This document shows, one piece after another, positions 1-64,000 of a DNA stretch of 64,000 nt. The position numbers were made by a program, and so were the translations under genes. Location: positions 1-64,000 of the forward strand of contig JACRBH010000168.1 in the NCBI GenBank assembly GCA_016234535.1, given 5' to 3'. Position 1 is the first letter of the stretch. Each line of letters starts with the position of its first letter. Below the pieces are notes generated by a model. That model searched no databases and was not told the DNA's origin. It saw only the letters and a list, made by a program, of their open reading frames with translations. Source of the DNA: Chloroflexota bacterium. Lineage in GTDB: Bacteria; Chloroflexota; Anaerolineae; Anaerolineales; Villigracilaceae.

Positions 1-132
1 CCCAACGCACCCCCTTTGGACGGTTTGCTCCAACGCCAGTTCAACCAGATTGAAAAGGCTATGAAGGACTGGATGGCACAGGCTAATTTGACTATGAAAC
101 TTGACTCATTTGCATCAAGTTTTTCGCCTTAA
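1..132 (+). CDS. C-terminal fragment of an unidentified protein
   Basis: Frame 1 is open from the first base and ends at a TAA at 130-132, giving 43 residues (start PNAPPLDG, end FASSFSP). The rest of the gene lies outside the window. The fragment is soluble-looking, with a short amphipathic stretch (QFNQIEKAMKDWMAQ), and has no motif I recognise. It is probably the 3' end of a real gene because the codon use looks like the neighbours and a 190-base non-coding gap follows. No function can be assigned. Confidence 0.5.
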   Translation, partial: PNAPPLDGLLQRQFNQIEKAMKDWMAQANLTMKLDSFASSFSP

Positions 133-143
133 GCTTACTAATA

Positions 144-206
144 GGAATTGCCGCGATTCTTTCCCGCTTTAGGCCATCTGTGGCGGAGGTTGATCACGGC
201 AATTCC
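144..206. repeat. Inverted repeat, 10-bp perfect arms
   Basis: GGAATTGCCG at 144-153 is matched by CGGCAATTCC at 197-206. The 43-base interior is GC-rich. There is no T-run, so it is not a typical intrinsic terminator. It lies between the end of the first partial gene and the promoter of the hybrid kinase. Confidence 0.5.
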
Positions 207-221
207 CAGAGAGCCAAATAA

Positions 222-249
222 TTTGCAAAATAAATATTAGTGCTATACT
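222..249 (+). promoter_or_regulatory. Putative sigma70-like promoter of hybrid kinase
   Basis: TTTGCA at 222-227 and TATACT at 244-249 are 16 bases apart, in an AT-rich stretch about 75 bases before the kinase start. This is only motif resemblance. A small GGTGC/AGCAC hairpin lies in the leader. Confidence 0.35.
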
Positions 250-322
250 CGCTCTTATAAATCGTTCCCTATCGGGGGTGCTTTCCAGCACAAGAAGGAA
301 AAGCTTCATCACGGAGTAATGT

Positions 323-3300
323 ATGAGGACAGGAAAAAATACGACCTCCCTGCGTACAGCGCTGATCTATTTAGTATTTGGCAGTTTGTGGATTCTCGTT
401 TCAGACCAGGTTTTGACCTTCCTTGTCCCCCCATCTTCCCCCAACCACATTTTGATTCAAACCATAAAAGGCTGGCTGTTTGTCTTTGCAAGCGCCGGCC
501 TTATTTATCTCATTATACGTACTGACTTAAAGTCCCTGCAGGAAAGCGAGAAACAATTACATATACAAAGCGCCATGCTTGAAGCCGCGGCAAATGCCAT
601 CGTCATCACCGATGACAGGGGCGTAATCCAATGGGCAAACCCCGCCTTCACCAAACTAACCGGATACAATGTCATGGATGAAGCCCTGGGGAAAAATCCA
701 CGCGATCTGGTAAGGTCGGGCAAACAGGATCAAGTTTTTTACAAGGATATGTGGGACACCATCCTCACTGGAAAGGTCTGGCACGGTGAACTCGTCAACC
801 GCCGCAAAGACGGTACTCTTTATGACGAAGAGATGACCATTACTCCTGTCAGAAACGAAGCCGGTGAAATCGCGCATTTCATCGCGGTAAAGCAGGATAT
901 CACCGAGCGCAGGCAGGCGGAAAATTTACTGGGCGAGAGTGAAAAGCGTTTTCGCGCGATCTCCGAAGCGGCAGGTGACATGATCTTCGCCGTTACCCCG
1001 GAAGGCACGGTCAGTTATGTCAATGAAATCGCCTCACGGGTATTTGACACGGCGCCGCAAGAACTCATCGGGCGGAAACTGCACGATATCTTTCCGCCCG
1101 AAATATTTGCGCAGCAATGGAACAACCTGCAAAGGGTATTCGAGACGGGTGAGCCGCGCTATGAGGAATCAATCAGCCGCTTTCCTCAAGGCGATATCTG
1201 GCAAGGCACCTGGCTCACACCCCTGCGCGATCATAGCGGACGCATTGTCGCCATATTGGGCGATGCGCGCAATATAACAGAGCGCAAACAGGCGGAAGAA
1301 AAACTGCGTCAATCAGAGGCACGCTATCGTTCCCTTTTTGAGCAGACGCATGATGCGGTCTTTATCATGGATTTGGCGGGGAATCATATCTCGGCTAATC
1401 AACGGGGTGCTGATATGCTTGGTTATACATTGGATGAGGTCCAGAAACTGTCAGTTAGGGAAACGTCGGCTGAAATTACAAAAAGTGAAAATCTCATAAA
1501 ACGTCTGGCGGCTGGTGAACATATCCCCCCTTACGAGCGCCTGTTCCGAAAAAAGAATGGCGAAATCTTCCCGGTGGAAGTCAATGTTGAACTGGTGCGG
1601 GATGCGAATGGAAATTTTCTTCATATCCTAAGTGTAGTGCGTGACATCACCGAACGCAAACAGGCGGAGGAGAAGTTGCGCGAGAGTGAATTGCGTTATC
1701 GCAGCCTCTTCAACATCATGGATGAAGGCATGGCGATCAACGAGGCTGTTCTCGATGAAAACGGGGATGTGGTCGATTATATTATTTTGAGCGTTAACCC
1801 CGCCTTCGAAAAGCATTCGATCTACAAAACGGAGCTGGCCCTTGGAAAACGGGCCACTGATGTTTATCAAATGTCCCCTGAATACATCCGCGATTGGTGG
1901 AGGAGTCACTCACAAATACAGGGAGTGGCCCATACTGAAATGTATCATGAGCCGAGCAATCGCTGGTTCCATATCACCACCACCCCGCCCGAAGGAAAAC
2001 GCTTCGCCACGATTTTCACCGATATCACCAAGCGGAAACAGGATGAAGCGAAAATTTTACATATCAATCGCTTGTACGCCACAATCAGCCAGATCGATCA
2101 GGCGATTGTACGCGCAAAAGATCGTGACACTTTATTTGCGGAGATCTGCTCTGTGGCAATTGAGGAGGGAAAATTTCGCATGGCCTGGATAGGTCTGGTT
2201 GACGAGGTTGATGGGTTTGTCAGGCCGTCTGTTTTTGCCGGGGAGGAACAAGGTTATCTAACGAATGTAAGGATAGAAGTTCACGATCCGAGGTTGGGCG
2301 GCGGTCCAACCGGTCTGGCGATTCGTGAGGGGCGCTGTGTCATTTGTCAGGATATAGCCAACGATCTGCGCATGGCTCCATGGCGCGAACAAGCCATAAA
2401 GCGCGGTTATCGCTCATCGGCGGCTGTCCCAATTCGACAAAGGGGAAAGCCTGTCGGCGCATTTACAGTCTATGCGTCCGATCCAAATGGTTTTAGCGAT
2501 GACGATCAGAAGCTGCTGGATGAAATCGCACAGGATATTTCCTATGCGCTCGATTCGATAAATACCGAATCCCAACGCAAGCAGGCGGAGGAGGCGTTAA
2601 GTTTGAGCGAAGCCAATCTAAACCGCGCTCAGGCCATCGCTAGTATAGGCAGTTGGAATTTGGATATTGCACACAACATCCTCACCTGGTCTGCGGAAAC
2701 TTACCGCATCTTTGGTACCGCACCTGAAACGCCGCTTACCCTTGAATCCTTCCTCGCATACATTCATCCCAATGATCTGGACATTGTGAATCGTTCCTGG
2801 CAGGCCGCTTTACAAGGCGCGCCCTATGACGTTGAGCACCGCATCCTCGTGAAGGAACAGGTGAAGTGGGTGCGCGAGCGCGCCGAACTGGAGGCCGATG
2901 CAGATGGCAATCTCCTGCGCGGCATCGGCACGGTACAGGATATTACTGAACGCAAACAAGCGGAAGAAGCGTTGAGAACAAGCCGGGAGCGCTTCAAAAC
3001 CATGTTCGAGCAGGCGCCTTTGGGCATTGCCCTGGTCGATTCTCTCACGGGACATATCTACGAAGTCAACCCGCGCTACGCCGAGATCGCCGGCAGATCA
3101 ACGGCAGAGATATTAAATATTGACTGGATGCAGATCACTCACCCCGATGATATGCAGGCAGACCTGGATAGTATGGCTCTATTAAATTCAGGAAAGATAA
3201 ACGGATACCAGATGGAAAAACGTTATCTTCATCCAGACGGCACAGCCGTTTGGATCAACATGACGATTGCCCCATTGAGCGTGGAAGATAAAACCCATCC

Positions 3301-4576
3301 GCGTCATCTCTGCATGATAGAAAACATCACCGAGCGCAAGCAGGCGGAGGAGATGATCCGCCAATACGCCAGTGAATTGGAAATGCGCGTGGAGGAACGC
3401 ACCGCTGAACTGGTCCACGCCAACCGCGCCAAGGATGAATTCCTCGCAAACATGAGCCATGAATTACGCACACCGTTAAACGGTATATTGGGGTTCTCTG
3501 AAACGCTTTTGGCGGGGGTACGCGGTCCGATCAATGAAAAACAGGAACAGGCATTGCAAATGATCCAATCCAGCGGGGAACATCTTTTGGGATTGATCAA
3601 CGACATTTTGGATGTCTCCAAGATCGAGTCCGGTAAATTTGAGATTCATCCCGAAACCATCGAAGTGAATGAGATATGCCAGGCGAGTTTGGTGTTTATC
3701 AAGCATCTGGCGGAAAAAAAATCCATCACTGTGGAATACTCATCCTCGCCGGCCGCTTCCACGATTCTGGCGGATCCAAAACGCCTCAAACAGATCCTCG
3801 TCAACTTGCTGAACAACGCTGTGAAATTCACCCCTGAAAACGGGACGATAAAACTCACAGTGCGGGATCAGGCCAAAGAAGGTCTGATGCGGTTTTCCAT
3901 CTCAGATACCGGCATTGGCATTACGCCTGAAAACCTTCAAAGATTATTCAAACCCTTTGTACAGGTGGATAGCAGTTTATCCCGCCAAAACGAAGGTACG
4001 GGATTGGGATTGACCCTCGTGAAAAAACTGGTTGAAATGCACGGCGGAAGTGTGGACGTGGAAAGTGAAGTTGGCGCGGGCAGTCAGTTTTCTTTTACCC
4101 TTCCGTGGATTCAAGCGACCGAAGATAACGATACAGGTGGTTCACCCGGCGCTGAACGTGAAAAATCCGATCCAAAAATAACTGCGGAGTCGTCAGGATA
4201 TGGCAGGATCCTGCTGGCGGATGATAATGAATCCAATGCGATGATCATCCAGGATTACTTTGAAAACAGCGGCTATAAAGTATTCGTGGCTTATGATGGC
4301 GGGGAAGTGCTTTCAAAAGCGGAGGAGGTTTCGCCGGATATCATTTTGATGGATGTACAGATGCCTCATGTCAATGGCTTCGAGGCAACCCGCCGCCTCC
4401 GCTCCGACCCTCGGTTTGCCACTGTTCCGATTATCGCTCTCACCGCCTTTGCCATGCCCGGTGACCGCGAGCGTTGTCTCGCGGCAGGCATGAACGAATA
4501 CCTGAGCAAGCCCGTCAAGTTAAAAGAACTCAAGCAAATGATCGAAAAGTTTTTGGATCGTTCATTAAGCGAATAG
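323..4576 (+). CDS. Membrane-bound multi-PAS/GAF hybrid sensor histidine kinase
   Basis: This 1417-aa sensor kinase has two predicted membrane helices near residues 12-31 and 48-65. They are followed by about four PAS/PAC units, each closing with a DITERKQAE-like linker, then a GAF domain (~585-750) and two more PAS units (~760-1015). A HisKA domain follows with the phospho-accepting His1046 in NMSHELRTPLNG. Next comes a HATPase_c domain with DTGIGI and GTGLGL boxes, and a C-terminal receiver domain (~1293-1410) whose acceptor is Asp1344 in ILMDVQMP. The start at 323 is supported by ACGGAG six bases upstream; the ATG at 319 is in another frame. It stands alone, with no response regulator beside it, so phosphotransfer to a distant Hpt or regulator is likely. 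The signals sensed cannot be read from sequence. The family assignment is certain. Confidence 0.96.
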   Translation: MRTGKNTTSLRTALIYLVFGSLWILVSDQVLTFLVPPSSPNHILIQTIKGWLFVFASAGLIYLIIRTDLKSLQESEKQLHIQSAMLEAAANAIVITDDRGVIQWANPAFTKLTGYNVMDEALGKNPRDLVRSGKQDQVFYKDMWDTILTGKVWHGELVNRRKDGTLYDEEMTITPVRNEAGEIAHFIAVKQDITERRQAENLLGESEKRFRAISEAAGDMIFAVTPEGTVSYVNEIASRVFDTAPQELIGRKLHDIFPPEIFAQQWNNLQRVFETGEPRYEESISRFPQGDIWQGTWLTPLRDHSGRIVAILGDARNITERKQAEEKLRQSEARYRSLFEQTHDAVFIMDLAGNHISANQRGADMLGYTLDEVQKLSVRETSAEITKSENLIKRLAAGEHIPPYERLFRKKNGEIFPVEVNVELVRDANGNFLHILSVVRDITERKQAEEKLRESELRYRSLFNIMDEGMAINEAVLDENGDVVDYIILSVNPAFEKHSIYKTELALGKRATDVYQMSPEYIRDWWRSHSQIQGVAHTEMYHEPSNRWFHITTTPPEGKRFATIFTDITKRKQDEAKILHINRLYATISQIDQAIVRAKDRDTLFAEICSVAIEEGKFRMAWIGLVDEVDGFVRPSVFAGEEQGYLTNVRIEVHDPRLGGGPTGLAIREGRCVICQDIANDLRMAPWREQAIKRGYRSSAAVPIRQRGKPVGAFTVYASDPNGFSDDDQKLLDEIAQDISYALDSINTESQRKQAEEALSLSEANLNRAQAIASIGSWNLDIAHNILTWSAETYRIFGTAPETPLTLESFLAYIHPNDLDIVNRSWQAALQGAPYDVEHRILVKEQVKWVRERAELEADADGNLLRGIGTVQDITERKQAEEALRTSRERFKTMFEQAPLGIALVDSLTGHIYEVNPRYAEIAGRSTAEILNIDWMQITHPDDMQADLDSMALLNSGKINGYQMEKRYLHPDGTAVWINMTIAPLSVEDKTHPRHLCMIENITERKQAEEMIRQYASELEMRVEERTAELVHANRAKDEFLANMSHELRTPLNGILGFSETLLAGVRGPINEKQEQALQMIQSSGEHLLGLINDILDVSKIESGKFEIHPETIEVNEICQASLVFIKHLAEKKSITVEYSSSPAASTILADPKRLKQILVNLLNNAVKFTPENGTIKLTVRDQAKEGLMRFSISDTGIGITPENLQRLFKPFVQVDSSLSRQNEGTGLGLTLVKKLVEMHGGSVDVESEVGAGSQFSFTLPWIQATEDNDTGGSPGAEREKSDPKITAESSGYGRILLADDNESNAMIIQDYFENSGYKVFVAYDGGEVLSKAEEVSPDIILMDVQMPHVNGFEATRRLRSDPRFATVPIIALTAFAMPGDRERCLAAGMNEYLSKPVKLKELKQMIEKFLDRSLSE

Positions 4577-4634
4577 TTATTGGACGGCAGACGGTGATAT
4601 TCCGTCTGAAAAGTAGAACATCTGGCAGCAAAAC

Positions 4635-4674
4635 AAAAAGCAACTCCTGACCTCAAAAATCAGGAGTTGCTTTT
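4635..4674 (+). terminator. Rho-independent terminator after the hybrid kinase
   Basis: A near-perfect hairpin (AAAAGCAACTCCTGA paired with TCAGGAGTTGCTTTT) sits 58 bases after the kinase stop. The flanking A- and T-runs would let it work in both directions, but the minus-strand permease downstream ends at 4743, so it may serve both convergent genes. Confidence 0.85.
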
Positions 4675-4679
4675 ATGTG

Positions 4680-4735
4680 TTTACTTGTTTACCTGTTTAC
4701 TTGTCTACTTATCTACCTATCTACTTGTTTACTGG
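4680..4735. repeat. Seven tandem 8-bp units (TYTACYTR)
   Basis: Seven back-to-back octamers can be read: TTTACTTG, TTTACCTG, TTTACTTG, TCTACTTA, TCTACCTA, TCTACTTG, TTTACTGG. The period is exactly 8, not a multiple of 3. The same unit in reverse complement (GGTAAACA) recurs at 28731-28762 and 43988-44019. Confidence 0.85.
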
Positions 4736-4742
4736 CTCTCCC

Positions 4743-5597
4743 CTAATAATTCGTTGTGTGATCGATCAAACCGCGTTCACGCGCAATGGCATCGCAATAT
4801 CGAAAGACCTGTACGCTGATTACTCCAAAGAAGATGCTTAATCCAAGCATGATTCCAAGGATTTCCATATTGGTAAAGTTAGAGAGGGTTGGAAAAGCCT
4901 GCGCCACATTCCCAACCAGTGACCGCCTTAATAGCTCAAGCCAATAAGTCGTTGGCATGAAATAACCAATCGGACGCAGCCACTCAGGCAATACGTCCAA
5001 TGGAAAGACCGCGCCGCTGAAAATATACAACGCGCCCGCGGTCGCTTCGCCGATAAAGCCCTCGTGGCGGGCAACCGTCAACGTGACACCAGCCAACAGC
5101 AGGCCCAGAAGCGCAAGCATCACCACGCCAAGGATCAAAGTCACGAGGAAGAGTCCCCAGTTGATTTCCGCAAGTTTCAACGGGACTTTCAGAAACAGCA
5201 CGCCCGCAACGATGGTAATGAACACTGCAATTGAGCCGGTGATAAAACGCGCCACGCCGCGTCCCAAAAGATAGACGGGAATATAGATAGGCGCAATGTA
5301 CATGTATTTCAAAGTCTTATAATGCTCGCGGTCGTCCACCACCGCCCATGAGACGCCCGTCATCACTGCGCCGACGTAAATGTAGAACGCGTTGCCGAGA
5401 TAAATGTACGGGAACAGCGGTGTGTTGAAATTCCCGCCCGAGATGATGCCGTACATGATGACCAAAATCGCCGCGCCTGAAAGCGGCTTGACGATGGAAT
5501 AGATCGCGAACAGGAATGGGTCTGTCCAGTTGGATTCGATCAGCCAGCCCAGCCAGGCCGCCATGCGGAACGAACGCCATGATGTTGATGTTTGCAT
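4743..5597 (-). CDS. ABC-2 type transporter permease (second permease of the exporter)
   Basis: This 284-aa integral membrane protein has about six predicted helices and is of the ABC-2 (NatB/DrrB-like) permease type. It would form half of the membrane channel of an ATP-driven exporter with the permease and ATPase encoded just upstream on the same strand. I start it at the ATG at 5597 (MQTSTSWRSF), preceded by CGGAG. The 17 extra codons in the ORF track are encoded by the palindromic repeat at 5612-5708 and are unlikely to be translated. The C-terminal half has the usual FSGAVFPLDVLPEW segment before the last helices. The transported substrate is unknown. Confidence 0.88.
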   Translation of the reverse strand: MQTSTSWRSFRMAAWLGWLIESNWTDPFLFAIYSIVKPLSGAAILVIMYGIISGGNFNTPLFPYIYLGNAFYIYVGAVMTGVSWAVVDDREHYKTLKYMYIAPIYIPVYLLGRGVARFITGSIAVFITIVAGVLFLKVPLKLAEINWGLFLVTLILGVVMLALLGLLLAGVTLTVARHEGFIGEATAGALYIFSGAVFPLDVLPEWLRPIGYFMPTTYWLELLRRSLVGNVAQAFPTLSNFTNMEILGIMLGLSIFFGVISVQVFRYCDAIARERGLIDHTTNY

Positions 5598-5611
5598 AAT
5601 TTCTCCGTTTC

Positions 5612-5708
5612 CGTCATTGCGAGGGCGATGTTTTTCCGCCCGAAGCAATCTCCAACTTAATCATGAGATTGCTTCGTCGCTCACTTTCGTTCGCTCCTCG
5701 CAATGACG
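5612..5708. repeat. Palindromic repeat, family R1 (copy a)
   Basis: This 97-bp element runs from CGTCATTGCGAGGGCG to CTCCTCGCAATGACG with inner arms GAAGCAATCTC and GAGATTGCTTC. It separates the two ABC-2 permease genes. It belongs to a family with ten recognisable members in this window. Confidence 0.85.
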
Positions 5709-5710
5709 TG

Positions 5711-6604
5711 CTACCTTCGACTCTCAGTAATTCTTCCTTCTCTCACAGCAATCTTCTCGACATAAGCCAGCAAAACTTTTGCTGTTGCCACAAAGACCAC
5801 TGACAGAATCGCGAGAAGCAGAATTTCCAATTGAACATTCAGGAAACCAAATTTGAAACCTGACGGAAAAACAAGCTGACGCATCGCATCCATGCCGAGC
5901 GTTAGCGGAATGATGGAAGCGCCCGCCGCAACACAAAACGGCAGCGTCTTGATCGGGAAATAAAACCCAGAAGCGAGGAAGAGAGGATCCTGCGCGAGGT
6001 TTGCCATGTGCCAAGCTTCACGCCCAAACAGCAGGAACGCCGAAGCCATCATCATGCCCAATCCGTACAAGGCAACCATTGCCAGCATGAAGACCGAAAG
6101 CAATTGAAGGTAACTTGTCACTTCATAAGTGACACCGAACATGAACGAACCCAGCAAGGTCACAGCGACGGCGCGCATGGCGGTCGCCAGCATTCCGCCC
6201 AGCGCCATGCCAAGCAAAATCGCCATCATCGAATTCGGAGCCATGATGTACAGCGCAAGATTGCCCTGCTCCTTCTCCCAATACAACTGGCTCGACATGC
6301 TCCACAGCACATTCATCCAGAACGCAGTCATCGCGCCGCCCATCACCACGAAGCCAATATATTCCTCGGGCGCATTCAACGCGCGGTACACCAGCACATA
6401 CGCGATCACGCCCAGCATCGGCATGACCACGTCAAACACCAGCCACGAGACTTCACGCTGCTGCCCGATCAAACGCGGATAGGCGCGGGCGATGATGGTC
6501 TTCAAAAATAATCGCCAGCCAATATCCTTGCGCGAATATTTGCTCTGTACTGCGAGATTTATCTCGCCTTCTCGCGAAATGAATTTCGCGTTACGTGGAT
6601 TCAT
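5711..6604 (-). CDS. ABC-2 type transporter permease (first permease)
   Basis: This 297-aa protein has about six membrane helices and looks like an ABC-2 family permease (DrrB/NodJ type). The start chosen is the ATG at 6604 (MNPRNAKFIS), which overlaps the 3' end of the ATPase gene by 14 bases and has GGAGGAG just upstream. This indicates translational coupling. The longer ORF in the track starts inside the ATPase gene without support. It is expected to pair with the permease at 4743-5597 as a heterodimeric channel. Nothing in the sequence identifies the substrate. Confidence 0.88.
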   Translation of the reverse strand: MNPRNAKFISREGEINLAVQSKYSRKDIGWRLFLKTIIARAYPRLIGQQREVSWLVFDVVMPMLGVIAYVLVYRALNAPEEYIGFVVMGGAMTAFWMNVLWSMSSQLYWEKEQGNLALYIMAPNSMMAILLGMALGGMLATAMRAVAVTLLGSFMFGVTYEVTSYLQLLSVFMLAMVALYGLGMMMASAFLLFGREAWHMANLAQDPLFLASGFYFPIKTLPFCVAAGASIIPLTLGMDAMRQLVFPSGFKFGFLNVQLEILLLAILSVVFVATAKVLLAYVEKIAVREGRITESRR

Positions 6605-7604
6605 TTGACTCCTCCTCCGCCATGCTGCGCCCCACCAAATCAACAAACACATCTTCGAGCGTCGGCTGGCGTTTGTTGAGATTCATCACCTTGATATCTT
6701 TTTGCGCAAACAGATTGAAGACTCGCGCCAATGCGGATTCTTCCACGAGCGACAACTTCCAACGCGCGCCGTCTTCGATGTCGGTCAGCGCGGCTTTCTT
6801 AACTTCGGGCTGGGACTCCATCATTGGCAGAGTCAACCCGTTGAGCGGACTCGTCTCGATCTCGAAAGTCACATCCTTTTGCAGGCGCTGTTTCAAGGCT
6901 GTCGGCGTATCGCAGGCGAGAACCTTTCCCTTGTTGATGATGGCAACGCGGTCACATAACTCGTCCGCTTCGACCATGTAATGGGTGGTCAGCAGGAGCG
7001 TGCGTTCCCTGTCTGCTTTCAGCCATTCGATGATGAACTTGCGCACATCGCGTGACGCGCCGACGTCAAGCCCGAGTGTCGGCTCATCGAGGAATAAGAC
7101 TTCGGGGTCGGTGAGAAATCCGCGCACGATGTTCATCTTCTGGCGCAGGCCTGTCGAAAGGTCAGATGACTTCGTGTGCATACGATCTTTCATGCCGACC
7201 ATTTCAAGCAAGGCTTCAATTCGTTCATTGGCTTCCTTCGAGGGCGCGCCATAGAACTGAGAGAACATCCACAGATTCTCTTTGACGGTGAGCAGTCCAT
7301 AGCCCGATGACTCGCCGCCTGAGACCATGTTGATGCGCGGGCGCACGAGGTCAGGCTCTCGGTTCACGTCTGCTCCTGCAACGCGCGCCCAGCCCGAGGT
7401 CGGGGAAAGAAGCGTGGTCAGCACTTTGATCAGAGTTGTTTTGCCAGCGCCGTTCGGTCCCAAGAGTCCGAACAATTCTCCGCGTTGAACTGTCAAGTTG
7501 ACATCCTGTAAAGCAATTAATTCTTTGCGTGTTTCTTTCTTACTGCCTCTGAGTTTATAGATACGTCCGAGGTTTTGTGTTTCAATTGCAAGTGTATTGG
7601 ACAT
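6591..7604 (-). CDS. ABC-2 type exporter ATP-binding protein (DrrA/NatA-like)
   Basis: This 337-aa cytoplasmic ATPase energises the two permeases encoded downstream. It has a Walker A (GPNGAGKTT), a signature loop in the divergent form LSTGLRQKM, a Walker B (VLFLDEPTLGLD) and an H-loop (LLTTHYMVEA). The C-terminal extension after about residue 230 and the closing PTLEDVFVDLVGR motif are typical of the DrrA/CcmA-like export subfamily that works with ABC-2 permeases. The start has AGGAG six bases upstream. It is the first gene of a three-gene minus-strand operon. Drug, lipid or polysaccharide export are all possible. Confidence 0.93.
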   Translation of the reverse strand: MSNTLAIETQNLGRIYKLRGSKKETRKELIALQDVNLTVQRGELFGLLGPNGAGKTTLIKVLTTLLSPTSGWARVAGADVNREPDLVRPRINMVSGGESSGYGLLTVKENLWMFSQFYGAPSKEANERIEALLEMVGMKDRMHTKSSDLSTGLRQKMNIVRGFLTDPEVLFLDEPTLGLDVGASRDVRKFIIEWLKADRERTLLLTTHYMVEADELCDRVAIINKGKVLACDTPTALKQRLQKDVTFEIETSPLNGLTLPMMESQPEVKKAALTDIEDGARWKLSLVEESALARVFNLFAQKDIKVMNLNKRQPTLEDVFVDLVGRSMAEEESNEST

Positions 7605-7740
7605 GTTTCTCCTGAGAAAAGGTTAATAAAATACGTTGTGCAATCGTTTGATTGGCGTAGGGTGGGCGTCAAGCATGATTTGATGACGCATGATAAAGTT
7701 ACGGGTGTAAGGTGATTTCTCTTCTCCTCCTTTGTAAGAA

Positions 7741-7773
7741 GAAAGAGCCAGGGTAGGCGACCCCGGCTCTTTC
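7741..7773 (-). terminator. Strong hairpin, possible attenuator in the exporter leader
   Basis: GAAAGAGCC (7741-7749) pairs with GGCTCTTTC (7765-7773), with a further GGG/CCC inside. Read on the minus strand, the stem is followed by TTCTTAC, a weak U-rich tail, and lies about 137 bases before the ATPase start. No gene upstream needs a terminator here, so leader attenuation is possible. Confidence 0.35.
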
Positions 7774-7840
7774 GATTCTAGGAGACAGGGTCAGTAGAAT
7801 GTACGTTCTATTTTACTACGATTCAATTTCCTGCTTGTAA

Positions 7841-7899
7841 GGGCGACCCTTGCCTGTTAATCAGGAAGCCAGGCGTTAGGTGGGCGGGTCGCCCCTACG
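7841..7899. repeat. GC-rich palindromic repeat (GTAGGGGCGACCC family)
   Basis: GTAAGGGCGACCC on the left mirrors GGGTCGCCCCTAC on the right, with further imperfect pairing inside. It resembles the GTAGGGGCGGGGT/ACCCCGCCCC palindromes at 14287-14311 and 33838-33866. Confidence 0.6.
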
Positions 7900-7923
7900 A
7901 TTACTTCGGGTAAAATACCCATC

Positions 7924-8655
7924 ATGTCCAACGAAAAAGAATACCTCCCAAAAATTGCGATGTCCATCATAGCGCACCCTGACGATCAGGATTTTACGAT
8001 TGCGGGCACTTTAGCGAAATGGGCCAAAGCGGGATGCAAAGTCATCTCCGTGCTTATCACCAGCGGCGATTCAGGCTCGAACGATGTGACCAAAGGCGCT
8101 GATTACAAACCAGTTTTGGCGAAACTGCGCGAAGCAGAACAACAAGCCGCGAACGCTGTGCTTGGCATCAGTGAAACTGTTTTCCTGCATTATCCAGATG
8201 GAGAACTCGTCGCGAGTCTGGCATTACGCAAAGAGTTGACTCGCCTCATCCGCATTTACAAGCCTGACGTAGTCGTCACAGGCGACCCTTCGGGCTGGTT
8301 CTACGGGAACGGATATATCAATCACCCTGACCATCGCGCCGCCGCAGAAGCCGCCACGTATGCGGTCTTCCCGTCAGCTGGGACAAGGCTCATTTTCACC
8401 GACCTGCTCGAAGCGGGGTATGAACCGCATGACGTCAAGCGTTTATACATTCATGGCAACGAAAAATCCGATACATGGGTGGACATTAGCGAGACGATTG
8501 ACATCAAGATCGAAGCGTTGAAGAAACACGTCAGCCAGTCGGATACGCATGAGGTTGATAAATGGATTCGTGAGTGGGCGAATGAAGAAGGCAAGGAAAA
8601 AGGCCTCGAATTCGCCGAGGCCTTTCGCGTGATGATTTTGAAAAGTGAGGAGTGA
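7924..8655 (+). CDS. PIG-L family (LmbE-like) deacetylase
   Basis: This 243-aa protein belongs to the PIG-L/LmbE superfamily, zinc enzymes that remove N-acetyl groups from amino sugars such as GlcNAc conjugates. The first metal motif AHPDD is at residues 17-21 and the second, HPDHRAAAEA, follows near residue 138; both are complete, so it should be active. No signal peptide is present, so it acts in the cytoplasm. The ATG at 7924 has no strong Shine-Dalgarno. The C-terminal region is rich in Glu and Lys (EEGKEKGLEFAEAFRV). Members of this family take part in mycothiol, bacillithiol, GPI-like and antibiotic pathways; none of these can be chosen from the neighbours. Confidence 0.93.
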   Translation: MSNEKEYLPKIAMSIIAHPDDQDFTIAGTLAKWAKAGCKVISVLITSGDSGSNDVTKGADYKPVLAKLREAEQQAANAVLGISETVFLHYPDGELVASLALRKELTRLIRIYKPDVVVTGDPSGWFYGNGYINHPDHRAAAEAATYAVFPSAGTRLIFTDLLEAGYEPHDVKRLYIHGNEKSDTWVDISETIDIKIEALKKHVSQSDTHEVDKWIREWANEEGKEKGLEFAEAFRVMILKSEE

Positions 8656-8658
8656 TGT

Positions 8659-8717
8659 TGTAGCGCGACATTTATGTCGCCTTGCGAAAAAAAACGCTAA
8701 ATAATTGTCGCGCTACA
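8659..8717. repeat. Palindromic element TGTAGCGCGACA...TGTCGCGCTACA
   Basis: Twelve-base perfect arms at 8659-8670 and 8706-8717 enclose 35 bases. It lies between the convergent PIG-L and lipid-kinase-like genes. It could fold as a hairpin in either transcript but lacks a T-run. Confidence 0.7.
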
Positions 8718-8723
8718 GGTTAT

Positions 8724-9425
8724 TTAGAAAAACAAACTCCCAATCAACGCCGAAGCCAAAGTCATTGTGACGTTGTCAATGTCTTTGAAGTGCAATGACT
8801 CGATCAATGCGCCCGCGAGTGCAATCACAGTAATCGGGAAAAGGTAACTGGTAATGGGCGCGGAGAAAACGCCAGCCAGAATGTAAATATAGATAATCCC
8901 AAAAGACATCAACCAGCCGCCGGTAAAAACGCCGAGTGTCCCCGCCATGGATTTTTCGCGGCTCCATGAAAGTTTCGGCGAAGTGAAGCGCCGCCCGACG
9001 ATATCAGCAATGCCATCGCCGCCGCACATCATCATTAAGGCGATAATGCCAATTGGGGAATCCTTCCAGTAGACGAGGGTCAAGACCACGAACATGATCC
9101 CATAATAAAGCGGTCCGCGCAAAATTTCCTTCGGGTCGCCCGTGCGGGACATGGATTTAACCGAAGCTTCATCCTTGATTACCCCAAATCCGATCAATGC
9201 AAATTGGACAGTGATCGCAAACGGCACAAGCGCCGCCAGCCAGCGCGCATCGGGCGTGTCTTTGAAAAGCAGCCAGCACAACACAAAAAGCGGACCCGTC
9301 CCAATATGGATGACCTTGCGGCTGAGCTTGCTGTCCATCCAGCCGCGATGAGCGATGAAATCCATGGAACGCAGAAAGATCATCGAAAGCGCAAAGGTAA
9401 CGGCGAGGGCGATGTAATTATTCAA
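8724..9425 (-). CDS. Phytol/dolichol kinase-like integral membrane enzyme (CTP-dependent kinase family)
   Basis: This is a 233-aa polytopic protein with about six or seven helices. It is related to the phytol kinase/dolichol kinase/CdsA group, which phosphorylates isoprenoid alcohols or makes CDP-lipids. Diagnostic segments are SRKVIHIGTG near the N-terminus and GGDGIADIVGRRF followed by KLSWSREKSMAGTLG. I prefer the TTG at 9425 (LNNYIALAV) because AGGAG sits six bases before it; the track start at 9521 adds residues that read like intergenic sequence. With a mevalonate pathway in the same window, a role in recycling polyprenols is attractive but is inference. The exact substrate is unknown. 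Confidence 0.8.
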   Translation of the reverse strand: MNNYIALAVTFALSMIFLRSMDFIAHRGWMDSKLSRKVIHIGTGPLFVLCWLLFKDTPDARWLAALVPFAITVQFALIGFGVIKDEASVKSMSRTGDPKEILRGPLYYGIMFVVLTLVYWKDSPIGIIALMMMCGGDGIADIVGRRFTSPKLSWSREKSMAGTLGVFTGGWLMSFGIIYIYILAGVFSAPITSYLFPITVIALAGALIESLHFKDIDNVTMTLASALIGSLFF

Positions 9426-9544
9426 GGGTAACTCCTGGTTTAGTCTGGTAGTCTGGTAGTAAAACCCGCGTTGAGTAGAAAAGATATTCCCGCAAAATAT
9501 CTCCATGCTATAATCCGCCATTGTTTTTCAATAATCAATGAACA

Positions 9545-9642
9545 ATGTCGCTGCGAGGCGTTCTTGTTTTTAGCCGAAGCAGTCTCCTAATAACAGGGGA
9601 TTGCTTCGTCGGAACGGGCAAGCACCCTCCTCGCAAAGACAT
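9545..9642. repeat. Palindromic repeat, family R1 (copy c)
   Basis: It starts ATGTCGCTGCGAGGCG and ends CTCCTCGCAAAGACAT, with inner GAAGCAGTCTCC and GGGATTGCTTCGTCGG arms. It fills the gap between the divergent lipid-kinase-like and lipoprotein genes. Confidence 0.8.
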
Positions 9643-9672
9643 AATGAACGCATATAATCAATGGAGAAATTC

Positions 9673-10062
9673 ATGAAAAAACTGTTATTCGTTTACATAA
9701 TTGGCCTTACCATCATATTATCGGCCTGCGGATCAGGCGCGTCATCCAGCCCCGCGGTGGAGGCGGTTGAAGGCTATGTCAATGCAATTGTCGCCAACGA
9801 TGCCGACAGTCTCTCAGCGCTTTCCTGCGCGGACTGGGAATCAGACGCGTTGATCGAGCTTGATTCCCTGCAAGCAGTGACATCCACACTCGAAGGTTTT
9901 GCCTGTCAGGAAACAGGGAAGGATGGCGATAACACACTTGTTCACTGCGATGGAAAAATGATCCTCAGCTATAACGGCGAGAATCAGGAACTTGACCTGT
10001 CCACCCGCACTTATCAAGTTGTGGAACAGGGCGGCGACTGGCTGGTTTGTGGAGTCCGCTAA
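9673..10062 (+). CDS. Small putative lipoprotein, DUF4878-like fold possible
   Basis: This is a 129-aa exported protein. The start at 9673 (MKKLLFVYIIGL) has GGAG six bases upstream, better than the ATG at 9661. The signal peptide ends in the lipobox LSAC, so it should be lipidated and held on the outer face of the membrane. The mature part has four further cysteines (SALSC, GFAC, VHC, LVC), which could form disulfides. Its size and the alternation of AVEGYVNAIVANDA and DGDNTLVHCDGKM-type strands recall small NTF2-like lipoproteins, but this is only resemblance. It precedes the acylation operon and may or may not belong to it. Confidence 0.75.
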   Translation: MKKLLFVYIIGLTIILSACGSGASSSPAVEAVEGYVNAIVANDADSLSALSCADWESDALIELDSLQAVTSTLEGFACQETGKDGDNTLVHCDGKMILSYNGENQELDLSTRTYQVVEQGGDWLVCGVR

Positions 10063-10070
10063 AAGAATTT

Positions 10071-10147
10071 CACCACGAAGGGTCACAACGGCACACAAAG
10101 GAAAACCCTAAAAAAACCTTTGTGACTCTTCGTGACCCTTTGTGGTT
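10071..10147. repeat. CACCACGAAGG...CCTTTGTGGTT inverted repeat (family R2)
   Basis: Short GAAGGGTCAC-type blocks on the left are mirrored by GTGACTCTTCGTGACCCTTTGTGG on the right. Related copies lie at 13953-14008 and 36115-36170. It lies directly before the microprotein gene. Confidence 0.7.
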
Positions 10148-10158
10148 ACGAACTTTTT

Positions 10159-10275
10159 ATGAAACGCATCCTCTCCCACGAAAACCTCCTCGCATTGCTC
10201 TTCTGCCTGATCCTGATCGCTCTGGTCATCTTCACGGCAGACAGCAGCCCAACGTGGATTTATCAAGGTTTCTAA
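10159..10275 (+). CDS. DltX-like 38-aa single-pass microprotein ending WIYQGF
   Basis: This ORF is too short for the ORF track. It encodes a basic N-terminus (MKRILSHEN), one hydrophobic helix (LLALLFCLILIALVIFTA) and the C-terminal tail SSPTWIYQGF. Its stop TAA directly abuts the MBOAT start ATG, and AAGG lies within its last codons, so the two are translationally coupled. In Dlt systems the microprotein DltX has a single helix and a C-terminal FxYxxF-type motif whose Tyr is thought to carry the acyl group between MBOAT and acceptor. WIYQGF fits that motif with Trp for Phe. No clear Shine-Dalgarno precedes its own ATG. Position plus motif make a DltX role likely; the acyl group is unknown. 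Confidence 0.72.
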   Translation: MKRILSHENLLALLFCLILIALVIFTADSSPTWIYQGF

Positions 10276-11703
10276 ATGACGATCATTCAAATTCTGATCG
10301 TTGCGGCGGCGGCCTTATTTTGGGGGCTGGTCATGCGCGAACGCGGCCGCAAATATTTTCTGCTGATCGCAAGCATTCTCGTCATCTTCTGGCTGCAACC
10401 CGCCCTGCCCCTGCGCGGATTCGATTTTTGGATTCCCATTGCAACGCTCATCATCACAGTTTTCAGTTGGTACATCACCGCCACCGAAGAATCACGCCGC
10501 GAGAAAAAGAATTGGATCGTCATTGGAATTCTTGTCGGCATGACTTTATTGTTGAACCTGACTCGTTTCCTTCCATTCGACTCAATCCTCACTCCATCCC
10601 GTCCGCCTCAAATCGAAATCACCATCGTGATTCTTTTCGTGACAGGACTGACGCTGTCAGCCTTATCTCGTCTGACACGTTTCAGCGCTTCTTTTTTAAC
10701 CATTGGCCTGATCCTGACCATCGGGCTGTTTCTGCTCATCAAAATTCCCTACCTATCCCATTGGCTCGTTTATTTCCTTCGCTCACTCACAGGGCAGGAT
10801 GTTTCCGCATCACGCATAACTGATTTCCGCTGGCTGGGATTTTCCTATGTCGCCTTCCGCATCCTCCATACCCTGCGTGACCGTCAAATGGGGCGGCTTC
10901 CTTCTGTTGATCTGGCAGAGTATGTGACCTACGTTATTTTCTTCCCCGCCTTCACTGCTGGCCCCATTGACCGCATTGAACGATTTATCAAAGACCTGCG
11001 CAAACCGTCCACACTTGGAAACGATGAATTGCTGATCGCAGGTCAACGCTTTATGGTCGGCTTGTTCAAAAAATTTGTCGTGGCTGATGCGCTGGCCTTG
11101 ATCGCCTTGAACGACACGAACGCGCTGCAAATCAAGTCCGCTGGCTGGATGTGGATTGTGCTTTACGCTTACGCCTTTCAAATCTACTTTGACTTTAGCG
11201 GCTACACTGATATCGCCCTCGGCATTGCCCGCTTCCTCGGAATCAACTTGCCTGAAAATTTCGCCTCGCCATATCTCAAACCTAACCTGACCCAGTTTTG
11301 GAATAACTGGCACATGACGTTGACTCAATGGTTCCGCGCTTATTTCTTCAACCCCGTTACACGCTGGCTGAGATCATGGGAAAAGCCCATGCCTGCGCCA
11401 GCCATGATCGCGTTGACTCAAGTTGCCACGATGCTGTTAATCGGTTTCTGGCACGGCGTCACATGGAATTTTGCGCTGTGGGGACTCTGGCATGGAGTTG
11501 GCTTGTTCATTCACAACCGCTGGAGCGACATGACCAAAGTCTGCGCTGGGGAGTGGGCGACGACGCCATTGCGGAAAACTATAATGAATGTAAGCGGAGT
11601 AGTGATTACATTCAACTTCGTCGCACTCGGCTGGATATTTTTCTCCTTGTCGTCAACATCCACTTCAATGCAGGTATTTTTGATGCTGTTTGGTATGAGA
11701 TGA
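10276..11703 (+). CDS. MBOAT family O-acyltransferase (DltB/AlgI-like)
   Basis: This 475-aa polytopic membrane enzyme would pass an acyl group from a cytoplasmic carrier to the outside. The MBOAT core is complete: LPENFASPYL then FWNNWHMTL near residue 345, and GFWHGVTWNFALWGLWHG with His393 and His406, one of which is the invariant catalytic His. About 11 or more helices are predicted, with an N-terminal extension of about three helices beyond DltB. It is coupled to the microprotein before it and followed by SGNH, carrier-protein and ligase genes, which is the Dlt-type set. It is classed as AlgI/DltB by motif; the acceptor polymer cannot be told from sequence. Confidence 0.93.
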   Translation: MTIIQILIVAAAALFWGLVMRERGRKYFLLIASILVIFWLQPALPLRGFDFWIPIATLIITVFSWYITATEESRREKKNWIVIGILVGMTLLLNLTRFLPFDSILTPSRPPQIEITIVILFVTGLTLSALSRLTRFSASFLTIGLILTIGLFLLIKIPYLSHWLVYFLRSLTGQDVSASRITDFRWLGFSYVAFRILHTLRDRQMGRLPSVDLAEYVTYVIFFPAFTAGPIDRIERFIKDLRKPSTLGNDELLIAGQRFMVGLFKKFVVADALALIALNDTNALQIKSAGWMWIVLYAYAFQIYFDFSGYTDIALGIARFLGINLPENFASPYLKPNLTQFWNNWHMTLTQWFRAYFFNPVTRWLRSWEKPMPAPAMIALTQVATMLLIGFWHGVTWNFALWGLWHGVGLFIHNRWSDMTKVCAGEWATTPLRKTIMNVSGVVITFNFVALGWIFFSLSSTSTSMQVFLMLFGMR

Positions 11704-11704
11704 T

Positions 11705-11802
11705 CGTCATTGCGAGGAGCGAACGACAGTGAGCGACGAAGCAATCTCCGTGACAGTGTTGAAGATTGCTTCGGGCGAAAGAACATCGCCCTCGCAATGA
11801 CG
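11705..11802. repeat. Palindromic repeat, family R1 (copy b)
   Basis: This 98-bp element runs from CGTCATTGCGAGGAGCG to CGCCCTCGCAATGACG. It starts one base after the MBOAT stop and ends 13 bases before the next gene. It is a close match to copy a in the opposite orientation. Confidence 0.88.
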
Positions 11803-11815
11803 AGAATGAGTATTC

Positions 11816-12910
11816 ATGAAAACACTTAATATCATCGTAAAAGGCTTTCTGCTTTTCATTATCATTAATTTGCTATTCGCCATCCTGCAACCGGGGATTG
11901 GGAAACTCTCTGCCTATAACATAATCTTTCCGGGGCGGGAGCGATTACCCTTTGGGGAGAATTCTGCGAAGGCATATAACCTAAGTCTGTTTGATCTGGA
12001 CGCGATGTTCGCGTCACATGAAATCAATGGCGGCCAGAAACAAGCAGATGAATTCCGCGTGATCCTCGTCGGTGATTCTTCTGTTTGGGGAACGTTGCTC
12101 AAGCCTGAAGAAACATTGGCAGGCCAGCTTAATTCTGCAAATCTTTCGGCGTGCGGAAAGAATGTCCGTGTGTACAATCTTGGGTATCCGACTATTTCTC
12201 TGACGAAGGATGTGCTTCTGCTTTCGCGCGCGATGGAATATCAACCAGACCTTGTCATTTGGCTGACGACATTGGAAGCGTTCCCTGTGGAAAAGCAGAT
12301 CGCTTCGCCGCTGGTCGCCAACAACGAAGAGTCTCTCCTTCGTCTGGCAAACAGCTCCGAGCTTAAGGTTGACCCGAATGACCCTGCTTTTAGCCGGGAC
12401 TCATTTTGGGGTAGTACCATCATCGGGAGGCGGAGGGCGCTCGCAGATGTCTTCCGCCTGCAAATCTACGGCGTGATGTGGGCCGCGACCGGCATTGATC
12501 AAATTTATCCGACTGATTATCAGAAAGCGCAAATTGATCTTGAAACTGACCAAAAATTTCACAGGTTCGAGCCGCCGAGCATGGATGAAAATTTTCTCGC
12601 GTTCAATGCTCTCGAAACTGGAATCAAGATGGCAGGCAACACACCTATCGTAATTGTCAACGAACCAATGCTGATCAGCGCAGGGAAGAACAGCGATGTC
12701 CGCTATAATTTCTTTTATCCGCGCTGGGCGTATGACCAATATCGTTCGATGATGAGCGAACTGAGCCAGAAAAATAATTGGGCTTATGTTGATCTTTGGG
12801 ATGCAGTGCCCGCCGCTGAATTTACCAACAGCGCGATCCATCTTACGCCAATGGGTGAGGCGCAGTTTGCTGAAAAACTTACACCCATCATCGCGGCGGC
12901 GTGCAAATAA
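11816..12910 (+). CDS. Membrane-anchored SGNH-type protein (DltD-like role)
   Basis: This 364-aa protein begins with one uncleaved-looking helix (residues ~6-24) followed by an extracytoplasmic domain. The SGNH block I is VGDSSVWG with the presumed nucleophile Ser in GDS, and the block V His lies near the end in SAIHLTPMGEAQ. In Dlt systems DltD is likewise a membrane-anchored SGNH protein that moves the acyl group to the final acceptor outside the cell, and MBOAT loci often carry such a partner. Sequence similarity to DltD itself is not evident beyond these motifs. The start has only a weak GAG upstream. The family is likely; the exact role is inferred from the operon. Confidence 0.8.
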   Translation: MKTLNIIVKGFLLFIIINLLFAILQPGIGKLSAYNIIFPGRERLPFGENSAKAYNLSLFDLDAMFASHEINGGQKQADEFRVILVGDSSVWGTLLKPEETLAGQLNSANLSACGKNVRVYNLGYPTISLTKDVLLLSRAMEYQPDLVIWLTTLEAFPVEKQIASPLVANNEESLLRLANSSELKVDPNDPAFSRDSFWGSTIIGRRRALADVFRLQIYGVMWAATGIDQIYPTDYQKAQIDLETDQKFHRFEPPSMDENFLAFNALETGIKMAGNTPIVIVNEPMLISAGKNSDVRYNFFYPRWAYDQYRSMMSELSQKNNWAYVDLWDAVPAAEFTNSAIHLTPMGEAQFAEKLTPIIAAACK

Positions 12911-13011
12911 CTTATTGCTTGTCTCATATACAAGAAACTTTTCGATGGAAATTGCGAGCAGAAAATACATTTTCAGTTTACTAAATTATGCGATACTATG
13001 CAGGAGTAGGA

Positions 13012-13950
13012 ATGTATAAAGTTCGATATGCCTTACTGGTTTTGATTTCCTTATTAATAGTTGCCTGTGGGGGCAGTGCAATCCAAACAGCAATTGCTCC
13101 CTCAACAAAAAAAGCCACATCGACACCACATCAGGCTGTGCCGGCTGCAACTCAGTTCCCTACCGAGGTTTTGACTTCCACACCCCGCCCCACTCTTGCA
13201 GTGGATGAGTGGGAAAGCCTGCCCATCGTTCCGGCTGTAAGTGAAAGTGCGATTGAGATATATCGTCAGGGACTTAAACTGGGAAACGATCCAAACGCGT
13301 TTTCAAAAGTTGGCGACTGCCAGACCAGTACCGATTTCTTCCTGGTATCTTTTGATCATGCGGGCGGCTACGATCTCGGAGAGTATGCTGACCTGCAATC
13401 CACGATTGATTATTATCAGGGTTCGTTCTCGCGTCAGAGCATGGCTGTAAAAGACGGCTTCAATGTGGCGGCGGTTCTTTCTCCGCTGAGGGCTGATCCA
13501 AATCTTTGCGAGAAAGGTGAAAACCCGCTGGCTTGTGAGATCCGATTGAACCATCCGTCTGTGGTGCTCATCAGCATGGAAACGAATTTCAATTTACAGA
13601 CTGCCACAAAGTACGGTGGGTACATGCGTCAGATCGTCGAATATTCGATTTCGCAGGGCGTTGTGCCGATCCTTGCGACGAAGGCCGATAATAAGGAAGG
13701 CGATAACAGCATCAATGCCGAGATCGCGGCCATTGCGAATGAATACGATATCCCGCTGTGGAATTTCTGGGCGGCGGTTCATCCCCTGCCAAACAATGGA
13801 TTTGACTTGAGCCTCAATGACGGGTTTCATCTTTCACTCGGCAAAAACTACTCTTTTACTGATTCTACCAACATGGAACGCGCCTGGCCCTGGCGGAATC
13901 TCACCGCTTTGCAAGCATTGGATGCTGTGCGGAATGGGTTGAATAAATAG
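13012..13950 (+). CDS. SGNH-like lipoprotein with Cys in place of the GDS serine
   Basis: This is a 312-aa lipoprotein. The start at 13012 (MYKVRYALL) has CAGGAG four to five bases upstream, and the signal peptide ends at the lipobox IVAC. A Thr/Pro-rich linker (residues ~30-65) joins it to a domain with SGNH features: VGDCQTST where GDS is expected, SMETN in the block III position, and DGFHLS as block V. If this reading is right the nucleophile Ser is replaced by Cys, which could mean altered chemistry or a binding role. It follows the other SGNH gene and precedes the carrier-protein gene, so it probably belongs to the same envelope acylation pathway. Confidence 0.75.
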   Translation: MYKVRYALLVLISLLIVACGGSAIQTAIAPSTKKATSTPHQAVPAATQFPTEVLTSTPRPTLAVDEWESLPIVPAVSESAIEIYRQGLKLGNDPNAFSKVGDCQTSTDFFLVSFDHAGGYDLGEYADLQSTIDYYQGSFSRQSMAVKDGFNVAAVLSPLRADPNLCEKGENPLACEIRLNHPSVVLISMETNFNLQTATKYGGYMRQIVEYSISQGVVPILATKADNKEGDNSINAEIAAIANEYDIPLWNFWAAVHPLPNNGFDLSLNDGFHLSLGKNYSFTDSTNMERAWPWRNLTALQALDAVRNGLNK

Positions 13951-13952
13951 CA

Positions 13953-14008
13953 TTCACCACAGAGACCACGGAGAGCACAGAGAGATTCTTTTTAATCTCT
14001 GTGGTAAA
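13953..14008. repeat. CACCACAGAGACCACGG inverted repeat (family R2)
   Basis: TTCACCACAGAG and repeated ACAGAGAGATT blocks mirror AATCTCTGTGGTAAAA across a CTTTTT loop. It lies between the SGNH lipoprotein and the acyl-carrier gene. Confidence 0.65.
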
Positions 14009-14044
14009 ACCGACCAACTTGAACATTGAAAAGGAAAATAACGC

Positions 14045-14290
14045 ATGGCCGAAAACATCACATCCGCTCTCGCAAAATTCATTGCTGAAAAAATATTGAA
14101 GCAGGCAAATAAAGTGATCAAACCTGACGAAGCCCTGATCTCCAGCGGCTTGATCGATTCGTTTAGTTTGATGGACCTGGCATTATTTGTCGAGGACACT
14201 TTCGGGGTGCGGATCGAGGACACCGAGTTGAATGCCCAGACCTTCGATAATTTGTCCCAGCTGACAGAGTTGATCGCTTCGCGCATGTAG
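14045..14290 (+). CDS. Acyl carrier protein (DltC-like)
   Basis: This 81-aa acidic carrier protein has the phosphopantetheine attachment site in GLIDSFSLMDL, where the Ser after Asp is modified. The helix II sequence LALFVEDTFGVRIED is typical of stand-alone carrier proteins such as DltC. It would receive an acyl group from the AMP ligase encoded 31 bases downstream and hand it to the MBOAT. AAGGAAAA precedes the start. Its length matches DltC (about 78-80 aa). The acyl group carried cannot be deduced. Confidence 0.93.
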   Translation: MAENITSALAKFIAEKILKQANKVIKPDEALISSGLIDSFSLMDLALFVEDTFGVRIEDTELNAQTFDNLSQLTELIASRM

Positions 14291-14311
14291 GGGCGGGGTG
14301 ACCCCGCCCCC
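14287..14311. repeat. GTAGGGGCGGGGTGACCCCGCCCC palindrome
   Basis: A near-perfect GC palindrome begins at the stop codon of the carrier-protein gene and fills the gap before the ligase gene. The same sequence type is embedded in the heparinase gene at 33838-33866. Confidence 0.75.
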
Positions 14312-14321
14312 ACCAGATCAA

Positions 14322-16004
14322 ATGACCACACTCTCAAATCTCCTCCACCGCTCCTTTTTGGAAGTCCCTGAAAAAAGGAGCATTGTTTTGCAATTTGCCG
14401 GTCAACCTGATTCAGAGTTGACTTATCGTCAGTTGATCCTCGGCGCGAATCAATATGCGCTGACTTACGCCCGCGAAGAAATACAACCCGGCGAAGTGGT
14501 TTTGCTCATCCTCCAGCATGGACAGGATTTGGCCTTCTCTTTTTGGGGCGCGATTCTACATGGCGCAATTCCCGCCATCATGCCATTCTTGAGCGAGAAG
14601 CTATCACCGGAACGTTATCGCGCGGATTTGGCTTCGCTTATATCAATTACAAAACCAGTTGCGATCATCACATCAGCGGAGTTTGAATCCGAGGCGCGTT
14701 CGGCACTCATGCCCGGTGACTCGATTCGTAAAGTCATCGTAACCAACACCATCGAGCCGCAATCTGAGCCTGATTTCGATTCATTGTTAGGCATGAAAGC
14801 CTCGCCAGAAGACATTGTCATCTTGCAGCATTCCTCGGGGACAACGGGTTTGCAGAAAGGCGTGGCGCTTTCGCACAAGGCTGTGCTCAATCAACTTGAG
14901 GCGTACAGCAAAGCCATTCAACTCGACCCTGAAAAAGATGTCATCGTCTCGTGGCTGCCGCTATATCACGACATGGGACTGATCTCGTGTTTCCTCATGC
15001 CCGTCCTTTTGCGCGTGCCAGTCATTGAGTTGTCGCCTTTCGATTGGGTGCGCGCTCCATACAAGTTGATGCAATCTGTCTCGCAATACAAAGGGACATT
15101 AAGCTGGCTTCCAAATTTTGCCTACAACTTTTGCGCGAACAAAATTCGCGAGCGCAACCTTGAAGGCGTTGACCTCTCCACTTGGCGGGCGATCATCAAC
15201 TGCTCAGAACCTGTCCATGCCGAAAGCCACCGCCTCTTCGCGGAGAAGTTCGAGAAGTTCGGGCTGAATCCGCTGGCTTTGCAAACATCCTATGCCATGG
15301 CGGAGAATGTCTTCGGGGTCACTCAAAGCTCATTGGAAGCTGGACCAACTGTCGTTGAGATTGACCGCGAATCCTTCATGATGGAGCGCATCGTGAATCC
15401 TCCAAAAGCGGATCGACCATCCATGAAAGTAATGTCGTCGGGACGTCCGCTCGACAACACAAAAATCCGCGTGATCAATGAAAACGGCGAAGACAATCTT
15501 GACCGCATGGTCGGTGAGATCATGCTGCAAAGTGACTGCATGTTGAGCGGTTACTACAACCGCCTCGATGCGACCGAATTGGCGATGCGCGATGGCTGGT
15601 ACTTGACTGGTGATTACGGTTTTCTTGCGGACGGTGAGTTGTATGTCTCAGGCCGCAAAAAGGACATGATCATCGTCGGCGGAAAAAATATTTATCCGCA
15701 GGACCTCGAAGCGCTGACCAGCGAAGTACCCGGTGTACACCCTGGCCGCACGGTGGCGTTTGGCATGTACGATGAAGAAGCAGGGACGGAGGAAGTCGTC
15801 ATCATCGCCGAAGTGGACAGTGAAGAACCGTCTGAGCAGGAAGTCATCGCGGACGCGATCCGCAAGCATGTGACGAAAAGCTCCGCCATTGCGCTGAGGC
15901 ACGTGAGGGTGGTTGGAGAAAAATGGATCGTGAAAACCTCCAGCGGCAAGACTGCGCGCTCGGCGAATAAGGAAAAGTTTTTGAGGGAACTTGAAGATCA
16001 ATAA
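14322..16004 (+). CDS. Acyl-AMP ligase (FAAL/DltA-like) of the envelope acylation operon
   Basis: This is a 560-aa adenylate-forming enzyme. Motifs in order are the P-loop SSGTTGLQKG, YAMAENVFG (A5 region), WYLTGDYG (A7), GRKKDMIIVGGKNIYPQDLE (A8) and the C-terminal catalytic Lys in SSGKTARS. The AENVFGVTQS and SGRPLDNTKIRV segments are more like fatty-acyl-AMP ligases than like classical DltA. It would activate a carboxylic acid with ATP and load it on the neighbouring carrier protein. I start it at the ATG at 14322; the track's GTG lies inside the palindrome. Convergent with the WD40 gene, 21 bases apart. The acid, whether an amino acid, short acid or fatty acid, is unknown. Confidence 0.9.
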   Translation: MTTLSNLLHRSFLEVPEKRSIVLQFAGQPDSELTYRQLILGANQYALTYAREEIQPGEVVLLILQHGQDLAFSFWGAILHGAIPAIMPFLSEKLSPERYRADLASLISITKPVAIITSAEFESEARSALMPGDSIRKVIVTNTIEPQSEPDFDSLLGMKASPEDIVILQHSSGTTGLQKGVALSHKAVLNQLEAYSKAIQLDPEKDVIVSWLPLYHDMGLISCFLMPVLLRVPVIELSPFDWVRAPYKLMQSVSQYKGTLSWLPNFAYNFCANKIRERNLEGVDLSTWRAIINCSEPVHAESHRLFAEKFEKFGLNPLALQTSYAMAENVFGVTQSSLEAGPTVVEIDRESFMMERIVNPPKADRPSMKVMSSGRPLDNTKIRVINENGEDNLDRMVGEIMLQSDCMLSGYYNRLDATELAMRDGWYLTGDYGFLADGELYVSGRKKDMIIVGGKNIYPQDLEALTSEVPGVHPGRTVAFGMYDEEAGTEEVVIIAEVDSEEPSEQEVIADAIRKHVTKSSAIALRHVRVVGEKWIVKTSSGKTARSANKEKFLRELEDQ

Positions 16005-16025
16005 TTTATTCTCTTCGCAATAGAC

Positions 16026-19000
16026 TCAAGCACTATGGACCCCCCAGACTTTTATCACTCCATCATCCCCTGCGGATAATAAATAGTGACCATCCTGTGA
16101 AAAGACAAGATAATTGATACGGCCTTTGTGTCCATCCATTGTTTTGACAATTTTCATAGTACTAATATCTATCAGAGTTATTGCTCCATCTTCAGTTCCT
16201 ACAGCTGCAATATCAGCACTAAGATTGAAAGCCAAGCTGGTTAATGTTTGCCCCTCGAAAGGCAAGTCCTTGACTACTTGACCAGTAGTTGTATCGACTA
16301 TTTGTAACAGAGATGGCTCGCTCCATCTATTTCTTATCAATCCAATCCATTGTTTGTCCAAACTTATTGCGTATTGAGGGTAATCTCTTCCAACTCCACC
16401 TTCAAAATCAAAGATATCCTCGGCTTTATCAAATTTAATTAGAGAAGGCGGCCATGCCTGTTCATGCCTTGAAACAACCAACCATTCACCATCAGAACTG
16501 ATGGCAGCCTTACGCGAATTATTTCCCTCCAAATGGCTGATCAAAGTTCCAAGTGAAAGATCATACATCCATACGCCCCCAGTTCCTAAAGTTACAAGGC
16601 GTTTGCCATCGGAGCTGAATACTGCGCCGTAAAATTGCTGTAATATCTGGCCTTCCCAGTAATATTCAACCCATGGGTCTTCTGCCTCTTCAGGTAGCGT
16701 TTTAAGAAAATTACCCGTGTTTGTATCATATAGTGAAACGCGATATGGACTATAAGCGGCTACAAGGTCGCCAGCAGGACTGACCGCAAGAATTCTGCCA
16801 GAGGTAACATATGTCGTTTGATTTAGACCGGCACCCTCTATATTAAATGTCCAAATAGTATTTTCTGCCCACGCAGAGATATTTCCATCTAGACGGGTTA
16901 TCAAACCCGAAATTGGGCCATTATGTGAGTGTGATTTTACAATTGGTTCCTGATTAGCCAAGTTCCAAACGATTATTTGACCGTCATGACTCATAGAAAC
17001 AAGTTGCGTTCCATCGGGTGCAAAAGACATTTCGGCAATCGTGCCACTATGCCCAATCAATTTTCCCAGCAAGCGCCCTAATTTTCGGTTATACAACCAA
17101 ACATCGTGTTCACTTGTTCCAACTGCAATAAGGCTGTTATCCTCATTGATTGCGACAGATGTAACGGTATTATCGTACAACGTCAAATTTCCATTAATAT
17201 GACCTTCATAGAGATCGATCTTATATGGGGAAAGACTGGGAGCAAGACTCCAGATCCACGCAGTTCCACCCGCAGCTCCAACAATATAATTGCCATCCGG
17301 ACTAAATGATATATCAGTAATCTCAGCTTCGGGTCCACCTAGGCCAGTTACAATTGCGCCAGTTTGCAAGTCCCAGACACGGATGGAATTATCTGACTGA
17401 ATTGCTGCAACCAAACGGCTGTCCGGGCTAAAGACTGGCCAATATGAATATTGTGAATCACTTCGCAATAACACCCCACTCTGACCCGTTTCCAAATTCA
17501 ATGTACTTAATCCTGAAATACCACTGGCAAAAACCATCCATTTTCCATCCGGACTAATGGCTGGTTGACCATTACCAGGTAAATCAGCTAACTTGGTTGA
17601 AACAGTCGCATCCCAAGCCTCTACCTTTCCCGACTTGTTGACCCCAGCGAATAACACACGCCCATCTTTGACTACTTGACTATTAGTGACCCAAATACTT
17701 TCAGATTCAAAGTGATTTACTTCCAGCAATGTTTTGGGGTCATATTGATAAACACCTTGAGAACTAGAAACAGTAATTGTATTGTCAACTGGTGACCAGA
17801 TCATTTGATCAACACTGCCTTTTCCAATGCGCGCTATGTGTTGTATCCTTGATGCATTCGCCGGTGTGATTGCATCCGGTTGAGAAGGGGGCACAGGAAA
17901 AGGAGTTACGATTTGCGTAGGTTGTGGTGTGGAAGTAGGGTAATTACCATCTGAGTACCATGGTGTTGGTGTAAGCGGCAAAGAAGGAGATACAAACCCG
18001 GATTGAAATGCTGCTTGTGAATATTTACCAATATCCCATAAACTAATCTTGCCATAGTCGGCAGTTGCCAACATCTCATCATCGGGGCTGAGTGCCATGT
18101 CGCCAATATCATAGGTTTCATCCGAAACGAAAACAAGTTGCCCAGTATCAGTTCGCCAGATATAAAGTTGACGATGATCTACAAGAGCTATAAGGAATTT
18201 TCCGTCCGCGCTGAAACGCATGGGCTCAACTTCGCGCACATGCGTGGGCAACTTAACCATTTTGCCATTGTCAAGATTCCAAATCTCGATCCAATAGTCG
18301 CTTTCATCATAATTGTTACGAGCAAATAAATGTCCATTTAATGCAATAGCGCTAAAAGCATTGGGATCGGCAGCAGGAAGATCTAATTTGTGAATTAACT
18401 TTCCAGTAACGGCATCCCAAATAGCAGCGCCACTGTTCCGATCCAATACACCATAAATAAACTTCCCATTTTGAGAGTAAGACACACTGGTTGGGAAAGC
18501 TACTGGTTGAATCTGCTCAAGGCTCATTTTCTTGCTGGCAGACTCTATATCCCACACTTCTATGGAAACATCATTTCCAAAAGCTAATTCTTTACCATTT
18601 GGCGAATAAGCTATTCCCTGTTCCCCGTATGCTCCTGTCCCAATTCCTGGCCCAAAGCCATTGCCACCCGCTGCGTAAAAAGCCATAACTTGCCCCGAAA
18701 GCAAAGCATCAGCAGAAATGGAAAGTTCTTCTGCGCCTGAGCGAAGATCCCACGAAGAAATACTTCCATCTGTTGTGACAATCCCCAGATGATTTCCATC
18801 GGGGCTGTACGTCATTCCAGCGAGCGACATTGCCCCTTCTTTATCGAAAAGGGTCAACGCTAATTCATGAGTTTGCAAATCCCATATTTGAATACTTCCA
18901 TGTCCAACAGCGATATTTTTTCCATCAGGGCTGAAAACAACCTTGGAACCGCCACCTGCCAGCAAATAACCCTCTCCGAGCATTTGTTCAGCTAACGGAT

Positions 19001-20021
19001 CGAGAGCAGGCCGGAGCGTAAAAGCCGTTTTACCTGATGCCAAATCAAAGGTGAATTCTGATTGGTTGGCAACCCTGATGATCAATTCTCTATTATCTGA
19101 TGAAAACTTCACGTTTTGCACGTCATCCAGAAAACCTGCTATTGTACGTTTTAGCTTTCCCGTGGCAGGATTCCATAACCGTACCATACCATCCAAGCTG
19201 GAAGAAGCCAATAAACTTCCATCAGAACTGAAATCCACGCTTGTTATTTTTGACGGTTGTTCCTTAATCTCAAATTTGATTACATGCTCTTTAAGATCCC
19301 AAATATATAAAATGTTATTCGTACTATCAGAATATCCAGCAGCAACTAAAGTCCCATCTGGACTTATTGCAGGGACCGTCAAAACATGATAGCGACTTTC
19401 ATAAAGCACTGGATAACAATCTCCATACATATCTCCATCCGGGCTCTCTTGTTTTTTAGTGAGATTCAGCTTGCAGATGCCATGATAAGGTCCTCCCGTT
19501 GTGCGATCAGCAGCTAGATAAAGAACAGATTGATTGTCGGGCGTGAAGACCGGCCCGTAGGCAGGACCATTTCCACCATAGCCGTGAGCAACGGTACGTT
19601 GACTTCCCAGATCAATCACATCGAAGCCAGAAAATCCAATAGTTAGGAACTGTCCATACGGGCTAAATGAAATACCGCCTGCATATCCATCATCGGAAAC
19701 TTTCATGGCTGAAATTTCGCTATGGTCACTAGCATCAAGCTGGCGTAAAGTATATCCATCATTCACAATGATGCTTGTGCCGTCTGGTGACCAGACAATC
19801 TCTGGCAAAGTACCTTTTCCCATTTCAGCCAGTTTGACCAATTGTGTATAAGGCGTGGCAGTAGGTGTTTGACTGGGAAAAGGTGTAGTAGATGCTGTAA
19901 GACTAAGAGTAGGTGTATCAGAAGGAAAAGGTGTCACGGGCCCACAAGATGCGGCTAATAAGATTAAGAAGGCCAGCACAATTATGATTTTGACAGGAGA
20001 AAGTTGCTTATTAATGAGCAT
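16026..20021 (-). CDS. Giant WD40-repeat lipoprotein with internally duplicated halves
   Basis: This 1331-aa exported protein has a signal peptide ending in the lipobox LAASC, then a Thr/Pro-rich stretch (about 30 residues) and two long WD40/beta-propeller arrays. Many blades carry SPDG and IWDLQT- or LWDIG-like turns. A Pro/Thr-rich linker near residues 675-720 separates the halves. Both halves open with the same kind of segment (MGKGTLPEIVWSPDG and IGKGSVDQMIWSPVD), so the gene probably arose by internal duplication. It should be a surface-anchored binding scaffold; partners are unknown. It is more AT-rich than its neighbours. It is a single gene, convergent with the ligase gene and divergent from the uup region. 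Confidence 0.88.
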   Translation of the reverse strand: MLINKQLSPVKIIIVLAFLILLAASCGPVTPFPSDTPTLSLTASTTPFPSQTPTATPYTQLVKLAEMGKGTLPEIVWSPDGTSIIVNDGYTLRQLDASDHSEISAMKVSDDGYAGGISFSPYGQFLTIGFSGFDVIDLGSQRTVAHGYGGNGPAYGPVFTPDNQSVLYLAADRTTGGPYHGICKLNLTKKQESPDGDMYGDCYPVLYESRYHVLTVPAISPDGTLVAAGYSDSTNNILYIWDLKEHVIKFEIKEQPSKITSVDFSSDGSLLASSSLDGMVRLWNPATGKLKRTIAGFLDDVQNVKFSSDNRELIIRVANQSEFTFDLASGKTAFTLRPALDPLAEQMLGEGYLLAGGGSKVVFSPDGKNIAVGHGSIQIWDLQTHELALTLFDKEGAMSLAGMTYSPDGNHLGIVTTDGSISSWDLRSGAEELSISADALLSGQVMAFYAAGGNGFGPGIGTGAYGEQGIAYSPNGKELAFGNDVSIEVWDIESASKKMSLEQIQPVAFPTSVSYSQNGKFIYGVLDRNSGAAIWDAVTGKLIHKLDLPAADPNAFSAIALNGHLFARNNYDESDYWIEIWNLDNGKMVKLPTHVREVEPMRFSADGKFLIALVDHRQLYIWRTDTGQLVFVSDETYDIGDMALSPDDEMLATADYGKISLWDIGKYSQAAFQSGFVSPSLPLTPTPWYSDGNYPTSTPQPTQIVTPFPVPPSQPDAITPANASRIQHIARIGKGSVDQMIWSPVDNTITVSSSQGVYQYDPKTLLEVNHFESESIWVTNSQVVKDGRVLFAGVNKSGKVEAWDATVSTKLADLPGNGQPAISPDGKWMVFASGISGLSTLNLETGQSGVLLRSDSQYSYWPVFSPDSRLVAAIQSDNSIRVWDLQTGAIVTGLGGPEAEITDISFSPDGNYIVGAAGGTAWIWSLAPSLSPYKIDLYEGHINGNLTLYDNTVTSVAINEDNSLIAVGTSEHDVWLYNRKLGRLLGKLIGHSGTIAEMSFAPDGTQLVSMSHDGQIIVWNLANQEPIVKSHSHNGPISGLITRLDGNISAWAENTIWTFNIEGAGLNQTTYVTSGRILAVSPAGDLVAAYSPYRVSLYDTNTGNFLKTLPEEAEDPWVEYYWEGQILQQFYGAVFSSDGKRLVTLGTGGVWMYDLSLGTLISHLEGNNSRKAAISSDGEWLVVSRHEQAWPPSLIKFDKAEDIFDFEGGVGRDYPQYAISLDKQWIGLIRNRWSEPSLLQIVDTTTGQVVKDLPFEGQTLTSLAFNLSADIAAVGTEDGAITLIDISTMKIVKTMDGHKGRINYLVFSQDGHYLLSAGDDGVIKVWGVHSA

Positions 20022-20120
20022 TTTAGAAATCCCATATCCTTATGCCAAAGAATTCAACGCTAACTCAATCATACTTCTTTTTAAATCAAATCTGGGTAAA
20101 TTTTACAATTTGTTCGTTCG

Positions 20121-20148
20121 GCGGTGGTCTCCTGACCACCGCTTTTTT
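20121..20148 (+). terminator. Orphan plus-strand terminator
   Basis: GCGGTGGTC-tcct-GACCACCGC is followed by TTTTTT, a textbook intrinsic terminator for the plus strand. No plus-strand gene ends just upstream, because the WD40 gene starts at 20021 and runs the other way. It may mark the original upstream neighbour of uup before rearrangement. Confidence 0.75.
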
Positions 20149-20162
20149 CATTCCTGATTATC

Positions 20163-20253
20163 CATTTTTCGTAGTATATTTTCCCCCTCAAAGGACATGG
20201 ATCATATATGGCATTAATCAGTTTACAGGACGTGAGTCTCGGCTTTGGCGGAC
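20163..20253 (+). repeat. Far copy of uup promoter plus first 46 coding bases
   Basis: The 46 bases from the ATG at 20208 to GGCGGAC at 20253 match the true uup start (20989-21034) with two mismatches. The upstream CATTTTTC-GTAGTATATT-TTCCCCC also matches 20963-20988. This copy keeps AAAGGA before the ATG, which the working copy lacks. It is one side of the duplication flanking the toxin-antitoxin module. Confidence 0.9.
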
Positions 20254-20273
20254 TGAAATTACAGTGCATTTAA
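20208..20273 (+). pseudogene. uup: Truncated uup start (remnant)
   Basis: The ATG at 20208 encodes MALISLQDVSLGFGG, identical to the Uup N-terminus, and then diverges to LKLQCI and a stop at 20271-20273. The divergent bases are the end of the minus-strand PIN gene, so the break lies at 20253/20254. It could still be translated to a 21-aa peptide from the retained Shine-Dalgarno, but it cannot be functional Uup. Confidence 0.85.
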
Positions 20274-20663
20274 CAAATCAATGAATTCTTTTGCGGTAAG
20301 TATGGGGATTTCCCTGAAAGAGCCAAGTTCGAGAACGTGATGATCCCCGCTGACAATAAAATTCACATTTCCTGCATCCGCCGCTTCGAGAAACTTGTTG
20401 TCTGTGGCATCGGCAACGATGACAAGAATTTCCTCCACTGGAGTGACAAATTCGGCATTTTGTAAAAGGTACTCGGTGGTGGTAAGAATTTCAATTTGCG
20501 GGATCTTGAATTTTGGGCGGTTGATCACATCCAGATATTCGCGGGCAATCTCTTCCGTGATGATCAGTTTGAATTTCCCCGCTCTCCATTCGTCAATGAT
20601 AACGCCCAATCTTCCGCCCAGAATCGCGGAAATAAAAATATTCGTATCCAGCACAACGCGCAT
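20259..20663 (-). CDS. PIN-domain ribonuclease toxin (COG1569-type)
   Basis: This 134-aa PIN protein is the likely toxin of a type II module. The first acidic residue is in VLDTNIFISA, further conserved acids lie in EEIAREYLDVI and ADATDNKFLEAADAG, and the terminal acidic position is in VSGDHHVLEL, so the metal site looks complete. Such enzymes cut RNA when freed from their antitoxin. Its start overlaps the antitoxin stop by one base (TAATG), as in typical coupled pairs. Its 3' end runs into the duplicated uup start. The substrate RNA is unknown. Confidence 0.9.
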   Translation of the reverse strand: MRVVLDTNIFISAILGGRLGVIIDEWRAGKFKLIITEEIAREYLDVINRPKFKIPQIEILTTTEYLLQNAEFVTPVEEILVIVADATDNKFLEAADAGNVNFIVSGDHHVLELGSFREIPILTAKEFIDLLNAL

Positions 20664-20896
20664 TATTTACCATCCCGCACAGCGCGGATCTCAGCCTCGA
20701 TATCTTCCTGAGTAATATTCATTTCCCCTGCCCGCGCACGGATGGATTTCAAGGCTTTATCAAAACGCTCGTCCAGTTCCTTTTGTTCGCTTGGAATGCT
20801 TAACTTTAAATAGCGAATGAACGCCAATACATCCACCAGGCGCGTCTCTGGCAGGGTGGAAATTTCCAGAAGTATGGTTTGTTCCAAATTGGTCAT
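20663..20896 (-). CDS. Antitoxin partner of the PIN toxin
   Basis: This 77-aa acidic, helical protein is encoded directly before the PIN toxin and overlaps it by one base. The N-terminal LLEISTLPETRLVDVLAFIRYL resembles the DUF2281/COG-type antitoxins that accompany COG1569 PIN toxins, and the C-terminal ITQEDIEAEIRAVR helix would wrap the toxin. GAGGTG lies six bases before the ATG. A TATAAT-like -10 (plus-strand 20916-20921) stands a little further upstream, suggesting its own promoter inside the inserted segment. The assignment rests on position, size and composition. Confidence 0.85.
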   Translation of the reverse strand: MTNLEQTILLEISTLPETRLVDVLAFIRYLKLSIPSEQKELDERFDKALKSIRARAGEMNITQEDIEAEIRAVRDGK

Positions 20897-20962
20897 GGTT
20901 CACCTCGTAGGCATAATTATACCTGTAAAGAAAACCCTCAAATTGAACACCATCACAAAACA

Positions 20963-21034
20963 CATTTTCATAGTATATTCTCCCCCCTATGGCATTAATC
21001 AGTTTACAAGACGTGAGTCTCGGCTTCGGCGGAC
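20963..21034 (+). repeat. Near copy of the duplicated uup start
   Basis: This copy is continuous with the full uup gene. It shares TAGTATATT and TCCCCC with the far copy but is 17 bases shorter between these and the ATG, and so has lost the AAAGGA ribosome site. The -10-like TATATT sits about 10 bases before the ATG, so the working mRNA may be leaderless. Confidence 0.88.
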
Positions 21035-22821
21035 CGCGCCTATTTGACGAGATCAACTTGCAGATCGAACAGGGCGAATGGGTCGGTCTGTTGGGACGCA
21101 ACGGCATGGGAAAGTCCACTTTGCTTAAGTTGGTCAATGGGGATATTTCGCCATTAAGCGGAACCATCGCCCGTCAGCAAAATTTGCGTGTGGCGTATTT
21201 ACCGCAGGAAGTCCCCGCGGGCGTTGAAGGCAAAGTATTTGACATCGTCGCGGGCGGACTCGACTCTCCCAAAAAAACAGATGAACATCACTGGCAGGGG
21301 CAGCTCCAAGTGGAGCAGGTCATCTCGCGCATGAATTTGGACGCGCACGCGGACACGCGCTTTGAAGTTCTGTCCGCTGGGATGAAGCGCCGCGTCATGC
21401 TGGCACGCGGACTGGTCAAGAAGCCCGATCTGCTTTTATTGGATGAACCCACCAATCACCTCGACATTGACTCGATCAACTGGCTCGAAGATTTTCTAAA
21501 GCGCTGGGGCGGCACGTTGTTATTCGTCACGCATGACCGCGTCTTTCTGCAAAAGCTAACCACCCGCATCATTGAATTGGATCGCGGTCACCTCTTCGAT
21601 TGGGATTGCAGTTACACCACCTTCCTCGAACGCAAGGAAGCCATGCTCACTGCCGAAGCGGAGCAGAATGTTCTCTTCGATAAAAAGCTGGCGCAGGAGG
21701 AAGTTTGGATCCGCAAAGGCATCGAAGCGCGCCGCACGCGTAACGAGGGACGCGTCCGCGCGCTGAAACGTTTGCGCGAGCAGCGGCTCGAACGGCGTGA
21801 ACGTCCAGGCAAAGTGAAAATGCAAATTCAAACCGAGAAGCGTTCGGGCAAACTCGTGATCGAAGCGGAGAATGTCAGCTATTCATTTGGAAGTCAGCCC
21901 ATCGTAAGTGATTTCACCACCACCATTCAACGCGGCGACAAGGTCGGCATCATCGGTCCGAACGGTTCGGGCAAAACAACTTTGCTGCGTTTACTGCTCA
22001 ATGAGTTAACTCCGCAAACTGGCAGCGTTGAATACGGCACGAATTTGGAGATCGCGTATTTCGATCAACTGCGCGCGCAGCTTGATGATTCAAAATCCAT
22101 TTTGGATAACGTCGGCCAGGGACGTGATACGGTCACGATCAATGGCCGCACGCGCAACCTGATGGGCTATCTCGAAGATTTTCTTTTCACGCGTGAGCGG
22201 GTCAACGCGCCCATCAGCGCGCTTTCAGGTGGCGAGCGCAATCGTCTGCTATTGGCACGGCTCTTTGCCCGTTCCGCGAATCTGCTCGTGCTGGATGAAC
22301 CCACCAACGATCTCGATGTGGAGACGCTGGAAATTCTCGAAGAACTTTTGCTTGAATACGATGGCACGCTTTTATTGGTCAGTCATGACCGCGCGTTTCT
22401 TAATAACATCGTCACCAGCACTCTTGCAATGGATGGAAATGGCAAAGTCACAGAAACTGTCGGTGGATATGATGAGTGGAAGCGGCAGGCTGATCTGCTC
22501 GACAAGCCCGCATCAGACTCACCGAAGCCTGCTGCAACACCCCAACAAGAATCAGCGCCGAAAGATTCGTCCGCTCCGCGCAAGTTGACATACAAGGAGC
22601 AGCGCGCGCTCGAAGCGCAACAGCGTGAACTCGCCGAACTCCCCCAGCGGATCGAATCCCTCGAAGCCGAAGTCCACGCCCTCAGCGCGGCAATGACCGA
22701 CGCATCCTTCTATCAACAAGACAGCGCCGAGATCACATCAAGTGTGGACAAATTAAATCAGCTACACGATGAACTTGCACAGGCATATCACAGGTGGGAA
22801 GAGTTGGAAAAACTTCCCTAA
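20989..22821 (+). CDS. uup: ABC-F ATPase, Uup type
   Basis: This 610-aa cytoplasmic ABC-F protein has two ATPase domains. Domain 1 has GRNGMGKST and LLLDEPTNHLDID; domain 2 has GPNGSGKTT, LSGGERNRL and LVLDEPTNDLDVE. The charged ABC-F linker (residues ~235-290) lies between them. The C-terminal coiled coil starting KLTYKEQRALEAQQ is the Uup-specific domain that binds DNA or ribosome. Uup-type factors act on translating ribosomes and affect transposon excision and replication in E. coli. The 5' end carries a toxin-antitoxin insertion with a duplicated start, and no Shine-Dalgarno precedes the remaining ATG. Confidence 0.93.
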   Translation: MALISLQDVSLGFGGPRLFDEINLQIEQGEWVGLLGRNGMGKSTLLKLVNGDISPLSGTIARQQNLRVAYLPQEVPAGVEGKVFDIVAGGLDSPKKTDEHHWQGQLQVEQVISRMNLDAHADTRFEVLSAGMKRRVMLARGLVKKPDLLLLDEPTNHLDIDSINWLEDFLKRWGGTLLFVTHDRVFLQKLTTRIIELDRGHLFDWDCSYTTFLERKEAMLTAEAEQNVLFDKKLAQEEVWIRKGIEARRTRNEGRVRALKRLREQRLERRERPGKVKMQIQTEKRSGKLVIEAENVSYSFGSQPIVSDFTTTIQRGDKVGIIGPNGSGKTTLLRLLLNELTPQTGSVEYGTNLEIAYFDQLRAQLDDSKSILDNVGQGRDTVTINGRTRNLMGYLEDFLFTRERVNAPISALSGGERNRLLLARLFARSANLLVLDEPTNDLDVETLEILEELLLEYDGTLLLVSHDRAFLNNIVTSTLAMDGNGKVTETVGGYDEWKRQADLLDKPASDSPKPAATPQQESAPKDSSAPRKLTYKEQRALEAQQRELAELPQRIESLEAEVHALSAAMTDASFYQQDSAEITSSVDKLNQLHDELAQAYHRWEELEKLP

Positions 22822-22916
22822 TGTCGTTGCGAGAAGGGCTTTAGCCCGACGAAGCAATCTCCACATAACAGGAGATTGCTTCGTCGCTCACTACCGTTCG
22901 CTCCTCGCAACGACAT
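22821..22916. repeat. Palindromic repeat, family R1 (copy d)
   Basis: It runs from ATGTCGTTGCGAGAAGGGC to CTCCTCGCAACGACAT, starting on the last base of the uup stop codon. Inner arms are GAAGCAATCTCC and GGAGATTGCTTC. Confidence 0.88.
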
Positions 22917-22930
22917 CAATTTACGAAATC

Positions 22931-22963
22931 AAAAAGGCGCCCCTGAAATCAGGAGCGCCTTTT
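22931..22963. terminator. Bidirectional terminator between uup and the SLH protein
   Basis: AAAAGGCGCcCCTGA and TCAGGaGCGCCTTTT form a hairpin with A- and T-runs on both sides. It serves the convergent uup and SLH genes. Confidence 0.88.
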
Positions 22964-22981
22964 GTTTAATTATTTTTTTCT

Positions 22982-25222
22982 TTACGGCAGGCTAAAGGTT
23001 CTGACGAGGAAGACAGCCATCTGCGCGCGTGTGACTGCGGCATTGGGGCAGTAAAGGGTACCGCCGCATCCAGATGTAATCCCCTCTGCCGCCAAGCGTT
23101 CTATCCATGCAGCGGCAAAGGCTCCAATCGGCACATCCGTGAAAACAGTTCCTGTGGCAGCCGGGGGAGCGTAGGCGGAAGTGTACTTGGCGCGCAGCAG
23201 GAAAATAGCCATTTCAGCGCGTGTGACCGATGCGTTCGGGCAGTAATTGCCACCACCGCACCCACCGGTAATTCCTTCAGCAAACAACTGTTCGATCCAT
23301 GCGGCTCCAAAGGCGCCAATCGGTACATCCGTGAAGACCGTTCCAGTGGCAGCCGGGGGTGAGTACGTGGCGCCGTGGATGCCTCGCAGGAGGAAGATCG
23401 CCATCTGCGCGCGAGTGACCGATGTGTTCGGACAATAGTTCCTTGGAATGGTGGTACAGCCGCCGGTAATGCCTGCGGTATTAAGAGACTCAATATAAGT
23501 CTGCGCAAAAGCGCCCACTGGGACATCAACGAAGGTACTGCAAACAGGAGTTCTGAATGAGCCAATTCGCGTCTTCCAACTGGCGGAACTCGTGGCACTA
23601 TAGTATTCCTGCGTATACCAGAAGGTGCAGTCATCGAGCGGGTCGACAGCCATCATGCTGTAATCACCCCAACGTCCGGATGAATGGGTCTGGGAACCGG
23701 CACCCGCGATCATGGAAACTTCTCCTTGTATCATGGAACCAAGCGGGTCGGCTGGATAGCGCCCAGTATAGCGAATCGAAGGAGAGGTGGTGCCGCTGGA
23801 AACAGAATAACCAAGCGCGATATCGCCGGAAGTGTCCATTGCCACACTGCCCATCCAGCGGCTGTCAGTATCCGGCGCATAAACGCCGTCCTGATACAGC
23901 GACCAGCCGGCGCCGCTGTTGCGCAATTCGAACCAGTGGACACCGCCTTTATCGGCGCCGTTCGCATCCACGCTATGGTTGCCAACCAGGGTCTGATACG
24001 AGCCGAAGTTTCGGTATTGCAAGCGATACATCAAACGGTCAGGGATCGAGTCCAATCTTTGGGCAGTGCCGGGTTGGACAATATCAGCAAGATTCGGATC
24101 CACATCAGAGGTGGAAATTAATTGGTTGGGCGCAAAAGATGCCAAGCCAAAGGTTGAGTTAGCGGGGGTAACCCAATCTACATGAAAATTCCAAATGCGC
24201 AGGGTGTCCTGGGCGTCACCAAGCCAGCTTGTATCATCCCATTCCGAGAAAGCGTTTGGTGTGCCTGCAGCAGGCGCTGGGCCATCCAGATCAGAAGGAA
24301 GCATACCGCCATAGTTGAGGGTTACTGCGCCGACATCAAAATAAATCATCATGGCGGCAGCGCCAGCCAGCATGGCGGTACGGTTAAAGACCACTGCTCC
24401 CGCTCCTCTCCAGGCGAGGCCGTTATTATTATCAAACTGATTGACGCTCATATAGTAACCATCCGGCCAGACGCCGAATTTGGAATAATCATTAAATATG
24501 CTTGTGCTGTACAAAAAGTCATAGCGATACCACACACCCAGCGGGTCGGCTGTTGCAGAGACGGCGATACATTGATGGAAATTACCCGGGGCAAATGTGA
24601 AAGCAAACTGACTTGCCAACCAGCGATTGGCAAGGTGGTCATACAGGACAATTGGGTCTCCATTGTTATTGGTCTGGCAAATGCCGCCCATTCCGCTGAA
24701 TAAGGCAACGTTGCCCGCAGTTGGCCCATAAAGTGAAACGGGAGCCAGGGGGTTGGTCACTTCCCAGATCTGAAGCTGAGTATTAACCCACTGCATATAA
24801 TATTTCTTGCGGGTGGCCGGGTCATAACCAATATCGCCGTTCGAGTCGGGAGGCAAAGAGCCGCTGGCTCCAACGCCGTCGAAGTTGGCAGTCGGAAGCG
24901 GCATCCCGCCGCCACCGCCATAAATGGTTTGCACAGCCAACGGGTCGAATGTGCCGCTGCTGATGTCATTTTTCGCCTTGGGCATCGTAAGGCGATTACG
25001 CAAATTAAGCGGAACATCCACCGCACCTTGATCGGTGACAACCGGCTTGATCGAGCTAAGCGGCTGGCTAACACTGACCTCAGCAACCACAACTTTAGGG
25101 CTAACGGCAGGCTGCTCCGCGTTAGACGCGGCCATTGCGCTGCCGGTCCCTCCCAATGGACTGATCAACAAAGCTAGCGCTAAAAACAGACAGGTAATGC
25201 TCCAAAAACGATTTGTATTCAT
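22982..25222 (-). CDS. Secreted protein with three C-terminal SLH domains
   Basis: This 746-aa exported protein starts at the ATG at 25222 (MNTNRFWSITC) with AAGGAG seven bases before it; the longer track start is unsupported. A signal peptide ends near AMAAS. The central 450 residues have no motif I can name but are rich in Trp, Tyr and Asn with SSTFGLASF- and GNHSVDANG-like turns, as in secreted beta-rich proteins. Three SLH repeats end the protein, each beginning F(V/T)DVP(V/I)GAF and containing GITGGC and VTRAQMA(I/V)FL. They usually bind pyruvylated or similar cell-wall polymers. Each repeat holds two Cys, an uncommon feature that could form a disulfide. A terminator follows. Confidence 0.88.
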   Translation of the reverse strand: MNTNRFWSITCLFLALALLISPLGGTGSAMAASNAEQPAVSPKVVVAEVSVSQPLSSIKPVVTDQGAVDVPLNLRNRLTMPKAKNDISSGTFDPLAVQTIYGGGGGMPLPTANFDGVGASGSLPPDSNGDIGYDPATRKKYYMQWVNTQLQIWEVTNPLAPVSLYGPTAGNVALFSGMGGICQTNNNGDPIVLYDHLANRWLASQFAFTFAPGNFHQCIAVSATADPLGVWYRYDFLYSTSIFNDYSKFGVWPDGYYMSVNQFDNNNGLAWRGAGAVVFNRTAMLAGAAAMMIYFDVGAVTLNYGGMLPSDLDGPAPAAGTPNAFSEWDDTSWLGDAQDTLRIWNFHVDWVTPANSTFGLASFAPNQLISTSDVDPNLADIVQPGTAQRLDSIPDRLMYRLQYRNFGSYQTLVGNHSVDANGADKGGVHWFELRNSGAGWSLYQDGVYAPDTDSRWMGSVAMDTSGDIALGYSVSSGTTSPSIRYTGRYPADPLGSMIQGEVSMIAGAGSQTHSSGRWGDYSMMAVDPLDDCTFWYTQEYYSATSSASWKTRIGSFRTPVCSTFVDVPVGAFAQTYIESLNTAGITGGCTTIPRNYCPNTSVTRAQMAIFLLRGIHGATYSPPAATGTVFTDVPIGAFGAAWIEQLFAEGITGGCGGGNYCPNASVTRAEMAIFLLRAKYTSAYAPPAATGTVFTDVPIGAFAAAWIERLAAEGITSGCGGTLYCPNAAVTRAQMAVFLVRTFSLP

Positions 25223-25584
25223 TGATATTCTCCTTAAGAATAAACCGATAACTTGAACACAACGCAGGCTTAGCAATTCTCATTCAAGAAATTTTTGGGT
25301 TGACCTCCTTTAGCCGTATAGAGCTCTTCATCAAGATTTCTTTATTTTTAGAGCCCTCGCTTTTGTTCTAAGCGAAGCGACACTGCGTAAAGTATTCAGG
25401 TACATGAATCTGCCGCCCGAATCCGTTGGCGAGAAATTCCAAGGGAGGGAATTACAGAAAACGGCTGGCAATTTCAGTAAATCACGAATATGCTCCGGAG
25501 CGCAGACTTCAGTCCGCTTTGCCTCTGTAAAATTGCAGACTAAAGTCTGCATTCCACTCAATCTGTGATTTACTGAATTTTTTT
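25223..25584. other. 362-bp intergenic region with one long palindrome
   Basis: It separates the sensor kinase gene from the SLH gene on the minus strand. It holds the 105-bp palindrome at 25473-25577. The ORFs that cross it (25331-25588) are repeat-derived. No other gene is seen. Confidence 0.6.
25473..25577. repeat. Long palindrome with 13-bp perfect arms
   Basis: TTCAGTAAATCAC at 25473-25485 mirrors GTGATTTACTGAA at 25565-25577. Nested inside are GCAGACTT/AGTCcGC and TTGCAGACT/AGTCTGCA pairs, so the DNA could form a branched cruciform. It follows the end of the sensor kinase gene. Confidence 0.8.
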
Positions 25585-27303
25585 TCACGAGCGCCGCTGG
25601 GTTGGGTGGGAATCTGCGCGAGAAGTATGGTGGTCAACGGAACGCGGTACCCATACAAGGATGATCGTTCCCTCCCCGCTGACCGATGAAATCTCAATAT
25701 CCCCGCCCACCGCATGAGCGCGTGTTTGCATATTCGCCAGCCCATGCCCAATTGACGTCTGCATTTTTTCCAGATCAAAACCCCTGCCGTCATCCTTGAT
25801 CTCCAACAGGGCGCGGTCACTGGTTGTCCACAAGACAACCTCCACGTTCTTGGCCTTGGCATGTTTTGCGGCATTGGCCAATGCCTCCTGACAGATATGA
25901 AATAAAGTCAATGATTGCGTATGCGGCAGGTCTTTCAAATCCGAATCAGGCGCAGTAAAATTCACTTCAGAGAAAGTATGGGCGCGATACTCCGCTATCA
26001 GGCGTTTGATACCCATCAACAAACCTTCATTGCCAAGCTGACGGGGTCTCAGGTCGAGGATATAGGCGCGGATATCACGAATCGCCTGATTCAAACCATT
26101 GATCGAGTGCTGGATCTGTTCCTTCGCGGATTTCGGATCATCGTTCAATGATAGTTTCGCCCCTTCGAGCGCCAGCCCCACGCCATAAATGGATTGAATG
26201 ATGCCATCGTGCAAGTCCATGCCGATGCGGTCACGTTCTTCCAATACCGCGAGCCTTCGGGCGTTGGAATGAAGGCGCGCATTTTCAATGGCGAGCCCGG
26301 CCCACGTGCCCACTGCTGTAAGCAATTGAACGCTTCTTTCATCGAACGGGTCAGTGGCGCGGGTGGCAACACTCATCACGCCCATCAGGTTTTCACCGGA
26401 TAACATCGGGATACATGCGATCTGTTGAAACCCAGCCTGCACCACCGAATCACGCAGGAAGTTCGTATCATTCGCCAGGTGTCTGCCGATCATGGGCTTG
26501 CGATTTCGGGCAACGATCCCCGGATACCCTTCCCCCACTTGAAAAATATTGGATGTCCAAAACGCTTCGGCGGCCTGGCCGCGATGCAGAACCATTCGCA
26601 GGGTGGTCTTATCTTCCTCCAACAGGAAAATCTCGCCCGCTTCGACTTTCATGTAGTTCATCACAAGCCCAAGGGTCTTGTTAAGAATCTCGTCGAGTTC
26701 CAGGCTCGAGGTCAGGGTTGATGCGATGCCGTTAAGCAGTCCCATATCCACATTGCGGCGGGTCAATGCCAGATCGCGTTCCCGCATCTGGTCGTATAAT
26801 CGCGCATTTTGGAGCGCCGTGGCGGCATAGGTGGCAAGCATCTGGATGATCATTTCATCATCCGCTGTAAATTCGAAGGAGTCTATTTTTTCAGTAAGAT
26901 AGATCTGCCCCAACTGTATCTCACCCGCGCGGATTGGGACGCCCAAAAAGGAAGTCATCTTTGGGTGATGCGCGGGAAAACCCACGGAGTGCGGATGCTC
27001 CGAAATGACAGGCAGGCGCAGGGGAGTTTCAGTATCCATTAATTCACCGAGCAAGCCGCGCCCAATAGGCGGGTGTGGAATTTTTTTGATCTGTGAATCG
27101 GTCATGCCGACTGATATGAATTGCTTTAATCTGCCCTCATCATCCAAAACCCCCAGCGCGGCATAACGCGCCCCTGCCTGCTCACATGCCGTGGTTGCAA
27201 TCCGCTCCAACAGGGACTCCAGCGAAACATCCTTCACCAATTCCAAACTTGCGCGGTGCAGTGCAAACAATCGTTCCTGTAGTTGTTCACGGGTAAGGAG
27301 CAT
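25585..27303 (-). CDS. GAF-domain sensor histidine kinase (NarL-type, HisKA_3)
   Basis: This is a 572-aa soluble sensor kinase. Two or three GAF domains occupy residues ~30-370. The dimerisation/phosphoacceptor segment reads ERDRIGMDLHDGIIQSIYG with the phospho-His in LHDG, and a HATPase_c domain follows with NAAKHAKA, DDGRGF and GHGLANM boxes. This is the family that phosphorylates LuxR/NarL-type regulators; none is adjacent. I start it at the ATG at 27303 (MLLTREQLQ), because the longer ORF runs through a palindromic repeat. A perfect TATAAT ends only eight bases before this ATG, so its mRNA may be leaderless. Ligands are not predictable. Confidence 0.92.
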   Translation of the reverse strand: MLLTREQLQERLFALHRASLELVKDVSLESLLERIATTACEQAGARYAALGVLDDEGRLKQFISVGMTDSQIKKIPHPPIGRGLLGELMDTETPLRLPVISEHPHSVGFPAHHPKMTSFLGVPIRAGEIQLGQIYLTEKIDSFEFTADDEMIIQMLATYAATALQNARLYDQMRERDLALTRRNVDMGLLNGIASTLTSSLELDEILNKTLGLVMNYMKVEAGEIFLLEEDKTTLRMVLHRGQAAEAFWTSNIFQVGEGYPGIVARNRKPMIGRHLANDTNFLRDSVVQAGFQQIACIPMLSGENLMGVMSVATRATDPFDERSVQLLTAVGTWAGLAIENARLHSNARRLAVLEERDRIGMDLHDGIIQSIYGVGLALEGAKLSLNDDPKSAKEQIQHSINGLNQAIRDIRAYILDLRPRQLGNEGLLMGIKRLIAEYRAHTFSEVNFTAPDSDLKDLPHTQSLTLFHICQEALANAAKHAKAKNVEVVLWTTSDRALLEIKDDGRGFDLEKMQTSIGHGLANMQTRAHAVGGDIEISSVSGEGTIILVWVPRSVDHHTSRADSHPTQRRS

Positions 27304-27305
27304 AC

Positions 27306-27320
27306 AGACATTATAATCAA
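27306..27320 (-). promoter_or_regulatory. -10 box TATAAT for a leaderless kinase transcript
   Basis: On the minus strand TATAATGTCTGT directly precedes the ATG at 27303. The distance from the -10 hexamer to the ATG is close to the usual distance to a transcription start, and there is no Shine-Dalgarno. Confidence 0.45.
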
Positions 27321-27336
27321 TTCGTTGTTTAATTGA

Positions 27337-27392
27337 CGGAGTCCAAAGTCTCCTGACTTTGGACATCCAACGACTGGAGTCGTTGGACTCCG
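27337..27392. repeat. Palindrome with two nested hairpins (CGGAGTCCAA arms)
   Basis: CGGAGTCCAA (27337-27346) pairs with TTGGACTCCG (27383-27392). Inside are CCAAAGTC-tcct-GACTTTGG and CCAACGAC-tgga-GTCGTTGG. The whole can be drawn as a three-armed cruciform. It lies between the divergent kinase and HMG-CoA reductase genes. Confidence 0.8.
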
Positions 27393-27450
27393 CATTCCGC
27401 TTTTTGATAGAATTTGAAAGAAGCCAAACACTATACTTGGGACAACTCAA

Positions 27451-28749
27451 ATGACCAATTCGCGCATCTCTGGATTTTACAACCTGACTCTCGAAGAACG
27501 CCGCATCAAACTAGCCAAAGCTGCGGATCGGACTCCCGAAGACCTGCTCCCGTTTACTACAGGCGGACTCTCCACTGAATCAGCCGACCATATGATCGAA
27601 AATGTGATTGGCATGTATGCGCTCCCAATGGGCATCGGCCTGAACTTCATGGTCAACGGGCGCGATGTGCTGGTTCCCTTCGTGGTGGAGGAACCGTCTG
27701 TTGTGGCGGGCGCATCCTTTATGGCAAAACTCGCCCGCGCTGGCGGCGGATTCACAGCCACCACCACCGAGCCGTTGATGATCGGACAAATGCAGTTGAT
27801 CAACGTGGTCAACATGAATGAAGCGCGGCTGAAAATATTTGAACACAAAGCGGAGCTGCTCGAAATTGCCGACGCGATTGACCCGATCCTGAAAAAATTT
27901 GGCGGCGGCGCGCGTGACTTGGAAGTGCGCATGATCGAAGAATCCGCCATTGGGCCGTTCATCGTCATTCATCTCATCTATGATGTGCGCGACGCGATGG
28001 GCGCGAACGCGGTCAATACAGCTTGTGAGAAACTCGCCCCTCGCATCGAAGAGATCACGGGCGGAAAAGTTCACTTGAAGATATTGTCCAATCTTGCAGA
28101 CAGAAGAATTGCCCGTGTGCGCTGTACCATCCCCGTCAGCGAGTTGACTGTGGGATTTGAATCCTTCAAAGGCGAGACTGTGCGCGATGGCATTATCGCC
28201 GCGTATGCTTTCGCCGCAGCCGACCCGTACCGCGCCGCCACCCACAACAAAGGAATCATGAACGGCGTGGACTCGGTCGTCATCGCCACAGGCAATGACT
28301 GGCGCGCCATCGAAGCAGGCGCACATGCTTATGCGGCTCGTTCTGGCAAATATACTTCCCTCTCCACTTGGGGCAAAGACAAGGACGGCAACCTCGTCGG
28401 CACGCTGGAAATGCCGATGGCGGTCGGAATCGTTGGCGGGGCGACCAAAGTCCACCCGGCGGCCCAAGCCGCAGTTAAGTTAATGAACGTAAAGACCGCC
28501 TCCGAATTGGCAGAGATCATCGTCTCGGTCGGCCTCGCTCAAAACATGGCCGCCCTGCGCGCGCTCGCCACCGAAGGTATCCAACGCGGACACATGTCTC
28601 TGCACGCGAGGCAGGTCGCTATTGCCGCAGGCGCATCTGGCGAGTTAATCGAGAAGGTCGCCGCGCAAATGGTGGCGGAGAAGGTTGTGCGTGTGGATCG
28701 AGCGGAAGAGATTTTGGGAATGTATGCAGGGAAACAGGGAAACAAGTAG
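27451..28749 (+). CDS. mvaA: Class II hydroxymethylglutaryl-CoA reductase
   Basis: This 432-aa enzyme reduces HMG-CoA to mevalonate, or runs the reverse reaction, in the cytoplasm. The ENVIG-type segment (ENVIGMYALPMGIG), the catalytic Glu in VEEPSVVAGAS (~residue 80), the catalytic Lys in HNKGIMNG, the Asp in ATGNDWRA and the C-terminal His in RGHMSLHARQ are all present. The EEPSVVAGAS form and the short length are typical of class II bacterial enzymes. It heads a plus-strand group with HMG-CoA synthase and a thiolase-like protein, so biosynthesis of mevalonate for isoprenoids is the likely direction. The last codons (GKQGNK) are encoded by the octamer repeat. Confidence 0.95.
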   Translation: MTNSRISGFYNLTLEERRIKLAKAADRTPEDLLPFTTGGLSTESADHMIENVIGMYALPMGIGLNFMVNGRDVLVPFVVEEPSVVAGASFMAKLARAGGGFTATTTEPLMIGQMQLINVVNMNEARLKIFEHKAELLEIADAIDPILKKFGGGARDLEVRMIEESAIGPFIVIHLIYDVRDAMGANAVNTACEKLAPRIEEITGGKVHLKILSNLADRRIARVRCTIPVSELTVGFESFKGETVRDGIIAAYAFAAADPYRAATHNKGIMNGVDSVVIATGNDWRAIEAGAHAYAARSGKYTSLSTWGKDKDGNLVGTLEMPMAVGIVGGATKVHPAAQAAVKLMNVKTASELAEIIVSVGLAQNMAALRALATEGIQRGHMSLHARQVAIAAGASGELIEKVAAQMVAEKVVRVDRAEEILGMYAGKQGNK

Positions 28750-28762
28750 ACAGGTAAACATG
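28731..28762. repeat. Four tandem 8-bp units at the mvaA 3' end
   Basis: GGGAAACA, GGGAAACA, AGTAGACA and GGTAAACA follow each other with exact period 8. They cover the last mvaA codons, its stop (TAG) and the start ATG of the next gene. This is the reverse complement of the unit at 4680-4735. Confidence 0.75.
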
Positions 28763-29062
28763 GAAAAGAAAAAAACACTCACCTCGGAAGAAATTTCTGC
28801 CATTGTGGATCGTATAGCAGATGAATTTGCGTCTGAGGATAAGGCAGAAATTAAAATAATAGCAACACTACCGCCAAATGCACGTTGGCTTGTCGGCATT
28901 CGCAAAGCCGAAGCGATTCGCGCTGACCTTCGCAACAAGCTTGTGCGGGATTTTCCCGAACTTTCAATGCCTGAAATCAACATGAAGATTTTGAGGTCAT
29001 TGACGCCTGTGAGAATAGGAAAGAGTTATACCGAGCCAGCCTATCAAGACCATTTTGGATAA
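28760..29062 (+). CDS. Uncharacterised 100-aa protein in the mevalonate group
   Basis: The ATG at 28760 follows the octamer repeat directly, 10 bases after the mvaA stop; the longer ORF begins inside mvaA. The protein is charged and mostly helical (LTSEEISAIVDRIADEFASE), followed by a strand-rich end (EIKIIATLPPNARWLVG). It is not the Zn-binding DUF35 protein that joins thiolase and HMG-CoA synthase in archaea, as it has no cysteines. I recognise no family. No clear Shine-Dalgarno is present, so translation may be coupled to mvaA. Confidence 0.55.
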   Translation: MEKKKTLTSEEISAIVDRIADEFASEDKAEIKIIATLPPNARWLVGIRKAEAIRADLRNKLVRDFPELSMPEINMKILRSLTPVRIGKSYTEPAYQDHFG

Positions 29063-29091
29063 ATACAGCATCGGTGCGGGATAAATCCCTC

Positions 29092-29158
29092 CCTCAGTTC
29101 ATGGAAGTCGGCTAAAGCCGACTCGCCCAACAGCCCGAAGGGCTTCCACGTACTGAGG
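29092..29158. repeat. Palindromic repeat with CCTCAGT arms
   Basis: CCTCAGTtcaTGGAAG at the left pairs with CTTCCAcgtACTGAGG at the right. Inside are GTCGGCT/AGCCGAC and AGCCC/GGGCT stems. It occupies most of the gap between the two small hypothetical genes. Confidence 0.75.
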
Positions 29159-29213
29159 CAGGACTTTAGTCCGCCGAGCAAGATGTGGAATGCAACAATA
29201 GAAAAACTTAGCT

Positions 29214-29534
29214 ATGGAATCTAAAATTCTTAAACTTACTAATATCCTTGAAGAAATAGCGTCTTTGCTTGAGGCTTATAACCAGCAGAATTGGCAAGAG
29301 GCTGTAACAGCAATAAAATTAAGACTTCAAGATTCGGATACCTCTGCCTTAAAAGACTACCTTGGCTATTTTCGCGGAATGGGTTCATTAAATGATATAA
29401 CGTTCTACGACACAACCAAAGATGGAAAGCGTCTTTTCAACAAGAATAATAGTCAAAAGTATTATTCCCTTAGTTCGCGTTCATTTTCTCTCGCAAAAGA
29501 AATAAAGCAATCTATAGAAAAAGGTTCTAAATGA
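29214..29534 (+). CDS. Uncharacterised 106-aa protein, AT-rich
   Basis: This small soluble protein begins [15 protein letters not shown] and is helical for the first 50 residues; the middle has [16 protein letters not shown]. No domain is recognised with confidence; it recalls small immunity-like or DUF proteins found singly in genomes. It overlaps the HMG-CoA synthase start by four bases (ATGA), so it is probably translated. Its base composition is clearly richer in A and T than the genes around it, suggesting transfer into the mevalonate operon. Confidence 0.6.
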
Positions 29535-30613
29535 CAACCCCTCACACTCACAACTCCCCCACCCTCCTCAAACCCATCAAACCTGTTGGCATTGTCGGCT
29601 ACGGCGCGTATGTGCCGCGCTACCGCCTGCCCGCCAAAGAAGTCGCGCGCGTATGGACAGGCAAGACCAGCGGACTTCCCATCAAAGAGAAAGCTGTGCC
29701 CGGCCTCGATGAAGATGTGATCACCATGTCCATCGAAGCGGCGCGCAACGCCATGCTCCGCGCGCAAATTGACCCGACAGAATTGCGGGCGGTTTGGGTC
29801 GGGTCAGAGTCGCATCCGTATGCGGTCAAGCCAACATCCACGTTGGTCGCTGAAGCGATTGGCGCAGTCCCCAACACGCAAGCCGCAGATTGGGAATTCG
29901 CCTGTAAAGCGGGCACTGAAGCTCTCGTCGCCGCAATGGGCTTGGTCGGCTCGGGCATGGGACATTACGCGATGGCCATCGGCATGGACACCGCGCAAGG
30001 CAAACCCGGCGACGCGCTCGAATACACCGCGGGCGCGGGCGGCGGCGCGTACATCATCGGTCCCGCCGAAGAGTCGCTGGCGGTCATCAACGCCTCGTAT
30101 TCCTACGTCACCGACACGCCCGATTTCTGGCGGCGCGAATATCAAAAATATCCCGAGCACGGAATGCGCTTCACGGGCGAGCCAGCCTACTTCAAGCACA
30201 TCACCGAAGCCGCCACGCATTTGATGGAAGCATCAGGCACAACCGCCAAAGATTACAAGTGGGCCATCTTCCATCAGCCGAACACAAAATTTCCGCAGCG
30301 TGTCGCAGGTCAACTCGGATTTTCCGCGGAACAAATTGCACCGGGACTTCTAGTCCACACGATTGGGAATACTTACGCGGGCGCAGCCATGATCGGCCTG
30401 ACCGCGACTCTCGACATCGCCCAGCCCGGTGACAGAATCCTCGTCGTCTCTTTCGGGTCGGGAGCTGGCTCAGACGCCTTTGACATTCTCGTCACTGACA
30501 AAGTCACCGCCCGCCAGGGTCTCGCCACGAAGACACAGGAATACATCGCGCGCCGTACAGAAATAGATTACGCAACCTATGTCAGGTATCGCGGCAAGTT
30601 GGCGATGAAATAG
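29531..30613 (+). CDS. Hydroxymethylglutaryl-CoA synthase, archaeal type
   Basis: This 360-aa thiolase-fold enzyme condenses acetyl-CoA with acetoacetyl-CoA. The catalytic Cys125 lies in [12 protein letters not shown], the His in [10 protein letters not shown], and the general-base Glu region is [12 protein letters not shown]. The sequence ([30 protein letters not shown]) is of the archaeal group rather than the Firmicutes MvaS group. In archaea this enzyme is held in a complex with a thiolase and a DUF35 protein; the thiolase-like gene follows here, but no DUF35 gene is in the window. The start overlaps the preceding gene as ATGA. Confidence 0.94.
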
Positions 30614-30620
30614 AAATTTC

Positions 30621-30715
30621 CGTCATTGCGAGGAGGGCTTCAGCCCGGCGAAGCAATCTCGCTCGTTGAGTTGGAGATTGCTTCGGGCAAAGGACAGAGC
30701 GCCCTCGCAATGACG
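30621..30715. repeat. Palindromic repeat, family R1 (copy e)
   Basis: It runs from CGTCATTGCGAGGAGGGC to GCGCCCTCGCAATGACG, lying between the HMG-CoA synthase and thiolase-like genes, 14 bases before the latter's ATG. Confidence 0.88.
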
Positions 30716-30729
30716 AACAAGGACAACAC

Positions 30730-31890
30730 ATGACAGAAGTCGTTATCGCAGGTATCGGACAAACACAAGTCGGCGAACATTGGGAGATCAGTTTACGCGA
30801 TCTCGCTCTCGACGCCATTCAAGCCGCGCACAAAGATTCGGGCGGGTTGAAACCGCAGGCATTATTCGTCGGCAATATGCTCGCGCCGAATCTTTCAGGG
30901 CAGGCGCACCTCGGCGCGCTCATCGCGGATTATGCCGGGCTGACGGGCATCGAAGCCGTCACTGTTGAAGCGGCGGGCGCATCCGGCGGGGCGGCGCTCC
31001 GTCAGGGTTACCTCGCAGTTGCCAGCGGCATGGTCGATGCGGCGCTCGTCGTCGGCATTGAAAAGTTTACAGACAAAATCGGCGCAATGGTTGATGAAGC
31101 GCTTGCCACTACATCGGATTCGGATTTTGAAGCCGTGCAGGGATTGAATCCCACCGCCCAGGCCGCGCTGTTGATGAGGCGTTACATGCACGAGAACAAC
31201 GTCCCCGCCGATGGGTTTGCTGGTTTCGCACTCACCGCGCACATGAACGGCGTTGCAAATAAGAATGCCATGTTTAGAAAAGCGATCAAGCCTGAGACGT
31301 ACCACAAAGCAGATATGGTCAGCGATCCGATCAATATGTTCGATGTTGCCCCGAATGCGGACGGCGCTGCCGCGCTCGTTCTGACTCGCCGCGACCTGCT
31401 CCCGTCCGATTATAAAAATCCACTCGTGAAGATTGCCGGCTCCGCCGCATCCTCAGACACATTGGCATTGCACGACAGAAAAGATATTTTGTACTTTGAC
31501 ACCGCGCAAATTTCCGCGGGCAAAGCTATGAAACAAGCGGGAATCATTTTGGATCAAATCAGCTTCTTCGAATATCATGATGCATTCAGCATTTTCGCCG
31601 CGCTATCTTTGGAAGCGGTCGGGTTTGCGATTAAAGGCAAAGGCTGGAAACTTGCCGCAGAAAATGAAATCAGCTTGAAAGGTAAGATTCCCTGCGCCAC
31701 GATGGGCGGCATGAAAGCGCGCGGATTCCCCGGCGGCGCTGCGGGTGTGTATCAAGCCGTCGAAGCAGTCACCCAGTTACGAGGTCAGGCGGGAGCGAAC
31801 CAGATTGCAAATGCAAAGTTTGGACTCATCCAATCCCTCGGCGGGCCGGCATCCACGGCGGTCAGTCATATTTTGCAGAGGATGGATTAA
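30730..31890 (+). CDS. Thiolase-like protein lacking catalytic Cys and GHP His
   Basis: This 386-aa protein is of the archaeal/SCP2-thiolase type, beginning VVIAGIGQTQVGEHW. The nucleophile motif, normally (G/N)ACASG, reads EAAGASGGAALR here, so the Cys is Gly83. The C-terminal GHPxGATG motif reads GFPGGAAG with Phe333 in place of His. The EYHDAF His is kept and the frame is intact. Known thiolases need Cys and His for acyl transfer and Claisen condensation, so activity as acetoacetyl-CoA thiolase is doubtful. It may be a structural partner of the HMG-CoA synthase, in the way the archaeal thiolase shares a complex with that enzyme. A canonical thiolase should then exist elsewhere. Confidence 0.88.
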   Translation: MTEVVIAGIGQTQVGEHWEISLRDLALDAIQAAHKDSGGLKPQALFVGNMLAPNLSGQAHLGALIADYAGLTGIEAVTVEAAGASGGAALRQGYLAVASGMVDAALVVGIEKFTDKIGAMVDEALATTSDSDFEAVQGLNPTAQAALLMRRYMHENNVPADGFAGFALTAHMNGVANKNAMFRKAIKPETYHKADMVSDPINMFDVAPNADGAAALVLTRRDLLPSDYKNPLVKIAGSAASSDTLALHDRKDILYFDTAQISAGKAMKQAGIILDQISFFEYHDAFSIFAALSLEAVGFAIKGKGWKLAAENEISLKGKIPCATMGGMKARGFPGGAAGVYQAVEAVTQLRGQAGANQIANAKFGLIQSLGGPASTAVSHILQRMD

Positions 31891-31894
31891 GATG

Positions 31895-31948
31895 GACGGT
31901 GGACCGTAGACGGTAACCAACGGTCTATCGTCCACCGTCTACGGTCTT
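31895..31948. repeat. GACGGTGGACCGT palindrome (family R3)
   Basis: GACGGTGGACcGTAGACgGT mirrors ACgGTCTAtCGTCCACCGTC across a short loop. The right half forms the last codons (KTVDGGR) and stop of the heparinase-family gene. A related copy is inside folC at 56289-56339. Confidence 0.75.
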
Positions 31949-34096
31949 AAGATTGATTTCCAAAGAATTGACTTGCAACACTTCTCCCCTCAACTCAACC
32001 TGATCTTCTCCAGACCCAAAGAACGTCCAGAAGACGGTATGAGATTGATCTGTTTCAAGCATGACAGAAATGGCTGGCTCTTTGTGACCATAATATTTTG
32101 AACGCCAGCCGCGCATGCTGTTCGGGTCGGCGCGGACAATCGAAAGTTCCTGCTTCCCACTCAATACGCCTGTTTGAAATTTACACATGCTCGATTCATA
32201 TTTGAGGTGAATTGAATTTTTATTTTCTTCAAAAGGCGCATCATTCAACAACCAATGAAGTGAATAATGATGCGGCTCGTTCGCATCCAGATGGTCAACA
32301 ACCAGCCAGCGGTCACCATCGAGCGCCATGACAGTCCGCTTGTGTGTGACAGGTTTATACCCGTTATGCTCACCCTGCCAGAGCCTGTCAGTTTGTTGAA
32401 GAACTTTTCCCTTTGACCAATCCGTCCACACAAAGCGGCTGATCATCTTCATTTGATCCCTGGAATCAACAATCACTGTATTATGCGCGGAGGTGTGCGC
32501 CAGCCCGTTGCGCCAGATGCCTTTGCCGCTGTATAAGTAAGTCCCTGCATCAGAGGCGATGTTGATTCCATTAAGCCACAGGTCAACGTGGAGTTGATCC
32601 GCGTGGGACGGGCGCTCCTGGAAATCGGTACAGCGGATGACGGCCTTGCTGTTTGTGTTGCGGAGGATGTACATTCCGCCCTTGGGAAATGAGTCACCGC
32701 GAAGCACGCGAATGTCGCCAAGTTTCTTTCCTATTTCTTCTTTCTTCATGCTCCCTACAGTGCTACATAACCAAAACACATCCTCATCCCACGCCCCTGA
32801 CTCAAACATGCGCTCGCCTTTGGTGATGACAGAACCTAGCTGCAGCAGCGGACGGTAATCAGTGAAGTCACAATTATTTAACGGCAACACCAACGCGCCG
32901 TCGTTTGAGCCGTAGACGGGCATTTGTCCTGTTTGCGGGTCGATGAGTTTTGAGAGGTATTGGATGGAGTTCGCGATGGATTTTTGTAGTTGGGTGGAAA
33001 GTGGGAAGTGGTTTATGTCTCCAAGTCGCATTGCATACAAATAGATATGAAGAACAAAGCGATGGTAGTTGAGCGAGTACATCGAATAACTGCCATCGGA
33101 GAAAATTTGTTTTACGGCTTCCTGTTCGAGTAGTTCACGGCCTGTGGAGAAATATTTTTCAGAATCTTTCAATTCAGGAAAAAGCAGTCCCACCATCCAT
33201 AAGCCGAAGGCCTCACTGATGGTGTGATTGCTGCGCGTGGAAATGGCGTAGTCAATATTCTTGTAGATTCGCTCGGCCTGGGCGGCGACGTAAGCGGTAA
33301 ATTGGGCAATTTGTAATTGGGTCGTGGATGGAGAATTGATAAATGCGTAAAAGCCGAATGTCCACGCCATAAGACGCAGGGCGATCTCCTGTCCGTCCTT
33401 CCAGTTCGCGCCTGTGTTGGGTGGGTTATGTTCCGCCCAATCCGAAATCAAGTTCCAGAAGGCTTCGGCATATTTTTCATCTTTGGCGGCGGCGTAGGCG
33501 CGGACGAGGGTGTAGATAAATGCAAATCGATTCGGCTCCCAGATGAATTTGATGTCCACTTCAGTTTGAAAATGTCTTTGCGAGGCGGGCACTTGCTCTT
33601 CCCGCCGAAGCAATCCCCTACTATTAGTGGGAGACCGCTTCGGCAAAAACCAAGAGCGCCTCGCAGCGACATTATCATCGGAGATTTGCGACCAATGCTT
33701 GCTTGAATCCAGTTTGATTCCTGAAACAGGGTCTTTGTGCCAATCGGGGGGAAAACCTGTTTTCTGGAATTCATGCGCGAAATATTTTATTTCACCGTTG
33801 AGGATGCGGTTTGCTTCGCTGATGGCGGGATCGCGGAATTCAGGGCGGGGGGACCCCGCCCCTACGTGGAAGAATTGAGGGGAATTTTGTTTGCGCCAAT
33901 TTGCGTATGACTCGGGCTGGGATGGAATATTTTTCTTCAACCACGTTTCAAGCGGACGATCTGTCCATTTGCAGATTGGCGTCTGCAAGCGGATGATGCC
34001 GGTGCGGAGGCGAAATGCATAAGCGAAACGAAATGTCAACCAACGCAGACCAAGCTGACGGTAGAGCGAAGCGAGTGTTCGGAACCTAGTCAACAT
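31925..34096 (-). CDS. Heparinase II/III family protein carrying repeat-derived inserts
   Basis: This 723-aa protein has the layout of heparinase II/III and alginate-lyase-like enzymes: an N-terminal alpha-toroid (to ~residue 420) and a C-terminal beta-sandwich with PSHADQLHVDLWLNG, the usual His/Tyr region. No signal peptide is evident, so it may modify polysaccharide in the cytoplasm or its start may differ. Residues ~142-176 (WFLPKRSPTNSRGLL region) are encoded by an R1 palindrome, residues ~77-87 (VGAGSPRPEF) by a GC palindrome, and the C-terminal KTVDGGR by an R3 element. The frame is open through all three. It overlaps the WecA-like gene by 11 bases. Activity with these inserts is uncertain. 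Confidence 0.82.
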   Translation of the reverse strand: MLTRFRTLASLYRQLGLRWLTFRFAYAFRLRTGIIRLQTPICKWTDRPLETWLKKNIPSQPESYANWRKQNSPQFFHVGAGSPRPEFRDPAISEANRILNGEIKYFAHEFQKTGFPPDWHKDPVSGIKLDSSKHWSQISDDNVAARRSWFLPKRSPTNSRGLLRREEQVPASQRHFQTEVDIKFIWEPNRFAFIYTLVRAYAAAKDEKYAEAFWNLISDWAEHNPPNTGANWKDGQEIALRLMAWTFGFYAFINSPSTTQLQIAQFTAYVAAQAERIYKNIDYAISTRSNHTISEAFGLWMVGLLFPELKDSEKYFSTGRELLEQEAVKQIFSDGSYSMYSLNYHRFVLHIYLYAMRLGDINHFPLSTQLQKSIANSIQYLSKLIDPQTGQMPVYGSNDGALVLPLNNCDFTDYRPLLQLGSVITKGERMFESGAWDEDVFWLCSTVGSMKKEEIGKKLGDIRVLRGDSFPKGGMYILRNTNSKAVIRCTDFQERPSHADQLHVDLWLNGINIASDAGTYLYSGKGIWRNGLAHTSAHNTVIVDSRDQMKMISRFVWTDWSKGKVLQQTDRLWQGEHNGYKPVTHKRTVMALDGDRWLVVDHLDANEPHHYSLHWLLNDAPFEENKNSIHLKYESSMCKFQTGVLSGKQELSIVRADPNSMRGWRSKYYGHKEPAISVMLETDQSHTVFWTFFGSGEDQVELRGEVLQVNSLEINLKTVDGGR
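33572..33672. repeat. Palindromic repeat, family R1 (copy f), inside a gene
   Basis: It begins ATGTCTTTGCGAGGCGGG and ends GCGCCTCGCAGCGACAT, with inner CGAAGCAATC and GACCGCTTCGG arms. It lies wholly inside the heparinase-family coding region without breaking the frame. Confidence 0.85.
33838..33866. repeat. GC palindrome inside the heparinase-family gene
   Basis: CAGGGCGGGGGGACCCCGCCCCTACG matches the palindrome at 14287-14311 in reverse. It encodes GAGSPRP in the host protein. Confidence 0.7.
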
Positions 34097-35108
34097 TCTT
34101 TAATTTGGAAGCGTGACGGGACAGGAAAATCCAAATAAGCGGTAATCCCAAAAAGATGAACGGTGCTGCGATCTGATGTCCGCGCGCCCACACATACGAA
34201 AGAAATCCTGCGAACAAAGTTAATAGGATGTACAGGGAGCTGACTGTTGAGTGTTTATAACCGCCAATCACCAATCGCTGAAATAAATGGGAACGATGTG
34301 CTGAAAAAATCTTCTCACCTTTGAACAGGCGGTGGAGGAAGGTTAAACCCGCATCCATGATGAAGGACCACAAGAGGAGTGTGCCGAGCATCAATGCGTC
34401 ACCGCCTTTCTCAGCGGAGAGCAGCGGCAGAACCGCGAAACTATAACCAAGAAATGTACTGGCAACGTCGCCCATGAAAATTTTCGCGGGCGACCAGTTG
34501 TGCCCAAGAAAACCCAAACTGCCTGCGGCAATCGAGAGTGCGATCCAAAACACAAACGAGTTTCCCCAATGGCCGCTTGCATAGGTAAGAGACATCCAGC
34601 CAAGTCCCGCAGCTAATGCAACACCGCCTGCGATGCCGTCGATGCCATCCATGAAATTATAAGCATTCGTTAATCCAACGATCCACAAAAACGTAATTAC
34701 GATTCCAAAGACACCGAGTTGAAGTTCACCAAACATGGGAATCGTGACGGCCTTGAAATATCCCATGCCAATGATGGAAACCACAGCGATAATTCCCTGC
34801 ACCGCAAAGCGAATTTTTGGCGAAAGTGATTTGACATCATCCCACCAACCCATCCATGCGACGACACTGCCGCATACGATATAGATCAATCTGCGGCTTA
34901 CATCCGTTTCATTCGCAGACACCAAGGCCGTTCCCAAAACAATGACAACAATCGCCAACCCGCCGCCGCGCGGGATGGGAGCGGAATGCATACTGCGGTC
35001 ATTGGGATGATCGAGCAATTGGCCTTTGACCACCCAGCAGCGAATCAAATAGACGAGGACGCAGGAAAGGATGGTGAGAAGGATGAAGATGATGATGATT
35101 TGATTCAT
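34086..35108 (-). CDS. Polyprenyl-phosphate N-acetylhexosamine-1-phosphate transferase (WecA/TagO type)
   Basis: This 340-aa membrane enzyme has about ten helices and would start a cell-wall glycan or exopolysaccharide by moving a sugar-1-phosphate to undecaprenyl phosphate. Family motifs are DHPNDRSMHSAPIPRGGG near the N-terminus, NAYNFMDGIDGIAGG in the catalytic loop, IFMGDVASTFLG, and the HRSHLFQRL basic loop near the C-terminus. These loops fit WecA/TagO rather than MraY. It lies in a minus-strand cluster with an epimerase, a glycosyltransferase and a heparinase-family gene. The sugar is most likely GlcNAc-1-P or a derivative, from family knowledge. Confidence 0.92.
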   Translation of the reverse strand: MNQIIIIFILLTILSCVLVYLIRCWVVKGQLLDHPNDRSMHSAPIPRGGGLAIVVIVLGTALVSANETDVSRRLIYIVCGSVVAWMGWWDDVKSLSPKIRFAVQGIIAVVSIIGMGYFKAVTIPMFGELQLGVFGIVITFLWIVGLTNAYNFMDGIDGIAGGVALAAGLGWMSLTYASGHWGNSFVFWIALSIAAGSLGFLGHNWSPAKIFMGDVASTFLGYSFAVLPLLSAEKGGDALMLGTLLLWSFIMDAGLTFLHRLFKGEKIFSAHRSHLFQRLVIGGYKHSTVSSLYILLTLFAGFLSYVWARGHQIAAPFIFLGLPLIWIFLSRHASKLKNVD

Positions 35109-35187
35109 TGAAATTATTGTAAGCGAGATTTTCGCTTCGCGCTTAATATGGAAGTTGATTCTGTTTCGACGGACATTACGCTCATCC

Positions 35188-35225
35188 CGTAGCCGCCCGA
35201 CGATAAACCGTCGGGCTATTCGTAC
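35188..35225. repeat. GTAGCCGCCCGACG hairpin repeat
   Basis: GCCCGACG and CGTCGGGC form an 8-bp stem around ATAAAC, flanked by imperfect GTAGC/GTACG ends. It lies in the 139-bp gap between the epimerase and WecA-like genes. There is no T-run. Confidence 0.6.
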
Positions 35226-35247
35226 AAAGCCCGCTCAAGCGGACTAC

Positions 35248-36105
35248 TCAAAACTTCAACTCAAGTTTTATCCCATCTTCAAATGAATGAGGTTGATAAT
35301 TGAAATCCCTTTGCGCCTCTTCATAAGAAAAATCCTTGTTCTCATTCAAACGCAAGACCTGTTCAGATTTGATGGGGAACGGAATATGAATCCGCTCGAA
35401 TAACCTTAGCATATTCACCACAGGCGCAGACGGCACATGGATTTTCCAGACGCGCTTGTTCATTTGCTTTGCAATCGTATCAATGACCTGATTATATGTG
35501 AGCGGATGTTTGCCAGCAATGTTGTAGCTGTTACGGATCGTTTTGTCAGAAACCAAACAACCCAAGATAGCTTGCGCCACGTCATCCACATAGATGGGCT
35601 GCTGCAAATAATTCCCGTCACCGAAGACGGGAAAGAACGGCAAAATACGAAGCCATCGAATCAAACGGCAAATGTTGCGGTCACGGTCGCTGCCGTAGAT
35701 CATGGTGGGACGCAGGATGGTGTAATCAAGTCCGCTGGTTTGGATGGCGTCCTCGGCGGCAATACGAACTGTTTTGCTGCCCGCGTTTAATTGAGTGAAG
35801 ATGGCTGTTGTGCTGACGAAGACCGCGCGCTGAATCCCCGCATCCAATGCGGCGCGGATGATGGAGTCCGCGTGGCCGAAGCCGAGTGAGGCGATGTTGA
35901 CAAGAGCATCTGTCCCGCGCATCGAAGCGGATAATGCTTGAGCCTCAGAGACATCCCCTAACGCCCACTCAATTTTCGGCTGAGTCAGAAGCGAGCGGTT
36001 ACTCGTCGCGCGATAGAGACAGCGGACTTCAAATCCATTTTGCAATAATAAGGGGATGACGCGCGAGCCTGTAAATCCCGTTGCGCCTGTGACGAATATT
36101 TTCAT
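35248..36105 (-). CDS. NAD-dependent epimerase/dehydratase (extended SDR)
   Basis: This 285-aa sugar-nucleotide type enzyme has the Rossmann glycine motif TGATGFTGSRV at the N-terminus and a YxxxK-equivalent region read as DYTILRPTMIYG. That is the arrangement of atypical or NmrA-like extended SDRs, in which the catalytic Tyr/Lys pair is lost. I start it at the ATG at 36105 (MKIFVTGATG); the track's GTG start adds five residues. It sits between WecA-like and glycosyltransferase genes and probably alters a nucleotide sugar or lipid-linked sugar. The substrate is unknown. Confidence 0.82.
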   Translation of the reverse strand: MKIFVTGATGFTGSRVIPLLLQNGFEVRCLYRATSNRSLLTQPKIEWALGDVSEAQALSASMRGTDALVNIASLGFGHADSIIRAALDAGIQRAVFVSTTAIFTQLNAGSKTVRIAAEDAIQTSGLDYTILRPTMIYGSDRDRNICRLIRWLRILPFFPVFGDGNYLQQPIYVDDVAQAILGCLVSDKTIRNSYNIAGKHPLTYNQVIDTIAKQMNKRVWKIHVPSAPVVNMLRLFERIHIPFPIKSEQVLRLNENKDFSYEEAQRDFNYQPHSFEDGIKLELKF

Positions 36106-36114
36106 AAAAGATTC

Positions 36115-36170
36115 AACCACAAAGGAAAACCGTCTAAACCTTTGTGACTCTTTGTGCTCCTTTGTGGTTT
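36115..36170. repeat. AACCACAAAGG...CCTTTGTGGTTT inverted repeat (family R2)
   Basis: AACCACAAAGG at the left is mirrored by CCTTTGTG-ACTCTTTGTG-CTCCTTTGTGGTTT at the right, a tandem of TTTGTG blocks. It fills the gap between the epimerase and glycosyltransferase genes. Confidence 0.7.
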
Positions 36171-37392
36171 ATAGTTTTTTAACCAGTGATTCAAGCAAAC
36201 CGAGGGTTTCATTTAATTTATCACGGCGGTCAAGATTCTTGACCAGATACGCGCGCGCATTCAATCCCACTTGCTTTACGCGCTGCGGCGCATTCGAAAG
36301 ATCGAGAATTGTTTCTGCAAGCTGCTCATCATTGCCAGGTTGAACGAATAGGCCTCCGTCGGAAGATTCGATCACATCACGCACGACACCGTCAATCACC
36401 AGAACAGTCCCGCGCGCGGCGGCCATGTAATCAAAGACTTTGTTTGGGTATGTGGTGCGAAACATGGGAACATCCTGAAGAATCGCAAGGCATACATCCG
36501 ATGAAGCGATCACGAGCGGCATTTCCTTTTTAGGGCAAACGCCCGCAAAAATAACATTCGATAAATTCATGCGCTTTGATTCGGATTCAAGGCGCGCGCG
36601 TTCCTTGCCATCGCCAAAAAGCACAAAGCGGATTTTCGAAACTTCGTTCAATCTTTCCGCCGCGCGCAAAATGGTGTCAATATCGTTGGCCTGCCCAAGC
36701 GCGCCCGCATACAGCACAACGAATTTATTTTCCAATCCAAATTTGTTGCGGATGGACGAACCGTCCACATCAGGGTTGAACATATCCACATCTGTGCCGT
36801 AGGGAATATAAGTTATCTTATTTTCAGGCACGTCTTTGCCAAGCATGTATTCCTTATACGCGGGTGAATTAACAAGAATGTGCGTAGCACGCGCATACAA
36901 AAAATTTTCGAGCCAGCGCGCGAGTGCGATGACAATCGGATTTTTCAACACGCCCATACTCACACCGAACTCAGGCCACAGGTCGCGCACTTCCAGCAAA
37001 AACGGTTTGCGCCGAATCAACGCCACGACCCAGGCAGACACTGCTTGAAAAATCGGCGGCGTCGTGCCCATGATGATGTCGGCATCTTTTACTGTCAGCG
37101 CAGTCCATACCGAACTGAACATAAAACTAAAAAACGAAATGACGCGCCAGAAATAACTGCGATGTAATGCAGGAAAAATATAGGAGCGCAAAATTCTCAC
37201 GCCGCCAATTATTTGCTCTGCGAATAACCCAGTCCGCGCCACCGTGCGCTGTCCCGTTTGATAGTTCAAGTCACTGGCAACAATCACCAGTTCATGTCCG
37301 CGACTGCGTAAAAATTGCGCCATCTCAAAATGGCGCGTATGCCCCGGCTCATCTGGTGAGACGAAGGCCTGATTGATCAACAAAATTTTCAT
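36169..37392 (-). CDS. Glycosyltransferase family 4 (WcaI/WbuB-like)
   Basis: This 407-aa GT-B enzyme is of the type that builds surface polysaccharide. The N-terminal domain starts MKILLINQAFVSPDEPGHTRHFEMA, a donor-site region reads FVVLYAGALGQANDID, and the EX7E-like region is near SSDVCLAILQDVPMFRTTYPNKVFDYMAA. It belongs to the WbuB/WcaI-like group that often transfers uncommon amino sugars. The start at 37392 is preferred over the GTG at 37410, which overlaps the PAP2 stop. Cytoplasmic or membrane-associated. Part of the minus-strand polysaccharide cluster. Confidence 0.9.
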   Translation of the reverse strand: MKILLINQAFVSPDEPGHTRHFEMAQFLRSRGHELVIVASDLNYQTGQRTVARTGLFAEQIIGGVRILRSYIFPALHRSYFWRVISFFSFMFSSVWTALTVKDADIIMGTTPPIFQAVSAWVVALIRRKPFLLEVRDLWPEFGVSMGVLKNPIVIALARWLENFLYARATHILVNSPAYKEYMLGKDVPENKITYIPYGTDVDMFNPDVDGSSIRNKFGLENKFVVLYAGALGQANDIDTILRAAERLNEVSKIRFVLFGDGKERARLESESKRMNLSNVIFAGVCPKKEMPLVIASSDVCLAILQDVPMFRTTYPNKVFDYMAAARGTVLVIDGVVRDVIESSDGGLFVQPGNDEQLAETILDLSNAPQRVKQVGLNARAYLVKNLDRRDKLNETLGLLESLVKKL

Positions 37393-37406
37393 GAACGAAT
37401 TTCGAA

Positions 37407-38384
37407 TCACTCCGCAAGCTTAAACTTCTTGAAGACCCACGGCGCACCGCCCGCCACCCAAAAACCGATCAGCGAATAACGCACAAATCTCAGCGCATAA
37501 GAAATGAGATCATCATTACGCGGGAATATCTGACCAAGTCCCATATAAAGGATGAGGACTCCGACCAGGCCGATGACGTAACGAATGGCGCGCTTCTGAA
37601 TCGGACCTGCGGCCTGATACCCGCCGATGGACATGATCCACGCCGCGCCAGCCGCCAGCCCGAATAAGATCCCAGCCGAGGTGAAGGTACTGTCTGGGTT
37701 AACCGGGGCAGGCACTTCGGCGTTCGCCTGAGCCGCGTTATTGATCCACGCCTCAGGGACTTGAAAGCCGCTTCTTAAAGATGTCGCGCCAAATCCCAGC
37801 AGGATAAAAAGCATTGACACGATGAATGCGATCGTGATCTGTTGGCTGAGAGTCTTTGGGCCAACCCATGCAGCAATCGGGTCCCAGAAACGCAAAAAGG
37901 CCCATAACAACGCGGCGCCCAACAGCCATCCAAAGACAACATCATGCGGAAAATGCGCGGCCAGAAAGATGCGCGAGAAGCCGATCAGGAATATCAGTAC
38001 GATTGCAGTGACCCACACCCAGGTACGCTTGTAATAAGCGGCGATCATCCCCCAGATACTGATCGCGTTTTGCGCGTGACCGGATGGGATGCCAAAGGTT
38101 GTCTCGGTTGTCCAAAGCGCCCGCACATGTGAACTCGCCCAATAGGGGCGCGGCCCGGCAAATACTAATTTGAAAATATTATTGAACAAATTACTTGTTA
38201 CAAGAATTACCCCCACCCGCAAACCAAGAGCAGAATCAATGCTCCAGTAGATCAGCGGCAATACAAGTAAAAAGAATTCCTCGTTGCCAAGGAAGCTAAA
38301 AAAACGCATGGGGGCAATTAACCAGTCCCCCGCGCCTTGAAGTGTGATAATAAGAGAAATACCGAAATCAATCAGTGCCTGCAT
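37407..38384 (-). CDS. PAP2 family phosphatase, multi-pass
   Basis: This 325-aa integral membrane protein has the three PAP2 signature motifs: KLVFAGPRPYW, GIPSGHAQN and SRIFLAAHFPHDV. These enzymes remove phosphate from lipid phosphates such as undecaprenyl pyrophosphate or phosphatidic acid at the outer face of the membrane. About nine helices are predicted, with an extra C-terminal membrane part after residue 200. The start at 38384 (MQALIDFGI) has GGAGG seven bases upstream. Beside the polysaccharide genes, recycling of the undecaprenyl carrier is a natural guess but is unproved. Confidence 0.92.
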   Translation of the reverse strand: MQALIDFGISLIITLQGAGDWLIAPMRFFSFLGNEEFFLLVLPLIYWSIDSALGLRVGVILVTSNLFNNIFKLVFAGPRPYWASSHVRALWTTETTFGIPSGHAQNAISIWGMIAAYYKRTWVWVTAIVLIFLIGFSRIFLAAHFPHDVVFGWLLGAALLWAFLRFWDPIAAWVGPKTLSQQITIAFIVSMLFILLGFGATSLRSGFQVPEAWINNAAQANAEVPAPVNPDSTFTSAGILFGLAAGAAWIMSIGGYQAAGPIQKRAIRYVIGLVGVLILYMGLGQIFPRNDDLISYALRFVRYSLIGFWVAGGAPWVFKKFKLAE

Positions 38385-38448
38385 AATCAATCCTCCAGTA
38401 TTGCTTTTTGAATTGACGAACCTGCGGCTTTTATTGTACACTCAAAGC

Positions 38449-40791
38449 ATGGAAAAATCACCCGCGCGCTGGTGGGACATCCCTTCCGCCATATTTTTAT
38501 TCCTTGCAATCCTGTTTTCAGCCTGGCGTTTACAATCCACTGGCTGGACGGATGGCCTTGAACACGTCCGTAACCTGGCGCTGCTTGGTCTGTTCGTCGG
38601 GCTGGCATTGGGGCAAAGCGTTTTCCAAAAGCGCAGCGTGACTCTTCTTGCCATTGGATACATGCTGGTTCTTTTAACCTGGCAACTGCTTGGGATGGTC
38701 GAATTTGGCGAAGAAGAAACCTATCTGGGTGACAGACTGATCGTTCTGGCTGGCAGGCTATTGCTTGGGCTAAGCGAATTCACCGCGGGCAGACCAGTCG
38801 AAGATCCGTTGTTCTTTGTGGCGATATTTTGCATCCCATACTGGTTCGCCGCGCTCTTCAGTGGATACCAGCTGACACGTTATGCAAATGCGCTGGCGGC
38901 CATATTGCCGAGCGGCATCATGATGTTCGTGATCTACTTCAACCATTACACCTCACGTGATTACAGCTGGATGTTTGGCCTGTATCTTTTCGTTGCCCTG
39001 CTTCTTTTGGGGCGGCAAAAATATTTACGAGACAGGCAAACCTGGCGGGAACAGCATGTGCAGGTCTCCGCGGAAAGCGGAATGGATTTCAACAACACCA
39101 TCATGGTCAGCGCGGCAATCCTGATCCTTATCGCATGGCTGGCTCCATCCACGCTGACGTTTAATGCGCAGGCCAGGACGACCTGGCAAAACATATCAAA
39201 TAAAATATTTCAAAAAAACGACCGCCTGGAAAACATGTTCGCTGCGGCAAAAAAGGAAAACCTGCCTGTCAGTGATTTTTATCGAAATGAATTGTCACTG
39301 GGCACAAAAGCCAAACAAAGCGCGGCTGTGGCATTTCTTGTTTATGTACCGCCATCGGCAAATGAAATACCCAGGCTGTATTGGCGCGGCCGCGTTTACG
39401 ACAGTTTTGAAAACGGGCGCTGGGTGACAACGAACGTGGAAGGCCTGAACTACGAGCCGCAGCAAGGCGATTTCGATACGCCCAACATGGGTGAACGGAT
39501 CAGCATGAACTTTACGTTCAACGTATATATCAAGGGACAGACCATCCTTTACTCCGCCGCACAGCCGTCGTTCGTCAGTCATCCCGCAAATATTGTTTAT
39601 AAGAAAATCCCCGAATCAGAATCGCTGGATATTGTGGCGGTGCAGGCGTCGCCCAAGCTTGACGCGGGCGAAAGTTATCACGCCAATGCCCTGATCGCCA
39701 ATCCAACGATCGCTGAATTACGCACAGCCGGGACGGAATATCCCGCCTGGGTTTCAGAGAGATATTTACAGTTGCCGGAAAACTTTTCCACCCGCATACA
39801 AGCGCTCGCATTTGATATCACAGCCGATCAGGATAACCCATACGATCGGACTGCCGCCATTACCAATTATCTGCGGACTGAAATTGAATACAAGCCTTCC
39901 ATTTCGTTTCCGGAACAACCGGATAACCCCGTTGATCCATTGGAATATTTTCTATTCGATATCAAGCAGGGTTTTTGCAACTATTACGCCACCTCTGAAG
40001 TATTGATGCTGCGTTCCATAGGAATCCCCGCCCGCCTGGCGGTGGGCTTCGCACAGGGCGAAGCAAATTTACAAAGCACGCTCTTCACCGTCCGCGAACG
40101 TGACGCGCACGCCTGGCCTGAAGTGTACTTCCCCGCTTATGGCTGGATCGAATTCGAACCGACCGGCAACCAGGATGAACTCAGCCGCCCGGAAAAGCGG
40201 GAGGATTTGCCCGCCGCAGACCCCATCCCGCAAGGCACACTTGAAGTGGATCCGATCACGCAGGAAAAACCGCTGATAGACCAGAACATTGAAAAACCCG
40301 CGGTATCCATCACACGCAATCAAATCATTTTGATCAGCGCCGCGACAAGCCTGGCATTACTTGCCGTCATTGCCTTCCTGCTTAAGCGACGCTTTGCGCC
40401 CAATACACAAACAGCGCAGATCTTGAAAAACGTAGTCGAACGGAATGGATGGGAAACTCCCCTATGGTTGAACCGCTGGGTCCGCTGGACATCCCTCACG
40501 CCAATTGAACGATCCTTCCAAAGCATCAATACCGGCTTGCGCTGGATGGAAAAGCCGCAGCCCGTTCATATCACCCCGGCCGAACGCGCAAAGATCCTAA
40601 TGGAACTCGTCCCTTCCGCCGCGCCTGCCATCGAAACCTTATTGCGCGAGCATCAATCCGCCATGTTCAGCCGGCGCGGAGGAAACGCATCACTCACCCG
40701 CCGTGCAGCGCGGAACGTTCTTTATCAAATCCTATATCTGCAAATTAAATCCTTCATCTTGGGATACAATTACGAAGCGCCGCAGAAATAA
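38449..40791 (+). CDS. TgpA-like membrane protein with transglutaminase-like domain
   Basis: This 780-aa protein has about six N-terminal helices (to ~residue 240), an extracytoplasmic region with a transglutaminase core, another helix near residue 620 and a C-terminal cytoplasmic part. The Cys-His-Asp core is complete: QGFCNYYATSEVLMLR, then RDAHAWPEVYFP and WIEFEPTG. The architecture matches DUF3488/TgpA. Such proteins may process or crosslink envelope proteins. The start at 38449 (MEKSPARWW) is used because the longer ORF overlaps the divergent PAP2 gene. TTGACG at 38413 and TGTACA at 38435 could be its promoter, close enough to the ATG for a very short leader. Confidence 0.9.
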   Translation: MEKSPARWWDIPSAIFLFLAILFSAWRLQSTGWTDGLEHVRNLALLGLFVGLALGQSVFQKRSVTLLAIGYMLVLLTWQLLGMVEFGEEETYLGDRLIVLAGRLLLGLSEFTAGRPVEDPLFFVAIFCIPYWFAALFSGYQLTRYANALAAILPSGIMMFVIYFNHYTSRDYSWMFGLYLFVALLLLGRQKYLRDRQTWREQHVQVSAESGMDFNNTIMVSAAILILIAWLAPSTLTFNAQARTTWQNISNKIFQKNDRLENMFAAAKKENLPVSDFYRNELSLGTKAKQSAAVAFLVYVPPSANEIPRLYWRGRVYDSFENGRWVTTNVEGLNYEPQQGDFDTPNMGERISMNFTFNVYIKGQTILYSAAQPSFVSHPANIVYKKIPESESLDIVAVQASPKLDAGESYHANALIANPTIAELRTAGTEYPAWVSERYLQLPENFSTRIQALAFDITADQDNPYDRTAAITNYLRTEIEYKPSISFPEQPDNPVDPLEYFLFDIKQGFCNYYATSEVLMLRSIGIPARLAVGFAQGEANLQSTLFTVRERDAHAWPEVYFPAYGWIEFEPTGNQDELSRPEKREDLPAADPIPQGTLEVDPITQEKPLIDQNIEKPAVSITRNQIILISAATSLALLAVIAFLLKRRFAPNTQTAQILKNVVERNGWETPLWLNRWVRWTSLTPIERSFQSINTGLRWMEKPQPVHITPAERAKILMELVPSAAPAIETLLREHQSAMFSRRGGNASLTRRAARNVLYQILYLQIKSFILGYNYEAPQK

Positions 40792-40879
40792 TCAACCCCG
40801 TGAACTTTTCAAAAAAGCTTAATAACTATGCGCCATAGATAGAACGGAAAAAACGCCGAAGTCTTAATGGAAGAATCCT

Positions 40880-42592
40880 ATGACCCCTGAGCAAACCCGT
40901 CCCACGACTGTCCACGATCAATTACTTACTCTCGGTTTGCAGGCCGAAAAAATTCGCATCGAACTTGAGGAGAGCAGGCTTAAACTTCCCAAAAACGCAA
41001 TGGACGAACTGCGCAGCCTCGAAACAACGCTTCCGAAAGTCAGCGGGAAAATGGAAGCCTTCCAAAAAGAACACAGCAACATGCTGGCGCTCGCCGATAT
41101 TGGACAGGTGGTCAACTCATCGCTCGAACTTGATGAAGTGCTGCGCATCGTGATGGACAACATCGTGCGGCTCACCAAGGCCGAACGCGGCTTCCTCATG
41201 CTGCGCGACGACAAAGGCGACATGGTCACGCGCATGGGGCGCAACTGGGAAATGGAATCGATCAACCCATCCGAGTTGACAGTCAGCCGCTCGGTTGTGG
41301 GGCGTGTCATTGAAACCGGCGAACCCATCGTCACAACCAATGCACAGGAAGACAACCGCTTTGTGGGGCAGGAAAGCATTGTCGCATTTAATCTGCGTTC
41401 CATTTTATGCGTGCCTCTCAAGGTAAAAAATGAACTGATCGGCGTAATCTATGCCGACAATAGAATCCGCGCAGGCATCTTTGCCGACTCCGAAAAAGAC
41501 CTTCTGGTGGCTTTTGCAAACCAGGCCGCAGTTGCCATCGAGAACGCGCGATTGTTCTCCTCGCTCAAACGCACACTCGAAGAAGTGACCGGACTCAAGA
41601 ACCTGATGGAATCCGTCTTCGCATCCATCGCCAGCGGAGTCATCACTGCGGATATCGAGGATCAGGTGACGCTCGCGAATCGAGCCGCGCAAACCATCAT
41701 CGGACACACCGCGCCTGAGATACTCGGTCATCATCTTAACGAGGTGCTTGCTTCTGTTTCGAAAGAGATCGCACCGCATCTGATGGAAGTCCGCGCAACC
41801 GACAAGCCCATCATAGACCTTGAGATCACCCACAACCTCCCCCCGCGCGGAAATGTCAACTGGCGTTTGAATTTCTCCCCGCTAAAAGATTCAGGCCAGA
41901 AGACTCAGGGTGTTGCCATCGTGCTGGATGATCTGACTGAGCGTAAAAAACTCGAAGCCCAGCGCCGACTCTTCGAGCGCATGGTCTCCCCCGCCGTGAT
42001 CGAACAACTCGACCCGAACAGTTTGCAGCTTGGCGGCAAACGCATGAACATCACCGCATTATTCGCAGACATTCGCGGGTTTACAACCTACAGCGAAAAG
42101 TTATCCCCCGAAAAATTGGTTTTTACTTTGAACCGTTATCTCGCCGCAATGGCAGATGCCGTGCTTTCACAGGAAGGCACCATAGACAAGTTCATGGGCG
42201 ATGCCATCATGGCCTGGTTCAACGCCCCCATCCAACAGGAAGACCACACCCTGCGCGCCGTCAAAGCCGCGCTGGCAATCCGTGACTCAGTGGAAGCGCT
42301 TTACAAGATACTGCCTGAAAATGAACATCTCTCCTTTGGCGCTGGCATCCATTTCGGCGAAGCTGTCCTCGGCCTGATCGGAACGGAAAAACGACTCGAA
42401 TACACCGCCATCAGCGACAACGTCAATATCGCCAAACGCATTCAGGAAAACTCGAGCAGGAATCAGATCCTGATCAGCAAGGAAGCCTACGAGCGCGTAA
42501 AGGATGAAGTTAAAGTAATGCCCCATGTGGAAATGAATCTAAAAGGCAAGACCCATCCAATTGATGTGTTCGAAGTGATGGGGTTGAAGTGA
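40880..42592 (+). CDS. GAF-PAS class III adenylate/guanylate cyclase
   Basis: This 570-aa soluble cyclase begins with a coiled-coil (residues ~10-65), then a GAF domain (~70-225), a PAS domain (~235-355) and a class III cyclase domain (~375-570). The metal-binding and substrate segments ALFADIRGFTTYSE and GTIDKFMGDAIMAWFNAP are present, with both metal Asp residues, so it should be active as a homodimer. The product (cAMP or cGMP) is not certain, as the purine-specifying residues are not easily read by eye. The input ligand is unknown. It follows the transglutaminase gene after 88 bases and ends at a terminator. Confidence 0.93.
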   Translation: MTPEQTRPTTVHDQLLTLGLQAEKIRIELEESRLKLPKNAMDELRSLETTLPKVSGKMEAFQKEHSNMLALADIGQVVNSSLELDEVLRIVMDNIVRLTKAERGFLMLRDDKGDMVTRMGRNWEMESINPSELTVSRSVVGRVIETGEPIVTTNAQEDNRFVGQESIVAFNLRSILCVPLKVKNELIGVIYADNRIRAGIFADSEKDLLVAFANQAAVAIENARLFSSLKRTLEEVTGLKNLMESVFASIASGVITADIEDQVTLANRAAQTIIGHTAPEILGHHLNEVLASVSKEIAPHLMEVRATDKPIIDLEITHNLPPRGNVNWRLNFSPLKDSGQKTQGVAIVLDDLTERKKLEAQRRLFERMVSPAVIEQLDPNSLQLGGKRMNITALFADIRGFTTYSEKLSPEKLVFTLNRYLAAMADAVLSQEGTIDKFMGDAIMAWFNAPIQQEDHTLRAVKAALAIRDSVEALYKILPENEHLSFGAGIHFGEAVLGLIGTEKRLEYTAISDNVNIAKRIQENSSRNQILISKEAYERVKDEVKVMPHVEMNLKGKTHPIDVFEVMGLK

Positions 42593-42647
42593 GTTCGATT
42601 TACGATTTTGATTGACGATTGAGTAATCAGCAACCTGTGTTCAGTAT

Positions 42648-42675
42648 AAAGGCCTCCACATCGGAAGCCTTTATT
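42648..42675 (+). terminator. Terminator after the cyclase gene
   Basis: AAAGGCcTCC and GGAaGCCTTT enclose a short loop and are followed by ATTTATTAATT. It is 55 bases after the stop codon. Confidence 0.7.
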
Positions 42676-42848
42676 TATTAATTGCACCCCAATTCGGACA
42701 AGCCGACCTGCGGTAAAGAGGCTCACCGCGATGGCCGCCAGGATCGCGAAGTTTAAAAAGGTTTTTCTTTGCGTTCTTCGCGGTTCAAATAATCCTTGTG
42801 GACATGTGCCTGCGGCCCAGCGCAGACAAAAAGCAAACATTTAACTTC

Positions 42849-43973
42849 TTACTTCTTACTTTCTCCAACCAATTCCACAAACCTTGCCACCCCATTTATC
42901 CCTTTCTCCACGGGGGCAGTGTCGATATATTCATGCGTGGTATGTGCGCCGCCGCCAGTGGTAATACCCATCACCACAGCAGGGATGCCTCGGCTTAATG
43001 GGATGTTCGCATCTGTCGACCCTGAAGTAAGCGTCGGCTTCAAGCCCTGCTCCTTCGTACAATTCACAGCCAGCTTTACCAGCGGATGCTCGACCGGAAG
43101 CTCACCGGCCGGGCGCTGCCCGATAATTTCAGCGGTCACCTTTACTCCGTCACGATCCGCGAATCGAAATAACTCCTCGGCCTGATAAATCAGTCTTTCG
43201 AGCGCAGCAGGATCCTCCGAGCGCAGGTCCAATTCACATTTTGCCTCGGACGCCAGCACATTGATTCCCGTCCCGCCTTCGAACCTGCCAACATTCATTG
43301 TGGTGCGCGGCTCACGCGGCAGATGCAGCGCGGTCAATTGCGTGACCAGCGCGGCCAGTTCATGCACCGCCGACGGCTGACCGTAATCGGACCAGGAATG
43401 TCCGCCCGCAGTTTTTGCAGTGATGCGATAACGCCTCACGCCAATCGCGCGATGATAAACATGCCCAAGCGCAAGTCCTTCCAAAACAAGGTAACCGATC
43501 ACATTTTTATTAAATCGGTCCACCACGCCGCGCATTCCGCACAAGTCCCCAAGTCCCTCTTCACCGACATTGGCCACGAACCAAACATCATGCGCCAATT
43601 CGATCTGTCTCGCACGTAATGACCATAGAATCCCGAATAGCGACGCAACACCCAGCGAATTATCCCCGATCCCCGGCGCGGAAATTTTTCCCGCATCACT
43701 CTGTCCCTGCCCCCTGCGGGTAACCTGCAGGTTGATACTCTTTGGAAAAACAGTATCCAAATGGGCAGAGACAATCAGCGGCTTTGCATGTTTCTCCCTG
43801 CCCGGCAGCCGCGCATATACATTTCCATGCGAATCCATGGAAACATCCTGTAACTGCTCATTCACAAAAAGCCCGCGCACGAATTCGCCGCGCGGCTCCT
43901 CCGAAAATGTAGGCGCAGGGATTTGCTGGATTTGAACGGCAAGGTCAATGATTCGGGCTGGAAGATTGTTCAT
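42849..43973 (-). CDS. M20/M42-like metallopeptidase (PepT/ArgE-type)
   Basis: This 374-aa cytoplasmic zinc peptidase is of the M20 family. The first metal motif is SAHLDTVFP, the second Asp is in GIGDNSLGVA, the catalytic base is in NVGEEGLGD, and the final His is in GGGAHTTHEYID. The lid domain lies at residues ~180-290 (AGGHSWSDYGQPSAVHEL). The GIGDNSLG and TGGGAHTTHEY forms recall tripeptidase-like M20 proteins from environmental bacteria. A peptide substrate is likely, but the exact one is unknown. The octamer repeat at 43988-44019 lies just upstream of its start. Confidence 0.9.
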   Translation of the reverse strand: MNNLPARIIDLAVQIQQIPAPTFSEEPRGEFVRGLFVNEQLQDVSMDSHGNVYARLPGREKHAKPLIVSAHLDTVFPKSINLQVTRRGQGQSDAGKISAPGIGDNSLGVASLFGILWSLRARQIELAHDVWFVANVGEEGLGDLCGMRGVVDRFNKNVIGYLVLEGLALGHVYHRAIGVRRYRITAKTAGGHSWSDYGQPSAVHELAALVTQLTALHLPREPRTTMNVGRFEGGTGINVLASEAKCELDLRSEDPAALERLIYQAEELFRFADRDGVKVTAEIIGQRPAGELPVEHPLVKLAVNCTKEQGLKPTLTSGSTDANIPLSRGIPAVVMGITTGGGAHTTHEYIDTAPVEKGINGVARFVELVGESKK

Positions 43974-43987
43974 GGGTTAAGTATAAA

Positions 43988-44019
43988 GGTAGACACGTAA
44001 ATAAGTAAACAGGTAAACA
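43988..44019. repeat. Four tandem 8-bp units (GGTAAACA type)
   Basis: GGTAGACA, CGTAAATA, AGTAAACA and GGTAAACA follow in register, then GGGGATACA as a decayed unit. It lies between the PfkB kinase and M20 peptidase genes. Confidence 0.8.
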
Positions 44020-44061
44020 GGGGATACACGTTAAACATTCAAGTAAGACCCGCTTCATTCT

Positions 44062-45084
44062 TCAAATCTCGCGCGCCATATCCTGCAAGGAGCGCAGGCG
44101 GGCTTCGGCCAGACCGGGCATAACATCCAACGGATAGAATGGGCCGCTGCCTTCTATCTTTAGCGAGGCGGAAACACTTCCATATAATGCCGCCATTAAG
44201 GGATCGTTCGTTTTTTGGAAGCCAGCCAGGAATCCCCCGCAAAAGGCATCGCCTATCCCGGTTGGGTCTGCAACCCGTGAAGGGTAGGCAGGCACTTCAT
44301 AACGATGATTGCCCGCCGCATCGTACACCAATTGACCCAATGTGCCGCGTTTGATAACAATGACCTGCGGGCCGTATTCACTTATCTTGCGCGCCATCTC
44401 CCAAAGGTCATTGGTCTCGCCCCAAAAGAGCGCGCGCATTTCCTCTTCCGAGGGTTGGAATATCGTAACGCCTTGCAGCACCAGCCTCAGATCACGCCAA
44501 AAGGTGGGAGACATATAGCCGGGAGCAGGGTCCAGGCTGACGGTCTGGTTTGAACCGCCCTTGAAGAGGTTGACCATCTGACTCTGGCTGATAAAGTCAA
44601 AGGGGCAGAGATGCACATGGCAGACATCCCAATATTCTTTTGGCACATCCAGCGCGGCAGGAGAAGATATCTCCGGTTCACGCGGGTCTTTGCGCGAAGT
44701 ATCGGGGGCCTGATAGCCAAGCAGTGCTTTTGGAAATATAAGCTGACGGCGCGCAAAATGCGAAACCACGTTGGATTGACTGCGCTCACCGGCATCGGTA
44801 TAAGCAATGAAAGCACGCAAATCCATATTTTGCGAATCGCGGATCGTGCGGATACCGCGCGTATCAAAGCCACGCGTCTCCAAATCACGCAGCCATTGAT
44901 GCGGATAATCCTCCCCCACGCGCCCAACCAAACCTGCATCTTTATCCCATGCAGCCAGCCCGCCTGCGGCATACAGCAAACTTCCGCCGGGCGTATCCAG
45001 GAGCGGATGTCCCAATCCCGGTGGGGGCAGGATATATTCGCGATTAAGTTTTCCCGCAATGATAAAAGTTGGATGTGTCGTCAT
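44062..45084 (-). CDS. PfkB family carbohydrate kinase
   Basis: This 340-aa ribokinase-type sugar kinase has the N-terminal glycine region GGSLLYAAGGLAAWDKDAGLVG and the C-terminal PfkB signature DPTGIGDAFCGGFLAGF, with the catalytic Asp in GDAF. The start at 45084 (MTTHPTFIIAG) lies just after the Tag stop codon, so translation may be coupled to tag; the longer ORF begins inside tag. The substrate could be a sugar or nucleoside. The neighbour (a DNA repair glycosylase) does not help to decide. Confidence 0.9.
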   Translation of the reverse strand: MTTHPTFIIAGKLNREYILPPPGLGHPLLDTPGGSLLYAAGGLAAWDKDAGLVGRVGEDYPHQWLRDLETRGFDTRGIRTIRDSQNMDLRAFIAYTDAGERSQSNVVSHFARRQLIFPKALLGYQAPDTSRKDPREPEISSPAALDVPKEYWDVCHVHLCPFDFISQSQMVNLFKGGSNQTVSLDPAPGYMSPTFWRDLRLVLQGVTIFQPSEEEMRALFWGETNDLWEMARKISEYGPQVIVIKRGTLGQLVYDAAGNHRYEVPAYPSRVADPTGIGDAFCGGFLAGFQKTNDPLMAALYGSVSASLKIEGSGPFYPLDVMPGLAEARLRSLQDMAREI

Positions 45085-45089
45085 GGGGA

Positions 45090-45635
45090 TTATTTTCGCA
45101 TCCACGCGGGACGCAGGCTTGCCACCGTCCGATAGACAGGACACTGCTCCTCATGCGCTCCGACCAAATACCCCGTGGACATTAGAAACTCGTTAACGAT
45201 CTCGCCGCCGGTGAATACGAATGTTTTTTTAAATAACCTGGTCCACTCATCCTTTGTGAGCGGATGATGTGAATCGAGCCAGCCTTTGAATGAGCCGTAT
45301 TCTTTTTTCAATTCAAGAATCTTCTGTGCGTTGACAATCGCCGCGTTGACTTTTAATTTGTTTCGAATAATACCCGCATCTGCCAGCAAACGGGCGCGGT
45401 CTTTCTCGGTATACTTTGCGATCTTCCCAATATTGAATTTATCGTAGGCTTTGCGGAAGTTATCCGCTTTCTTCAGAATCGTAATCCACGAAAGCCCGGC
45501 CTGATTGATCTCAAGAACAAGGCGCTCGAAGAGCAGGTTGTCATCGTTGAGGGGAAATCCATATTGAGTGTTGTGGTAGGTAATGTTAAATGTATCTTCG
45601 GGGTGGGAGTTGCAGTAGTCACAGTATGTTGTCAT
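45090..45635 (-). CDS. tag: DNA-3-methyladenine glycosylase I
   Basis: This 181-aa repair enzyme removes 3-methyladenine from alkylated DNA. The Tag zinc-binding set is visible: Cys near the N-terminus (YCDYC), a His in ITYHNTQYG, and the closing HEEQCPVY with His and Cys. The body reads DNLLFERLVLEINQAGLSWITILKK, typical for Tag. The frame opens at 45635 with GTT ATG clear of other genes. It is a monocistronic or two-gene unit with the PfkB kinase. Confidence 0.94.
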   Translation of the reverse strand: MTTYCDYCNSHPEDTFNITYHNTQYGFPLNDDNLLFERLVLEINQAGLSWITILKKADNFRKAYDKFNIGKIAKYTEKDRARLLADAGIIRNKLKVNAAIVNAQKILELKKEYGSFKGWLDSHHPLTKDEWTRLFKKTFVFTGGEIVNEFLMSTGYLVGAHEEQCPVYRTVASLRPAWMRK

Positions 45636-45742
45636 GCTGATATTTTACTATCCAAAGCGCTTTTTGTTCCATGTGACAGCAACTTACAGCCATAAACTTA
45701 CAGGCTTAACACACCCATTACCAATGGTTAATAGTTTACTGG

Positions 45743-45770
45743 TTGACTTTTTCTGGTTTCTTTCTATAAT
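45743..45770 (+). promoter_or_regulatory. Near-consensus sigma70 promoter
   Basis: TTGACT at 45743-45748 and TATAAT at 45765-45770 are 16 bases apart. It lies 57 bases before the start of the secreted phosphodiesterase/nucleotidase gene, and the leader has AAGGA/TCCTT pairing around it. It is the clearest promoter in the window. Confidence 0.75.
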
Positions 45771-45826
45771 AAGGATGAAAAGCGTCCTTAATGTCCAATT
45801 CAGACCCATTTTATAGGAGAGATGAT

Positions 45827-48800
45827 ATGAGGAAAATGTTTGGCAAGTTCGTAGCTTTGACAAGCCTGCTGGCGTTTATGGTTGGGGCAATTGGTCCAGG
45901 TTCAGCAGAAGCCGATTCAAACAGCAAGTCGTTGACAGATAAAGTTATTTTCTTCACCTCTGACGGAATGCGTCAGGATCTGGTTGAAACATACGCCGAC
46001 CAGCGCCTGATGCCAAATATGAGGGAGTTGTTGAAGCATGGGACAAAGGCGAGCGACAATGGCTTGCTTACCCAGGCTCCCACCAATACCGGGGCCGGCT
46101 GGTTTAGCCTGGCAACCGGCGCATGGTCGGGCGTGCATGGTTCAACCAACAACACCTTCGCGATCAATGGCGCGCCGTTTGCCAATCGCACAAGCGCTTT
46201 TGATGCCGGCGTGCCCAAGGCAGAGTCTCTGGCTCAGGCGGCTGAACGCGGCGGCAGGAAGGTGGCGCAGATCGAGTGGGCTGGCGGCCGCAGCGGGACA
46301 ATCAACGGTCCAACCGTGGATTTTCGCGCCTTCTTCTCCGGCCGCGGCGTGGCTACAAACTTTATCAGCCCAACCGATGATGCGGCGTTCACAGCCTCCT
46401 TCGGTTTGCAATTCGATCACCCGGCCGGGTTCGCGGGGCAGGCTCCCTTCCCGGGCGCAGAACCCGTCGATGCAATCGGCTGGACAAACGTACCACGTTC
46501 TTTTAATCCAGCCAGGGAAATGCGCCTAAGGGTAATAGACTTTGGTACAGATAAATATGGTTTGAATGCCTATATTTATGACTCAACCAATGATCACAAA
46601 GTAAATTATGATCGCGTTCTGTTCTCCCCCACCAAAGATGGCGCGAATCCAGTCGCTAATTTAAAGCGAGGTCAATGGGGCGATGTCAAAGTCAAAATCG
46701 TTGGCGGCGCGCTGGATGGAAAAACCGCCGGCATGTTGTTGAAGGTGGAGGAATTGAAAGGCGACCTGTCCATGGTCCGCCTGTATCACACCTCCGTTGC
46801 CCGTGCGAATGCAACCTGGCCGACATGGCCGGGCGAACCCGGCTTTACCGGCGATTTCGCCGAATATGTGGCGCAGAAATTCCCCACGTCCATGGCCGCC
46901 GACTTCGCGATCCTTGAGGCCGGTATTGTCAGTGAAGAGACTTATGTTGAGCAGGGAGTGTATTGGGAAACAGGCCACCATCCGCTCATCAAATACATCA
47001 TAAAGAACTACAAGCCCGATCTGGTCATGGTCGGTTACCCGGTAACAGATGAATTCCAGCATCAGTTCCTGGGATTGATCGTCCCCAATCTGCCAAACGG
47101 TGACGCCAGCCCGGCCTATGACGATGTACAGGTCAACGGCACACCGGATGGACGCGTGGCTCAACGCACAGATTTCATCAAACGGGCATATAAAGGCGCT
47201 GACGATACGCTGGGCCTGGTTCAGTCACTTATGGGCAAGAAGGCAGATACTTTTGTGGCATCGGATCATGGCTTCGCACCCCAGTTCCTTGCCATTGATG
47301 CCAGTAAAGTTTTAGTGGATTTGGGATTGCTTTCCAGACCACAGACCTCCAATTGTCGCCCGGCCAGCGGTGAGACAATTGGCAAAGCCAAGGCTTGTTG
47401 GGCAGGCGGCACAGTTCAAATCTATTTGAATTTGGCCGGGCGTGATCCGTCTGGAGGCGGCTTTACACAAGTTGCCGCCGCAGATGAAGCCGCGACCGTT
47501 GCCCAGATCAAGGCTGCATTCCTCGCTCTGAGCGATCCGAATGACTGGTCTGGTGATGCTCAGCCGGAAAGCTGGATGATGATCGACCGCGCCTACACCA
47601 AAGCTGAGGCACGCTACATCCCCAACGGGCCGGACAGCACCGCAGACATGGCCCACCCAACCCGCACCGGCGATCTGATCGCCTTTGCTTATCCGCCCTA
47701 CCAGTTCGATGCGGCTACACCCGGCACGCTCGTGGCCCGCTCCGCATTCTTTGGTCAACATGGGTATGTACCGGACGTTCAAAATTTGGATGCCGGTATT
47801 AACATGCGCGCCAGTTTTCTTGCTGGCGGTAATGAAATCCGCGAACGATTCGTTGCGGAAGGAATTCAAACGATTGATATCGCCGCGACAATCGCCTATA
47901 TGATGGGCATCCCGGAACCTCAATTTTCCCAGGGCGTTGTCAGGCTCGATCTGTTGAGTGCAGGAGATGACCGCACCCTCGTGCCTGTGACCGGCTTAAC
48001 TGACTTCCACGGTCAACTCGAACAAACAACCTTCTCGTTGGATGGACGCAACGTACCCGTTGGAGGCGCTTCACAACTGGCAACGATGTTCGATGAAGAG
48101 TCCGCGCAATTCCCGAACGGCTCCTTCCTTTTTGCTTCCGGTGATAACGTCGGCGCTTCACCTGCGAATTCCGGTCTCTTGCAGGATACGCCCGCAATCG
48201 ATGTGGAAAATGCCTGGGGCCTGCAAGCCACTTCGTATGGCAACCATGAATTCGATTATGGCATAGCGCGATTGCTGCAACATCAGGCGCGCGCCAACTT
48301 CCCATTCCTCGGAGCAAACATCGTGGATGAAACCACGTTGGAGAATCCAGACTGGGTCGAAGGCACTCATGTCTTTGAGTATGGCGGACTTGAAATTGGC
48401 GTGATCGGCATCGAGTTAAAGGAGACGCCGGAACTGGTCAGCGCTGGAGCCACGGCAGGCTTGAAATTCCTGGATGAAATCGAAACGATCAAGGCTGAGT
48501 CTGAGAAATTGCGCCGGGATGGCGTCAGGATTCAAATTGTGTTGATCCATCAGGGAACTGCCGTCGGGCAGAATGCCGTCGATGGCAACGCAGCCGTCCC
48601 GTGGGCTGGACCGATCATGACCATCGTGCAGGGCATTCAAGACACCACAGTCGATGTCGTGCTGGCAGGTCACACGCATCGCGTCTCCAATCTGATGGTT
48701 GGCCGCATTCTGGTGGCTGAAGGAATCAATGCCGGCGCCAGCTATTCGGTTGTGCAAATGGTAGTCAAGGGGAACGATGTTGAATGGGCTGGAGCGGCAA

Positions 48801-49522
48801 CGCGCATCGCCAAGAATATCGGCGTTGCCAAACGACCTGATGTGCAGGCGATTGTGGATGATGCAAACGCACAGACAGCCATCCTGCGCAATCAGGTAAT
48901 TGGCACTCAGCAATTCGATATCAAACGCGCGCCGACCCGCCTCTTTGAATCGGCGATGGGAAATATGGTAGCGGATGCCATGCGGCTGAAATATCCGGGC
49001 GTCGATGCGGCATACACAAACTCCGGCGGTCTGCGTCAGGACCTGTTGGTTACTCCTCCAACTGCGGGAGAGCTGCCGGGTGAGATCACCTGGGGCGAGA
49101 TGTTTGCGGTTCTGCCGTTTGGAAACCGCACGGTCATCGAGACCCTGACAGGCGCTCAACTGGAGCAGGCCTTCATAAATGGCTTCTCGCCCTTCTGTAA
49201 TGTGGCGATTTCCACAGGGCGCTTCCCGCAAATCTCAGGATTGAAAGTTACTTTCGCTTGTAACGGCACAACCCCGGTGGTTACCGGTATGTGGAAAGCG
49301 CCGGATGGCGTCGGCGGTACACTCACCCCCATCGGCCCGGCGGATACTGTCCGCTTTGTGACCAATGACTTTATGTTCACCGGCGGTGACGGATACACAA
49401 TCTTCTCCCAAGGCACGAATGTCTTGCAACCGGGCGATGACCTCTTGCAGGTCGCCATTGAATATGTGACCGCTAACTCGCCGGTCGGCCCCGTTGTGGA
49501 TGGACGCATCACGGGTCCGTAA
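45827..49522 (+). CDS. Secreted nucleotide phosphodiesterase-5'-nucleotidase fusion
   Basis: This 1231-aa exported enzyme starts at 45827 (MRKMFGKF) with AGGAG eight bases upstream; a signal peptide ends near GSAEADS. The N-terminal half (~30-720) is an alkaline-phosphatase superfamily (NPP/phosphodiesterase type) domain with [10 protein letters not shown], the nucleophile region [22 protein letters not shown] and SDHGFAP. The C-terminal half (~725-1225) is a 5'-nucleotidase (UshA type) with [28 protein letters not shown] and LAGHTHR metal motifs and a NSGGLRQDL substrate region. Together they could cut nucleotide diesters or NAD-like compounds to nucleosides outside the cell for phosphate supply. 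A terminator follows. Confidence 0.9.
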
Positions 49523-49546
49523 TAGTCAATTGATAAGTTAGTAATT

Positions 49547-49580
49547 AGGAGGCTCGCTTGGTATCAAGTGAGCCTCCTTT
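49547..49580 (+). terminator. Terminator after the phosphodiesterase/nucleotidase gene
   Basis: AGGAGGCTCgCTTG-gtat-CAAGtGAGCCTCCT is followed by TTCAT. The stem is long and nearly perfect, 25 bases after the stop codon. Confidence 0.85.
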
Positions 49581-49614
49581 CATAGACCAAAGTGATGAAA
49601 TCAAAATAATAGCC

Positions 49615-49700
49615 ATATCGTTGCGAAAAGGGCTAGTCCAACGATACAGTCCCTTCATCGGATTGGAGATTGCTTCGCCCTATCGGGCTCGCAACGACAT
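49615..49700. repeat. Palindromic repeat, family R1 (degenerate copy g)
   Basis: It keeps ATATCGTTGCGAAAAGGGC and GGGCTCGCAACGACAT ends and the inner GGAGATTGCTTCG arm, but its left inner arm is eroded. Confidence 0.65.
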
Positions 49701-49733
49701 ATTACGTTTTGAGATTTAGACAATCCCAATATT

Positions 49734-49922
49734 TTATTCAAGCAACTTCAAAAGGTACTTAATACCGACTGTCACCAAGCCTGCTATAACTGGCGTAATA
49801 ACAAAACCGATAATAAATCCCAGAGATGAAAACGGAACAATGTCTGCATTCTTCAAATACCAAAGCAACATTTCGCCAATAACAGCGATAATCACCCATA
49901 CTAAATTCCAAGCACTTTTCAT
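49734..49922 (-). CDS. Small two-helix membrane protein
   Basis: This 62-aa protein has two predicted membrane helices (LVWVIIAVIGEMLLWYL and LGFIIGFVITPVIAGLVTVGIKYLL) joined by a polar turn (KNADIVPF). A ribosome site AAAGGTGG lies five bases before the ATG, which favours real expression. It lies 18 bases downstream of the M24 peptidase gene on the same strand. I recognise no family; a subunit or modulator role is only a guess. Confidence 0.55.
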   Translation of the reverse strand: MKSAWNLVWVIIAVIGEMLLWYLKNADIVPFSSLGFIIGFVITPVIAGLVTVGIKYLLKLLE

Positions 49923-49940
49923 TTCGCCACCTTTTCGAAC

Positions 49941-51047
49941 TCACCCCACCACGCGAATCTCACGCGGCATATCAGACAAACAATCCGCGCCGGTTTCGGT
50001 GATGACCATATTATCTTCAATGCGCACGCCGTTGCGGCCTGTCAAATAAATACCGGGCTCCACAGTGTAAGCCATGCCGGGTTCAAGTAATTGCATATTG
50101 TCACCGCGCATATAGGGGTCTTCGTGGCCTTCCATGCCAATGCCATGACCGGTGCGATGCGTGAAATATTTTCCATAGCCAGCTTTCTCGATCACATCAC
50201 GCGCGGCTTTATCCACGTTTGCGCATGGGACGCCGGGCTTGCCAGCGGCACGTCCAGCCGCGTTTGATTCCTGCACGATGTTATGAATCCTTTGATATTC
50301 ATCCTCCACCTCACCCACTGAGAATGTGCGCGTGAGATCAGAGATATAACTTTCATACGCCGCACCCCAATCCACAACCAGAAGGTCGCCAGCTTGCAAT
50401 TTTCTTTCGGTTGGCGATGCATGCGGATTTGCTGAGTTCGGTCCCGATGAAACAATCGGAGCAAATGGAAATTCAGAGTCAGAGCCGTTCTTCAACAATT
50501 GCATCACCAACTCCGAAGCCAGCTCACGCTCGGTCAAGCCGATCTTTATCAACGGGATGGTCGCTTCGAGCGCATCCTGCGCGATCTTTACGGCGCGGCG
50601 CATGGCATCCACTTCGGCTTTATCTTTCTTCAAGCGCAGCGCAGACAAGACATTGCTCGCATCTGGAAATTCTGATTCAGGCGCGCCAGCTTTTACATGA
50701 CTGAATTCCAGCAGCCGCAGTTGACGCGGTTCGACTCCAATGCGCTTCCCATCCAACCCCAAGGCTTGGGCCGCCTTTCGAAAGGCATCGTCCCACTCTG
50801 ACGGGATTTCGCCGTACGCGAACGCCTGCACTTTATATGGGAACAGATCCACTTTGGGCAGTTCAAGTTCGGGCAATACCAATATCGGGTCCTGGCCGGG
50901 CACTACAAATAAAACAACAGGCCGTTCCATCAGGTGAAATTTGAGGCCGCTAAGATACGTCAGCGTGGGACCGGGATTCAGAATAACGGCATCCAGCCCG
51001 GACGTCAGAAGTGAAGCGGTGAGGTTGTTAAGTCGCGCAAGAGTCAT
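49941..51047 (-). CDS. Xaa-Pro aminopeptidase/dipeptidase, M24 family
   Basis: This 368-aa cytoplasmic metallopeptidase has an N-terminal creatinase-like domain (~1-130) and a pita-bread catalytic domain. The five metal ligands can be placed: Asp in VDWGAAYESYISDLTRTF (two Asp), His in HRTGHGIGMEGHE, Glu in YTVEPGIYL, and Glu in VRIEDNMVI. It would release N-terminal or dipeptide Xaa-Pro. Length and motifs are of the PepQ/PepP group from bacteria. The start at 51047 is the only plausible ATG. Confidence 0.94.
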   Translation of the reverse strand: MTLARLNNLTASLLTSGLDAVILNPGPTLTYLSGLKFHLMERPVVLFVVPGQDPILVLPELELPKVDLFPYKVQAFAYGEIPSEWDDAFRKAAQALGLDGKRIGVEPRQLRLLEFSHVKAGAPESEFPDASNVLSALRLKKDKAEVDAMRRAVKIAQDALEATIPLIKIGLTERELASELVMQLLKNGSDSEFPFAPIVSSGPNSANPHASPTERKLQAGDLLVVDWGAAYESYISDLTRTFSVGEVEDEYQRIHNIVQESNAAGRAAGKPGVPCANVDKAARDVIEKAGYGKYFTHRTGHGIGMEGHEDPYMRGDNMQLLEPGMAYTVEPGIYLTGRNGVRIEDNMVITETGADCLSDMPREIRVVG

Positions 51048-51056
51048 GTGAGTCTC

Positions 51057-51866
51057 CTAATCCAATTTATGGTTTTTTTTCGAGAAGGCGTATGTGATCC
51101 AATCCACAACGACGGGGAAGAGCATATCAAAAGTGGTGACGATGCGAAACCACCACGGAATGACCAGACTGCGGCGCGGGCGTTTGGCAACATCCACAAC
51201 GCGGCGCGCAACATACTCGGAAGTCATGTGAATGTTGATCCACTTTTTTATTGAGCCATAGGCTTCGTTCTTTCCAACATGCTGCCCAAACTCTGTGGCG
51301 GCGGGGCCGGGATAAATGCCGCTGACTTTGATACCCAGCGGCGCGACTTCTCGGCGGAGCGCATCTGTAAAACCACGCACGCCATGCTTGCTGGCGGAAT
51401 AACTCGTAATGAGCGGGGAGGCGATGAGACCCGCAACGGAAATCATATTGATGATGTGGCCTTCGCGGCGTTTTAGCATGTATGGCAAAACCACGCGGGT
51501 GACATGCATGAGCGCAGTCAAGTTGACCTGCACAAGCATATCGATATCGCGCACCGAAGAATGATTCTCGAACCAATCCACGCGGCCAATGCCTGCGTTA
51601 TTAAAAAGAATATCGATTTGACCATACAGATCAAGCGTGGACTTCACCATGTTATCCACATCGGCCGGGTTGATAATGTCCACTGGAATGGCAATGGCTT
51701 CGCCGCCCGCATCTTGAATTTTTGCGGCGAGGGCTTGTAACCGGTCAATGCGGCGCGCGGCCAGGACAACTTTGCAGCCTTCCTTTGCAAAGAGCAGCGC
51801 GGCATCTTCTCCAAAGCCAGAAGATGCGCCGGTGATGAGGATAACTTTGTCTTTCAAATTTTGCAT
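51057..51866 (-). CDS. Short-chain dehydrogenase/reductase
   Basis: This 269-aa classical SDR has the coenzyme motif TGASSGFGEDAA, NNAG in FNNAGIG, and a catalytic YSASKHGV with Tyr and Lys. The start at 51866 (MQNLKDKV) is used; the longer ORF runs into an upstream palindrome. The C-terminal tail (RSLVIPWWFRIVTTFDMLFPVVVDWITYAF) is hydrophobic and may touch the membrane, as in some lipid-acting SDRs. The substrate cannot be told. It lies 9 bases before the M24 peptidase gene on the same strand, so they form an operon. Confidence 0.88.
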   Translation of the reverse strand: MQNLKDKVILITGASSGFGEDAALLFAKEGCKVVLAARRIDRLQALAAKIQDAGGEAIAIPVDIINPADVDNMVKSTLDLYGQIDILFNNAGIGRVDWFENHSSVRDIDMLVQVNLTALMHVTRVVLPYMLKRREGHIINMISVAGLIASPLITSYSASKHGVRGFTDALRREVAPLGIKVSGIYPGPAATEFGQHVGKNEAYGSIKKWINIHMTSEYVARRVVDVAKRPRRSLVIPWWFRIVTTFDMLFPVVVDWITYAFSKKNHKLD

Positions 51867-51885
51867 GAATGAGTTATTTCCAACC

Positions 51886-51957
51886 ATGTCACCCTGAGCG
51901 GCAGCGAAGGGTCTCTACGCTAACCTAAGAGGTTCTTCGCTCCGCTCAGAACGACAT
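51886..51957. repeat. Palindromic repeat related to R1 (copy h)
   Basis: It has ATGTCACCCTGAGCGGCAGCG and CGCTCCGCTCAGAACGACAT ends and GGTCTCT/AGAGGTTCTTCGC inner arms. The GAGCG core differs from R1, so it may be a sister family. Confidence 0.6.
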
Positions 51958-51971
51958 TGAATAAAACAAAA

Positions 51972-52008
51972 AAGGTGACGCGAGTAATTTTATCACCCGC
52001 GTCACCTT
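51972..52008 (-). terminator. Orphan minus-strand terminator
   Basis: AAGGTGACGCG and CGCGTCACCTT are perfect 11-base arms. On the minus strand the stem is followed by TTTTTTGTTTTA, a typical intrinsic terminator tail. No minus-strand gene ends here, so it may end an unseen small RNA or a lost gene. Confidence 0.65.
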
Positions 52009-52041
52009 GAAGTATAATTTCAACTAGAAGGGAAATCAATC

Positions 52042-52077
52042 ATGTATCAACAACCGATACAGACACTCTCTTTTTAG
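52042..52077 (+). CDS. Possible 11-codon leader ORF
   Basis: ATG at 52042 encodes MYQQPIQTLSF and stops at 52075-52077. AAGGGA lies eight bases upstream and TATAAT at 52013-52018. It precedes the lipoprotein gene by 90 bases. Whether it is translated is unknown; a leader peptide or chance are both possible. Confidence 0.2.
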   Translation: MYQQPIQTLSF

Positions 52078-52167
52078 TAGCTATAAATTAAATTATTCGC
52101 TCCCGCCTCCAAGCTTCGTCTTCTAATGCAATTAACTCCCATAACAAAACCATGAGGTAAAGGACAA

Positions 52168-53226
52168 ATGCAAAAAAGAAACGATATTCTAATATTAAGC
52201 CTTCTGATAATAATGGCCATCACCGCCTGTCAAAGTAGTGCAACAGCCGCGCCATTTCCAACGCCAACTCCCACGGCACCCGCTTCCATTCAGCAAAAGA
52301 AAGCAGCCATTCTTCAAGAGATTACTGCACTTGTAGATCAATACAATGCCTTCCTTGAAAAGGAAAAACAAACAGGAAATTTCGTTACCTTTGAACTCCC
52401 TGATGGCAGTGAAGGATTTCTACTCACAAACGAATCTCTGAAACGTGCCCAGCAAAAAGAAACGGAAGTACGGAACAAAATTGCCGAACTCAATGAGGCG
52501 TATTATCAGTTGGCTTCCCAGGAAAATTCAAAGGGAGCATACCCAAATCCACAATATGCCGCCACCCGTGAATTCCGAATAGCGATGGGCGAATACTCTG
52601 GCCCTACCAAGGAAGAATGGGAAAACGGAACATACGTTTCGATCTATTCAGCAGACAGCGGCGGTTATCCAAAGGTGGCAATTGGCGACCTGTATCTCAT
52701 AGTGAAAGAGAGCGAGATACTCAACGCCACGGCTCAAGCCAAATATGAGGAACACCTAGATTCACTACCTGTGCCTGAAAATATAATTCAAGCCATCCAA
52801 AGAATAGAAGGGAAGGAAAGCCACGTCAAAGTGGGATATTCGTCGGGCTTTTCAGATCCAAGTCTGCCAGGCTTGGTCCTCAACACATACCAAACCGAAA
52901 CTAGATACTACGCCTTTGATGATCAGATCAGCCAGATCATTGCTATCAATCCCGTAGAAATGCCATCAGATAGTGAACCTATCTCGATAGAGGAATTGGA
53001 GAAAATAGCGCGAAACCTGGTGGCTCGGGCTTCTCCCGGCATAAACCTGGACGCGCTTACCCCCGACCACGGAGAGAAACGCGCAGGGAATATTGCAAAC
53101 CTTTTCTTCCGTTGGATCGACATCAGCAAAATGCTTAGCAACGGGAACCATCCATACATTCAGATAGGGTTGACAGGAAAAGGAGAACTGCTCAATTACA
53201 TCAACCTCATCCCACTGGCGAGATAA
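52168..53226 (+). CDS. Uncharacterised lipoprotein with coiled-coil segment
   Basis: This is a 352-aa protein with a signal peptide and lipobox AITAC, so it is anchored outside the membrane. A Pro/Thr linker is followed by a helical, coiled-coil-like segment (residues ~45-70 and ~105-125) and a mixed domain containing YKVGYSSGFSDPSLPGL-like strands and a C-terminal IQIGLTGKGELLNYINLIP. AAAGGA lies five bases upstream of the ATG. I do not recognise the family. It is convergent with lon, with a terminator between. Confidence 0.7.
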   Translation: MQKRNDILILSLLIIMAITACQSSATAAPFPTPTPTAPASIQQKKAAILQEITALVDQYNAFLEKEKQTGNFVTFELPDGSEGFLLTNESLKRAQQKETEVRNKIAELNEAYYQLASQENSKGAYPNPQYAATREFRIAMGEYSGPTKEEWENGTYVSIYSADSGGYPKVAIGDLYLIVKESEILNATAQAKYEEHLDSLPVPENIIQAIQRIEGKESHVKVGYSSGFSDPSLPGLVLNTYQTETRYYAFDDQISQIIAINPVEMPSDSEPISIEELEKIARNLVARASPGINLDALTPDHGEKRAGNIANLFFRWIDISKMLSNGNHPYIQIGLTGKGELLNYINLIPLAR

Positions 53227-53232
53227 AAAATA

Positions 53233-53275
53233 AAAAAAAACGGCGTCCCCAAAAGAGGTTGCCGTTTTTGCTTTT
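53233..53275. terminator. Bidirectional terminator between lipoprotein and lon
   Basis: AAAAAACGGCgTCCCC and GAGGttGCCGTTTTT form an imperfect hairpin flanked by A- and T-runs, between the two convergent genes. Confidence 0.75.
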
Positions 53276-53277
53276 AA

Positions 53278-55752
53278 CTATTCATCACCCGCATCATCTC
53301 TTACATGTTTCTTCGGCCTCGGCGGCTCGACTGTGACCTTATCTGAAAGCGCAATTGCGAGAACATCATCCATGTGTTTGATGGGGATGATCTTCAACTC
53401 AGATCTGGCAGTCTTGGGAAGTTCCACCAGATCCTTCATATTCTTTTCTGGAAGAAGCACGGTCTTCAAGCCCGCACGATGCGCGGCGAGGACTTTCTCA
53501 CGCACGCCGCCAATTGGGAGCACACGTCCGCGCAGGGTGATCTCGCCGGTCATGCCCACGTGACGTAACACTGCCCGTCCCGTCAGCGCAGAGATGATGG
53601 CTGTCGCCATGGTAATGCCAGCCGAAGGGCCATCCTTGGGAATTCCGCCTTCGGGCATGTGGACGTGAATATCCAAACGATCAAAGATATCCAGGTCAAT
53701 GTTCAATGAAGCAGCGCGTGACTTGATATACGTCAACGCAGCCTGACCTGATTCCTGCATCACTTCGCCCATCTGACCGGTCATCTGCATAATACCTTTG
53801 CCTTCGATGATGGCAACTTCCACAGACATGATCTCGCCGCCTGTTTCAGTCCACGCGAGGCTGGTGGCAACGCCAACTTCATCGGTACGTTCCGCTTCAG
53901 ATTGAAAGACTTGCTGCGGGCCAAGCAACTTTTCGATCATGTCCGCTGCAATGGAAATCGGATACTTCTTCCCCTCCGCTTTCAGGCGCGCAACTTTTCG
54001 GCTCACCCGTCCGATCTCACGCTCCAGATTACGCACACCCGCTTCATAAGTATATTCACGGATAATACGTTGCAATGCGGCAGGTTCAAAGGCCATGCCG
54101 AGATTGTCAATTCCATTCTCTTCGATCTGGCGCGGAATGAGATAGCGGTTTGCGATCTCCATCTTTTCTTCTTCAATGTAGCCGGGGAACTCGATCACTT
54201 CCATGCGATCCAACAATGGCGACGGAATGTTTGCCAATGAATTAGCTGTGGTCACAAACATCACCTTGGAAAGATCGAAAGGCAATTCCAGGTAGTGGTC
54301 ACTAAAAGCAAAGTTCTGCTCCGGGTCGAGCACCTCAAGCATGGCCGAGGCGGGATCGCCTCTAAAGTCAGAATACAGCTTGTCGATTTCATCCAGCATA
54401 AAGAGCGGATTCGCTGTGCCGGCGCGCTTCATCGTTTGCAGAATGCGCCCCGGCAGAGCGCCGATGTATGTGCGGCGATGTCCACGGATCTCGGCTTCGT
54501 CACGCACGCCGCCGAGAGAGACGCGCACGAACTTGCGTCCCAACGCATCCGCGATGGAACGGCCTAACGAAGTCTTGCCGACTCCGGGCGGCCCAACAAA
54601 ACAAAGTATCGGCTGACGTTCCTTCTTCGGTTTGAGCGAACGCACCGCAATATATTCGAGAATTCTTTCCTTGGCTTTCTTCAAGCCATAATGATCGCGT
54701 TCCAAAATCTTCGCAGCATTCTTTACATCCAAATTATCGGGCGACGAATTGCTCCAGGGCAGGTCAACGATCCAATCAATGTATGTGCGGATCATCCCCA
54801 CTTCAGGAGACATCGGCGGCATTTGATTCAAGCGTTCCAATTCCTTGAGCGCAACAGCTTTTGCTTCTTCTGGAAGATTGGCGGCATCCACTTTTTTCTT
54901 TAGATCAGAAGCATCGCGGGTAAAAATATCACCTTCGCCCAATTCCGTTTGGATCTGCTTCATCTGTTCGCGCAGATAAAACTCGCGTTGACTCTTGTCC
55001 ACTTCATTCTGAACGCGCGAATGGATCTCATCTTCCAGTTCGAGCACATCCACTTCCTGCGCCAACAAATTATTCAACATGCCCAAACGCGCTTTGGGGT
55101 CTAGGATCATCAGCAAGCGCAGTTTCGATTCGTATGTAAACGAAAGCGAGGTGGAGATCATATCTGAAAGCCAGCCTGGTTCCGAAATGTTCAAGGCGAA
55201 TAAATGCGCTTCTTCGGGAATGGAGCGATCCAATTGCACACAGCGCTCGAACAGACTCAACGCGGAACGCATCAACGCTTGAGTTTGCCGGTCTGCAACT
55301 TGCGGTTCATTGATGACGCGCGCGCGCACTTTTAGATAAGGCTTCGTGCGAATAAACTCAACGATCTCAACCCGCTTGCGTCCCTGCACCAGCGCGGAGC
55401 GTGAACCATCGGGCATGTTCAACAAACGCCCAACCGCCATCTCGACACCGATCGGCAAAAAGTCATCCACGCCGGGTTCATCGAGTTCGGAATCTTTTTG
55501 TGTGAGTCCGATCACAGTTTGTTCCTTGCGCTGCGCTTCTTGCACAGCCAGCAATGAAGCCTCGCGCCCGACAAAGATCGGCGAAACCATGCGCGGGAAA
55601 ATGACCATATCGCGCAATGGCAGCACCACGGCCTCGATCAAACCGTCAGCGTTCGGCTCCATATTCGGAACACGATACAGCTCCTCGGTCCGCTGTGACA
55701 GCGTGAGGTCAAAATTATCTTCTTCTTCGTTCCAATCAGATTGATGATTCAT
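53278..55752 (-). CDS. lon: ATP-dependent protease Lon
   Basis: This 824-aa protease has an N-terminal LON substrate domain (~35-235), a coiled coil, a AAA+ domain with Walker [10 protein letters not shown] near residue 388 and Walker [10 protein letters not shown], and a C-terminal serine protease domain with [10 protein letters not shown] (catalytic Ser ~711) and the catalytic Lys in [11 protein letters not shown]. It is complete and of usual length. It degrades misfolded and regulatory proteins in the cytoplasm. Its start overlaps the folC stop as ATGA, so the two genes are translationally coupled, an unusual pairing. Confidence 0.97.
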
Positions 55753-57077
55753 TTATTTTTCCATGCAGACATGACTTCCGCTGTGACGAACATACTTCCA
55801 GCGGATAAGACAATGCTACCATCTTTTGATGACAATTCCAGCGCCCGCGCCAATGCGGATTTGACAGGAGTAACCGCTTCCGACTCCGCCCCAGCCTGCT
55901 CGGCCAACTGTTGAATTTTCTCCACTTCCAGCGCGCGCGGATGATCGGCGCGCGTGATGATAATTTTCTTGATCTTCGATTTCAACTCCGCAAACATGCC
56001 GGGAATATTTTTATCCTCTGATGCGCCAAAGATCAGATAAACTTTTCTGCCGGGGAAATATGTTTCAAGAGTCTCGCTCAACTTCGCGAACGAATCCTGA
56101 TTATGCGCCGAGTCAAAGATCACAGGCGGATCGCGCCGCGCGATTTCAAAGCGGGCGCGCCATTGTACTTGAGAAAAGCCTTTTTGTATCTGTTCGTCAG
56201 AAATTGGAATTCCGCTGACCTTTAAGGCTGTGTAAGCAGTAGCGGCGTTTTCCACTTGGTGGTTGCCCAGTAAGGGAATTCGTAATTTGACGATAGACGA
56301 TTGACCGTTGACCGTCCATCGTCCGCCGTCCACGGTCAGTCTTTGCCCCTCCAATGACGACTCAATCAACTCAAACTTTACGTCGCGCCCGACAAGGGTT
56401 AAATCTGAATTTTTTAGCTTGGCTACGCGCTCCAACACTGTAAGAGCTTCTTCCTTTTGCGGGGATGAAACCACGGGCACACCATCTTTGATGATGCCAG
56501 CCTTCTCGCCGGCGATCAATGTCAATGTGTTTCCAAGCACGGCGGTATGGTCATACGAAAGTGATGTGATGACCGAAACCTTCGGCGTGACGATGTTGGT
56601 CGCGTCCAGCCGCCCGCCGAGTCCCACTTCAAACACCGCCGCGTTGACTCCGTATTTTCCAAACGCCAGGAATGCCAAAGCGGTGGTAATTTCAAACGTG
56701 GTCAGGAACGGAACACGCGACACGGCGGGTTTTATCTCTTCCACCAACTCAGCCAATTGCTCATGCGAGATCGGCTCACCGTTGATTTGAATCCGCTCTG
56801 TGTAATCCAGCAAATGCGGCGAGGTATATAACCCAACTTTATAACCTGCAACCTGCAACCCTGATGCACACATCGCGGAAGTGGAGCCTTTGCCCTTCGT
56901 CCCCGCTACATGGATGATGGGATACTTACTCTGCGGGTTGCCCAAAGACTCCATCAGCGCGAACATGCGGTCGAGGTTGAAATCCGCCTTGGCAAGTTCG
57001 GAGGAATGTTTAAGGCTATAATCCACGAAAGAATAAAGGTAATCGAGGGCGTTGTTGTATGCGGTTTCAGTGTCCAT
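55749..57077 (-). CDS. folC: Folylpolyglutamate synthase/dihydrofolate synthase
   Basis: This 442-aa Mur-ligase-fold enzyme adds glutamate to folates. It has the P-loop VAGTKGKGSTS, the folate/ATP region SYDHTAVLGNTL then IAGEKAGI, and the C-terminal DSAHNQDS motif. The start at 57077 (MDTETAYNNAL) is used over the upstream ATG. Residues ~247-263 (RLTVDGGRWTVNGQSSI) are encoded by an R3 palindromic repeat; they sit between the P-loop domain and the strand RIPLLGNHQ, where the family has a loop. The frame is intact. The insertion probably sits on the surface and is tolerated. Confidence 0.94.
   Translation of the reverse strand: MDTETAYNNALDYLYSFVDYSLKHSSELAKADFNLDRMFALMESLGNPQSKYPIIHVAGTKGKGSTSAMCASGLQVAGYKVGLYTSPHLLDYTERIQINGEPISHEQLAELVEEIKPAVSRVPFLTTFEITTALAFLAFGKYGVNAAVFEVGLGGRLDATNIVTPKVSVITSLSYDHTAVLGNTLTLIAGEKAGIIKDGVPVVSSPQKEEALTVLERVAKLKNSDLTLVGRDVKFELIESSLEGQRLTVDGGRWTVNGQSSIVKLRIPLLGNHQVENAATAYTALKVSGIPISDEQIQKGFSQVQWRARFEIARRDPPVIFDSAHNQDSFAKLSETLETYFPGRKVYLIFGASEDKNIPGMFAELKSKIKKIIITRADHPRALEVEKIQQLAEQAGAESEAVTPVKSALARALELSSKDGSIVLSAGSMFVTAEVMSAWKNK
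56289..56339. repeat. GACGGT/ACCGTC repeat inside folC (family R3)
   Basis: GACGATAGACGATTGACCGTTG and ACCGTCCATCGTCCGCCGTCC are built of GACGGT-like blocks also seen at 31895-31948. It is read in frame as part of FolC. Confidence 0.7.
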
Positions 57078-57188
57078 AAATGGGATTGTAATCGGCGGGT
57101 AGGTCAAGTGCAAGAGGATATTATTCTTTATGCAAGAAAAGCATAAATCCTATTGATAGAAATTCTCTTTTACCAACAGGGTAGTTGA

Positions 57189-59300
57189 CTAAGATGGCGT
57201 TTCAGCCTTTTTAGGATCAAAAGGTATTTGAATAATTAATGGCCGTTGACTTCTGATACCTTTTCCAAAAACTATAGCATGCAATTGAGGCAAATTGGGG
57301 ATTATAGAAACATAAGATGACCCATATACATTACTTAGAAAATTTAAACTTGTATCATCAAAACAATTAAAACTAATAACCGTATTGCACTGAGTAAGAA
57401 TTGATTTACTAACCGTGGCTGTGCGCTGAGCAACAACTAATAACCCTACTCCATACTTTCTTCCCTGCAACGCGATTTGAGCAATCTTTCCAACCAACCC
57501 TCGAGAGTCATAATCACCAAGACCCATAGTGCTAGGCTCTGGCATTACGGTATGTGCTTCATCAACTACTATTAATACTTTGGGCGCTTTTCCTATATTA
57601 TCTTTTGCGTAATTCAACAAACAAGTCAAATACATCTCTGTGATGAACAAAGTAGCTTTTGAGTTAGATATTTCTTCGAGAGTAATAATACCAATTCTAT
57701 TATTATCATCAACTGTAGTTAAGAACTCCTGAATTGCCTTTTGAACATCTTCTCTTATTTTTTTAGCAAAGCCTTCCAAAGCCTTTTTTTCAGCTCCTGC
57801 GCCATAAGTGCCCGTCTCAACATCAAACAGTTTTTTATTTAATTCTGTTACATTTTCAGCCGACAAAGAAAGATTTTTAGGAGCAAGATCGCTTAGACGA
57901 GCTTCAAATCTAGCTGTTAAGTCGATACTAAGGACTTTCAATCCTTTATCAACTGAATGACGAATTAAATCAAACGCTAATTCTGTTTTTCCTGAACCTG
58001 TAACTCCCAATATCGCTGTATGATGATCCATGTTTTTAAGAAAAGGTCCAGCAACCTTTAACTCCGTACCAGGTAAATTTCCATAAACAAAATCATTATC
58101 TTGCGAAATATCTATACCCTCACCAAAAGATTCGTTTTCTGCAAAAACAGGCGTGTTCATTCTTGGAACCCAAGGATGTTTCAGGAATCCTTGTTTTTCA
58201 TCCATTATCCCCAATTGCGTAGCGCTACCAAGTTGAAATCCGTGACGATTGGATTGAAAAACTTCTTCTTCAGTACTACCGCTCGTAATCTGATAATACA
58301 CACGCTTTCCACCAATCTCACACCAAACTAGCAATCCTTCCCAACATACTTTGGGATCCCAAATTTCAAATTTGACTTCTGCTATCGTAGATTTTTCAAC
58401 AATAAATCCAACCAATTTTGATTTAGAACCACCCCCAAGTGCTTCCGAAATTTCAGCATCGGCAACACTTGCAGACTGATCTGCATCATACATAAACCCA
58501 TCTGTAAGTCCTTCAAGTTTGTCTTTATATTCTTTTACAACCAATCCAGTTCCAACTAACTCAGCACCTTGAGGTTCATAAAAGAGGGGCAAAATTAAGC
58601 TTTGCTTTCCATCCACTTGTTGAAATATTTTTATTGATTCATTTGTCCATTTGGTGCTAGATTGAATTGTGACACGAACTATATTCGGCCAGTCTGTACG
58701 CATCACATGACCTACAGGCTGACGTCGAGTTTTTTGAAATGATAATCTGGATAGTAGCTGAGGTAATCTAAGAGGCCAAATAACGACGAAAATACCCCAA
58801 AATAAAACCAACATAACTGTTTGTAAAGATTGCACGCCTTTGAAAGAAAAAACCGCATATAAAAACACTACTGAATAAAGAACTCTTGCCTGTCCCAAAA
58901 CAATGGCTGGTTGGTAACATAATTCTGCTAGTCTTATAAGTTTTGGATTCTGAACTTCAAATGAATATATCGCCGTTGTCGTTATTGACAGAAAAAACAC
59001 AAATATTAGATATGAGAACATTGCCCACCAGAACACTTTAGGTGCAACATCATACACGCCCATTAATGTAATTACCCCCATCAATGAATTAACCATTGAA
59101 TCGGCAGGCTTTGTATAATATTTTTCCAACAATGCAATCCCAATAACAATTAACAAAAGAGCATTTTGAAATATCAAAGCGTCTTGTGAATCTCGTGGGA
59201 TAATAGAACCTGTAAAAAGATAGGATAAGCCTGATATAACTATAGTAGAAGACAATAAAATAATTACTCTTACCCAAGGTGCAATATAGTCTTTATTCAT
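57189..59300 (-). CDS. HerA/FtsK-like ATPase with N-terminal membrane domain
   Basis: This 703-aa protein has about six N-terminal helices (~10-190), a beta-rich middle (~200-410) and a HerA-like (DUF87) ATPase domain. The Walker A is GVTGSGKTELAF near residue 433 and the Walker B is VLIVVDEAHTVMP near residue 577; an Arg-finger-like region is QGRKYGVGLLVVAQRT. Such ATPases pump DNA or act with nucleases, and membrane forms are common in defence loci. No nuclease (NurA) or other partner is adjacent. The gene is plainly richer in A and T than its neighbours, which suggests acquisition. Start RBS GGAGG lies upstream of 59300. Confidence 0.85.
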   Translation of the reverse strand: MNKDYIAPWVRVIILLSSTIVISGLSYLFTGSIIPRDSQDALIFQNALLLIVIGIALLEKYYTKPADSMVNSLMGVITLMGVYDVAPKVFWWAMFSYLIFVFFLSITTTAIYSFEVQNPKLIRLAELCYQPAIVLGQARVLYSVVFLYAVFSFKGVQSLQTVMLVLFWGIFVVIWPLRLPQLLSRLSFQKTRRQPVGHVMRTDWPNIVRVTIQSSTKWTNESIKIFQQVDGKQSLILPLFYEPQGAELVGTGLVVKEYKDKLEGLTDGFMYDADQSASVADAEISEALGGGSKSKLVGFIVEKSTIAEVKFEIWDPKVCWEGLLVWCEIGGKRVYYQITSGSTEEEVFQSNRHGFQLGSATQLGIMDEKQGFLKHPWVPRMNTPVFAENESFGEGIDISQDNDFVYGNLPGTELKVAGPFLKNMDHHTAILGVTGSGKTELAFDLIRHSVDKGLKVLSIDLTARFEARLSDLAPKNLSLSAENVTELNKKLFDVETGTYGAGAEKKALEGFAKKIREDVQKAIQEFLTTVDDNNRIGIITLEEISNSKATLFITEMYLTCLLNYAKDNIGKAPKVLIVVDEAHTVMPEPSTMGLGDYDSRGLVGKIAQIALQGRKYGVGLLVVAQRTATVSKSILTQCNTVISFNCFDDTSLNFLSNVYGSSYVSIIPNLPQLHAIVFGKGIRSQRPLIIQIPFDPKKAETPS

Positions 59301-59374
59301 AACAACCTCCCAAAATTCATTCTATAGCTCAATTATGCCAATAATATCATTAGTTTACTTAGGGACATAACTAA

Positions 59375-59461
59375 ATGACAGTTGCCACCCTCACCATCCA
59401 CCTGCACCTCCCCACTTGCTCGCTGACGCAGTCCCTCAAAGAAAAGCGCGGATATGATTAA
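59375..59461 (+). pseudogene. Far copy A: truncated 5' end of the DUF503 gene
   Basis: ATG at 59375 with AGGGA nine bases upstream encodes MTVATLTIHLHLPTC then SLTQSLKEKRG and a stop after YD. The first part matches the DUF503 protein encoded at 61259-61540. It has the native-looking start and ribosome site, which the working copy has lost, plus a 9-base expansion. It marks the original start of the DUF503 gene before the cassettes entered. Confidence 0.88.
59384..59449 (+). repeat. Direct repeat A (66 bp) of the DUF503 5' end
   Basis: GCCACCCTCACCATCCAC to AAAGAAAAGCGC. Compared with repeat B it has two base changes and a 9-base expansion. It lies upstream of the first toxin-antitoxin cassette. 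Confidence 0.88.
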
Positions 59462-59505
59462 TTCCTCTGTTGTATAATAAATCCAATGGAAAGCAAAGGT
59501 GTTGT

Positions 59506-60000
59506 ATGAAACAAAAGCCATCCCCACAACAAGTGAATGAGCGCATTGTTCAGCTTGAAAGTGAAATCCAGCGTTCGCAAAGCGAACTGGCTGTTCTACG
59601 TTCCCAAAAGCTGGTGGACGCACTTTTGAAGGCAGATGCATCCCCGCTACGCGAAAACCACACAGTTGTCCGCACCGAACAAGGGTTGACCGTCAAAGGC
59701 ACCCGCCTCACGCTGTATTACATCATGGATTCCATAAAAGAAAATAACTCCCTGAAAAACATCCGCGACATTTACGAGTTGACCGACGAGGAAATGCTGG
59801 ATATTCTCGATTACATCCACTTGCACAAAGAGGAAGTGGAAAAGGAATACCAGGAAGTTCTACAATCTGCAGAACGCAACCGCAAATACTGGGAAGAACA
59901 CAACCGTGAAGTAATGAAAAAAACCTATCAACAACGGGAAACTGTCCGCGCGAAGTTGAGAGAATGGCGGGAACAATATCACGCGGAAAACAAACCATGA
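59506..60000 (+). CDS. DUF433-type antitoxin with long coiled-coil ends
   Basis: This 164-aa protein starts at 59506 (MKQKPSPQQV) with AAAGG six bases upstream. The N-terminal ~45 residues form a coiled coil (NERIVQLESEIQRSQSEL), the centre (~55-110) is DUF433-like (VKGTRLTLYYIMDSIKENNS then IRDIYELTDEEMLDILDYI), a winged-helix type found in antitoxins, and the C-terminus is a long charged helix. Its stop overlaps the next start as ATGA. With the DUF5615 neighbour it forms a type II toxin-antitoxin pair of the kind often called DUF433-DUF5615. The coiled-coil ends are longer than in the minimal family. Confidence 0.82.
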   Translation: MKQKPSPQQVNERIVQLESEIQRSQSELAVLRSQKLVDALLKADASPLRENHTVVRTEQGLTVKGTRLTLYYIMDSIKENNSLKNIRDIYELTDEEMLDILDYIHLHKEEVEKEYQEVLQSAERNRKYWEEHNREVMKKTYQQRETVRAKLREWREQYHAENKP

Positions 60001-60389
60001 AAGTTCTTCTTGACCATCACATGAAAAAGCAGGGAATATTGCTCTGGGCAACCATGGGAAGTGAAGGCTGGCTCAAATTGCTGGACATCCCCATGCTAAC
60101 CTTCGATGATGTGGGACTTCCGATCAACAGCAACGACCGTGAAGTTTGGCGTTTTGCACAAACACAGCAATTGATTCTTCTCACGGGAAACCGAAATAAG
60201 GATGGCGCAGATTCACTGGAACAAACCATTCAAGATGAAAACACGCCAAATTCGCTTCCCGTAGTCACGATCGGAATCGTAGACCGCCTAGAAGAAAGCG
60301 TATATCGAGAACAATGCGCCGAGCGGCTTGTGGAAATCATTTTGAACATCGAAAACTATCTTGGCATTGGGCGGATTTACATCCCATAA
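59997..60389 (+). CDS. DUF5615/PIN-like toxin
   Basis: This 130-aa protein starts MKVLLDHHMKKQG, with the early Asp typical of DUF5615 (PIN-like) ribonuclease toxins. A second block reads LTFDDVGLPINSNDREVWRFAQTQQLILLTGNRNKDG, matching the D.xI..A...gxxxLTxDxDF region, in modified form: the usual TxDxDF is TGNRNKDG. Overlap with the antitoxin by ATGA supports a coupled pair. The stop at 60387-60389 lies 20 bases before the TTGCTCGCC start of direct repeat B. The RNA target is unknown, and loss of one acidic position may weaken catalysis. Confidence 0.8.
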   Translation: MKVLLDHHMKKQGILLWATMGSEGWLKLLDIPMLTFDDVGLPINSNDREVWRFAQTQQLILLTGNRNKDGADSLEQTIQDENTPNSLPVVTIGIVDRLEESVYREQCAERLVEIILNIENYLGIGRIYIP

Positions 60390-60409
60390 AATCCAAAGCA
60401 TAAAATTCC

Positions 60410-60473
60410 CTTGCTCGCCACCCTCACCATCCACCTGCACCTGCCTACTTGCGCTTCCCTCAAAGAAAAGCGC
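60410..60473 (+). repeat. Direct repeat B (64 bp) of the DUF503 5' end
   Basis: CTTGCTC then GCCACCCTCACC to AAAGAAAAGCGC. It matches repeat C with four changes over 57 bp of core, and shares the CTTGCTC leader only with C. An in-frame TTG (60411) could once have started DUF503. Confidence 0.9.
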
Positions 60474-60514
60474 AATGATTTGATTTTGTTTTGATGTAAA
60501 ATAAATCACTTGCC

Positions 60515-60913
60515 ATGAAACAGGTTTCCGCCTCAAAACCCCGAAAAATCAAGGAAGCATCCACCAGGTATGCTGTGGCGAAGCGCGCAGAGGTCAAACC
60601 GGCCTTCCTCAAAAAACGAATCCCATTTGACTTTAAAAAGATCACCGCATTTTGCAAACGCTGGAAAATCTCGGAGTTTTCCTTTTTCGGCTCCGTTCTG
60701 CGCAACGACTTCCGCCCCGACAGCGATGTGGATGTGCTGGTCAGTTTTCAGCCAAATGCTGGCTGGAGTCTCTTCGATCTGGTGTCCATGCAGGAAGAAC
60801 TGGAAGCCATGTTCAAACGCAAGGTTGATCTGGTCGAGAAGGAAGCGCTGCGCAATCCATACCGCCGCCATTCCATCCTCACCGGGCGGGAGATTCTCTA
60901 TGCAGCCAACTGA
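60515..60913 (+). CDS. MNT-domain nucleotidyltransferase antitoxin (MntA-like)
   Basis: This 132-aa protein has the minimal nucleotidyltransferase core GSVLRNDFRPDSDVDVLVSF, exactly GS-x10-DxD, near residues 50-68. In characterised pairs MntA transfers AMP to a Tyr of the HEPN toxin HepT and so silences it. The N-terminal 40 residues (MKQVSASKPRKIKE...) are a basic extension, longer than the usual MntA. Its 3' end overlaps the HEPN gene by 14 bases. No Shine-Dalgarno is visible before the ATG, only a TAAAAT box 12 bases upstream. Confidence 0.88.
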   Translation: MKQVSASKPRKIKEASTRYAVAKRAEVKPAFLKKRIPFDFKKITAFCKRWKISEFSFFGSVLRNDFRPDSDVDVLVSFQPNAGWSLFDLVSMQEELEAMFKRKVDLVEKEALRNPYRRHSILTGREILYAAN

Positions 60914-61256
60914 ACGGGATGCAGCATATATCTGGGACATGCTCGATGCCGCCCGCACCATTCAGGGGTTTATGTCCGGCGTGCGGTTCGAGGAGTTTCT
61001 GAAAGATAGAAAGCTGCAACTGGCGATTGAACGTTGTGTAGAAATCATAGGAGAAGCCTCACGGCGGGTTTCAGATGAATTCAAAACAGCACACTCACAA
61101 ATACCGTGGGCACGAGTCATCGCCCAGCGCAATGTCATCGCTCATGAATATGACGATGTCAAGCAGGAGCGCATGTGGCTGATTGCTACCGTTCATGCGC
61201 CTGCCTTGATTCCTGATCTGGAAGCCATCCTTCCCCCGCCTCCTCCAATCCAATAA
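60900..61256 (+). CDS. HEPN-domain ribonuclease toxin (HepT-like, DUF86)
   Basis: This 118-aa protein starts at 60900 (MQPTERDAAYIWDML) inside the antitoxin gene. The catalytic Rx4-6H motif is RNVIAHEYDDV, with the Tyr two residues after the His that MntA can modify. The HEPN helices LQLAIERCVEIIGEASRRVS fit HepT/DUF86. It would cleave RNA when unmodified. The stop (61254-61256) is two bases before the TTG start of DUF503, a spacing that suggests coupled translation. The ORF track gave a longer frame starting in the antitoxin, which is wrong. Confidence 0.88.
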   Translation: MQPTERDAAYIWDMLDAARTIQGFMSGVRFEEFLKDRKLQLAIERCVEIIGEASRRVSDEFKTAHSQIPWARVIAQRNVIAHEYDDVKQERMWLIATVHAPALIPDLEAILPPPPPIQ

Positions 61257-61257
61257 A

Positions 61258-61321
61258 CTTGCTCGCCATTCTCACCATTCACCTGCACCTGCCTACTTGT
61301 GCTTCCCTCAAAGAAAAGCGC
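61258..61321 (+). repeat. Direct repeat C (64 bp), in the intact DUF503 gene
   Basis: CTTGCTC then GCCATTCTCACC to AAAGAAAAGCGC, continuous with the full gene. Differs from B at four bases, all C to T. Confidence 0.9.
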
Positions 61322-61540
61322 GGACGGATCAAGCCGCTTATCTCGCGTTTGCATCGTGAGTTCAACGTCTCTGTCGCTGAGATGGATTTGCAGGACAAAT
61401 GGCAGGAGACGGTCATCGTGTGCGCAATGGTCAATTCCGATGCGGTGACTTTGCGACAGTCCCTGCAAAGTGTGGCAAAATGGGTGGAAGCAAATTGGGA
61501 AGACGGTCAGATCATTGATGAGAAGATAGAAATAATCTGA
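61259..61540 (+). CDS. DUF503 family protein (YlxP-like)
   Basis: This 93-aa protein has the family signature LHLPTCASLKEKRG followed by IKPLISRLHREFNVSVAE and a WQETVIVCAMVNSD core. DUF503 proteins (YlxP in Bacillus, near rbfA/truB in many genomes) are small and of unknown exact role, probably linked to ribosome maturation. The start available is a TTG at 61259, two bases after the HEPN stop; the native-looking ATG and ribosome site are now at 59375, 1.9 kb away. The rest of the protein is intact, so it is probably functional. Its expression now likely depends on the toxin cassette. Confidence 0.88.
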   Translation: MLAILTIHLHLPTCASLKEKRGRIKPLISRLHREFNVSVAEMDLQDKWQETVIVCAMVNSDAVTLRQSLQSVAKWVEANWEDGQIIDEKIEII

Positions 61541-61621
61541 TGTCGCTGCGAGCGGTTTTTGCGAAGCAGTCTCCAACTAAAACAGGAGATTGCTTCGTCG
61601 CTCCGCTCCTCGCAATGACAT
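61540..61621. repeat. Palindromic repeat, family R1 (copy i)
   Basis: It begins ATGTCGCTGCGAGCGG on the last base of the DUF503 stop and ends GCTCCTCGCAATGACAT, with inner GAAGCAGTCTCC and GGAGATTGCTTC arms. Confidence 0.85.
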
Positions 61622-61640
61622 GTAAATTTAAGGAGAAAAA

Positions 61641-62432
61641 ATGGATTTAGGCTTGAAGAACAAACGCGCACTCGTCACCGGCTCATCGCGCGGACTTGGT
61701 TACGCCGCCGCGTTGGCATTAGCAAGGGAAGGCTGCAAAGTCGCCATCAACGGGCGGGATGAGGCGAAGATAAAAAGGGCGGCGGAGATGGTATACAAGG
61801 AAACAGGTACACAAGTGATTGGACTCGCAGGAGATGTAAGCCAAACCGATATCCCTGAAAAATTGATCCACCAAACTGTGGATGCGTTTGGCGGGTTGGA
61901 TATTCTCGTCACCAACGCGGGCGGACCTCCGCCCGGCACGATTGATTCGCTCGATGAAGCGGCGTGGCAAAAGGGCGTGGACTTGTGTTTGATGACGCAT
62001 GTCCGCTTGATCAAGTCCGCGCTTCCTTATTTGAGAAAATCAGATGCGGCAAGCGTTTTGACGGTTACGTCCATATCGGTCAAACAGCCGATTACAAATT
62101 TGCTTTTGTCGAACAGCATCCGCATGGCGACGATTGGATTGACCAAATCGCTCGCGCTTGATCTTGGCAAAGAAAGTATTCGATTCAATTCCATATTGCC
62201 CGGCTGGACGGAGACGGAACGTGTCACAGAGTTGATGACTGCCCGGGCAACAGCGAACAGTTCCACGGTCGAGGAAGAGACGCGCAAGCAGTCGGAGCAG
62301 AGTCCGCTTGGGAGGCTGGGTCAGCCCGAAGAATTCGCAAATGCCGCGGTGTTCCTCGTCTCCCCGGCTGCGTCTTATATTACCGGCGTCATGTTGAATG
62401 TGGATGGCGGGATGTATAAGGGGACGTTGTAA
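61641..62432 (+). CDS. SDR family oxidoreductase (FabG-like)
   Basis: This 263-aa classical SDR has TGSSRGLGYAAA at the N-terminus, the NNAG position as TNAGG, a catalytic Ser near VTSISVKQP, and a C-terminal GGMYKGTL end typical of FabG-like enzymes. The usual YxxxK is not seen in standard form; the region reads ITNLLLSNSIRMATIGLTKS, where Tyr appears to be replaced, as in a known SDR subgroup with N-S-x-R. AAGGAG lies seven bases before the ATG. The substrate is unknown and the catalytic change makes oxidoreductase activity less certain. Confidence 0.85.
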   Translation: MDLGLKNKRALVTGSSRGLGYAAALALAREGCKVAINGRDEAKIKRAAEMVYKETGTQVIGLAGDVSQTDIPEKLIHQTVDAFGGLDILVTNAGGPPPGTIDSLDEAAWQKGVDLCLMTHVRLIKSALPYLRKSDAASVLTVTSISVKQPITNLLLSNSIRMATIGLTKSLALDLGKESIRFNSILPGWTETERVTELMTARATANSSTVEEETRKQSEQSPLGRLGQPEEFANAAVFLVSPAASYITGVMLNVDGGMYKGTL

Positions 62433-62436
62433 TTAC

Positions 62437-62522
62437 ATGTCGTTGCGAGGAGGGTGCTTTTCCCGACGAAGCACCTATCATAGTTGGAGATTGCTTCGGG
62501 AAGAACACCCTCGCAACGACAT
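62437..62522. repeat. Palindromic repeat, family R1 (copy j)
   Basis: It runs from ATGTCGTTGCGAGGAGGGTG to CACCCTCGCAACGACAT, between the SDR and zinc-ribbon genes, 18 bases before the latter. Confidence 0.88.
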
Positions 62523-62540
62523 AACAAAATTGGAGAAACC

Positions 62541-62723
62541 ATGAGCAAAAAAACATGCTTGAACTGCAATCGCACAGATGCGCAGATTCCTTTGATTGCG
62601 CTCATATTCAAAGGTGAAGCAAACTATATTTGTCCGCAATGCCTGCCGGTGTTAATTCACAAGACTCAGAACCTGCTTGAAAAATTACCAGGCATGGAGA
62701 TCGCCCCGCCTGCGGATGAATAA
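62541..62723 (+). CDS. Small zinc-ribbon-like protein
   Basis: This 60-aa protein starts at 62541 (MSKKTCLNCNRTD) with GGAG five bases upstream; the longer ORF lies in the repeat. Two CxxC pairs (CLNC and CPQC, 28 residues apart) make a probable Zn site. The C-terminus is a helix (LIHKTQNLLEKLPG) with an acidic tail. It sits three bases before murJ. Small zinc proteins of this sort are common in Chloroflexota as hypothetical proteins; no function is known to me. Confidence 0.75.
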   Translation: MSKKTCLNCNRTDAQIPLIALIFKGEANYICPQCLPVLIHKTQNLLEKLPGMEIAPPADE

Positions 62724-62726
62724 AAA

Positions 62727-64000
62727 ATGAACAAGCTCTCACGCCTTACCCGTAACTCGCTGATCATCGCGTTCTTTTTCCTGATAGATAAAATTCTCGC
62801 CTTCGTGCGCACTGGGATCATCTCGCGCCAATATTCAGATTCAGTGCATTTGCTGGATACGTTCAACGCGGCGAATAATTTACCCGATGTGCTGTTCGCG
62901 CTCATCTCGGGCGGCGCGCTGGCAATGGCATTCATCCCATTGCTGACGGAGTATCTCACCACCAAAGACCGCGCCGCCGCATGGGACTTGTTCTCGCGCG
63001 TTGCGAACGTTGCGTTTCTGGTGACAGGTTCAATTGCAATCCTGATCGCCATCTTCGCACAACCCATTGTGGATGCAAAACTCGGCATCGCGCCGGGCTT
63101 TGATGTGGAACAGCGCAAATTACTCGCGGAACTGATGCGTTTGAATTTAATCGGTACAGTCATATTTTCGATCAGCGGATTGGTGATGGCTTCGCTGCAA
63201 GCGAATCAACATTTTGTTTTGCCCGCAATGGCCCCCAGCATGTATAACATCGGACAGATATTCGGCGCGATTTTTCTTGTGCCGCGTTTTGGAATTCATG
63301 GTCTGGTGTACGGCGTTATCATTGGCGCGGCCATGCACTTGTTAATTCAATTGCCGATGCTCTTCAAATTCGGCTTCCGCTGGACTCCATCCGTGGATAT
63401 TCGCCACACTGGTTTGATCGAAGCGTTGACATTAATGGCGCCGCGTTTATTGACGATGGGCGGCATCCAACTCATCGTGTTGGCGCGCGATAATTTAGCG
63501 TCGCGGCTCGACCAGGTTGGCGCGGTGACATCACTGACCTATGGCTGGATGATCATGCAAGTGCCCGAGACAATCCTTGGGACTGCAATCGCCACTGCGA
63601 TGTTACCAACGCTTTCAGAGCTCGCGGCACGCGGCGACTGGGCAGGATTCCGTTTAACGATAGAACGCGCCCTGCGGGTCTTGATCTCACTAACCATCCC
63701 GGTCGCGGCAGTCATGGCCGCGGGAATCAGTCCACTTGTACGCGCAGTTTTCGGATTCGACCAGGCCACATCCACATTGATCACGTGGACAACGCGCGCC
63801 TATTTGATGACACTGACCGGATACACCATCCACGAGATTGCGGCGCGTTCATTTTATGCGCGCAAGGAACCGATGTTTCCGCTGTATGCGGTGGGATTGC
63901 GTATTGTCATGTTCCTAGGAATTGGGTTTATCGGCCTCACATTCTTCAAGGAAGTCGGCGCGCCGGTCATCGCATTTGCTGAAATCGCCTTGCTGGTGGA
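62727..64000 (+). CDS. murJ: Lipid II flippase MurJ/MviN family, 5' part
   Basis: The reading frame is open from ATG at 62727 to the end of the window, 424 codons, so it is not in the ORF track. It starts MNKLSRLTRNSLIIAFF and shows the MurJ core segments NAANNLPDVLFALISGGALAMAFIPLLTEYL and, later, PRLLTMGGIQL and NLASRLDQVGAVTSLTYGWMIMQVPETILGTAIATAMLPTLSELAA. These are typical of MurJ, which moves the peptidoglycan precursor across the membrane. About 11 of 14 helices are inside the window. The start follows AAAAAA, with no clear Shine-Dalgarno; coupling to the zinc-ribbon gene is likely. Confidence 0.93.
   Translation, partial: MNKLSRLTRNSLIIAFFFLIDKILAFVRTGIISRQYSDSVHLLDTFNAANNLPDVLFALISGGALAMAFIPLLTEYLTTKDRAAAWDLFSRVANVAFLVTGSIAILIAIFAQPIVDAKLGIAPGFDVEQRKLLAELMRLNLIGTVIFSISGLVMASLQANQHFVLPAMAPSMYNIGQIFGAIFLVPRFGIHGLVYGVIIGAAMHLLIQLPMLFKFGFRWTPSVDIRHTGLIEALTLMAPRLLTMGGIQLIVLARDNLASRLDQVGAVTSLTYGWMIMQVPETILGTAIATAMLPTLSELAARGDWAGFRLTIERALRVLISLTIPVAAVMAAGISPLVRAVFGFDQATSTLITWTTRAYLMTLTGYTIHEIAARSFYARKEPMFPLYAVGLRIVMFLGIGFIGLTFFKEVGAPVIAFAEIALLV

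Follow-up and report, generated by a model that had tools for sequence, protein, structure and literature searches.

The direct coupling of an unfavourable thiolase step to HMG-CoA synthase (HMGCS) is the rationale of the archaeal complex that these two enzymes form with a DUF35 protein. According to PMC6392133, the CoA-binding interface of this complex has residues of all three proteins. The same three-part architecture is found in PhlABC (PpATase), a Friedel-Crafts acylase of Pseudomonas protegens in which one subunit is without catalytic residues; the HMGCS-like PhlA, in which the Cys is replaced by Gly115 and the Glu is also gone, is presumed to be required for assembly (PMC6392133), and the thiolase-like PhlC is active. 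The thiolase fold is also used without a nucleophile Cys (Gly in CtSal) by the steroid aldolases CtSal/Shy and TcLtp2/ChsH2, which pair with a DUF35 partner (PMC12329534), possess a catalytic Tyr (YDCY/YDHF) and have a role in steroid degradation. ST0096 of Sulfolobus tokodaii (4YZO) is an archaeal thiolase-like protein that likewise has no Cys at the place of the nucleophile (Ser in the alignment). No description of a degenerate thiolase linked to HMGCS was found in the open-access library searched; PMC13001223 cites a 2024 paper on Ca. Promineifilum breve, of the Chloroflexota, and its archaeal mevalonate pathway.

The locus described here lies in a 64,000-nucleotide stretch of DNA from a Chloroflexota bacterium of the class Anaerolineae, the whole of which is referred to as the window. 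It carries a cluster of mevalonate genes (Table 1), the HMGCS of which is of the same family as that of the Methanothermococcus thermolithotrophicus complex (6ESQ, 6ET9). The HMGCS catalytic motifs (GSESHP, EFACKAG, FHQPN, and GNTYAG) are intact in the window and conserved in all relatives, and the gene is linked to that of the thiolase-like protein. Two small genes stand between the HMG-CoA reductase (HMGR) gene and the HMGCS gene (28763-29534), one with a DUF6966 match and one without a family match. The spacer between HMGCS and the thiolase gene contains an imperfect inverted-repeat-like stretch (30620-30720; attgcgagg ... cctcgcaat) resembling an interspersed element, and a glycan-type gene block lies 3' of the thiolase gene (31925-37410). 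A block of this type also follows the thiolase gene at a related locus (L177:3842-11464), and in some relatives it parts the thiolase gene from that of DUF35. Mevalonate kinase family matches were present in all 21 relatives checked, and matches to DXR of the MEP pathway were obtained in 11 of them, these being weak (22-29 bits) and nearly all partial.

Table 1. Mevalonate genes of the window and codons of interest in the thiolase-like gene.
Feature	Position	Strand	Basis
Class II HMG-CoA reductase (TIGR00532), the cluster's first mevalonate gene	27451..28749	+	PF00368 384 bits, TIGR00532 432 bits
Archaeal-type HMG-CoA synthase (HMGCS)	29531..30613	+	TIGR00748 534 bits; best PDB match 6esq_I 438 bits
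Probable pseudo-thiolase gene, SCP2/archaeal-type fold; nucleophile Cys and GHP His absent	30730..31890	+	Profiles, alignment, AlphaFold2/Foldseek
Codon 83, GGC: Gly replacing the nucleophile Cys	30976..30978	+	Alignment to 7yvy, 6esq (EAACASG)
Codon 283, CAT: retained His of HDAF	31576..31578	+	Alignment
Codon 322, TGC: sole Cys of the protein	31693..31695	+	Alignment
Codon 333, TTC: Phe replacing the GHP/GHA His	31726..31728	+	Alignment to 7yvy, 6esq

The thiolase-like gene is an open frame of 386 codons with an ATG start, and its product gives matches above cut-off to PF22691 (Thiolase_C_1) and PF00108 (Thiolase_N). An AlphaFold2 model of the protein was obtained with a mean pLDDT of 93.5 and a pTM of 0.94, and Foldseek aligned it at a TM of 0.94 with 6et9_C, the thiolase chain in the structure of the archaeal complex with HMGCS, so that both profile and fold place it in the thiolase superfamily. 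The sequence-only reading had proposed that this gene lost two catalytic residues, the Cys nucleophile and the His of GHP, while frame and fold remained intact, and the codons and the alignment to 7yvy and 6esq agree with it on both residues. Among the motifs of an active SCP2/archaeal-type acetoacetyl-CoA thiolase, HDxF is present (EYHDAF, residues 281-286), whereas (E/N)xACASG is without its Cys and GHP without its His. The closest solved sequence, Pyrococcus furiosus PFC_04095 (7YVY; 45-46% identity), differs in having canonical EAACASG and GHPVGATG, and the M. thermolithotrophicus thiolase (35-36% identity) also keeps both residues. ST0096 (27-28% identity) differs from the window protein in that its GHP motif is kept.

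The same losses are widespread in the phylum. In a sample of 251 Chloroflexota genomes, 53 carry an archaeal-type HMGCS of the window kind, and all 53 also have a thiolase of the window family. The two genes are on the same contig, at most ~2.5 kb apart, in 52 of them, the exception being G352, where a partial HMGCS match is on a different contig from the thiolase. A direct reading of the operon thiolase's active site in all 53 genomes showed it to be degenerate in 45 and intact in eight (G299, G315, G260, G153, G244, G291, G338, and G199). A contig scan yielded 80 relatives, mostly from Anaerolineales, in which the Cys is absent wherever the position is covered, except at four loci (L117, L118, L121, and L123). 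Position 83 is never Cys among 92 degenerate homologues linked to HMGCS (Gly in 85, Asp in five, Glu in one, Gln in one), and position 333 is mostly Phe (70/92; otherwise Asn in 11, Asp in six, His in three, and Tyr in two). The His of HDAF persists in most members of the window protein's near clade, and several relatives have another residue there. Two stand-alone thiolase homologues (L147, L148) have Thr for the Cys and keep both His; the operon thiolase is intact in both of these genomes.

A maximum-likelihood tree inferred from 56 proteins placed the degenerate operon thiolases, 33 in number, all on one side of a single branch (UFBoot 100, SH-aLRT 93), and intact operon thiolases and stand-alone canonical paralogues fell outside this clade. 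Two sequences, L149 and L009, were excluded from this tree as long branches. A quick tree of 67 rows gave the same grouping (SH-aLRT 93), and L149 was placed within the degenerate clade. The clade includes Anaerolineae and, judging from family make-up, probably Chloroflexia as a second part of the phylum. Partial sites occur in it, with Asp83 and both His in L125 and L128, and Asp83, His283 and Asn333 in L129 and L134; these partly kept sites would fit a history in which the Cys was lost before the His.

The degenerate thiolases are under purifying selection, with constraint relaxed and not gone. Median dN/dS among close relatives was 0.092 for the thiolase (n=15), 0.057 for HMGCS (n=15), and 0.074 for HMGR (n=13), figures that are rough since dS is near saturation. 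The ratio of thiolase to HMGCS protein distance is 1.0 in intact operons vs. 1.8-1.95 in degenerate ones. Canonical homologues share 95 invariant positions, and 90% or more of degenerate Anaerolineae retain 71 of these, those lost including Cys83, Asn145, His333, Val335, Asn369, and Gly374. The lost positions lie disproportionately often in the active-site loops (11 of 24, vs. 14 of 71 kept positions; Fisher p 0.017), which is only supportive, the loop limits having been set after the alignment was seen. Only two positions, Ala84 and Thr140, are newly invariant across the whole degenerate clade.

Decay of the gene, or a sequencing error at both codons, would have the two missing residues themselves as its only support. 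An error is excluded, given that orthologues in many independent assemblies carry both changes, and a decaying pseudogene is ruled out by these same shared changes together with the open frame, the dN/dS of about 0.09 and the confident model; the probability left to either is practically negligible.

It had also been noted that the window has neither a DUF35 gene nor a second thiolase. This is correct for the 64-kb window only. Elsewhere the genome has three other thiolase/DUF35 pairs, class-I thiolases on contigs C112, C96, and C20, and, on C264, a canonical paralogue that stands alone (AACGSG, HDAF, GHPVGATG; 49% identity to the window protein). In a test of 30 genomes, a class-I thiolase was found above cut-off in all 22 that have a degenerate operon thiolase, and the only three without one (G153, G244, and G338) have an intact operon thiolase. 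Paralogues like that of C264, the motifs of which were read in seven cases, were seen in every one of the 19 sampled Anaerolineales genomes of families f1 and f2 whose operon thiolase is degenerate, and not in any of the eight genomes with an intact operon; as statistics, both of these co-occurrence counts are weakened by shared ancestry. Families f23, f33, f59, and f62, deep branches with a degenerate operon thiolase, gave one match each to the window thiolase family.

A mevalonate-type DUF35 was sought with a profile built from sequences gathered in this analysis. It adjoins the thiolase gene on its 3' side or lies within a few kb of it in many relatives, including nearly all deep branches, with inserted genes between the two in some, and strong matches were obtained in 25 of the 31 genomes of the genus set. 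From this arrangement, it is probable that the three-protein archaeal complex persists; the window's relatives have the same set of genes, HMGCS-thiolase-DUF35, as M. thermolithotrophicus. In the organism's own assembly (84% complete) there was no close match to this DUF35, a difference from the M. thermolithotrophicus system, and the three DUF35 Pfam matches obtained are each beside another thiolase. In the nearest relative (G118), the DUF35 gene is on a different contig from the operon thiolase, C6, directly upstream of a block that is collinear with C264, and C264 starts at precisely this block. The gene is therefore probably missing from the assembly, in a gap, and not from the organism. 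At seven deep-branch mevalonate loci (L140-L146), the DUF35 is without zinc-ribbon cysteines.

Two further thiolase-like genes without the Cys were seen in the organism's own genome. One of these, on contig C205 (L009:4881-6424; ENGPASGAS, GHP kept), stands after fdrA-like and cyclase-like genes and is followed by a DUF35 gene. The other, on contig C194 (L011:5387-7468; EGGGATGG, GHP kept), occurs with DUF35 and adjoins an acyl-CoA carboxylase-like gene.

Taken together, it appears probable that the window protein is a pseudo-thiolase retained as a structural, and possibly CoA-tunnel or regulatory, subunit of the thiolase/HMGCS/DUF35 complex. With neither the nucleophile Cys nor the GHP His left, Claisen condensation would no longer be possible for this subunit, and HMGCS would provide the sole chemistry in the complex, joining acetoacetyl-CoA and acetyl-CoA. 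The acetoacetyl-CoA would be made by another thiolase, here most likely the C264 paralogue and elsewhere class-I thiolases. As the CoA interface of the archaeal complex is built from all three proteins, HMGCS could still depend on the thiolase subunit for the shape of its CoA site. The nearest precedent is PhlABC, in which the roles are apparently swapped, since there the HMGCS-like subunit is dead and the thiolase-like one active, whereas in the window the thiolase-like protein seems dead and HMGCS intact. Some features do not sit easily with a pseudo-thiolase subunit. The HDAF His, a residue for which a pure scaffold would have no need, has been retained by most of the near clade; the near clade also has a new, conserved Cys322; and the DUF35 partner, not found in the organism's own assembly, has its presence deduced from the nearest relative.

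The sequence-only reading had allowed for either a scaffold or another chemistry. The first of these is supported by the retention of the fold and of most invariant positions, the loss of the catalytic residues, the constant co-occurrence with HMGCS and the DUF35 of most relatives; the second fares poorly, there being no plausible new catalytic residue invariant in the degenerate clade. A new reaction carried out by the thiolase fold, for instance a retro-aldol or a Cys322-dependent one, has a parallel in CtSal and TcLtp2, which work without the nucleophile, and Cys322 is absent from canonical homologues. However, the remainder of the degenerate clade has Ile, Leu or Val at this position, the GHP place varies between Phe, Asn, Asp and Tyr, and neither Ala84 nor Thr140 is an obvious catalyst. 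With no candidate catalytic residue in common to the clade, we regard a new chemistry as rather unlikely. An identity as a steroid-type aldolase in particular was rejected, because the place of the expected catalytic Tyr is taken by His283 in the window protein and is variable in the clade (mostly His, else Ser, Thr, Asp, Phe, Tyr, or Cys); the HMGR and HMGCS neighbours point to no aldol substrate, and a role in steroid degradation was not seen for the window protein.

A live active site could also stay in the complex if the degenerate subunit formed heterodimers with the C264-type paralogue, in the manner of the KS/CLF pairs of type II polyketide synthases. The presence of this paralogue in all 19 Anaerolineales genomes mentioned above would agree with such pairing, as would the DUF35 gene of the nearest relative, which is ~5 kb from it, and mixed dimers are possible in Anaerolineales. 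They cannot explain the deep branches, where a single family match leaves no C264-type partner, and partners only 49% identical would be involved; as a general account, heterodimerisation is thus unlikely. That DUF35 is unlinked or was not seen in some genomes, the organism's own included, would suit a protein acting outside the HMGCS complex, for example in CoA-ester binding or sensing, with gene order reflecting shared regulation only. Against this, the thiolase accompanies HMGCS in every sampled genome and DUF35 is directly downstream in deep branches, which makes a role outside the complex very unlikely.

If the pseudo-thiolase is indeed a subunit of this complex, a large clade has kept a thiolase subunit without its chemistry, which would separate the structural role of this subunit from its coupling role and provide natural proteins with which to test on which of these roles HMGCS depends. 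The name "acetyl-CoA acetyltransferase" would be wrong for the degenerate operon genes, and in genomes that carry them the first step of the pathway must be sought elsewhere. On balance, we lean toward an ancient loss of catalysis through which, in most Chloroflexota that use mevalonate, the thiolase would have become an obligate subunit of HMGCS with no catalytic function of its own, and the formation of acetoacetyl-CoA would have been uncoupled from that of HMG-CoA.
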